Of a stretch of 30,855 nucleotides of DNA, positions 1 to 30,855 are shown in pieces. The DNA is from a virus. Both the position numbers and the translations under genes were made by a program. The notes beneath the pieces are model-generated. The model saw nothing but the letters and a program-made list of their open reading frames with translations. It did no database searches and was not told the DNA's origin. The stretch is from the IMG/VR virus record IMGVR_UViG_3300033156_000249, positions 1-30,855 of that record; one strand, given 5' to 3'. Within the stretch, counting starts at the first letter, position 1; each line of letters starts with the position of its first letter.

Positions 1-165
1 ACCATTCCGCAGAACTGCCTGAAGGTCAATGATGCGGGCGCGCGCCCTTGCCACAAGGGATTGAATGCGCGTTGCTCGCCACTTGCCGCAGTCGTCTGCG
101 AAGCGTTGCAACTCCTTACATAGTCCACGGTCGTGTGGGTATGTCACGTCGTAGCCCTCAGTCAT
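1..165 (-). CDS. Partial hypothetical protein, C-terminus off the left edge
   Basis: This leftward open frame starts at ATG 165 and runs off the window with 55 codons visible. The start overlaps the stop of the upstream gene as ATGA, and an SD (AGGAGGG) lies a few bases upstream, as in neighbouring genes. The visible protein begins MTEGYDVTYPHDRGLCKELQ, then becomes basic and helical with an arginine/alanine-rich stretch. I recognise no family. The coupling makes it likely to be the next gene of the same leftward operon. Confidence 0.6.
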   Translation of the reverse strand, partial: MTEGYDVTYPHDRGLCKELQRFADDCGKWRATRIQSLVARARARIIDLQAVLRNG

Positions 166-662
166 TGCGTTCCCTCCTGTCTTCTCATTGCCTCGCACAG
201 TCCATCTGCCCCCGTCGGCCCATAGCCGCTGACCGCCCAGCGTCGTGGCCTGAGGGCCTCTTCGCGGCCTGTGCTCTCCTCCATGATGCGCTGGACAATC
301 TCCGTAACGGGGACGCCCTCCGCCAGTAGGATACACACGGTCTGCCGTACCCCCTCCCCGAGGGCCTTCCCGCGCATGAGGCGGCGAGGGCGTCGGGGCC
401 GGGGCGTCCGGCGGCGTAGCTCGGCCTCCTCTCTGGACAGTTCCGTGACCCCGCTCGTCTTCAGGTGCCGCCGGCGGCGGTTACGGCTGCGATGTCGCGG
501 TTCATGACTCTCCCTCCTCGTCAATCGTCTCTCAAGCCAGTCAGCTAGTCGCCCGGCGGCCCATGCTGGGAAATCGCCGCCGAACGTTAGCGAGCGCAGA
601 ATGCCGTAGGTGATGCCGACCAGTGCTATCTCGTGCGGCCTCAATCCGGCGTTCGCGGTCAT
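162..662 (-). CDS. Hypothetical protein, possibly two fused or frameshifted genes
   Basis: The frame encodes 166 aa, starts at ATG 662 with SD GGGAGGGGG, and overlaps both neighbours by ATGA. The N-terminal third (residues 1-50) and the C-terminal third (residues 95-166) read like ordinary protein. The middle (about 50-65 and 83-95) is extremely arginine-rich, as out-of-frame reading of GC-rich DNA often is. A second strong SD (GAGGAGGGAGAG) stands just before an ATG at about 504 in another frame, giving MNRDIAAVTAAGGT before a stop. One base would join that start to the C-terminal half. So this may be two genes with an indel between them. No family was recognised. Confidence 0.5.
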   Translation of the reverse strand: MTANAGLRPHEIALVGITYGILRSLTFGGDFPAWAAGRLADWLERRLTRRESHEPRHRSRNRRRRHLKTSGVTELSREEAELRRRTPRPRRPRRLMRGKALGEGVRQTVCILLAEGVPVTEIVQRIMEESTGREEALRPRRWAVSGYGPTGADGLCEAMRRQEGTQ

Positions 663-871
663 TGTTCCCCCTCCCTATCCACCTGGCCCATAATCTCGCG
701 CATCACGTCTGCGGTGGCAAGGCGGACGCCATCCTCACCGACGGCCTCGCCCGTCTCGTCCGCCCAACGTTCTATTCTCTCGCGTGCTAGTGTCTCGCAG
801 GCTAAGCGGAGTCCCCGCCTTAGCCGGCCTATCTCGTCAAGTCTCTGCTGTTGCTGCTCCAACTCACCCAT
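659..871 (-). CDS. Small hypothetical coiled-coil protein
   Basis: The product is 70 aa and begins MGELEQQQQRLDEIGRLRRG. I chose ATG 871 over the upstream in-frame codon at 913 because a purine-rich SD (GAGGAGAGTGAGGGGA) directly precedes it and the previous gene stops at 864-866. The protein is charged and almost certainly helical, with a glutamine-rich N-terminus and no cysteines. Its stop overlaps the next ATG (ATGA). No family was recognised; it is probably a small accessory protein of the leftward operon. Confidence 0.6.
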   Translation of the reverse strand: MGELEQQQQRLDEIGRLRRGLRLACETLARERIERWADETGEAVGEDGVRLATADVMREIMGQVDREGEQ

Positions 872-1103
872 TCCCCTCACTCTCCTCTTCGGGGCTGTCG
901 TCCGGTATCTCATACACCGGCATCGGGGTTGCGACTAGTTTCCGGCCCGCTGGCGACGCTCTTACCTCAAGCGCCTTGTGTGGTGTGCTAATGCGCACCA
1001 CTACGCCCCATTCCGGGTCGCTTATCACCCGTTCGACGGTCATCGCCCCCCAGCGGAACCCGTACTTGATATGCTCAAACGGGAAATGGCGGTCTTTCTC
1101 CAT
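864..1103 (-). CDS. Small hypothetical protein
   Basis: The product is 79 aa. ATG 1103 is preferred to TTG 1115 because the SD (AGAGGG) lies 12 nt before the ATG but directly abuts the TTG. The body (TVERVISDPEWGVVVRISTP and onwards) looks like a small beta-rich protein with an acidic tail ending EEESEGNG. No family was recognised. It overlaps the following gene's start by a few bases. The 70-bp gap upstream to gene 1176-1361 is unusual in this packed arm and is explained by the damage described for that gene. Confidence 0.6.
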   Translation of the reverse strand: MEKDRHFPFEHIKYGFRWGAMTVERVISDPEWGVVVRISTPHKALEVRASPAGRKLVATPMPVYEIPDDSPEEESEGNG

Positions 1104-1175
1104 TATCGTTACCAACCCTCTGCTTACTTACCTGTGTCCTCGTAGTAGCTACACCATCGTGCCTGTTTTACACCG

Positions 1176-1361
1176 TTACGCATATCGGTTATCCACATCC
1201 CTGAACGCTTGCATATCCATCGCCTTCCACATCCCTGAACGCTTGCATATCCATCGCCTAATATTCCCCGTATATTTCCCAGCAGGCTCTAGGAAACTAT
1301 ACTTGCAACGGCGGCAATCAGGCGTAGGTCTATCAGAAGCTTTTAGTACCGGTTTCATCAT
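1176..1361 (-). pseudogene. Small cysteine-motif protein truncated by a 34-bp tandem duplication
   Basis: As it stands the frame gives 61 aa starting MKPVLKASDRPTPDCRRCKY, with one CxxC and a third Cys. The start ATG 1361 overlaps the endolysin stop (ATGA). Two identical 34-bp copies (1192-1225 and 1226-1259) lie in its 3' part, and 34 is not a multiple of three, so the second copy is read in another frame and ends at 1176. With one copy removed, the frame continues through ITDMRNGVKQARWCSYYEDT and GK to a TAA at 1124-1126. That supplies a fourth Cys and stops 20 bp before the next gene, matching the local packing. The ancestral product would be a small Cys-rich (C-x2-C...C...C) probable zinc-binding protein. 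Confidence 0.65.
1192..1259. repeat. Perfect 34-bp tandem direct repeat, two copies
   Basis: Positions 1192-1225 and 1226-1259 are identical over 34 bp and directly abut. They lie inside the reading frame of the small cysteine-motif gene and shift its frame. No further copies or spacers are present, so this is a simple tandem duplication, not a CRISPR array. Perfect identity suggests a recent event or an assembly artefact. Confidence 0.95.
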
Positions 1362-2020
1362 TTGACCCACCCCTTCGCTTTCCTATAGTGCGCCCAGACG
1401 CACATGCCCCACGACTCCGACCCCTCGGCATACGCTTTCCCTAGCCGCACGACGCGCTCCCGCGTTGGCTGCATGGGCGACCAGCCTTGCCGCCCCGCAA
1501 TGCGCCTTACAATCCGTGCGGCCCACCATGCTTGCGTCCGCAGGTCGGTGCCCTTCACGGCTTTGACCCCGTAGGCGTACCAGTCACGGGAGGCCAGCGG
1601 GTTCTCATGCGTGCGTATCGCGACCAGCAGCGCGGGCGATACGCGATAAGTCCTGCCTGCCATGACCGCCACGTGATGGTTGCGGATGTCGCCGCAAAAC
1701 CATCGGCCACTTCGGCGGTAGACAGGCACCGTGAGCTTGTGGCCCTTGTGCAACAGGTCGTGTGCGGAGACGCCGGACAGGTAGGCTATCTCCTGTGCGA
1801 CCAGCCAGGTATCGAGGCCGGGCCGTGGCGCACCGTAGACCTGCCTGAGCCTCCGCGCCACGCTGAAGCAGTCTCCGCCGTTTCTGATGGTGTACGTAGC
1901 CTCTGACCGCCAGTAACGTTCGGCGGCGCAGCCGCGTCCGACCCCGAACGTCAACGCGATAGCCGCAAGCGCGAGTACGAGCACTGCTGTCACGATAGCG
2001 TCGGCCTTGGTGCGAAACAC
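1358..2020 (-). CDS. Putative endolysin: N-terminal membrane anchor, LysM-like and lysozyme-like domains
   Basis: The product is 220 aa with a GTG start at 2020 that shares its G with the previous TAG stop; a GAGGAGG SD stands 6 nt upstream. Residues 8-27 form a hydrophobic segment fitting a signal-anchor or signal peptide. Residues 42-100 resemble a LysM fold (YTIRNGGDCFSVARRL ... LTVP). Residues 127-150 carry SPALLVAIRTHENP followed by YGVK, the pattern around the catalytic Glu of phage lysozyme/transglycosylase-like hydrolases; Glu139 is the candidate acid. The likely role is cell-wall cleavage at lysis, exported by the N-terminal segment. The nearby small membrane proteins are holin/spanin candidates. 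The family assignment rests on motif reading, so the exact enzyme class is uncertain. Confidence 0.6.
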   Translation of the reverse strand: MFRTKADAIVTAVLVLALAAIALTFGVGRGCAAERYWRSEATYTIRNGGDCFSVARRLRQVYGAPRPGLDTWLVAQEIAYLSGVSAHDLLHKGHKLTVPVYRRSGRWFCGDIRNHHVAVMAGRTYRVSPALLVAIRTHENPLASRDWYAYGVKAVKGTDLRTQAWWAARIVRRIAGRQGWSPMQPTRERVVRLGKAYAEGSESWGMCVWAHYRKAKGWVK

Positions 2021-2280
2021 TAGGCGACCTCCTCGTCGGTAGAAATATGCTTCTGGAGCTGTGTGGCAAACTCGTTCAAGTACTTGGCCTCCTCCTTAAT
2101 GCGCAGCAATGCCGCCTGCACATTCTGAGGGCGTTCCCGCGTCTTCGGCTCTGGCTGGGGGCCTCCGTAGAGTGCCTTCCATATCAGAGCAAACACATTG
2201 CTAACGTTCTCCAGGCGGGCCAATGCGTCTACCGCCACGGGCAATAGCGGATGCGCCTCTCTGGGTGTCTCTGGACTCAT
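2020..2280 (-). CDS. Small hypothetical helical protein
   Basis: The product is 86 aa starting MSPETPREAHPLLPVAVDAL. It has one of the best ribosome-binding sites in the window, AGGAGGTGAT placed 6 nt before ATG 2280. The C-terminal half (about 50-82) is a charged helix. There is no signal peptide or clear membrane span, and no family was recognised. Its TAG stop overlaps the GTG start of the endolysin, so the two are probably translationally coupled. A lysis-linked role is inferred from position only. Confidence 0.65.
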   Translation of the reverse strand: MSPETPREAHPLLPVAVDALARLENVSNVFALIWKALYGGPQPEPKTRERPQNVQAALLRIKEEAKYLNEFATQLQKHISTDEEVA

Positions 2281-2355
2281 TTATATCACCTCCTCAATGT
2301 AGGTTGTCGGGTATGTCCCGCAAGCGCTAAGTGCATCCGATAGACTGCGAAACAT
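2281..2355 (-). CDS. Putative 24-aa microprotein
   Basis: An ATG at 2355 preceded by AAGGAGG opens a 24-codon frame (MFRSLSDALSACGTYPTTYI, then EEVI) that stops at TAA 2281-2283, one base before the next ATG. Its 3' end contains the SD of the next gene. Support is the SD and exact fit into the gap; the sequence itself is too short to classify. It could alternatively be a non-functional leader that couples translation. Confidence 0.4.
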   Translation of the reverse strand: MFRSLSDALSACGTYPTTYIEEVI

Positions 2356-2367
2356 GAGGCTGCCTCC

Positions 2368-2520
2368 TTAGATAACGCCGAAATGCTTGAGCAGGACGTA
2401 GATAACCCACACGGCAAACCCCCACCCTGCTATTCCGACCACGAGATACGTGATGTAACCCGCCACCACGAGCTTCTGCATTCTCTGGAACTGCTTCTCA
2501 AAGTCATCGTCGTTGAACAT
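2368..2520 (-). CDS. Small single-span membrane protein
   Basis: The 50-aa frame begins MFNDDDFEKQFQRMQKLVVA and ends LLKHFGVI. A long hydrophobic stretch (about residues 17-43) predicts one membrane span after a charged amphipathic N-terminus. ATG 2520 has SD GAGGAGG within the preceding gap. Small phage membrane proteins of this layout are common in lysis and tail-chaperone neighbourhoods. Position next to the endolysin makes a lysis accessory or holin-like role possible but unproven. Confidence 0.7.
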   Translation of the reverse strand: MFNDDDFEKQFQRMQKLVVAGYITYLVVGIAGWGFAVWVIYVLLKHFGVI

Positions 2521-2532
2521 GCTGTGGCCTCC

Positions 2533-2970
2533 TCAATGCAAGCTTTGCAGGATGTCTCTGGCAGCATAGAACTCTGGGGTAGCACACCGTGGTAGGGCAT
2601 CGAGTAATAGCAGTCCTAGATTTGCTAATACTACCAGCGCGCCAAACGTTATTATCGCCACGTCTATCGTATCTACCTCGTCATGGGCCTCTGCGGGGAT
2701 ACCTCTCGCAACCCTAAATATAAACGCGAGGCATAATACCATCCCTATGGATAGCAGTACTACCTTCCCCTTGCCGATGATGACCTGCCGCCTGACCGCC
2801 GCTGCGTAGTACCTGCCTAGTGGCCCGTCCACGTACTTCTCCAAGACCTCGGCGGCCTCGGCAATGCTCTCGCTGTCTATCCCGACCTTATAGGTGACCT
2901 CTTGCTCCTGTGCGATAGCACAGACCGTTCCCGCCAAGACTAACAGCATCGCGACCGCAAGTTTGCGCAT
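2533..2970 (-). CDS. Membrane protein with signal peptide and two C-terminal spans
   Basis: The product is 145 aa. MRKLAVAMLLVLAGTVCAIA is a good signal peptide, and two further hydrophobic stretches lie near residues 69-88 and 105-125. ATG 2970 has SD AAAGGAG at about 9 nt. The exported middle (about 22-60) is acidic and helical. A holin or spanin-like role is possible because the endolysin is three genes downstream, but no family motif is visible. The stop is directly followed by the SD of the next small membrane protein. Confidence 0.65.
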   Translation of the reverse strand: MRKLAVAMLLVLAGTVCAIAQEQEVTYKVGIDSESIAEAAEVLEKYVDGPLGRYYAAAVRRQVIIGKGKVVLLSIGMVLCLAFIFRVARGIPAEAHDEVDTIDVAIITFGALVVLANLGLLLLDALPRCATPEFYAARDILQSLH

Positions 2971-2999
2971 GGCATATTCTCCTTTATCCCATCAGATTC

Positions 3000-3116
3000 T
3001 CACGAGTTTGCAAGCAGCAACACTATGCCCTTTATGATTAGCCAGACAGCCGCAACAACGTTGAGGCCGCACATCGCCCCAAGCCAGGCCCGCCAACCGG
3101 GTTCATCTTCTCTCAT
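3000..3116 (-). CDS. 38-aa membrane microprotein
   Basis: The frame MREDEPGWRAWLGAMCGLNV continues into a hydrophobic segment and ends LLLANS. ATG 3116 overlaps the stop of the upstream open frame as ATGA, the usual linkage in this arm. There is no SD directly before it, so it would depend on coupling to the upstream frame. It has one predicted membrane span and unknown function. Confidence 0.55.
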   Translation of the reverse strand: MREDEPGWRAWLGAMCGLNVVAAVWLIIKGIVLLLANS

Positions 3117-3248
3117 TGCGCTAAAGCCAGCGGCCCCAGCTCATTCGTGGCCTCCTCTCTCAAGTCTTCACGCGGAACCGCGTACTCGTGAGCCTTTCCC
3201 TCGTTTGGCGCAGGTTGAGAGCCAAGAATAAGACTGTTGTTCGTCCAT
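3113..3248 (-). pseudogene. Small gene with an apparent frameshift near its start
   Basis: A frame ending at 3113-3115 reads as plausible protein (for example EYAVPREDLREEATNELGP then LALAQ) and joins the next ATG by ATGA overlap. It has no ATG, GTG or TTG start upstream in frame before a stop at about 3272. An ATG at 3248 with a GGGAGG SD opens a different frame (MDEQQSYSWLSTCAKRGKGS) that dies after 26 codons. One base between them would give a single small protein of about 45 aa. I read this as one gene split by an indel. Confidence 0.4.
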
Positions 3249-3251
3249 GGG

Positions 3252-3428
3252 CTATTCGTACCTCCCGCTAATCATGCCGGAGACATTGAAGGCAGCCGTT
3301 CCGACCCAATAGACTAGGGACAGAACCGCTATCCATGCCCGTTCTGGCTGCTCTATGAACCAATCTACCGTCCAGTAGGTCGAAAAGCCGATACAGAAAG
3401 ACTGCAATGTTAAATACCACTTGCCCAT
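3252..3428 (-). CDS. Small membrane protein, two predicted spans
   Basis: The product is 58 aa beginning MGKWYLTLQSFCIGFSTYWT. ATG 3428 is preferred to the longer frame (3458) because GGAGGTG stands 5 nt upstream. Two hydrophobic segments (about 5-22 and 31-50) suggest a helical hairpin in the membrane. It lies in a run of tiny membrane-protein genes upstream of the endolysin, so a lysis or membrane-associated accessory role is the natural guess. No family was recognised. Confidence 0.65.
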   Translation of the reverse strand: MGKWYLTLQSFCIGFSTYWTVDWFIEQPERAWIAVLSLVYWVGTAAFNVSGMISGRYE

Positions 3429-3430
3429 CG

Positions 3431-3535
3431 CTACACCTCCATCTCTGATTGCCCGCACTCCGAGACCGTCGCGAAGAACGTGGCCGGCAGGTCTTCTCCC
3501 TCAGGTGTTCGCGCTATCTGCTCATCGAACAGCAA
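3431..3535 (-). CDS. Possible 34-aa ORF with TTG start
   Basis: A frame from TTG 3535 reads LLFDEQIARTPEGEDLPATF and continues to a TAG at 3431-3433, just before the ATG of the next gene. The residues look protein-like and the frame fills the gap between two small genes exactly, overlapping the upstream one by 14 bp. There is no SD at the TTG, so this is a weak call. Confidence 0.3.
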   Translation of the reverse strand: MLFDEQIARTPEGEDLPATFFATVSECGQSEMEV

Positions 3536-3704
3536 TCAGTGCTAGTACGAAATACGCAGTGCTTGCAGCGATGGCGGCGACGAGGGCGAACGTAGGCCCC
3601 CATCTCAACCTCCCGTCTGCACCATCACTGCTGCTGACCGTAATGACCCAGACGATGACGAGCCAAATCAAGCCAACGATAACGTGAAACTGGTAGTCAG
3701 ACAT
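3522..3704 (-). CDS. Small membrane protein, two predicted spans
   Basis: The product is 60 aa starting MSDYQFHVIVGLIWLVIVWV. ATG 3704 has SD AAGAGGTGA at 8 nt; the upstream GTG lies inside that SD and is unlikely. Hydrophobic segments at about 7-24 and 40-58 flank a short polar loop with SSSDGADGR. It belongs to the cluster of tiny membrane proteins feeding toward the endolysin. Function unknown. Confidence 0.65.
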   Translation of the reverse strand: MSDYQFHVIVGLIWLVIVWVITVSSSDGADGRLRWGPTFALVAAIAASTAYFVLALIAVR

Positions 3705-3740
3705 GGTGTGTGTCACCTCTTAGTCTTATGTGCTCGTGGG

Positions 3741-3977
3741 CTAAGAACAGTATCCCCAATTCCGCGTCTTATCAAACACCAAGATAGGATAATCGCCGCC
3801 CGCCTTTCTCTTGAGGCGGGCGTGGGTGCTTCCCTTCGGAAAGGCCACACCTCCTTTTGTGCCAAGTGGTAGTATTGCTCTACGAAATGTGCGGCCCGCC
3901 CCCAACCTGGGGAGGGAAACAAACGCGGGGAGCAGGAAGGGGGCAGGCCGCTGCCCTGGCTTGGGCACAACTCTCAT
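3741..3977 (-). CDS. Doubtful 78-aa ORF coupled to the HTH/nuclease-like gene
   Basis: ATG 3977 overlaps the stop of the upstream gene as ATGA, which in this arm usually marks a real gene. The product is basic and ends FDKTRNWGYCS. However, a second frame (to 3713) is also open across the same stretch and ends against the next gene's SD. The N-terminal part is proline-rich, and an AAAGGAGGTG motif inside has no ATG after it. The region also carries a 9-bp-stem hairpin (3797-3822). It may be a damaged gene or partly non-coding. Confidence 0.35.
   Translation of the reverse strand: MRVVPKPGQRPAPFLLPAFVSLPRLGAGRTFRRAILPLGTKGGVAFPKGSTHARLKRKAGGDYPILVFDKTRNWGYCS
3797..3822. other. Stable hairpin, 9-bp stem
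   Basis: CGCCCGCCT at 3797-3805 pairs perfectly with AGGCGGGCG at 3814-3822 around an 8-nt loop. Neither side is followed by a T-run, so a classical intrinsic terminator is not supported. It may be a processing or pausing structure within the leftward transcript, or chance in GC-rich sequence. Confidence 0.5.
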
Positions 3978-4642
3978 CTTTGCAACGCTTCTGGGGCCTC
4001 AAGGACACTCCAAGCGTCAACCCATCTATCCCACTGCGAGGAGCCTTTGTGCTCGGAGTCCCAAGGACGCCATACGATGGTGCTGATACCAACGGCCTCC
4101 GATGCGGGCACTATCAGGTGGTGCGTAGCCTGTTCTCTCATCCCCACTAGGTGCATCACATCGCAGGCATCGGTAATATCACTCCAAGCTCGTCGGGCTA
4201 TGCGCCATTGAAAGCAGCCCCGCGCATTCAACCGCGAGCCAGATACACGAACGCGGATTCCACTAAGCCAAAAGTCAAAGGGAGCTTGATACGGGCAGGC
4301 AATGAAGGGGATGTCACGCTCGCGGTATGTAGTCATTGCCAACGCCTCGGCATGAGAGAAGGTCATTCTCTGATGCCAAGTCTTCGCACGCTTTCTCTCT
4401 TGCTCCGTTATCATGTGCTTCTCTTGGAAGCACTTCTTGTGATACATAGTGCGCCTGTTGCCACCATCCACGGGCTTCCCACACCAAGGGCAGATTCGGG
4501 GATACATACTGACATCGAAGTGCTTGTTCACTATCTGGCGCACACGTTCGCGGCTAATGCCGAGGTGCCGACCTATATCTGCATAGGTAGTGCCTGCTTC
4601 AAGCGCCTTCTGGATATACTGCAACCTATCTGTGTCGCCCAC
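3974..4642 (-). CDS. HTH, zinc-finger and degenerate PD-(D/E)XK nuclease-like protein
   Basis: The product is 222 aa. The start is GTG 4642, six nt after GGGAGG; the longer frame to 4696 runs into the previous gene. Residues 15-42 form a sigma-region-4-like helix-turn-helix (YADIGRHLGISRERVRQIV). Residues 50-71 contain CPWCGK...CF, a zinc-finger-like cluster. The C-terminal half (about 115-195) follows the strand pattern of small PD-(D/E)XK endonuclease-like proteins (PFDFWLSGIRVRVSGSRL ... FQWRI ... LIVPASE). Where an active member has D-x-K this one shows R-V-S-G, so catalysis may be lost. It probably binds DNA; a regulator or inactive nuclease is as likely as an enzyme. Confidence 0.55.
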   Translation of the reverse strand: MGDTDRLQYIQKALEAGTTYADIGRHLGISRERVRQIVNKHFDVSMYPRICPWCGKPVDGGNRRTMYHKKCFQEKHMITEQERKRAKTWHQRMTFSHAEALAMTTYRERDIPFIACPYQAPFDFWLSGIRVRVSGSRLNARGCFQWRIARRAWSDITDACDVMHLVGMREQATHHLIVPASEAVGISTIVWRPWDSEHKGSSQWDRWVDAWSVLEAPEALQR

Positions 4643-4653
4643 TGTACGCCTCC

Positions 4654-4926
4654 CTAGCGGAATAGCAGTTCTCGTCGCCCGCCACATCGGGGGCAACGGC
4701 CCCTCTCAAGCACGGCCTTGCCTCCCGCTTTGACACGGGGCACGGCATCTAGCAAGCCACACTTGGCGCATTTGACTATCCTGTACTTGCTCTTTCCTGT
4801 CTTAGGGTCAAGCGCGGGCGACTTCGCGTGGGTGATGTCGTAGAGTTCCTTGGTACATTCTCCAAGGTGAATCTGGTATGTCCGCAGCTTACCGCCGAAC
4901 CCGCCCTTGCTCAGTATGCCTGGCAT
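4654..4926 (-). CDS. Zinc-ribbon protein
   Basis: The product is 90 aa beginning MPGILSKGGFGGKLRTYQIH. ATG 4926 has a GGAGGAGGG SD 5 nt upstream, so the longer frame to 4956 is rejected. Two CxxC pairs (CAKC and CPRC) about 22 residues apart in the C-terminal half form a zinc ribbon. Such proteins in phages are often nucleic-acid-binding or transcription-related, but nothing here fixes the role. It stops 11 bp before the HTH protein's start and follows another zinc-ribbon gene. Confidence 0.65.
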   Translation of the reverse strand: MPGILSKGGFGGKLRTYQIHLGECTKELYDITHAKSPALDPKTGKSKYRIVKCAKCGLLDAVPRVKAGGKAVLERGRCPRCGGRRELLFR

Positions 4927-4927
4927 C

Positions 4928-5098
4928 TCAACCCTCCTCCAGGAACGCTCGCCCACAAATGGGGCAGGTTCCCTCCTCCGTGAGTGTGACCTTACGTCCG
5001 CAGCCCGCGCACGTGACCTTGGTGCCTACGACCTGTTGGATTGCACGGAGGGTTTCCTTGCTTAGTTCCTTCTTGGACTTAGACTTCTTCTTGGACAC
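4928..5098 (-). CDS. Small lysine-rich zinc-ribbon protein
   Basis: The product is 56 aa with a GTG start at 5098 (VSKKKSKSKKELSKETLRAI), placed after GGAGGTGCGATA. The N-terminal 15 residues are very lysine-rich and the C-terminus has CAGC and CPIC, a four-Cys zinc knuckle. The start choice is confirmed by a consensus-like promoter 34-62 bp upstream. It is the first gene downstream of that promoter, and a nucleic-acid-binding role is likely. Confidence 0.65.
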   Translation of the reverse strand: MSKKKSKSKKELSKETLRAIQQVVGTKVTCAGCGRKVTLTEEGTCPICGRAFLEEG

Positions 5099-5131
5099 TA
5101 TCGCACCTCCTCGCTTAGGTTCGTGTGACGC

Positions 5132-5160
5132 ATCGTACCACAAACGCCCGCACGTGTCAA
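5132..5160 (-). promoter_or_regulatory. Strong sigma-70-type promoter, leftward
   Basis: On the minus strand TTGACA (5155-5160) is followed after 17 bp by TACGAT (5132-5137). The -35 is perfect and the -10 matches four of six. Transcription would start near 5125, giving a leader of about 25 nt before GTG 5098. This would drive the leftward run of small genes and the endolysin. Confidence 0.7.
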
Positions 5161-5179
5161 GCACAACCTTATACCATCC

Positions 5180-5473
5180 TCAGGTTCGCAACCTCTTGAA
5201 CAAGGCCTCGATGTATTCTTCCTCAGCTTTCTCAGCATCTATCACCGCACGAATTCTAGCTATTGCTTCTCTTATTTTGCGCTCGAACTCGGCTTCGTCC
5301 TTACAAGAACAGCGATGCACATAAATCGTCCCATCAGCCCCCTGACGGTCTACACGAGCGCCCATACAACAATGTACCGTCTTATTGCCATACCATTTGC
5401 GTACTGTCTTGGATAGCGCGAAAGGTATAGTTACCTCTATTACATTACCTCGATACCTCTGAATGTCTACCAT
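5180..5473 (-). CDS. Hypothetical protein with cysteine motifs
   Basis: The product is 97 aa, starting at ATG 5473 (MVDIQRYRGNVIEVTIPFAL) 7 nt after GAGGAGG; a longer frame into the upstream gene is rejected. The middle contains CC and CSC, which could bind metal, and the C-terminal 35 residues are a charged helix. No family was recognised. It overlaps the end of the deoxyribosyltransferase-like gene by a few bases, so the two form a coupled pair upstream of the strong promoter at 5132-5160. Confidence 0.6.
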   Translation of the reverse strand: MVDIQRYRGNVIEVTIPFALSKTVRKWYGNKTVHCCMGARVDRQGADGTIYVHRCSCKDEAEFERKIREAIARIRAVIDAEKAEEEYIEALFKRLRT

Positions 5474-5991
5474 GTCGGGGCCTCCTCGTAGTCGCGGATA
5501 ATACCAGCCCTTGGCACAATCCACCCAAATGTGGGAGCAACGGTGAAACGCTTCATGAGCACATCCTGCGCCGCCATCTCTGGGGCATACAGCACGAACG
5601 GTCTGCGCCAATACTCCATGACAAGCCCGATGTGGGCTTCATGCTCTCTGACCGCCGCAAAATGCTTAGGGCGCAAGACTGCTATCACCCCGTCAACATC
5701 CTCCAGCATCTTGAGGTAACCTTCCCGCTTGCCATAGAGATACCAGTACTTCTCCATGTCACTGGAGTAAGGGTCTATCGTCCCCATCCCGTGCTCGTGA
5801 AGCCCCCGTACAATAGGCAACCGCCAGATGAACGCCTTCTGCTTTTCATAGGTGGCCTCAGGGTATTTCTCGCGCCACGCCTTGGGGATTATCCATGAGG
5901 GCACAAAGATGGGGCCTGCTAGGAACCACGTGAATGGTCTTTCTCTCTCTTGCATAGTATCTCGACCGAGTAGAATATACCCTTGTAGCAT
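5467..5991 (-). CDS. Nucleoside 2-deoxyribosyltransferase-like protein
   Basis: From ATG 5991 the product is 174 aa; TTG 6000 and ATG 5955 are alternative starts and none has a strong SD. The N-terminal FLAGPIF, the central DPYSSD, the hydrophobic DGVIAVL strand and the HEAHIGLVMEYWRRP segment follow the Rossmann-like layout of nucleoside deoxyribosyltransferase-like proteins, with a Glu in the E-x-x-x-G position. Known relatives exchange or hydrolyse nucleobases, and phage versions often act on the nucleotide pool or as antidefence or DNA-modification helpers. Substrate cannot be read here. It is the first leftward gene from the divergent control region, close to a palindrome at 6020-6035. 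Confidence 0.5.
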   Translation of the reverse strand: MLQGYILLGRDTMQERERPFTWFLAGPIFVPSWIIPKAWREKYPEATYEKQKAFIWRLPIVRGLHEHGMGTIDPYSSDMEKYWYLYGKREGYLKMLEDVDGVIAVLRPKHFAAVREHEAHIGLVMEYWRRPFVLYAPEMAAQDVLMKRFTVAPTFGWIVPRAGIIRDYEEAPTW

Positions 5992-6000
5992 GGATTTCAA
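5972..6000 (-). promoter_or_regulatory. Candidate leftward promoter
   Basis: TTGAAA (5995-6000) and TATTCT (5972-5977) stand 17 bp apart on the minus strand, downstream of the palindrome at 6020-6035. If used, transcription would begin near 5965 and favour ATG 5955 as the start, giving a very short leader. The -10 matches four of six, so this is only moderate. Confidence 0.35.
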
Positions 6001-6019
6001 ACCTGCCAGCCCACAAAAT

Positions 6020-6035
6020 GTGGAACCGGTTCCAC
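6020..6035. promoter_or_regulatory. 16-bp palindrome, operator site 1
   Basis: GTGGAACCGGTTCCAC is a perfect palindrome identical to three other sites (15864, 20304, 27292). It lies in the divergent region between the leftward arm and the rightward head module, 20 bp upstream of the -35 of the rightward promoter. The CCGG-centred symmetric form resembles LacI/GalR-family operators; that is inference from operator style, not a demonstrated match. Confidence 0.75.
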
Positions 6036-6055
6036 TATTGGGGATGGGAAGTAGG

Positions 6056-6084
6056 TTGACGGTTGCACCAGAGGTTAGTATAAT
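6056..6084 (+). promoter_or_regulatory. Near-consensus sigma-70 promoter, rightward
   Basis: TTGACG (6056-6061) is followed after exactly 17 bp by a perfect TATAAT (6079-6084). Transcription should start near 6091, about 14 nt before the ATG of the ribbon-helix-helix gene at 6105. It is the best promoter in the window and would drive the head module. An inverted repeat (6083-6103) covers the start site. Confidence 0.85.
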
Positions 6085-6103
6085 GCTTGCTGGGTGTAAG
6101 CAT
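6083..6103. promoter_or_regulatory. Inverted repeat over the transcription start
   Basis: ATGCTT (6083-6088) and AAGCAT (6098-6103) are perfect inverted arms separated by 9 bp. They overlap the -10 end and the predicted start site of the rightward promoter. It is a candidate operator for the adjacent RHH protein (autoregulation) or an RNA hairpin in the short leader. Confidence 0.45.
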
Positions 6104-6104
6104 C

Positions 6105-6380
6105 ATGGTACACGACCTTGAGTGGCTCGACCAGGTGACAGGGCGGCACAAAACCCCACGCGTTAAGGTGGGGTTCCCGCCTGTGCTTAGGGAGTTCCTC
6201 GACAAGCTTAGGAGGGAGAAGGGTCTGACTATGGCGGGGGCAATACGTATGTGCGTCCGCCATGTGTATGCGGAACATCAGATGAGTCAATCAAGCAAGG
6301 TGCCCTCGAAGCACTTGGATTTAGACCGATTAGAGCGGCTAGGAGGCATTCCCCCTGAATCAGACGATGGTGTTAGCTGA
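6105..6380 (+). CDS. Ribbon-helix-helix DNA-binding protein, putative regulator
   Basis: The product is 91 aa starting MVHDLEWLDQVTGRHKTPRV; the upstream TTG at 6087 lies too close to the transcription start to be used. Residues about 18-55 (PRVKVGFPPVLREFLDKLRR ... AGAIRMCVRHVY) have the strand-helix-helix layout of MetJ/Arc-type RHH proteins. It is the first gene from the strongest promoter, next to an inverted repeat over the start site, which suggests autoregulation and control of the divergent arms. The leader is only about 14 nt with a weak SD. It overlaps the next gene by 14 bp. It may instead be part of the packaging machinery, since RHH folds occur in some small terminases. Confidence 0.65.
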   Translation: MVHDLEWLDQVTGRHKTPRVKVGFPPVLREFLDKLRREKGLTMAGAIRMCVRHVYAEHQMSQSSKVPSKHLDLDRLERLGGIPPESDDGVS

Positions 6381-6969
6381 GTTAGGTGAGGGCGAGCGTC
6401 CCGCCAACGTGCCACAGGTGGAGTGGCAAGGCAAGATGACTAGCCCCATTGCCAACTTCGTCATCGGCATGGTGGCCGCTGGGCACTCTGACGTGCAGAT
6501 ACAGCAGCTATGCGAGGAGTATTTCGGCGGCCCGCGTACGACCACGCCCATACGCAGGCTACGCGAGACACATGCGGCACAGATAGCCGAGAAGGTTGAG
6601 AGTCTCTCACGGGAGATAGGCCACATACCGATAGTGCATAAGGCCTACCGCCTGCGCCTCCTCAACGAGATGGCATTAGACTTGCTCGACAGGTTCAAGC
6701 TAGGGGTGATAAGCGAACCCGCCAGCGGCCTGGAGCGTCTTGGCAGGACGCTATTGAAGACACTAAGCGTAGCCCAAGCCGAGTGCGAAGGCCAAGGCGA
6801 CATGTCGGCGACACAGACGAATATCTACGTGGATACGATAAACGCATTGCCGCCAGAGAAACTGGAGGAAATGGCAAGCAAGCTGGAGACGATGCGCGAG
6901 GAGATTGCGTCGCTTGGTAGTGCCAGGAATGCAATAGATGCAGAGTTCACGGAGGAGGCCGAACAATGA
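6367..6969 (+). CDS. Putative terminase small subunit
   Basis: The product is 200 aa from ATG 6367, overlapping the RHH gene. Residues about 25-62 form a helical region with IGMVAAGHSDVQIQQLCEEY, resembling the N-terminal HTH of small terminases, followed by long helices (about 75-140) suited to oligomerisation and an acidic tail ending EFTEEAEQ. Position, two genes upstream of the large terminase, supports the call, since small terminase and large terminase are typically adjacent. Small terminases share little sequence, so the name rests on layout. Confidence 0.5.
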   Translation: MVLAELGEGERPANVPQVEWQGKMTSPIANFVIGMVAAGHSDVQIQQLCEEYFGGPRTTTPIRRLRETHAAQIAEKVESLSREIGHIPIVHKAYRLRLLNEMALDLLDRFKLGVISEPASGLERLGRTLLKTLSVAQAECEGQGDMSATQTNIYVDTINALPPEKLEEMASKLETMREEIASLGSARNAIDAEFTEEAEQ

Positions 6970-7337
6970 TGCTGAAGGTAGATACAGGGCTGAGTATCTA
7001 GTTCTGGCTGCTAGTTATGGTGGTACTGGGAGTTGTTGTGCTCGCGATGGTGGTGGCTCCTGCCGATGCGTCAGACGACTGGGACGCCTTGTTGCCCGAC
7101 GAATATGGCATAAGCCTGTTTGTGGTGCCTGCGGTCAACGAGGACGAGCGTGGGTTGGCGACACTAAGTTGGCAGGCATTCAGCGTTAACGATTGGGGTG
7201 CCTATGCGACAGTGCTGAGGCCATACTATCAGCCTGGGTTCGGGGCGGATGCTGGCATCACGCGACGGAAGATACGGTTCGGCGTGGGCTACGTGGACGA
7301 AGACACTTGGGGCATATATCTGAGGCGGGCATTCTAG
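6966..7337 (+). pseudogene. Signal-peptide protein gene with an in-frame TAG after codon 11
   Basis: The SD GGAGGAGG points to ATG 6966, which overlaps the previous stop. The frame meets TAG at 6999-7001 after 11 codons and then continues open to 7337. The remaining frame from ATG 7017 gives 106 aa: a hydrophobic signal or anchor (MVVLGVVVLAMVVAPADA) and a soluble domain ending RRAF. ATG 7017 has no SD, so the intact product would need reinitiation, suppression or a changed TAG (for example TGG). The stop overlaps the GTG of the large terminase. Function is unknown; an exported or membrane-linked small protein between the terminase genes is unusual. Confidence 0.5.
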
Positions 7338-8515
7338 TGGCTACAGACATAGCAAGCCACCTACGGAAGAAGCGCATGAGGGCGTCGCCTGATGCGATAG
7401 CGGAGGAGATGCGCCACATTGAGGAGGCGCAGGAGCGCATACGCATCAGGAAAGCCCAGGAAGACGTTAATGCCTTCATGGAGTACTGCTTCTTTGACGG
7501 TAGTGGCAACTTCTTCCAGCAAGGCCAGATACACAGAGAGTGGCAAGGCTTAGTTCCGCTTCAAGGCCCTTCGCGCACCTTGATAATCGCACCTAGAGGC
7601 CACGGCAAGACAGAACAGATGTCTATCGGGAGAGTGATATGGGAGATAGGGCGCAATCACGAGTTGCTGGTCAAGGTCGTCATGGGCAAAGACGAATACG
7701 CTTCTGCCCTAGTATCCTCGATAGGAGAGCACATCACAGACAACCCACGGGTGAGGAATGTCTTCCCCAGCCTCAAGCCCCACACATTCAGGTCATGGAA
7801 GACGCATCGTCTCTACGTGGAGAGAGAGTCGCACTCTAAAGACCCGACGGTAGAAGCTGGTGCCATTCTCGCGTCGGGCGTAAGCGGGCGGTCGAACCTG
7901 CTTGTCTTCGACGATGTAGTGACGCCCAAGAATGCCATATTCCAACCCGCATTGCAAACACACGTGCGGGCGCAGTACCGCGATGCTTGGCTGAACACGC
8001 TTCTTCCCGATGGTCGTATTGTCTACATCGCGACACCGTGGACAGAGAATGACCTCACCTGCACCTTAGAAAAGCAGAAGGGTTGGAATGTCTGGAAGCG
8101 CCCCGCTATCTTCAATGGCGAGGCCATCTGGCCGGTATGGTCAATAGCTGCCCTTGAGAATAGGCGGCAGGAGATAGCAAACGATAGGGCATTCAATCAG
8201 CAGTATCTCCTTCAGATGTTCCTTGAGAATGAGCGCGTTTTCTCGTTCGAGGGCATAGAGAAGTGCAAGCGGCGCGACCTATATCTCGGCGAGGGCATAG
8301 ACCCTACGTGGCCCCGCTACATAGGTGTTGACTTGGCGAGGACGGCGGGTGGCGGTAACTACACGGTGGTCTTCGTTATTGCTGTGGACGAGGAGGGCCG
8401 CCGACATGTAGTGGACATAATCCGGCGGCAGATGAGGGCGCTAGACGCGGCTAGTTTGATATATGAGGCCTACGAGCGCCACAAGCCCCAGTTAGTCGCA
8501 AGTCTATCCCCGTGA
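7337..8515 (+). CDS. terL: Terminase large subunit, ATPase and N-terminal part of nuclease; truncated
   Basis: The GTG start at 7337 shares a base with the previous TAG. The 392-aa product contains a Walker A (IIAPRGHGKTEQMS), a Walker B (LLVFDDVV), and the ATPW coupling motif, followed by the RNase H-like nuclease start IGVDLARTAGGG with its first catalytic Asp. TerL pumps DNA into proheads and cuts the concatemer. This frame stops after YERHKPQLVASLSP. The rest of the nuclease domain continues in another frame from 8512. In relatives of this TerL type a stretch with a second acidic motif (V-E-N/S-N) follows the Y-x-R-x-x-P segment, and it is absent here. The gene therefore appears to have lost part of the nuclease domain and shifted frame. 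Confidence 0.85.
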   Translation: MATDIASHLRKKRMRASPDAIAEEMRHIEEAQERIRIRKAQEDVNAFMEYCFFDGSGNFFQQGQIHREWQGLVPLQGPSRTLIIAPRGHGKTEQMSIGRVIWEIGRNHELLVKVVMGKDEYASALVSSIGEHITDNPRVRNVFPSLKPHTFRSWKTHRLYVERESHSKDPTVEAGAILASGVSGRSNLLVFDDVVTPKNAIFQPALQTHVRAQYRDAWLNTLLPDGRIVYIATPWTENDLTCTLEKQKGWNVWKRPAIFNGEAIWPVWSIAALENRRQEIANDRAFNQQYLLQMFLENERVFSFEGIEKCKRRDLYLGEGIDPTWPRYIGVDLARTAGGGNYTVVFVIAVDEEGRRHVVDIIRRQMRALDAASLIYEAYERHKPQLVASLSP

Positions 8516-8877
8516 GAGGTTTCTATACAGGCGCCAAGAAGCACGATTTGAATATGGGGGTGCCAGGATTAGCCGCGCAGGTAGACAATGGGGGGTGGGT
8601 TATCCCCTTCGCGGGAGACCACGAGGGTGTTACGCATAGCTGCCCCGTTTGCAGTTGGATAGAGGAAATGATAACATACCCCGTTGGTGACTACAATGAT
8701 ACCGTGATGGCGATGTGGCTTGCTGACGCTGCCGCTAAAGGCACGGGCGTAAGCCGCGAGGTGTTCGATGCGTGGGCGGCGTTCCCGAAGACGGCTTCTG
8801 CAAGAAAGGCGCAAGAAGAACATGAACAGGCTGACGACTTGGGCACAACGCCTCTGGAGACAGGTAGCCCGCTCTAG
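8512..8877 (+). pseudogene. terL: C-terminal fragment of terminase large subunit
   Basis: The frame, readable from just before the TerL stop as SRKSIPVRGFYTGAKKHD and onwards for about 120 aa, matches the end of a TerL nuclease domain. GVPGLAAQVDNGGWVIPF and the final acidic motif GDYNDTVMAMWLADAA supply the third metal-binding Asp. It overlaps the truncated TerL frame by 4 bp and the portal start by 56 bp. It has no SD of its own at 8512, so it is read as the second piece of the broken gene, not a separate protein. A real split TerL made of two polypeptides is possible, but the missing middle motif argues against it. Confidence 0.7.
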
Positions 8878-10273
8878 GAAACCCGCTACAGATACAGGTG
8901 TCACTCATAGTAGCAGGTTCCTAGATACGCTTCCGTGGCTGTCAATCTCTAACACGCGCAAGGACGAAGAGAATATCATTGACCGCATGGACAACGAGGA
9001 TGGCGTAGTCTCTACTGCGCTAGACGTGATAGCTGACTGTGCGACGACCTTCATAGACCCCCAGGAAGACAGGGACTTCCTCATAGAGGGCCATTCTATG
9101 GCTGTGGAGACGTTGGGGGCAATGGTAACCCGAACGGGCTTGGCGACACAGACGTGGGACATCGTGCGGACAATGGTAAAGAAGGGCAATCACTTCCTTG
9201 AACCCGTCTTGGGCGAGGACAAAAGGATTGAACGCATCAAGCAATTCCCGCACAGCTACCAGATACATAAGAACGTTGATGCCTATGGTAACCTGAAGTC
9301 GGGCGACCCCGTTGATGCCTTCCGCCGGAAGGTACGGGGGGAAGCTCCCTACGACCAGATAGTTGACAATACGTTGGTGGCTTGTTTCTACGCTTGGCAG
9401 ATAGTTCATCTGGCCTATGGCGCGTTTGAGGGCCGAACATACGCCAAGGCCATGCTCTCTAGGGAACGCAGGAACTGGCAACGCCTTCAGATGGCAGAGG
9501 ACTCTGTAGCAATGGCGCGACTTATTAGGGCATACGAGACGCTTGTGCATCACGTTCCGGTGCCTAATGGTTCTACGCCACAAGAGCAGATGGCTGCGAT
9601 AGACACCTATGTAGGAAGCATGAAGAGGGAGCAGTTGGGAGGCTGGGATACCAGTCATTCTGCTACGACCTTCAGCAGCCAGCCTAATCCGCCGGATGTC
9701 TACACGGACATCTTCCTGCCCAAGTTGTATGACCCGCAAGGTAGGGTAGTGGCAGATGGTCAAGTCGAAGCTATCGGCGGCAGCAATCCTCATATCACGC
9801 GGCTGGATGACCTTGATAGGAGCCTCAACCGGATATTGTGTACGCTCAAGGTGCCAGCCAAACTCTTGAACTATGACATTGGCAGGAGGACATTTGTAGG
9901 CACGGGCGACAAGGAACGCGATGAACAGTTTGGGCGCACCTTGCGTCACGTACAGCGTGCTGTAAAGATGGGCCTTAAGCGCATCTTCGACCTGGAGTTA
10001 ATCCTGAACGGCATTAATCCTGCAAGCCCAGAGGGAGAGTACTCTATCGTTATGCCACCAATCGCAGTACGTGCGGAGGAGAGGGAGGCCAACATCGAAC
10101 TCCAGCGAGCGCAGACCGCAAGCAACTGGCGCAACGTCAACCTCCCCGATGAGGTTATCTGGCAGAAGGTACTGCGTCTCACTCCTGAGGAGATTGCTGA
10201 TGCCATGCAAAAGCAACAGGCCCAAGCTACTGCCACACCCGTGCCAGGAGGCGATAACGATGCGCCAGATTGA
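8822..10273 (+). CDS. Portal protein (T4 gp20-like)
   Basis: The product is 483 aa from ATG 8822 (MNRLTTWAQRLWRQVARSRK); the SD is weak and the gene overlaps the TerL C-terminal fragment. Directly downstream of TerL, it has portal features: EENIIDRMDNEDGVVSTALD near the N-terminus (wing), the stem-region pattern AMLSRERRNWQRLQMAEDSV ... VHHVPVPNGS, and DIFLPKLYDPQGRVV ... GGSNPHITRLDDLDRSLNRI typical of T4 gp20-like portals. It would form the dodecameric DNA channel and prohead vertex. The C-terminus is Gln/Ala-rich. Intact and of normal length. Confidence 0.8.
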   Translation: MNRLTTWAQRLWRQVARSRKPATDTGVTHSSRFLDTLPWLSISNTRKDEENIIDRMDNEDGVVSTALDVIADCATTFIDPQEDRDFLIEGHSMAVETLGAMVTRTGLATQTWDIVRTMVKKGNHFLEPVLGEDKRIERIKQFPHSYQIHKNVDAYGNLKSGDPVDAFRRKVRGEAPYDQIVDNTLVACFYAWQIVHLAYGAFEGRTYAKAMLSRERRNWQRLQMAEDSVAMARLIRAYETLVHHVPVPNGSTPQEQMAAIDTYVGSMKREQLGGWDTSHSATTFSSQPNPPDVYTDIFLPKLYDPQGRVVADGQVEAIGGSNPHITRLDDLDRSLNRILCTLKVPAKLLNYDIGRRTFVGTGDKERDEQFGRTLRHVQRAVKMGLKRIFDLELILNGINPASPEGEYSIVMPPIAVRAEEREANIELQRAQTASNWRNVNLPDEVIWQKVLRLTPEEIADAMQKQQAQATATPVPGGDNDAPD

Positions 10274-11015
10274 TGAGGAGATTGTCCTGACCCGCATAGA
10301 CACAATGGAGACGGGGGAACCCAACCTCTTCTTTGAAAGCGACCCTATAAGCGAGGCTTGGGCGGCCCTTGAGAGGACAGACGAGGACGCACCTCCACAG
10401 GAGTTCATAGGCATAGCGCCCTACTTGCCACGATACGAGGTAGTACTACGGCCCATAGTGGCAGCAGAGGTTGCCATGCCCGATGTCTTGCCCCTGAACG
10501 AGTTTCATGAACCGCCAAGGGCTACCCGTGAGGGTGAGCCTTCTTACCCGCTGGTGTTGCAGCCGCTTCTAACTGGCAGACGCATTCAGATACACAAGAA
10601 GGGCAACACGGTCAGGGTCTTCGACTATGTGGGTGAAGCCCTTACCGGCAAGATTGTGGTGCGGGATGTTGAGGGCAACGAGGAAACAAGGAACGCCTCC
10701 GCGTTGTTTCTCGCCCTGGCGGGCATTGACGAGGTAGATAGTGCTATCTTCGATGCCGTGCTTGCCGCTGGCATTGATGCGGTTGCAGTTACAGATGTCT
10801 TGCGTTGGGATAACATGGCCGCACACGAACTGCCCACGGTCTCGCGCATGGAGCTTCTTGATAGGATAGAATGGCCGAACAATACTGGCAGAGTGGCCCA
10901 TGTTCTGGCAGAGGACGAAACTACCGAGAAGCCTTGGGAAACTAGCGTGGGCAGGCCCGCATTCGGCGGTTACTTCGAGGAGGGCTGGACAGTTGTCGAA
11001 CGAGACGCCAGTTGA
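10260..11015 (+). CDS. Degenerate ATP-dependent DNA ligase-like (nucleotidyltransferase fold) protein
   Basis: The product is 251 aa, starting at ATG 10260 with SD AGGAGG; the longer frame inside portal is rejected. Residues 95-210 follow the adenylation-domain order of ATP-dependent ligases: PLLTGRRIQIHKKGNTVRVF (motif I to III), then FDAVLAAGIDAVAVTDVLRW and SRMELLDRI (the usual F-D-V-L ... R-R-E-L-L segment). Where a ligase has K-x-D-G, this has L-L-T-G, so the AMP-accepting Lys and the Asp are missing. It is placed between portal and capsid genes, where structural proteins are expected. A head-assembly role reusing the fold is my inference. The similarity is by eye only. Confidence 0.45.
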   Translation: MRQIDEEIVLTRIDTMETGEPNLFFESDPISEAWAALERTDEDAPPQEFIGIAPYLPRYEVVLRPIVAAEVAMPDVLPLNEFHEPPRATREGEPSYPLVLQPLLTGRRIQIHKKGNTVRVFDYVGEALTGKIVVRDVEGNEETRNASALFLALAGIDEVDSAIFDAVLAAGIDAVAVTDVLRWDNMAAHELPTVSRMELLDRIEWPNNTGRVAHVLAEDETTEKPWETSVGRPAFGGYFEEGWTVVERDAS

Positions 11016-11433
11016 GCTTGGCGAACCCTATACGCTGAAAAACCTACCCGACAGGCTGAAGGGATTGCCGACTTCGGCAAAGCGGGCGTGGGTCAAGACA
11101 TGGAACAACTCATACAAGCATTACCTGTCCAAGGGCAAGTCCGCTAAGGACGCCGAGAGTCTGGCCTTTGCTACCGCCAATGCGCAGTTGAAGAAGATGG
11201 GCTGGCATAGGTCTGCCAACGGCAAGTGGGTCAAGCGAGATAGCAAGAACCAAGATGACTTGCACCAACTCAGTACGGCTGCCCTCGTTGCTCTCCACAA
11301 CGCTCTGCATGAAGATTGTTCGCAGGATATGGACAAGGCCGCCGATATGCACCAGACAGTTGTGCGGATGCTACAAGCGCGGGGATTGAAGCATCCTGCT
11401 TGGGATAGCCTAGACGACTCAGAGGTTGCTTGA
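10993..11433 (+). CDS. ChaB-domain protein of the head module
   Basis: The product is 146 aa. The TTG start at 10993 is chosen because GAGGAGGG lies about 8 nt upstream and codons before it run through the previous gene. Residues about 14-75 (YTLKNLPDRLKGLPTSAKRA ... ATANAQLKKMGWHRSANGKW) match the ChaB fold, a small helical module often found in phage head clusters near the prohead protease. The C-terminal half is helical (LSTAALVALHNALHEDCSQD). Its biochemical role in phages is not established. It is followed by a promoter for the capsid gene. Confidence 0.65.
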   Translation: MSNETPVELGEPYTLKNLPDRLKGLPTSAKRAWVKTWNNSYKHYLSKGKSAKDAESLAFATANAQLKKMGWHRSANGKWVKRDSKNQDDLHQLSTAALVALHNALHEDCSQDMDKAADMHQTVVRMLQARGLKHPAWDSLDDSEVA

Positions 11434-11458
11434 CAGCCCAGCGCATGTTTGTTACTAT
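11430..11458 (+). promoter_or_regulatory. Promoter for the capsid polyprotein gene
   Basis: TTGACA (11430-11435) and TACTAT (11453-11458) are separated by 17 bp in the only sizeable gap of the head module. Transcription would start near 11465, about 50 nt before ATG 11514. A dedicated promoter fits the need for many capsid copies. Confidence 0.65.
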
Positions 11459-11477
11459 ATCGTGTAGTGGTAGTAAC
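11451..11477. promoter_or_regulatory. Inverted repeat over the -10 and start of the capsid promoter
   Basis: GTTACTA (11451-11457) and TAGTAAC (11471-11477) are perfect 7-bp inverted arms with 13 bp between. They cover the -10 and the predicted start site, so a protein bound here would block the promoter. It differs in sequence from the CCGG palindromes. Confidence 0.4.
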
Positions 11478-11513
11478 CATTAGGCCTTGGGAGGCTCAGA
11501 GGATGCGACTTGA

Positions 11514-14315
11514 ATGGCTCGCCAGTGTGAAAACGCGGGTACTGATGCTTGCATTGCTGAGGCTCTCGGCTACCCCCCCGACGAAGCCCTAGCTGATGAC
11601 GTGCTGAATGCCACGGAGCAATGTCCTCATTTCCATGAACTCTCCGAGGACGAAACCTGCCCCTACGCCGACTGGCTCCGAGAATACACGGAATACACGG
11701 ACAAGGAACGTGAGGCTCTGCGCAAGGCGCGGGACGCCAGGAGCCGCAGGTATGGCATTGAGGTTCTGCCCCAGGGCCATCTCACGAAACCTGGAGAGTA
11801 CAAGAATATCGCGGACAATGATTTCGGCGACCCTGTGAACTGGCTTTACCCGATAGATGCCTCACACGTCAGGGCTGCCATCACTTACATGGCGAAAAAC
11901 TATAAGCAGTATAAGAAGACCGCCTCGCGGAGGGTTGTCTGGAATCGCATTATAGCCGCCGCGAGGAGCAATGGCATCAAGCACAAGTACAATACAGCTA
12001 GTCCCCTCGATAGGCTCCTGAATCCATCGCTCAAGCGTTGGGCCAAGAAGAATGCAGGCATGGGCGCGGAGAGCATAGAGGCCGCCCAGGCAGCGATTAG
12101 CGAGGCTGCTACCATCGCCGATGCTATGAGGGCCGAGAGCGAAGCATTCATTGCCCTAGAAGGTACGGAGGGGATAGAGCAGGACGCTTGGCGCAAGGTA
12201 CTTGAACAAGCCGACCATAGGCTACGCTCACTTGCGGAAGAGCAAGGCCTTGATGTTATCGAGGACGCGTACGCCAATGACAAGCCGCAGATTGACGAGG
12301 GCGCTACCGTGGGGGAGGGAGAAGTCCCCATCACGGGTACGTTTGCTCGCGTCAACATTCTTACTGCCAACGGTCGGGTGTATCCTCAAAGCGTGTGGGA
12401 AGCCAATGAAGACCACATCGAGGCTATGCTCATGAACGGGAAGCTAATCGGAATGGAGGGCCACCCAGGGTGGTTCTCGCCTGGGACTGACCTCGGCAAG
12501 ATTAGCGTACTGTTCACCGACATCTGGCAGGACAGAGACCGGATGCGGTATAAGGCGAAGGTGCTGAATACCGCATCTGGCGAGAACCTGAAGCAGCTTA
12601 TTCGGGCCGGAGTAGGCGTCGAGTGGAGCACGCGAGGGTTCGGTTCGGTGGAGAAGGAGGAGTGGGAGAACGGCGAGGAGGTAGAAGTCGTTCAGGACGA
12701 CTATGTGCTGGCTGCGATAGACTCGGTGTTTGAGGGCGCAGCCCCTGACACCAGCATTCAGGTCATACAACCTGAGGAGCAGACAGCACAGACGGAACCG
12801 AACGTTCAAGAGTCGCAAAAGGAGGATACGATGGCTACTCAGAAGGGCCAAGAAGACGTTATTAAGGAGACCGTAGAGAAGGTTGTAGAGGAGAAGCCGC
12901 CACAGGCTGTTCCAGAAGATACCGCCGAACTCAAGGCTCGCCTTGAGAAGCTGGAGCAGGAAGAGGCCTTGCGTGCGCAGAGGGAAGCCCTCTCCGCCCA
13001 TGTTGAGGAGAAGATTGCCGCTGAAGAGGTCGCGGCACTTCCAGCAGAACTGCGCAGCCGCTTGGAGAGTGCCCTCACGAAATGCACAAGCGTCGAGGAC
13101 ATTGACAAGACCTTCGAGGTGCTCTATGCGCCTATGAAGGAGGCTGCCGAGATTAAGGCGAAGGCCGGTGTTGGTATTCAGGTACACGCCGACGACGAAA
13201 CCGAACTGCTTGCCTCAGAGCGCCGACCGTTGCCTGAGACTCCCGCCGAGGTAGTCAATCAACTTGTTGAGGGTCTCGTAGCCGACGGTATGAGGGATAC
13301 GGGCGAGGACAATCCCACGAACCCCGTATGGTGCTTCCGTCGGATAATTGAGAACTATCAGAAGGAGCATCCATACTACATCAACGTTCTGACCCGCGAG
13401 GGCTTTGCCCGCCACCAGAGTCTCGTGGAGGCGACCACAAGTTCAGACATAGCCGTTGGCGCGCCGTACATCTTGCCGCTATTCCGCAGGACGTTCCCGA
13501 GGCTCATTGCTCAAGAACTTTGCTCCGTGCAGCCGATTGATAGGCCGGACGGCAAGGTATTCTTCCTGAATCCATTGGCCAAGCCAAGCGACAGTCGGCT
13601 TGACCAGAGTGCCAACTTCGATAGCACGTATGCTGACCACACGGAGGAGGCGGCTAAGGCGCGGGTGGGCCTCTCTATCACCGAGGCGTCTATTAGCGCC
13701 ACGGAGAAGTCAATTGAAGCGAAGTGGACCTCCGTGCTCCAGCAGGACATTGCAGCGTATCACGGTCTGAATGCCGAAGAGGAGTTGCTTAACATTGCGG
13801 CTAACGAAATCGCCCGCGAGGTTAACTACACCATCCTTGAGGATATGCGAAGCAATGCCTCTGGGTCCTCGATGACCTTTGAGTTCATTTCCCGCGCAGG
13901 CGGGGAGATTGCCAGCAAGAAGTACCGACGCCCCAACTGGCTTGTGTGTGACCCGATTGCAGCGTCTCGTTTCTCGGCGCTTAATAACTTCGTGGCGGCT
14001 GCGCCAGACGAGCAGAATACCTTCGGTATTGATGTAACGTATGAGGGTGTTCTTTCTAACCGCTGGCGCGTGTACTCCGTCGGCTGGTTCACCACGGACA
14101 CGATAATGCTTGGCTATAAGGGCCAGGACTGGAATGACACGGCCTACATCTACGCACCGTATGTTCCGGTCTATGTCTCGCCGAGCAGCTACAACACGAG
14201 CACCAACATCGCCAGCCGGTCGGTGAACACTCGGTACGCCACCTATCTTGTGGACGGCGACTTCTTCGGGCTGGTGACGATTGACTCCGGTACTGCTGGC
14301 ACAGACCTAACGTAG
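11514..14315 (+). CDS. Fusion polyprotein: DUF6582-like region, prohead protease, scaffold, major capsid protein
   Basis: One uninterrupted frame of 933 aa. Residues 1-60 are Cys-containing. Residues 78-180 resemble DUF6582-type phage domains (HLTKPGEYKNIADNDFGDPV, NWLYPIDASHVRAAI). Residues 268-415 resemble a gp21-like prohead protease, with His317 in GMEGHPG and Ser372 in EWSTRGFGS as candidate catalytic residues. Residues 445-545 are acidic coiled coil, as in scaffolds. Residues 645-933 resemble T4 gp23-like HK97-fold capsid (LPLFRRTFPRLIAQEL, SVQPIDRPDGKVFFLNPLAK). ATG 12831 (Met440) is preceded by AAGGAGGATACG, a full SD inside the frame, so a 494-aa scaffold-capsid protein is probably also made. 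The single Gln codon CAA at residue 435 is one change from TAA. Two genes merged by stop loss is therefore a real alternative. Confidence 0.85.
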   Translation: MARQCENAGTDACIAEALGYPPDEALADDVLNATEQCPHFHELSEDETCPYADWLREYTEYTDKEREALRKARDARSRRYGIEVLPQGHLTKPGEYKNIADNDFGDPVNWLYPIDASHVRAAITYMAKNYKQYKKTASRRVVWNRIIAAARSNGIKHKYNTASPLDRLLNPSLKRWAKKNAGMGAESIEAAQAAISEAATIADAMRAESEAFIALEGTEGIEQDAWRKVLEQADHRLRSLAEEQGLDVIEDAYANDKPQIDEGATVGEGEVPITGTFARVNILTANGRVYPQSVWEANEDHIEAMLMNGKLIGMEGHPGWFSPGTDLGKISVLFTDIWQDRDRMRYKAKVLNTASGENLKQLIRAGVGVEWSTRGFGSVEKEEWENGEEVEVVQDDYVLAAIDSVFEGAAPDTSIQVIQPEEQTAQTEPNVQESQKEDTMATQKGQEDVIKETVEKVVEEKPPQAVPEDTAELKARLEKLEQEEALRAQREALSAHVEEKIAAEEVAALPAELRSRLESALTKCTSVEDIDKTFEVLYAPMKEAAEIKAKAGVGIQVHADDETELLASERRPLPETPAEVVNQLVEGLVADGMRDTGEDNPTNPVWCFRRIIENYQKEHPYYINVLTREGFARHQSLVEATTSSDIAVGAPYILPLFRRTFPRLIAQELCSVQPIDRPDGKVFFLNPLAKPSDSRLDQSANFDSTYADHTEEAAKARVGLSITEASISATEKSIEAKWTSVLQQDIAAYHGLNAEEELLNIAANEIAREVNYTILEDMRSNASGSSMTFEFISRAGGEIASKKYRRPNWLVCDPIAASRFSALNNFVAAAPDEQNTFGIDVTYEGVLSNRWRVYSVGWFTTDTIMLGYKGQDWNDTAYIYAPYVPVYVSPSSYNTSTNIASRSVNTRYATYLVDGDFFGLVTIDSGTAGTDLT
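12821..12833 (+). promoter_or_regulatory. Internal ribosome-binding site and start within the capsid polyprotein frame
   Basis: GGAGG (12821-12825) is preceded by AAAA and followed after 5 nt by ATG 12831, in frame with the 933-codon gene. It is as strong as any start in the window. It should produce a separate scaffold-major capsid protein, comparable in principle to lambda Nu3, which starts inside gene C. Confidence 0.75.
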
Positions 14316-14326
14316 GCTCAAACAAA

Positions 14327-14359
14327 GGGGAGGGTGGGCTAGAATGGCTTGCCCTCCCC
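14327..14359. other. Hairpin downstream of the capsid stop
   Basis: GGGGAGGG (14327-14334) pairs with CCCTCCCC (14352-14359) around a 17-nt loop, 12 bp after the capsid TAG and just before the SD of the next ORF. There is no T-tract. It could reduce expression of the downstream gene relative to capsid or protect the mRNA 3' end. Confidence 0.5.
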
Positions 14360-14381
14360 GACTATGCAGAGGAGGCATAGC

Positions 14382-14588
14382 ATGGCTAATCCCTTCGTGC
14401 CATATCGCAGAGGGGGTAGCAGCACACACAACCCGCGTGGGCAACGTCGCCCACGCGATGGGCGCGGCGGAGGTACTGGTATGCCAGGTGGTCTGAGGCG
14501 AGGACGGAACACCGGTGGCTGTTCCCAAGGCGGAGTGGGGCACGGACGTGGTGGTGGGCGAGGAGGCGGCAGAAACCGCCAGGGGTGA
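14382..14588 (+). CDS. Short ORF after capsid; possibly a frameshifted head-decoration-like gene
   Basis: ATG 14382 has a very good SD (AGAGGAGG). The frame gives 68 aa starting MANPFVPYRRGGSSTHNPRG, and turns into a Gly/Arg-rich sequence typical of out-of-frame reading. In the neighbouring frame the same DNA reads GVAAHTTRVGNVAHAMGAAE, then a TGA, then GEDGTPVAVPKAEWGTDVVV, which looks more protein-like and resembles small head-decoration proteins that begin with N-P-F-x-P-Y. Losing one G in the run at about 14411-14415 would join the start to that frame. I therefore suspect a damaged decoration gene. If the frame is real as it stands, it is a basic 68-aa protein. The stop at 14588 lies 34 bp before a terminator hairpin. 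Confidence 0.4.
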   Translation: MANPFVPYRRGGSSTHNPRGQRRPRDGRGGGTGMPGGLRRGRNTGGCSQGGVGHGRGGGRGGGRNRQG

Positions 14589-14622
14589 GACGCCGTACGG
14601 CTGTTGTTATTACACCGCAGAG

Positions 14623-14658
14623 AGGGGCAACCCCACACAGAAGCACGGGGTCGCCCCT
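14623..14658. terminator. Bidirectional terminator hairpin between convergent modules
   Basis: AGGGGCAACCCC (14623-14634) pairs with GGGGTCGCCCCT (14647-14658) in a 12-bp stem with one wobble position and a 12-nt loop. On the plus strand it is followed by CCCTTATTT. It lies between the end of the rightward head genes and the end of the leftward genes, exactly where a shared terminator is expected. Confidence 0.65.
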
Positions 14659-14673
14659 CCCTTATTTGCTGGG

Positions 14674-15148
14674 CTATTGGCCGAGGTAGGAAATGCCTAG
14701 CTGGCAGCAGCCAATGCCATTGCGCCTTGATGGTGCCATCTGCGTTCAGATTGTAGCAAGCAGTCACTCGCACGAGTTGGCGGTAGATAACCCCCTCCCT
14801 CGGATACCAGATGGCCCCTGTGCCTTCGGGGACGGCATAGAGGAAGGTATTCAGAACGCGGGTGGCGGTGATGCTTCCCTCCACTGCCGTGCAGGAGCAT
14901 ATCTGCCGCTGAAGCAGATAGCCCCTAGTGACGCTTCCCCCGGCAATGTCTACGAGGCTCTCTGCGGGTGGTGCAGACGTTGCGGGGCCGATGACTTGCC
15001 CATTGCCCGACACCCAATAGTCGTGCGAGCAAGTCCACGTCCCTGCTTGGCGCAATGTGTATTGGCTGTCTGGCAAGGCCATGTTGGGCGCTGCTGTTGC
15101 GCCGATACAGATTGCCAAGGCCAGCAGCACAACTGTAAGTCTCTTCAT
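14674..15148 (-). pseudogene. Secreted protein gene with an apparent one-base frameshift near its end
   Basis: ATG 15148 has SD AAAGGAGG. The product begins with a signal peptide (MKRLTVVLLALAICIGATAA), followed by an exported domain of about 120 aa with several Cys (TWTCSHDYW, RQICSCTA) that may form disulfides. After NLNADGTIK the same frame runs on into an Arg/Pro-rich stretch as far as 14339. The adjacent frame gives RNGIGCCQLGISYLGQ and a TAG at 14674-14676, only 15 bp before the terminator hairpin. One extra G in AAGGCGC explains the switch. I take 14674 as the true end and the longer frame as run-on. Function is unknown; it may be a surface or periplasmic protein expressed during infection or lysogeny. 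Confidence 0.55.
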
Positions 15149-15188
15149 TGGAACTGCCTCCTTTCTTGCTAGATTGTGGGCACACCAC

Positions 15189-15659
15189 TCAAGCCCAAGG
15201 GTCTATGTCCTCATCGTCGTCAAGGAGTTCCTCGTAGTCCACGGGTTCGTCCTTCTCACGCCGACGCGGCCTCTCATCATCCTCGTCACGTGACCGCCTG
15301 CGCGAGGGGCGTTCATCCTCGTCATAGTCTCTCCTGCGCTTCTTCTCCCAACTACGCACCTTGATGAAGTCCACCCGATAGGCGTTGACGCTATGTGCCC
15401 GCCTGCGGCCCGAATCGTCCTCCCACGTCCTCTCGCGGAGCGAACCCTGCACAATCACCTGGTCGCCCTTGGAGAGGTTCTCTAGCACCGCATCGGCCTG
15501 CTGCCTGAAGCACACGACATCAATCCACATGGGTTCGTCATCATCTTGGTCTGTGTCCACAGCGATACGGAAGGCGGCCATTGTATCGCCGCTGCGTGTC
15601 TCCACCTCCTTGGGGTCTTTGCCTAGCCTGCCCATGAGTATAACCGAGTTGACTGACAT
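15189..15659 (-). CDS. ssb: Single-stranded DNA-binding protein
   Basis: The product is 156 aa with SD AGGAGGGATACG before ATG 15659. Residues 1-105 show the SSB OB fold: MSVNSVILMGRLGKDPKEVE, FRIAVDTDQDDDEPMWIDVV, a Q-A-D-A-V-L-x-N-L segment, GDQVIVQGSLRERTWEDDSG and YRVDFIKV. The tail is a low-complexity Arg/Asp/Glu linker ending DDDEDIDPWA, an acidic tip where bacterial SSBs usually end D-x-P-F. The Phe-less tip (PWA) may change interaction with host repair and replication proteins. It would bind ssDNA during phage replication. It sits unusually far from other replication genes, downstream of a zinc-ribbon gene and the sugar cassette. Confidence 0.9.
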   Translation of the reverse strand: MSVNSVILMGRLGKDPKEVETRSGDTMAAFRIAVDTDQDDDEPMWIDVVCFRQQADAVLENLSKGDQVIVQGSLRERTWEDDSGRRRAHSVNAYRVDFIKVRSWEKKRRRDYDEDERPSRRRSRDEDDERPRRREKDEPVDYEELLDDDEDIDPWA

Positions 15660-15669
15660 CGTATCCCTC

Positions 15670-15843
15670 CTAGTACACCTGCTTGCCGATGGTCTTACAC
15701 TTGGGGCATTGAATGTCCCTGTCGTCTACTATATCCCAGTGGCCGTTCACCCGCTGAACGAAGACATCCCACTTGGTGCCGCAGCGGGGGCATTCATACA
15801 CTAGCACGTCGTGTCCCTCGTACTGCCTGACGCCTGCGCCCAT
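15670..15843 (-). CDS. Small zinc-ribbon protein
   Basis: The product is 57 aa starting MGAGVRQYEGHDVLVYECPR. ATG 15843 with SD AGGAGG is chosen; the longer frame reads back through the palindrome (GTG 15879) and is not credible. CPRC and CPKC, 28 residues apart, form a zinc ribbon around a GTKWDVFVQRVNGHWD core. Palindrome site 2 lies 20 bp upstream of the ATG, so this gene and the SSB gene 10 bp downstream are probably controlled by it. Role unknown, likely nucleic-acid binding. Confidence 0.65.
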   Translation of the reverse strand: MGAGVRQYEGHDVLVYECPRCGTKWDVFVQRVNGHWDIVDDRDIQCPKCKTIGKQVY

Positions 15844-15863
15844 CTGCTTGCCTCCTGAAGATT

Positions 15864-15879
15864 GTGGAACCGGTTCCAC
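15864..15879. promoter_or_regulatory. 16-bp palindrome, operator site 2
   Basis: This perfect GTGGAACCGGTTCCAC copy sits between the glycosyltransferase end and the zinc-ribbon/SSB pair, 7 nt before the SD. A TATGAT -10-like hexamer lies upstream (15903-15908, minus strand) with a poorly spaced TTGATT, so the palindrome would fall in the leader, downstream of the start site. This position suits an elongation roadblock or stoperator. Confidence 0.75.
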
Positions 15880-15914
15880 TATTGCCTACCCCACGCATTC
15901 CTATCATACCCCGC

Positions 15915-16935
15915 TCAACGCGAAATCAAACCTTCATATACCTTCCGATATGCCTCCGCCACTAGCTCGACATCCCACGCTTCTGCCGTCCGTTGTGCCC
16001 GCACGTTGCGTGCTCCGGCCGCGATGGGGTCTTCTGTAACCTTCTTTACGCCCTGGGCAATCGCTTCCGCTCGCTGACCGCTCTACGATTATCCCATCAT
16101 CACGGTCTGGCGACACAAGTTCGTTCAGAGCGGGCACATCGGGCACCACCACGTTCTTGCCAGCGGCCATAGCCTCCGCAATCACTAGCCCGAAGCCCTC
16201 GCGTTCCGAGGTGCTGATGACCACATCGGCCAACCTATACGCCACGAGCATAGCATGAGGCGGAACATAGGGAACCCACGTCACCCTCCCTTGGAGGGCT
16301 TTGACTCTCTCCTCGAAGTCAAAGTCAAGCTTCGGTTCGGCCTCGCGCAGGTAGAAGTCCCCTACGATAAGGAAGTGATAGCGGGGTAGAAGGTCTATCA
16401 CCTCGAAGAGAAGAGCCACGTCCTTCGGCGGGTGCATACTGTTTAGCCTGCCCGACCAGAGTACTATCGGCGATAGAAAGGGTAGCCTCCACCTTGCCCG
16501 CCAGGTATTCAGAGGCAGGAAGCCGACACGTTGTGCGAGGTATTTCGTGTCCACGCCAGGGGCGATGATGGCAGTACAAATCAAACCGTTCTTGCTGATG
16601 CCATCCGCAACCGCCCGCGAGACTGCTACTACTGCAACGGGTTGTTTCAGTTCGCGCACGAGTGTTGCTTCGTCGGCGGTGGGCACATTGTGGAATGTCA
16701 CGACAACGGGGATGTCCCTCCAAGGAAGCCTCGGCAGCAGCGACGCCCCGTGGCAATGCACTACGTCGGGTTCGCCCTTGCTTCCTAGCAGCCCTTCCTT
16801 GGGGAAGAAATACGTGTCGGTGGCAAAGGCCAAGGTATGCCTGTACTCTGGTAGATAGCGGGCTAGGTTGAGGATGACGCGCTCGCGCCCACCGGGTGCC
16901 CAGAAGGGAGCAATATGCTCGATTGTTAGTCCCAA
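15915..16935 (-). pseudogene. GT-B glycosyltransferase (GT4-like), frameshifted by a 4-bp tandem duplication
   Basis: The TTG start at 16935 follows GGGGAGG and overlaps the previous stop. The N-terminus (MGLTIEHIAPFWAPGGRERV) and the C-terminal domain (SPIVLWSGRLNSMHPPKDVA, STSEREGFGLVIAEAMAAGK) are those of a retaining GT-B enzyme; the E-x-F-G-L-x-x-x-E motif is present. After GIIVERSA the readable frame turns into Arg/Gly-rich sequence ending at 15934. The other frame reads EAIAQGVKKVTEDPIAAGAR and VELVAEAYRKVYEGLISR to a TGA at 15915, which is the expected final helix. The cause is AGCG repeated twice (16068-16075); removing one copy restores the frame. The enzyme would transfer a sugar from a nucleotide donor. 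The damaged end may abolish folding or be an assembly error. Confidence 0.7.
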
Positions 16936-17849
16936 GACAGCCTCCCCGTGCTTCGTCGCCTCTTGGCGACCGTGATGACCTTCCGCGCCAGTTCATTCTG
17001 CTTGTCAGCATTTCGCCTGGAGATTTGCTCCTCGTGCCTGCGATAGTAGGCCAGCACAGCGTCTACTAGCACGAACCTCGCGCCTGCTTCCTCCGCTCTC
17101 AGGGCAAAGTCCAAGTCTATCGCCGCCTCAAGCCCCTCGTCGAAGCCCCCTATCGCCCGCCACACAACCTTGCGGTATGCCCGAAACCCGAAGCTCAAGC
17201 TGCCCTCACAGAAGACACCAGGGTAATATGCGGGTCGCCTTACAAGTTGATTCCCGCCCCCGACCTTTTGGCAATGACCATACACGTAGTCTGCTTCCTC
17301 AAGGGCCTTGACCGCGAGACCGAGGGCATTGTCTGCAAGTCTGTCATCATCATCTATCTCGGCTATGATTTCTCCGCTTGCTACCATGTTACCCACATTC
17401 CGCGCCCGCGAAACACCTTGCTGCTCGGCAAGCCGTACATACGTGGCACCATAAGAGGCGGCGCACGTGCACGCCCCCTCGTGTTCGCTGGCATCATCTA
17501 CTACGATGACCTCCTTGGGTTCGTAGGGTTGACGTGCCACACTCGCTAGGCACTCGTTGAGCATCTGGAGACGGTTGCGCGTTGGGATGACAATAGAGAC
17601 AAGGGGGTACTCATGGAGTTGAGAGGATGATAGGACGGGTGCAGAAACTACCGTGGGAGGCGCAGGTGAGTACTCTTCAATGGGCAGACCTGCTGCTGCT
17701 GCGTCTACGTCTGCGACATCTGCACTCTCTCCAGGATAGAGCGTGCGGTTCCCCACCTTGATAGGCATCGTGTTCGTGTTGCGGACATGCACAACCCGTC
17801 CCTTGCCTATTAGCTTGAGGGTGCCCTTAGCTCGTCTTACCGTTGGCAT
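16926..17849 (-). CDS. GT-A glycosyltransferase (GT2-like) with extra N-terminal module
   Basis: The product is 307 aa. ATG 17849 follows GAGGGGCACAG and overlaps the epimerase end. Residues 83-190 form the GT2 nucleotide-binding half (PLVSIVIPTRNRLQMLNECL, VIVVDDAS, SRARNVGN, and the metal-binding AEIDDDD). Later GGFDE ... DLDFALRAEEAG is the usual acceptor-side motif. The first 60 residues are unusual: RRAKGTLKLIGKGRVVHVRN followed by a short beta-like stretch and an acidic linker. A similar module begins the GT4 gene at 21393-22712. The likely role is adding a sugar to a phage structural protein or surface glycan, cytoplasmic and using NDP-sugar. Confidence 0.8.
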   Translation of the reverse strand: MPTVRRAKGTLKLIGKGRVVHVRNTNTMPIKVGNRTLYPGESADVADVDAAAAGLPIEEYSPAPPTVVSAPVLSSSQLHEYPLVSIVIPTRNRLQMLNECLASVARQPYEPKEVIVVDDASEHEGACTCAASYGATYVRLAEQQGVSRARNVGNMVASGEIIAEIDDDDRLADNALGLAVKALEEADYVYGHCQKVGGGNQLVRRPAYYPGVFCEGSLSFGFRAYRKVVWRAIGGFDEGLEAAIDLDFALRAEEAGARFVLVDAVLAYYRRHEEQISRRNADKQNELARKVITVAKRRRSTGRLSWD

Positions 17850-18903
17850 CTGTGCCCCTCGACAGTACGCTGCCGAACTCTTGGGTTATATGTTCGCCCT
17901 CTTGCAAAGCAGTAAGCCAGTTGATGTTTCTCGTCTCAAGGTCAAAGAAGTCGGCATCATGAGCAAGGAGACTATCTACCATAGCAGCTACGCCCCGCTG
18001 GGGTTCCCATCCCAGAACTCTTCGCATCTTCGAGGAGTCCAAGTCATAGCTTCTACCCTCCGAACGCGACCAGTCACCTACCACGCGGACATCATAGCCG
18101 CGCTTGTTCAGCAACTCTGCAATCCAGAGGGCCAGACTTGCTATTGCGTAGCCCTCTCCTATAAGGCTCTCCGCACCGTGTGGCGTCCGACGGTGCGCCA
18201 CATTGAAGACCTCGCCTGCTATTGGCGCATCCACTTCTAGGAAGCGCACATGCGCCTCGGCTACGTCCTGTACGTCTATTAGGGGCCGCCGTGCCTCGCC
18301 TCCAGCGTGTACGCTAATCTTGCCCTTGAGCAATGCCCACATGACCATTGTGTTCACCACAAGGTCCCAGCGCATTCTTGGCGACCAGCCGCTTACCGTC
18401 GCCTGTCTGAGAATCACAGGCTCGAAACCGTCACCTGCCAGTGGGATAAGCTCTCTCTCAGCATCCAACTTGCTTTGCGCGTAGTAACTCTGCGGCTCAA
18501 GTTCATTGTCCTCTGTAAGACCAACCTTGTGCGAAAAGCCATACACGGATGCAGAGGAGGCAAACGTAAAGCGGCGAATACCCGCATGTTTAGCTTGTCG
18601 TGCCATAGTTGCAGTAGCATGTACGTTCATCCTGCGGTTCTCTTCGGGCCAGCGTTGTGCAGTAGGGTCATTGCTCAGACCAGAAAGGCAGACGGCAGCA
18701 TCCATGCCTTCGTAGTACCTTGGGTCAAGCTGGCTTATGTCAGCCCTTATTAACTCCACGGGCGGGCTTATTTCCGCCAAGGCGCGGATACCGCTGGGGA
18801 ATAGGCCCTTGTCCACTACGCGGACGTGGTGCCCCCTCTCCACAAGCTGTTGGCAAAGCGGTACACCTATGTAGCCTCCACCTCCAGCCACTAGCACTTG
18901 CAT
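17827..18903 (-). CDS. NAD-dependent epimerase/dehydratase (extended SDR)
   Basis: The product is 358 aa. VLVAGGGGYIGVPLCQQL gives the Rossmann GxxGxxG motif, SSASVYG supplies the catalytic Ser, and YYAQSK the Y-x-x-x-K pair. RRPLIDVQDVAEAHV and GEVFNVAH are usual for nucleotide-sugar epimerases/dehydratases. It would interconvert an NDP-hexose, probably feeding the four glycosyltransferases around it. The start at 18903 is immediately preceded by a hairpin that contains the SD (18905-18924). Length is a little above typical because of a C-terminal tail of about 40 aa (DADFFDLETRNINWL onward). The exact sugar cannot be assigned. Confidence 0.8.
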   Translation of the reverse strand: MQVLVAGGGGYIGVPLCQQLVERGHHVRVVDKGLFPSGIRALAEISPPVELIRADISQLDPRYYEGMDAAVCLSGLSNDPTAQRWPEENRRMNVHATATMARQAKHAGIRRFTFASSASVYGFSHKVGLTEDNELEPQSYYAQSKLDAERELIPLAGDGFEPVILRQATVSGWSPRMRWDLVVNTMVMWALLKGKISVHAGGEARRPLIDVQDVAEAHVRFLEVDAPIAGEVFNVAHRRTPHGAESLIGEGYAIASLALWIAELLNKRGYDVRVVGDWSRSEGRSYDLDSSKMRRVLGWEPQRGVAAMVDSLLAHDADFFDLETRNINWLTALQEGEHITQEFGSVLSRGTDANGKTS

Positions 18904-18904
18904 A

Positions 18905-18924
18905 GCACGAGGCCTCCCTCGTGC
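18905..18924 (-). promoter_or_regulatory. Hairpin enclosing the ribosome-binding site of the epimerase gene
   Basis: On the transcript GCACGAGG and CCTCGTGC form a perfect 8-bp stem around a GAGG loop, ending one base before the ATG at 18901-18903. The SD (GAGGGAGG) is partly in the stem and loop, with another GAGGGAGG upstream. It could lower or regulate translation. Confidence 0.5.
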
Positions 18925-18933
18925 CTCCCTCGC

Positions 18934-19416
18934 CTATTTGAACTCCGTTTGCCACATCTCGCTTGCTTGATGGAAGAAATACGGCCCAACACGTTCCTCG
19001 TCTAGTTCGCCCTTCCTATCCTTGCCCATGTAGGGTTCAGAAGCAATGCTCACTAGAAGCGTTCCGTCTACGAGTGCCTTCCAACCGTGCCAAACGCCAG
19101 GCGGCACGTCCAAGCGTGTGGGCTTTGAAGCAGCAGTAGTGATAGCGTAGACGTTGCCAGAGGGGTCGGGCGGCTCATCAAGCCCTGCGTCCACGAAGAG
19201 GAACTTGGCTGCCCCTCGTGCAATGAAAAATACGTCCCACATCTTAAAGTGTCTATGGAACCCCCTGATGGTGCCCGCTGTGAAATCCTCCACGATATAC
19301 ACTTGCCCAAAGTTCTCGAAGCTCGGTTCGTCACACCTAAACACCTCCACTAGCGAACCCCTATCGTCCACGAAGTGCATAGGCAGCGTTACTACGCGCA
19401 CCTTACCCTCTGACAT
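18934..19416 (-). CDS. RmlC-like cupin, putative dTDP-sugar 3,5-epimerase
   Basis: The product is 160 aa, with SD AGAGGAG before ATG 19416. VDDRGSLVEVFR, GQVYIVEDFTAGTIRGFHRH, DVFFIARGAAKFLFVDA and LDVPPGVWHGWKAL follow the RmlC-type dTDP-4-dehydro-6-deoxyglucose epimerase fold. The G-F-H-R-H segment holds the candidate catalytic His. RmlC epimerises C3 and C5 of the keto-sugar before RmlD reduces it to dTDP-L-rhamnose, and the RmlD gene lies directly upstream. It is shorter than a typical RmlC and the exact isomerase class (3,5- versus single-site) is uncertain. Confidence 0.7.
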   Translation of the reverse strand: MSEGKVRVVTLPMHFVDDRGSLVEVFRCDEPSFENFGQVYIVEDFTAGTIRGFHRHFKMWDVFFIARGAAKFLFVDAGLDEPPDPSGNVYAITTAASKPTRLDVPPGVWHGWKALVDGTLLVSIASEPYMGKDRKGELDEERVGPYFFHQASEMWQTEFK

Positions 19417-19430
19417 CTCTTTCTCTCCTC

Positions 19431-20288
19431 TCAGCGCCTTGGGGACGCCCAGCCTCTCTCTCGCAGGTACTGGGATACCTCTTCACGCCAGTCTGGTGCA
19501 TCTGCTAACCGTGTGTTCAGCAAGTCGCTTTGTTTAGGCCTCAGTTCATCAGGAGAGCCAGTCCTAGCAGCAAAGTCCACCCTCTTGTGTAGCATCTCTG
19601 CCACAGCGTAACCGAGCGTGTGATGGCTACATGCGCCACCTCCAGCACAATGATAGATACCGCCATTACCCTCACGAACCCTAACGGCCACCTCGCAGAT
19701 TCTCTGTGCGGCAGACTTGGCGTAGGTAGGAGAGAAGCGCGTGTCGGCATCAAGCTCTAGGTGCCTGCCTTCTCGTGCAGCCCTCGCTAGGAAGTCTATG
19801 AAGTTGCCTCCGCCCTTGCCTCTGCACCCCTTCTTACCGTAGAGGTAACTCACGCGGCAGATTGCCGCTTTCTCTCCCAATATGCTGAGGGCCGCTAGTT
19901 CTCCCGCACGCTTCGTCATACCGTAGACTGACTTGGGCCTACAAGGAGCAGTCTCGCTATAGTTGCCAAGCACCCCATCGAACACGTAGTCTGTACTCAC
20001 GTAGATATACACACAGTCGCCTAAAACGTCTGTGAACTGCACAAGGGGGATTGCAGTATTGACATCCCACGCTTTCGCGGGCTGCCTCTCGCACTTCTGC
20101 AAGTCGTGTAGGGCCGCTGTGTTCACCACCACATCCGGCTGTGCATCCATGAGGGGATGGAGGCTACTTGCGTCTGCCACCTCAATGTGTGTGTGTTTGA
20201 AGCCCAGCATCTTGTGGCCAAGCTTCTTGCCTTCGAGCATCAGTTCGCTGCCAAGCTGCCCCGAACTCCCAATCACTGCGATTCGCAT
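19431..20288 (-). CDS. rmlD: dTDP-4-dehydrorhamnose reductase
   Basis: The product is 285 aa, full length for RmlD. MRIAVIGSSGQLGSELM contains the NAD(P)-binding G-x-x-G-x-x-G, PDVVVNTAALHDLQKCE is the N-T-A-A motif, STDYVFDG has the catalytic Ser/Thr region and YGMTKRAGE the Y-x-x-x-K pair. It would reduce dTDP-4-keto-L-rhamnose to dTDP-L-rhamnose. GGAGG stands 6 nt upstream of ATG 20288 and palindrome site 3 is 15 bp upstream of the ATG. RmlA and RmlB are not in the window, so early steps must come from the host or from outside this fragment. Confidence 0.85.
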   Translation of the reverse strand: MRIAVIGSSGQLGSELMLEGKKLGHKMLGFKHTHIEVADASSLHPLMDAQPDVVVNTAALHDLQKCERQPAKAWDVNTAIPLVQFTDVLGDCVYIYVSTDYVFDGVLGNYSETAPCRPKSVYGMTKRAGELAALSILGEKAAICRVSYLYGKKGCRGKGGGNFIDFLARAAREGRHLELDADTRFSPTYAKSAAQRICEVAVRVREGNGGIYHCAGGGACSHHTLGYAVAEMLHKRVDFAARTGSPDELRPKQSDLLNTRLADAPDWREEVSQYLRERGWASPRR

Positions 20289-20303
20289 TTGTGGCCTCCG
20301 ATT

Positions 20304-20319
20304 GTGGAACCGGTTCCAC
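20304..20319. promoter_or_regulatory. 16-bp palindrome, operator site 3
   Basis: This perfect GTGGAACCGGTTCCAC copy ends 4 nt upstream of the rmlD SD in a 61-bp intergenic gap. No good promoter is visible just upstream on the minus strand, so it more likely acts on transcripts arriving from the tail genes than on a local promoter. Confidence 0.75.
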
Positions 20320-20349
20320 TTTTAGGATAGGGGTCCTGCGGCTATCGCC

Positions 20350-21396
20350 TTATCCCGAGGCCCCAACCCTCGCCCACCCCTTCTCGGCGGTGCCCCTTTC
20401 AACACGAGACAATAGCATGTCTACGACGTGCTGAACCGTGTAGTGCTTGAGGGCATAGTCGCGGCCAACCCTTCCAAGCTTCTTCCGTAGGTTAGGTCGA
20501 GTTATCAGCTTTGCCATGCCGTCAAGCCAGTCTTCTGCATGATATGCCAGCAAGCCCACCTTGCCATTGTTGGTAACCTCTGCATGGGACGGTGTGTCCT
20601 CCAGTATGACAGGCAGGCCCATTGCCATGAGACTGGCGCTCTTGTTGCACGACTTACTCCATGTCCAGTCTGACTGCTCTAGGGGGATAGCCGCAAAGTC
20701 GCATGAGGCCATAAGCGGGGCAACCTCATCGCGATGCCATGGGTAAAACTCGACCTCTCCTGGGAGCAACTCTCGTGCCCATTCCTCGTTCGACTTCCCT
20801 GCGCTGTTCATAGCAGGACACGAGATAATCCAAGTGAGATTGTACTTGTCCGCAAGTTCTGGCAATGCCCACCTAATAGGTGACAGCCCGAACCAGCAGA
20901 GGTTATCAGTAAAGCCATGCCAGCCGATACGAACCGACTTCTTTCTCCGGCTGTATTTGACACGCTCCTGAAGCCAGTTGGTGTCAATCGCCTCCGGCCA
21001 GTAGTAGACATGAGGGTGGAATACTCGCAAGGTCTTTTGAAGCCAGACAGAACACGTAAGCAACGCATCCGCTTCTGCAAGCAACCTGGCTCCTGTGCTG
21101 CCCGGACCCTCTCTTCGGAAGAGACTGTCGTTCACATCCAACAGCACGATGTTTGCTAGGGCCTTCGCTGCTGCCATACGCTTGAAAGTAGGCTGGCGTT
21201 GTATCAATACAAGGTCAGCAGGACTATTGTCGTAGTATGGGCGCACATCTGCATGTAGACTCTCTGGCCCGTCCTCAGACCAGAAGAAGGCTTCTATGCC
21301 ACGCCTCTCTAGTTCCTCGCGCACACGTATTCCGCGCTGGCGCACCGTGGGGTTCTGTGGGTCTCCGTCACCTAGCAATCGGATGAGAATCCTCAA
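20350..21396 (-). CDS. GT-B-type glycosyltransferase
   Basis: The product is 348 aa from TTG 21396, after GGGAGG, with TTGA overlap to the gene upstream. The N-terminal half (MRILIRLLGDGDPQNPTVRQ, DLVLIQRQPTFKRMAAAK) and the C-terminal half (VRIGWHGFTDN, FAAIPLEQSDWTWSKSCNKS, MAMGLPVILEDTPSHAEVTN, the terminal helix RKKLGRVGRDYALKHYTVQH) follow the two-Rossmann GT-B layout of GT4-like enzymes. The donor-binding segment is atypical, so family assignment is by layout. It is expected to act on the same acceptor as its partners. No N-terminal module like that of its neighbour is present. Confidence 0.7.
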   Translation of the reverse strand: MRILIRLLGDGDPQNPTVRQRGIRVREELERRGIEAFFWSEDGPESLHADVRPYYDNSPADLVLIQRQPTFKRMAAAKALANIVLLDVNDSLFRREGPGSTGARLLAEADALLTCSVWLQKTLRVFHPHVYYWPEAIDTNWLQERVKYSRRKKSVRIGWHGFTDNLCWFGLSPIRWALPELADKYNLTWIISCPAMNSAGKSNEEWARELLPGEVEFYPWHRDEVAPLMASCDFAAIPLEQSDWTWSKSCNKSASLMAMGLPVILEDTPSHAEVTNNGKVGLLAYHAEDWLDGMAKLITRPNLRKKLGRVGRDYALKHYTVQHVVDMLLSRVERGTAEKGWARVGASG

Positions 21397-22712
21397 GCTA
21401 ACAATCCTCCCAGTATGCTGTAGAAATGCTTAACATACGCAAGGTGCGTCCTTTCGCGCCAAGGGCGCAGGCCGTTGAGCATTATTCTCTCGCGTAGGCA
21501 CTCGTCCTCGAATAGAGTGCTTACCCCTTCGACGATTGCTTGAGCGTCTTTCATGGGCACAAGCCAGATGTTCTCACCATGTTCAGCGTAATCCAGCCCG
21601 ATAGGAGTAGCCACAACTGGCGTCCCACAGGCCATAGCCTCCCTCACCGTCCGAGGAGTTCCCTCAATGAGACTAGGTGAGACAAAGACCGTGGCGCGTG
21701 AGTATAACCGTGCAACCTCATCTTCATTGTAAGTACGCACATGTGTGACCTTACATGACATCTTAGGAGGAGGATAGCCAAGCCACGTGACTTCTAGGTC
21801 GGGGTACTTACTAGCTAGGCTGTTGATAGCTGGTATGAGATAGTCATGCCCATCGTACCAAACATGAGCGCCCTTTGTCACCACCATAATGCTGTGGTCC
21901 CAGGGTTTAGGGCTAAGGAACGCCTGGCATGGACAGAAGGTCAGCGTGTCAACTCCAGGGTTAAGTTTTCCCACGATATCCATGCCATATTTCTCAGCGA
22001 ACTCCCACATGTGGTCTGCAATGATTATGTCCTTGAAGCCGTCTAGCTCAAAGCACTTTTTCCACTCCTCGTACTGGGGTTGGCCCCGCACCCACTCCGG
22101 CTCATCACTCTGCACAAGGCCTATTCTCACACGGCAGTCTATGGCCCTAGCTACGGGACGCGTGGTGACGAAGGTGCCCATCACCATATCATAATATGGG
22201 GCTTCTTGTCCTCGAAGGACGCAATTGACCCAAGGCCATTGCGACATGAAGTCGGGGCGGGCGAAGGAGACATCCACGTACCACCCCATCTTGAGAAGAT
22301 AGTAAGCAATGGATTGTATTGCCTTGACGCCACCACTAAGGCCCCCATCGCCCGTGACAATGCAGCAGGTGCGTTGCTTCCCCGTAGCATTCTTCTGCGG
22401 AAGCTTTGAGGGGTCTACGTAGCCGTCCTCGTTGCTCCACAGCCAAGTGTAGCTTGCCTCATGGGAATATGCTCCCGTGGAGGGGGGCTGTGCTGGTGCA
22501 GGCATTGGCTGCTCTCCTTCGGGGAATATCACTTCCACCTTCTGGGGGTCAATCGCTCGTGTATCAATGTCGCCCTCTGCGGCAAGGCGCTCGCCTCTTG
22601 GCGGAATAGTGTATAGGCCGACGCGCTGGACGTGGGGTGTGAGGTTGCGGAGCCTAATAACCCTCCCGCCTCCCAGAACGCGGATAGTTCCTACCGACTC
22701 TACACGGCGCAT
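21393..22712 (-). CDS. GT-B glycosyltransferase (GT4-like) with extra N-terminal module
   Basis: The product is 439 aa, with GGGAGG before ATG 22712. Residues 1-60 hold the module GTIRVLGGGRVIRLRN plus a hydrophilic linker, similar to the start of the GT2 enzyme at 16926-17849. From about residue 105 comes a GT-B enzyme (RTCCIVTGDGGLSGGVKAIQ, KLNPGVDTLTFCP, SPSLIEGTPRTVREAMACGT, then PVVATPIG), with the G-x-P-x-x-x-x-E-A motif of GT4 retaining enzymes. It is the first sugar gene after the tail-fibre genes and is coupled to the next GT by TTGA overlap. It probably decorates phage or cell surface targets. Confidence 0.75.
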   Translation of the reverse strand: MRRVESVGTIRVLGGGRVIRLRNLTPHVQRVGLYTIPPRGERLAAEGDIDTRAIDPQKVEVIFPEGEQPMPAPAQPPSTGAYSHEASYTWLWSNEDGYVDPSKLPQKNATGKQRTCCIVTGDGGLSGGVKAIQSIAYYLLKMGWYVDVSFARPDFMSQWPWVNCVLRGQEAPYYDMVMGTFVTTRPVARAIDCRVRIGLVQSDEPEWVRGQPQYEEWKKCFELDGFKDIIIADHMWEFAEKYGMDIVGKLNPGVDTLTFCPCQAFLSPKPWDHSIMVVTKGAHVWYDGHDYLIPAINSLASKYPDLEVTWLGYPPPKMSCKVTHVRTYNEDEVARLYSRATVFVSPSLIEGTPRTVREAMACGTPVVATPIGLDYAEHGENIWLVPMKDAQAIVEGVSTLFEDECLRERIMLNGLRPWRERTHLAYVKHFYSILGGLLA

Positions 22713-22727
22713 GGTGGCCTCCCTGTG

Positions 22728-23501
22728 CTATTTGAACGCAAGACCCGTCCTTGTCCACGTGACGGTGCATAGGGCGTACGCCCCGTGGTCTGACGCAGAC
22801 TTGTAATAGTACTGCGAGTAGCTTCTATAGGACGCGCCTCTTGTTATCCTGAAGTTGAAGACGCTACCCGTATCGCTCTGGAGGTTGATATGCTCTACCG
22901 TGAACGCATTGCTGGGGCTTACGCTCAAGGTGATGAAGCCTGGGATTTGGAAGATACCGTCCGCTGAGTGGTCAAGCTCGTAGTCCAGGTAGTGCAGCGA
23001 TGTCACGTGCAAGTCCTCTAGTGTGCCCGTGAGCGTCAGGAGTTCGCATGGCAACACTTGGGGCGGGCTTGTTACGGAGGTGACGCTGCTTGCGTCAGAG
23101 ACATATTGGCAGAACTCGAAGTTGGCCTTGTCGGTCGGGGCTGTGCCCGTCTTGTTCACTACCCATGTGCCATTCTGACAATAGTAGACGTAGCCCGGAT
23201 TGGCATTGGCCTCAACGCTTACTGCTCCTCCAGCATAGCCAGTCACAAGCTTGCCGACGAGCGCGTAGCCAGAGGTCACGTCTATTGATAGACCCGTACC
23301 GATGCTTGCCACCATGCCGCTCAGGATGCCCGAACCGAAGAGTTCGTATATGACATCCTCGAAGTTATTCTCGACCGTTTGGGATTGGGCTAGAAGTGTG
23401 TCCTGATTGGTATTCAGCCTGTTCCTAAAGGGTGTGCCGCCCTCATCGCTCGGATAATCTGTCGGGTCGGTCAACGTATAGTGATTATCAAGGCCTGGCA
23501 T
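22728..23501 (-). CDS. Tail fibre or baseplate-associated structural protein
   Basis: The product is 257 aa. AGGAGG precedes ATG 23501. The first 45 residues contain DPTDYPSDEGGTPFRNRLNT, then alternating short strands (GLSIDVTSGYALVGKLVTGY, GAVSVEANANPGYVYYCQNG), a Gly/Ser/Thr-rich composition and an extended C-terminus (ASYRSYSQYYYKSASDHGAY). This is typical of phage fibres or appendages whose repeats form a beta-rich shaft. It lies between the 821-aa tail protein and the glycosyltransferases, so it is a natural glycosylation substrate; that is inference from order. No known receptor-binding domain was identified. Confidence 0.6.
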   Translation of the reverse strand: MPGLDNHYTLTDPTDYPSDEGGTPFRNRLNTNQDTLLAQSQTVENNFEDVIYELFGSGILSGMVASIGTGLSIDVTSGYALVGKLVTGYAGGAVSVEANANPGYVYYCQNGTWVVNKTGTAPTDKANFEFCQYVSDASSVTSVTSPPQVLPCELLTLTGTLEDLHVTSLHYLDYELDHSADGIFQIPGFITLSVSPSNAFTVEHINLQSDTGSVFNFRITRGASYRSYSQYYYKSASDHGAYALCTVTWTRTGLAFK

Positions 23502-23505
23502 ATCT

Positions 23506-25971
23506 TCACGCCTCCTGGAATGTCACGCCGCCGTCATCTGAGTATGAGACGGTCTCTTCCCCGCCCTTGGAGTAGACGATGACTATACGCCCACGTTGTG
23601 TCATGACACCCGACGCTTGCCTCACATCAACCCCAGAGGCGACGGTAACCGCGTCCTCTAGGGTTGTAAGCGTATCAGTGCTGTAGGCGAAGTCCAAGGT
23701 GCCATCGCTCTTCACGCCAGCAAAGTAGACAATGGGGTTATCCTCGGCCCGCCAGAAGAAGGCAGTACTATAGCCCGATGTTATTGACACAGATGTGCTC
23801 CACGTCTCGCCAAGGTCATCGCTATGCTGCGTGTACACTATGTTATCACGGACAAAGCACAAGTGCAACCGCCCTCGTTCCGTAAAGAAGGCGCTAGGAT
23901 AATCGTCGCCAGCACCCGTTGTATCTTGATGGGGGTTTGTGTAGCCAGGGTCAACCTCTGAGGCATCCTCCCAGTACTGCACCTCGGGATTGCTGTAGAG
24001 GTGATATATGCCATTCAGCAGCGTAGAATAGAAGTGTATCAGCCTAGCAGAAGCACGCGGGACTAAGAGAGAAAACCTATGCCCACCCGCTGAGGCCCCT
24101 TGCATGGTGGCATACTCGCGGACGTGTGCAAGGGCATAGGTACTATCCACGCGGTAGTTCCAGAATGTGGCCACATCGTCGCTGTATTCTGCGATGGTCT
24201 CTAGGCTTTGAGAGTGCCAATGCCCATGCCCATCGCTGCTCAGGGATTGTACCTCTGCCCACGTATCGCTACTGCCTTGCTTGCGCCGCTCCAAGGTGTC
24301 GGCGTTAGCGTGATTGCGGTCTGCTGCGCCGGTCGGGTCGCTCATCCACCCGTGGGCTTGCCCTCTCACTATCTTCTCCGCCGTGAAGTCGTAGTGTAGG
24401 CCTGCCGCTGTTGTCCATTGCCCCACCCGCACCGCTACGTCGAAGGTAGTTCCCGTCTGCCGATTTACAGGCCGCAGGTCAAAGCAATGGGGCGTCTTGA
24501 GCCAGTTGCCCTCGTCGTCCTTGAAGGCGGCCTCGGCAGCGGCGGCACTGTACGTAGTATCCCAAGCGTCTGAGCATCGCTCTATGAAGTCGAGGTAGCC
24601 TGCCAAACTCCACGCGCTCGTGAAGTCAATGCCGCTTGTAGCTCCGACCCGATAGTCGAAATGCCCTCCCGTTGGCTCCAAGGTATTCCCGTGCGAACTA
24701 TCGGGCCAGGCAATCCCCTCCAGGTACTGCCCGTCCACGCAGGCGGACATGCCGCCGCGCCGGTACTGCCAGTGCTCGAACTCCTTGAGGTAGCAATGCG
24801 GCGTTGCCGGATCGCGCGGAGGGCTCGAAGAGAGGTCTCCCCTGTCAAGGCATAACTTGGGTTCGTTTATTTGCCAGTCATCACCATCCGCGAACTCAAG
24901 CCTAATTCCTGTCACGATTTGCATCGGCTCCTTGGATTGTATCTCGCCAATATCAACACAAATCTCTTGCACTCCTTCGGCGACGGGGGCATCGTAAGTA
25001 AGAGTGTAGTCTTGCCCTGCTGCATACTCGTACTCAGTTTGGCGGCTAGAATCTGTACGGTGGTTGTCCCAATACTGTCCCCTGCGAAACGTGATCGTAG
25101 TTTGCAACCTAGTGCTGCGAGGAGAGGGGGCGGCAAGATAGACGTATAGATAACGCCATCCAAGCCAGCAATAGACACTTTCAGGGTACTCTTGAATAGT
25201 TGTCCAATGATGTGTGTAATAGCTATGCCTTCGAGTTATATAGGCTTGGGGCACTGGCTCAGGCGCTGCCTGAGAAGCAACAAGAACCTGTCGCCGCTCA
25301 TAGTTCGAGATGGGGACAAACCTAAATACGTTACTAGGCCCAACATAACGAAATATGGCGAACGTCACATAGGACGAGGGCTTCTCCCTGATTAAAACTA
25401 TGTTGCCATCTACTCCGTGCCCAGGATTATTAGGGTCGTACAGACCCTCAGCCAGAATTATTTTGCCGCCCTCGGTGCTGTGTACAACCGCCGCGTGTCC
25501 TGCCCCTCCTACATGAATAGCCAATCCATCGCCTGGTTGTAAGTACTTGTCTTCACAAAGAGAACTATCACTTATACATTCAAACCCATCGGGCAAGCCC
25601 GAACACATCTCTAGGGCAGTGCCCTTCCACCAGTCATCAGGAAAATCAATGCCGAAGTTGGCCTCAAAAAAAAGCTGAACAAAATGGTCACATTCCAGAC
25701 ATGGCTCAAAGACTCCTTCATACCCATCGGCTTGGGCTACGTAGTGCGGTGTGGTTTCATAATGCGTAGTGGGCTCCCACCGTCCCCACCACTCATCGCC
25801 GCTACTTATTGGGAATACGTCTCCATAGATCCCAACATTATCGCGGTGCGCTATTGTGACAATATCAGAAACATAGGGCGAGGACGTGCGGTCGGTCGCA
25901 GAAAGCGGCCAACCGCTTATGACGATCCGCCCATCATGGTCGAAGCTAACCGTGCTCGTGTCTACGCTCAT
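23506..25971 (-). CDS. Large tail protein with CHAP-like and Asp-box (BNR) domains
   Basis: The product is 821 aa; ATG 25971 overlaps the previous stop (ATGA). Residues 91-212 look like a CHAP/NlpC-type cysteine peptidase: a Cys near residue 94 in ECDHFVQLFF, DDWWKGTALEMC, YLQPGDGLAIHVGG, then GHAAVVHS with His159 and a following AEG. Such domains cleave peptidoglycan peptide stems or cross-links. The middle is beta-rich. The C-terminus holds at least two Asp-box motifs (SDDLGETW at about 717-724 and SDDGGVTF at about 811-818), as in sialidase-like propellers that bind or cut glycans. A virion tail enzyme that both binds and digests the cell envelope is the likely role. The catalytic third residue was not identified with certainty. 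Confidence 0.65.
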   Translation of the reverse strand: MSVDTSTVSFDHDGRIVISGWPLSATDRTSSPYVSDIVTIAHRDNVGIYGDVFPISSGDEWWGRWEPTTHYETTPHYVAQADGYEGVFEPCLECDHFVQLFFEANFGIDFPDDWWKGTALEMCSGLPDGFECISDSSLCEDKYLQPGDGLAIHVGGAGHAAVVHSTEGGKIILAEGLYDPNNPGHGVDGNIVLIREKPSSYVTFAIFRYVGPSNVFRFVPISNYERRQVLVASQAAPEPVPQAYITRRHSYYTHHWTTIQEYPESVYCWLGWRYLYVYLAAPSPRSTRLQTTITFRRGQYWDNHRTDSSRQTEYEYAAGQDYTLTYDAPVAEGVQEICVDIGEIQSKEPMQIVTGIRLEFADGDDWQINEPKLCLDRGDLSSSPPRDPATPHCYLKEFEHWQYRRGGMSACVDGQYLEGIAWPDSSHGNTLEPTGGHFDYRVGATSGIDFTSAWSLAGYLDFIERCSDAWDTTYSAAAAEAAFKDDEGNWLKTPHCFDLRPVNRQTGTTFDVAVRVGQWTTAAGLHYDFTAEKIVRGQAHGWMSDPTGAADRNHANADTLERRKQGSSDTWAEVQSLSSDGHGHWHSQSLETIAEYSDDVATFWNYRVDSTYALAHVREYATMQGASAGGHRFSLLVPRASARLIHFYSTLLNGIYHLYSNPEVQYWEDASEVDPGYTNPHQDTTGAGDDYPSAFFTERGRLHLCFVRDNIVYTQHSDDLGETWSTSVSITSGYSTAFFWRAEDNPIVYFAGVKSDGTLDFAYSTDTLTTLEDAVTVASGVDVRQASGVMTQRGRIVIVYSKGGEETVSYSDDGGVTFQEA

Positions 25972-26202
25972 GCGCCGTATCCTTCAAGTCTGTGGCTCTG
26001 TGCGCTGGCAGCGTCTACGTAGAAAGACACATTTGGCAACAGTCGTATGTCACCTTCTTGCGGGTCATCCGAATCCCACGAGTACTTCCCCCATGTATCC
26101 ACGTAAGTCGCCGCTCTCCATCCCGCCAGCGTGTCCTTCTTCGTATGCCATGCCCCATCTGAAAACTCCTCTACGCCTGTGCAGTACAGTTCTAGGGAAT
26201 CC
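25968..26202 (-). pseudogene. C-terminal fragment of the upstream tail gene after a one-base frameshift
   Basis: The frame ends GCATGA, coupled to the 821-aa gene by ATGA overlap, and reads DSLELYCTGVEEFSDGAWHT ... PNVSFYVDAASAQSHRLEGY, protein-like throughout. It joins smoothly to the preceding frame if one G is added at about 26201-26202 (GGG in place of GG), reading through CWDSLELY. Without that base, the upstream frame stops at 26192-26194. There is no local SD suited to separate translation of this frame. I regard it as the end of one 413-aa protein. Confidence 0.6.
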
Positions 26203-27211
26203 AGCAGACCATGTCGGCTACACTCAGGCCAGAAAATGAGTATTCGCGAGGAGCGTGTATGCTGCCGCTCCAGCCGAAGCCCGCTGTATGCAACTCCTCG
26301 GGCGCATATAGGCGTATCGTGGAACCCGACCCGATGACCTCCATCTTCACTCCTGTCCACGATTCACCCGTGCATGTCGGGTCAAGCACCTCGTGGAGTC
26401 TGCTTGCATCTATCGGGCATTCTGTCCACGTGATGTCCTCCATACGCACATAGTCGCCCGCGGTACGTGAATAGTGCCCACCCGACCACATCGCTATGGT
26501 AAGCACTGTAGAAATATCGCGTGGTGTATCCAGTGTATCAACATATTGGTAAGTCCCTTGCTCTGTGACAACCCTTACTGTAACGGTCTGCCCCTCCTCC
26601 ACCACCCACTCGTCCCTCCCCTGCATCTCCTTGGCGTGAGTAACGCCAGTTTTCTCCCCTATAGGATGTTCGCTCACGCTTTCCTCAAGCGTGGCATCTA
26701 ACTCTATGCTTACTTGCCAATCGTGGAAGGCATCATCCAGTTCGTACCATTCATCAATCGGCAGGTCCTGGTCCTCTCTATATGCGTGCATCATCAAGTG
26801 CCCATCATGGGTTTCAGGTCTTAATCTAGGCCCACTATCATATCCACCAAAACTCAAAGACAAACCCGCTGTACCCCCACACCCTGTGTATCCATCCGCC
26901 GTGCTACTGCACAGGAACCTCAGCGTCGCGCTCGCCCCGAAATGGTCTGCCACTTGTGTCTTCGCTGCCATCGGCCCTTCTCCGTCCTCCCAGCTAAGCT
27001 CTATGCGCTTTCCGTCGCCCGTCGTTAGCACTGGCCTCTCGCCGGTCGGGTCTATCGTTGCCGAGAACTCGAATGCCGCCCCGTCCTCCTCGCCCCTCGG
27101 CAGCCCGACAAGCCACTCCTGCATTTGCCGCTCGCCCGCTGGAGTCCGCGCAGCAATGGTAATGCCCGTCCCCACCACCAGCACAGCCAGCAACGGCCAG
27201 ACCGACTTCAT
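26192..27211 (-). CDS. Secreted or membrane-anchored protein in the tail cluster, 3' end frameshifted
   Basis: The frame gives 339 aa from ATG 27211 (GAGGAGGAGCC SD). MKSVWPLLAVLVVGTGITIA is a signal peptide or anchor, unusual among tail genes. The rest is beta-rich with FSATIDPTGERPVLTTGDGK, TVTVRVVTEQGTYQYVDTLD and MWSGGHYSRTAGDYVRMEDI, resembling a carbohydrate-binding jelly-roll-type domain (concanavalin-like pattern, inferred). The frame ends in DMVCWIP, and the likely true continuation lies in 25968-26202. Palindrome site 4 is 80 bp upstream of the start, and GCCGATT/AATCGGC arms (27226-27267) flank the leader. The role is uncertain: a tail-associated binding protein or an exported phage-encoded surface protein. 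Confidence 0.55.
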   Translation of the reverse strand: MKSVWPLLAVLVVGTGITIAARTPAGERQMQEWLVGLPRGEEDGAAFEFSATIDPTGERPVLTTGDGKRIELSWEDGEGPMAAKTQVADHFGASATLRFLCSSTADGYTGCGGTAGLSLSFGGYDSGPRLRPETHDGHLMMHAYREDQDLPIDEWYELDDAFHDWQVSIELDATLEESVSEHPIGEKTGVTHAKEMQGRDEWVVEEGQTVTVRVVTEQGTYQYVDTLDTPRDISTVLTIAMWSGGHYSRTAGDYVRMEDITWTECPIDASRLHEVLDPTCTGESWTGVKMEVIGSGSTIRLYAPEELHTAGFGWSGSIHAPREYSFSGLSVADMVCWIP

Positions 27212-27291
27212 TCTGGCTCCTCCTCGCCGATTGGTATGCGCTCTCTAGGAGAATACCCCGAATCGGCGGGAGGCAAACCCACGCTCCAATA

Positions 27292-27307
27292 GTGGAACCG
27301 GTTCCAC
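27292..27307. promoter_or_regulatory. 16-bp palindrome, operator site 4
   Basis: Perfect GTGGAACCGGTTCCAC, two bases after the TAA of the upstream gene. With the flanks, symmetry extends to AATAGTGGAACCGGTTCCAC plus TATT, the longest of the four. It starts the 98-bp gap before the signal-peptide tail gene. A weak promoter (TTTGCC, 16 bp, TATTCT) is possible downstream of it. Confidence 0.75.
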
Positions 27308-27309
27308 TA

Positions 27310-27588
27310 TTAGCCTAATGTATCCGGCCCGTCTAGGCTTGACCAGCCCAACTGGAAACGAAATCCCCCGTTGCCATCATCTAGCCGCACGAACGAGGTC
27401 AGCGACATGTTATAGGCATCGCGCAGAACCTCCTGTGTCCTATCAGCAGTAGTAGTGGTCTTGCCGGTTAGGATTAGCGCACCCTCGCTCTCCTTCGACG
27501 CTATCTTGTCCAAGGTACGCCTCAGCAAGTCAAGTTTGTTTTGCGTGTCGCCGCCACGTCGCGATACGCCGGTCAATCGTTTAGCCAC
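27310..27588 (-). CDS. Small hypothetical tail-region protein
   Basis: The product is 92 aa with a GTG start at 27588, 11 nt after AAGGAGG. It begins MAKRLTGVSRRGGDTQNKLD, with a helical N-terminal half (LDLLRRTLDKIASKESEGAL) and a beta-like C-terminal half (FRFQLGWSSLDGPDTLG). It lies between the hub-like protein and the palindrome-flanked gene, so it is probably a small tail or baseplate component. No family was recognised. Confidence 0.6.
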   Translation of the reverse strand: MAKRLTGVSRRGGDTQNKLDLLRRTLDKIASKESEGALILTGKTTTTADRTQEVLRDAYNMSLTSFVRLDDGNGGFRFQLGWSSLDGPDTLG

Positions 27589-27594
27589 AGGAAA

Positions 27595-29892
27595 TCATTC
27601 CTCCTTGGGGAAGGGGTCAACCCATTCGCGGATGGTGTATTGAGCATGGGCAATGCGTTCCCCCGTGCCATACTCATCGTCTGTGAACTCGCTGCCCGCG
27701 TCAATGCGATAGCGCACACCCTCTATCTCCCAGAGGTCAACACCCTTGCCATCTATCACGATGAAGTCGCCGCGCCTCAGTTCGGGGTAGAAGGTGCTGG
27801 AGAACTCGGCGGTCTTGCGCAGCTTACCATAGTTCATCGCCAGGGAGCGGCAGACGCGGTTGCAGACCTGCTGTGTGCGGAAGCCAGAGTTGATGTAGAT
27901 AAGCAGGCGCCATTCGCCCACGTATCTGTCCGAGGTCTCATCAGCCACGCTCGGCACGTCTGCCCAGTAGCTACCTACCGGCCCCTTCCCTTGTATCTCA
28001 CCTATGACCACGATGAGATTGCGATAGCTTTCTATGTCCGTCTTCTCGCGCCAGGTGCCTCGGTCAATAGTCGCAAACCAGTCACCAGCAGCGAGCGCGT
28101 CATCGTGCGTCCAGTAGAAGGTCTTGCTGGAGGTAGCGGTGAAGTCTTCCCCTTTTTCTATGGTAAAGACACCATCACCATCAATGTACATCCTGTCTTG
28201 AACGGCGAAGTCGCGGTGCATCTGGCGAATGAAGTCGGCCAGCGATACCCCAGGCCTGGGTTCCCACGCAGAATCCTGTCCGCCTCCAGAGGCGGGGAGA
28301 GTGAAGGCATCATCTGTGTATATGTTAATCTTGTCATCCGGCCAGCCCGCCCATTCTAGGAGTTCCTTTATGTAGGCGGTGTACATCTTGCCGTCGCCCT
28401 TGCTGACGCCGCCAAGCTTGATATTCTCAAGTCGCTTCCATGCGTCCCGTGCGGTCAGGCGCAGAATGGGCGACTCCTCATCATACTCCACGCTATCCAT
28501 GTAGAGCATCGCCCGATGGATAGTTGTATCGCCATCGAGCCAGTCGTAGTCAAAGGCGATAGAGGCCCTATCCGCCCAGGCCGCGTAGGTGCCATCGCCA
28601 TGACTGGCGTCATCCGCCAGTTCCATAGTGACCTCCATAGCCCCTTGTTCGCCCGATACGCTTTCTTCCAAGGAAAGGATGTCATCTTGGATGTAAGAGG
28701 GCGTGAAGGTCTTCTCCACAACATGCCCTCCGAAGAGGAGCTTCACATCTTCTATGACAGGAGTATATTTGGTATCCCCCGTTGCATAGAAATAGTAGCG
28801 GTGCTCGTGTATCACATCTGTTGGCGTGGGCGTGTCGCCATCCCCGTCGCGTACTTCCCCCGACACTCCGTAGCTTGCAGCGGGCGGCGCATACGTCGTG
28901 AAGTCAATACTAGCCTCTGCGAACGTGTAGTTCTCTGGCGTATTGAGTTCCCTCTTGCTTCCCCAGAACTCCCCTTCCGATGGAAAGTATGCAGGCACGA
29001 AGTTCAGAATGGCTGACCCTCCCTGCGACACCTGTACGCCCGCCGACCCCACGGGGAAGAACTCAAAGCCATCATGCTCAACATCAGTGGTGTAGACGAA
29101 GCCTCCATCTTCTAGGAAGTCGGCCTTCACTAGCAACCTCTTGTTGCCTATGGGCAGGAAGAATATCTTTTGCCGCTTGCTAAAGAACTCGGTTGCGATG
29201 TCCATCTTGTCCCTGAGGGGGTGAACATAACTAGTCATATAATCGCTCGAACCATACGCGCTACTTGGGTCTGTACCAGGAGCCACAGTTGGCAGAGCAG
29301 GTGTGCTATTAACGTTAATCTGGAAGATAAGCGAATTTGTGGTAAGCACAGCACGATAAGGTGCCCAGAATTGTGCCATAGCATGGCTATCATACCAAAC
29401 AGCATAGCCCGGATGAATGCGAGGATAGAACGTGACATACTCCAACTCAGGTGAGGTCGGACTGCCACTGGGCGGAAGCAGATACAAATCGTAGTAGATA
29501 CCCCTATCTGCCTCCAGCGCAGTATGGCCTGGTGCCAAATATGCTGCCCAGGTCTTGAATGTGTTCTGCGGCCACAGAGCATCACGCCTACAAAGCCATC
29601 TTCCTCCATTCTCCCCCCAACAATCTTGTATGCCTATCCATTCGACGCCGACACTCTCATCATAGGGAAAAACCCAGTAGTACTCGGGAAGATAACTCAC
29701 CACCCAAGGCGCAAAGCGCGGTCTGAGCATGTAGCCCGGTATGAGCGGCTCATACACCATGTCATCATACCATGCGCCTTGAGAACGCCAATCATCAGTC
29801 TCCGTGCGAAGTACCTCAAGGAAAGTCTGTCCCCTCTTGCTTATGATAGTCTGAGGCACATCACCGTGGACTTTCCAGGAATATGCACCCAT
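27595..29892 (-). CDS. Large tail protein, tail-hub/baseplate-like
   Basis: The product is 765 aa; ATG 29892 has SD GGAGG and is preferred to the longer frame at 29928, which overlaps the tape measure gene. It follows tape measure, where distal tail/hub proteins sit. The N-terminal 250 residues are aromatic-rich (GVEWIGIQDCWGENGGRWLC). From about residue 500 the pattern of a tail hub can be seen: MLYMDSVEYDEESPILRLTA, SLADFIRQMHRDFAVQDRMY, IDGDGVFTIEKGEDF and a final ELRRGDFIVIDGKG. These resemble the gp27/tail-associated hub fold read by eye. It would cap the tail tube and hold fibres. Confidence 0.6.
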   Translation of the reverse strand: MGAYSWKVHGDVPQTIISKRGQTFLEVLRTETDDWRSQGAWYDDMVYEPLIPGYMLRPRFAPWVVSYLPEYYWVFPYDESVGVEWIGIQDCWGENGGRWLCRRDALWPQNTFKTWAAYLAPGHTALEADRGIYYDLYLLPPSGSPTSPELEYVTFYPRIHPGYAVWYDSHAMAQFWAPYRAVLTTNSLIFQINVNSTPALPTVAPGTDPSSAYGSSDYMTSYVHPLRDKMDIATEFFSKRQKIFFLPIGNKRLLVKADFLEDGGFVYTTDVEHDGFEFFPVGSAGVQVSQGGSAILNFVPAYFPSEGEFWGSKRELNTPENYTFAEASIDFTTYAPPAASYGVSGEVRDGDGDTPTPTDVIHEHRYYFYATGDTKYTPVIEDVKLLFGGHVVEKTFTPSYIQDDILSLEESVSGEQGAMEVTMELADDASHGDGTYAAWADRASIAFDYDWLDGDTTIHRAMLYMDSVEYDEESPILRLTARDAWKRLENIKLGGVSKGDGKMYTAYIKELLEWAGWPDDKINIYTDDAFTLPASGGGQDSAWEPRPGVSLADFIRQMHRDFAVQDRMYIDGDGVFTIEKGEDFTATSSKTFYWTHDDALAAGDWFATIDRGTWREKTDIESYRNLIVVIGEIQGKGPVGSYWADVPSVADETSDRYVGEWRLLIYINSGFRTQQVCNRVCRSLAMNYGKLRKTAEFSSTFYPELRRGDFIVIDGKGVDLWEIEGVRYRIDAGSEFTDDEYGTGERIAHAQYTIREWVDPFPKEE

Positions 29893-29893
29893 T

Positions 29894-30855
29894 CTATCTG
29901 CCTCCAAAGCTACGGACGATACCATCAAGGATAGCGTTCTGGATGGCCTCGGTGGATGCCCCTTGAATAGCTTTGCTTATCTGGTCTCCCACGCTAGGGT
30001 CGAACCTAATGGTCAGCGTATTGTCTGTGCGCCGCACTACGGAGGGAGTTACAGGCGGGGCACCAACAGCGGCGGCTCCGAAGAGACCGCCAAGGTAGTG
30101 CATCGAGGGTATTGCACGCTCAATGCCCCCTGGCCCGCCGATGATGCGCTTGATGACCCTATCGTACATGCTCTCTGCGTCTTCCTTCATCGTGCGGACG
30201 TACTCCGTCATGAGTTGGTACTTATCAGCCAACTTCGTGGTCTGGCTAATCTCCTTGGCGAGCATGGATAGGCGCAGGCTCTTCTCCTTGTTGAGCCGTT
30301 CCTCACCGATGAGGCCATACTTGTAGTATGTCTGCGCCCACTCCCAGCGAGCAGAGGAAATGTCCTCATTGTCTTGCCTCTCTTTCTCTGCTTGCTTTTT
30401 TCGCTCCTCCGCCAACTGCTTGTACAGGCTAAACATCCGATTTCGTGCCCGCTCATAGGCCACAACGTCGCCTGTCGCTTGAGCCTGAAACAGTTGCCGC
30501 CATATCGCCTCTCGCTCCGCAGCGAATACGCGAGGGTCGAGCAATTGATTCTCGGTCAAGCCAGATTCGAGTCTTCTCCGCTCTGCGGCTATCTGCCCTA
30601 GACCGGCCCAGGCTCCAAGTTCCTTCAGATATTGCTGGCGGCGCTTCCTATCTGCCTCAAGGCGTTGCCCCGCTGCCTCGCGATGGTGGCCCTCCCTATC
30701 TAGGGCATCAGCCAAGGTATCGTGTGCAGCAGCCTCTGCTAACACGGCCTCACGCAACTGGAATACCGTCTTACCTTGAAGTTGCATACGCTCTACGTCC
30801 CGCTGCCTGTCCTCAATCAGTTCCTTGAGCGGATTAATGTGAGCTTGATAGAGCA
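29894..30855 (-). CDS. Tape measure protein, C-terminal part (5' end outside the window)
   Basis: The frame is open through the right edge; 320 codons are visible, and sense codons continue upstream of the first Met at 30787. It is strongly helical and charged (KRRQQYLKELGAWAGLG, QLAEERKKQAEKERQDNEDI), then a Gly-rich segment (IIGGPGGIER, GGLFGAAAVGAPP) and an amphipathic end (SVGDQISKAIQGASTEAIQN). This is how tape measure proteins end, and the gene is followed by the hub-like protein. It would set tail length and be ejected with DNA. The classification is by composition and order because the N-terminus is missing. Confidence 0.65.
   Translation of the reverse strand, partial: LYQAHINPLKELIEDRQRDVERMQLQGKTVFQLREAVLAEAAAHDTLADALDREGHHREAAGQRLEADRKRRQQYLKELGAWAGLGQIAAERRRLESGLTENQLLDPRVFAAEREAIWRQLFQAQATGDVVAYERARNRMFSLYKQLAEERKKQAEKERQDNEDISSARWEWAQTYYKYGLIGEERLNKEKSLRLSMLAKEISQTTKLADKYQLMTEYVRTMKEDAESMYDRVIKRIIGGPGGIERAIPSMHYLGGLFGAAAVGAPPVTPSVVRRTDNTLTIRFDPSVGDQISKAIQGASTEAIQNAILDGIVRSFGGR

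Follow-up and report, generated by a model that had tools for sequence, protein, structure and literature searches.

The window analysed here is the whole stretch of 30,855 nucleotides of the virus record IMGVR_UViG_3300033156_000249. On its plus strand, a single open frame at 11514-14315 joins, in this order, a DUF6582-like region, an S77 protease, a scaffold, and a major capsid protein (MCP) of the Gp23 family. A near-identical contig of 45,291 bases, IMGVR_UViG_3300033150_001041 (from here on G001), was used for comparison. The features of the region are the following.

11430..11458, plus strand: promoter-like TTGACA-17-TACTAT with TG before the -10 (extended -10); consensus scan, 10/12
11498..11502, plus strand: weak Shine-Dalgarno-like AGAGG of the full-length frame, 11 nt before ATG 11514 (-5.8 kcal/mol)
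11514..14315, plus strand: fused frame, 933 codons in the window and 953 in G001; open reading frame, Pfam, and comparison with G001
11802..11981, plus strand: DUF6582-like region, residues 97-156; Pfam PF20223 (9.1e-9)
12318..12761, plus strand: Peptidase_S77 domain of the T4 gp21 type, residues 269-416; Pfam, with profile and fold matches to 5jbl
12462..12464, plus strand: predicted catalytic His317 (CAC)
12627..12629, plus strand: predicted catalytic Ser372 (AGC)
12817..12825, plus strand: internal Shine-Dalgarno sequence AAAAGGAGG, anti-SD duplex -11.6; also in the relatives L177 and L247
12831..12833, plus strand: candidate internal start codon of scaffold-capsid, Met440; Shine-Dalgarno sequence and in-frame ATG
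12840..13166, plus strand: helical scaffold, about residues 443-551; AlphaFold2 model of residues 440-953
13422..13430, plus strand: predicted protease cleavage site LVE|A, residues 637-639; motif alignment, disordered loop in the model
13431..14312, plus strand: predicted mature gp23-type MCP; Pfam Gp23 and T4 gp23 fold
13881..13882, plus strand: position of 60 bp missing from the window; alignment with G001

The window and G001 differ by indels only, with zero substitutions in the shared sequence, the patch 3036-3140 excepted; this patch is the sole place with substitutions and it also holds several small indels. The indels elsewhere are located at 8134 (3 bp), 8497/8498 (55 bp), 13881/13882 (60 bp), 14700 (2 bp), 16072 (4 bp), and 26209 (7 bp). 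The window lacks the 55 bp inside the terminase gene and the frameshift splits the gene, which is intact in G001 with 580 codons. The 60 bp lie in frame inside the MCP of G001; the 20 residues lost with them in the window include W365 and L369, conserved in the MCP alignment, and the missing segment covers positions that are nearly invariant in 51 MCPs. The longer reading frame is the G001 version in both genes, and the comparison makes it likely that the indels of the window, those of 55 and 60 bp included, are assembly losses. Considering that G001 carries the 60 bp with the conserved MCP positions, the true length of the fused frame is, on this alignment, 953 codons. The original prediction of a single 933-codon frame was thus right as regards one open, fused frame, and its length had to be corrected.

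The stretch 8498-13881 is identical in both contigs, which may not be independent samples, and therefore neither has a stop before ATG 12831, as had been anticipated. The protease, scaffold, and MCP lie in one frame in both contigs, and not in separate genes of the T4 type (21, 22, and 23). The GC content by codon position presented no break across the junction of protease and scaffold, and no further gene of the S77 or Gp23 family was present in the 45-kb contig or in the window. This is a genuine coding frame, and in this virus its domains and their fusion are firmly established.

The N-terminal 265 residues (11514-12310), which include the DUF6582-like segment, had no phage match: tblastn with the DUF6582 region retrieved no match in phages, and a literature search on it gave no paper. 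In the model of the first 540 residues this part was predicted with low to moderate confidence. The protease domain exceeded the family cut-off clearly (PF03420, 3.5e-13, 49.9 bits against a cut-off of 27), its profile matched T4 gp21 (PDB 5jbl) with 1.2e-42, and the model of the first 540 residues matched the same structure with 1.2e-8. PHROGs assigned the fused frame to both head maturation protease and major head protein. The residues His317 and Ser372, proposed before as the catalytic ones, were invariant in the protease alignments (49 sequences). They are separated by 55 residues, the same spacing as that of His85 and Ser140 in gp21. By family cut-off and catalytic residues, the domain is a Peptidase S77 of the T4 gp21 type, predicted to act as the head protease.

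In the AlphaFold2 model of residues 440-953, the scaffold forms long helices and a capsid fold comes after them. The helices were located at model residues 30-63 and 88-112, with pLDDT mostly of 82-90 over 30-112. The Gp23 family (PF07068) covered residues 710-911 with 1.2e-39 and 137.3 bits (cut-off 24.4), and the best fold matches of the capsid model were T4 gp23, 7vrt (9.1e-16) and also 8gmo; both the family model and the predicted fold identify the C-terminal part as a Gp23 major capsid protein. The four parts and their order, proposed from the sequence at the outset, are borne out by Pfam matches and predicted structures in agreement.

The cleavage preference of gp21 is (L/I)xE. A predicted site of this type precedes the RR region of the MCP: LVE|A sits 19 residues before the RR motif, in a low-confidence and probably flexible loop of the model, and L177 has IVE|S at equal spacing. 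LxE-type motifs upstream of RR are also found in other T4-like MCPs, though motifs of the LLENQ type fit the LxE pattern too and make a motif count alone loose. In T4, gp21 trims 65 residues off gp23 (PMC9958956).

The internal Shine-Dalgarno sequence AAAAGGAGG contains AAGGAGG, placed 5 nt before the in-frame ATG 12831. The duplex with the anti-SD has -11.6 kcal/mol at this ATG versus -5.8 at ATG 11514, and it is the strongest among the in-frame starts listed for the frame; the complete Shine-Dalgarno sequence and in-frame ATG that had been pointed out are indeed present. In the loci scanned for this motif, the long frames contain 8,280 internal ATGs, and only 6 of them have AAGGAGG 4-8 nt ahead; two of the 6 lie at the junction between protease and scaffold, one in this virus and one in L177. 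By such counts its position before ATG 12831 is more than chance. The loci L026, L043, L053, and L060 have AAGGAGG ahead of ATGs inside further long frames, close to the frame ends and in glycine-rich stretches. Codon choice was rejected as support for the Shine-Dalgarno sequence, given that the peptide and the codon usage of the genome would yield AAGGAGG in about 60% of cases. At the boundary between scaffold and MCP, Met541 (dG -7.2, spacing 10) was weighed as another start and considered weak. As to the claim that the head gene has its own promoter, there is a match of 10/12 to the consensus at 11430..11458, but the promoter-like matches in the region (7, versus 4.4 with sd 2.2 in shuffles) are not above those of shuffled sequences.

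It was also possible to follow the junction in relatives. The best MCP match among the genome contigs listed, with 34% identity, was L177 (JAFDIG010000002.1), in which a single gene of 295 codons encodes protease and scaffold and has AAGGAGG 5 nt before an ATG at their junction; the homology of this virus to L177 continues through the junction into the scaffold. In L247, AAGGAGG stands 7 nt before an ATG located 54 codons past the catalytic serine. Both relatives thus resemble this virus in having a homologous protease that reads through into a helical scaffold, with AAGGAGG and an ATG at the junction, and differ from it in that the MCP has a gene of its own farther downstream (in L177 some 200 bp beyond the protease-scaffold gene), whereas here it is fused. 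Strong Shine-Dalgarno sequences at 57 and 48 codons past the catalytic serine in L331 and L337 probably mark the same nested start. Among ten S77 protease-scaffold genes, 5 of the 17 ATGs lying 40-75 codons after the catalytic serine had a strong Shine-Dalgarno sequence, against 4 of the 90 other internal ATGs of the same genes (Fisher p 0.005), strong being defined as dG <= -8.5 and both this threshold and the offset range having been picked after the first cases were seen. With a looser threshold (-5.5) the difference in this set was not significant (p 0.07), and a strong internal start was lacking in the related protease-scaffold genes of L211, L321, L325, and L342. The nested start thus recurs in L177 and L247, and probably in L331 and L337, which supports the reading as a nested pair of products, and the nested start at 12831 is well supported by sequence comparison.

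The fusion with the MCP was sought as frames carrying both S77 and Gp23 in loci from IMG/VR, phage records, and GTDB genomes. Among approximately 245 listed loci that carry both genes (about 118, 44, and 83 in three sets, with some contigs recurring), no other virus had S77 and Gp23 in one frame, and every fused match listed was this virus, either as the window or as G001. In the named phages C48C1 and HTVC008M, the protease, scaffold, and MCP are all apart. Scans of IMG/VR with single proteins and with an exact DNA pattern gave, among the matches listed, the near-identical G001 alone; alignment-based scans listed many relatives, none of them fused except G001; and the relatives of the terminase did not lead to related heads. 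Rarer cases of fused T4-type heads may exist beyond the matches listed.

The portal matches T4 gp20 (8.7e-17) and the terminase matches Terminase_6C, which is not of the T4 type; at 7193-8877 and 8768-10273, a gp20-type portal adjoining a non-T4 terminase makes a mosaic head module. The matches to tape-measure, SU10-adaptor, and head-tail adaptor proteins were all weak. These similarities suggest that this uncultured tailed phage is a mosaic with a T4-type head, of uncertain tail type. In other parts of the genome, a 16-bp perfect palindrome, GTGGAACCGGTTCCAC, occurs at 6020, 15864, 20304, and 27292 of the window and at seven sites in G001, almost always between genes and with 0 expected by shuffling; from this distribution it looks like a dispersed operator or a similar regulatory site. 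On the minus strand, the block 15934-22712 resembles glycosyltransferase and nucleotide-sugar genes, with one glycosyltransferase match and the remainder judged by the look of the sequences.

The arrangement as such is not new. Fusions of protease, scaffold, and capsid in a single gene were published for a number of small actinophages, including Microbacterium cluster EE, Arthrobacter AN/AX/FE, Gordonia CW/DM, and Rhodococcus RRH1 (PMC7302621). They have the three parts in one frame and in the same order as here, but with an HK97-type capsid and, where Pfam recognises a protease, one of family S78, in genomes of about 15-18 kb; here the families are Gp23 and S77, the contigs reach 45 kb, and there is an added N-terminal DUF6582 region. 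Judged by its families, the T4-type gene works like the HK97-type single-gene fusions but is not a member of them. In Pseudomonas phage MD8, gp5 combines protease, scaffold, and MCP in one protein of 693 residues (PMC8508860), the protease resembling the lambda C/ClpP type and the MCP having the HK97 fold of a Mu/lambda-like kind, unlike the S77 and Gp23 pair. Two internal methionines of MD8 gp5 (L245) are preceded by Shine-Dalgarno sequences: Met185, within the protease region, by a strong one (-11.4), and Met220, which comes right after that region, by one of moderate strength (-6.9). What is new here is a single-gene head of T4-type proteins, none other being found among the matches listed.

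Nested protease and scaffold products have a precedent in lambda C/Nu3 (Shaw and Murialdo 1980, as cited in PMC8508860). In lambda (NC_001416), the scaffold comes from an in-frame internal start within the protease gene, and the in-frame ATG 12831 at the protease/scaffold junction is predicted to act likewise; lambda differs in its S49 protease and in its MCP (E), which is a separate gene and not fused as here. The T4 genes 21, 22, and 23 encode the same protease and MCP families and the N-terminal propeptide of gp23 is removed by the protease (PMC9958956), but they are three separate genes and here there is one frame. The eleven HK97-type fusions (L234, L236-L244, and L246) were inspected for a comparable start, and most had an ATG with a Shine-Dalgarno-like sequence (AAAGGA, AGAGGA, CAGGAG) just past the protease. 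The values were -10.3 in GMA5, -7.4 in Rahul, -6.2 in BlueFeather, and about -5.6 to -5.8 in Noely, KylieMac, Penoan, Adaia, RRH1, and BurtonThePup, these being moderate energies in high-GC genomes, with the junctions placed by eye where Pfam gave no boundary; in SallySpecial and EricDab such a sequence precedes the protease instead. Herpesviruses also make nested protease-scaffold and scaffold products from UL26/UL26.5, a system that does not include the MCP and whose expression signals are unrelated.

Taking into account the frame and its domains, the catalytic residues, the strength of the internal Shine-Dalgarno sequence, the nested start in the relatives, and the alignment of the cleavage motif, we consider it probable that the locus is a single-gene T4-type head module which works through two nested products. 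The weak start at 11514 would give a minor full-length protein with N-terminal region, S77 protease, scaffold, and MCP, and the strong in-frame start at 12831 would give scaffold-MCP as the major product. Sharing scaffold and MCP, both products would co-assemble, and a minority of the shell subunits would bear the protease. Once the head has assembled, cuts by the protease behind Glu639 (LVE|A) and inside the scaffold would release mature capsid subunits that are all identical and would clear the head interior; cleavage of the gp21 type at LVE|A should leave the same mature capsid from both products. The protease would be covalently held in the prohead, as had been predicted, only until the cut at this site. 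The idea that translation alone sets the protease ratio was overstated, because the result would depend on LVE|A cleavage and self-processing as well. The origin would most likely be a protease-scaffold gene with a nested start, such as those of L177 and L247, in which the stop between scaffold and MCP was later lost.

The same frame could instead be read as a polyprotein only, with a full-length product that cuts itself and an internal Shine-Dalgarno sequence and ATG that are a relic or a coincidence. Release of the MCP by the protease at LVE|A would make a second start unnecessary, and some known single-gene heads have only a weak Shine-Dalgarno-like sequence at the junction. However, each capsid subunit would then bring a protease region of more than 400 residues into the prohead, the internal Shine-Dalgarno sequence is the strongest listed for the frame and exceeds the gene's own, and L177 and L247 show this feature as well; we regard this explanation as improbable.

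A pair of genes, one for the protease and one for scaffold-MCP, with the stop before 12831 erased by an assembly or sequencing error, seems very unlikely. Codons 432 and 435 are both CAA, a single change from TAA, and the window assembly does have deletions elsewhere; yet 8498-13881 is identical in both contigs, the codon-position composition is unbroken at the junction, and L177 and L247 read from protease into scaffold at this same place. Slightly smaller still is the chance that the fused gene is an accessory copy, or one in decay, and that a second MCP or protease lies in a missing part of the genome. Neither contig is closed and the genome may be incomplete, but the window and the 45-kb contig hold no second copy, the catalytic residues and the MCP core are intact in the fusion, and the fused gene follows terminase and portal in the ordinary order of head genes.

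The Shine-Dalgarno-like sequences at the HK97-type junctions are a possible lead towards a nested start of more general occurrence. The chances are a little under even that a nested start kept at the protease/scaffold junction is a general rule of single-gene heads with any type of protease (S77, S78, S49-like), giving a self-dosing protease through loss of the upstream stop with the ribosome-binding site kept, and that the T4-type gene is one of several independent inventions.

The protease, core, and shell of the T4 type normally come from separate genes at differing copy numbers, the T4 head having about 55 gp21, 580 gp22, and 930 gp23 (PMC9958956). If the reading as two nested products from one frame is true, the single-gene head, reported so far with HK97-type capsids, exists with T4-type proteins too, and the dose of protease inside the prohead would be limited by the relative strength of two starts in one frame. 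It would also point to a simple route for the fusion of head genes, namely, the loss of a stop with the downstream ribosome-binding site kept.
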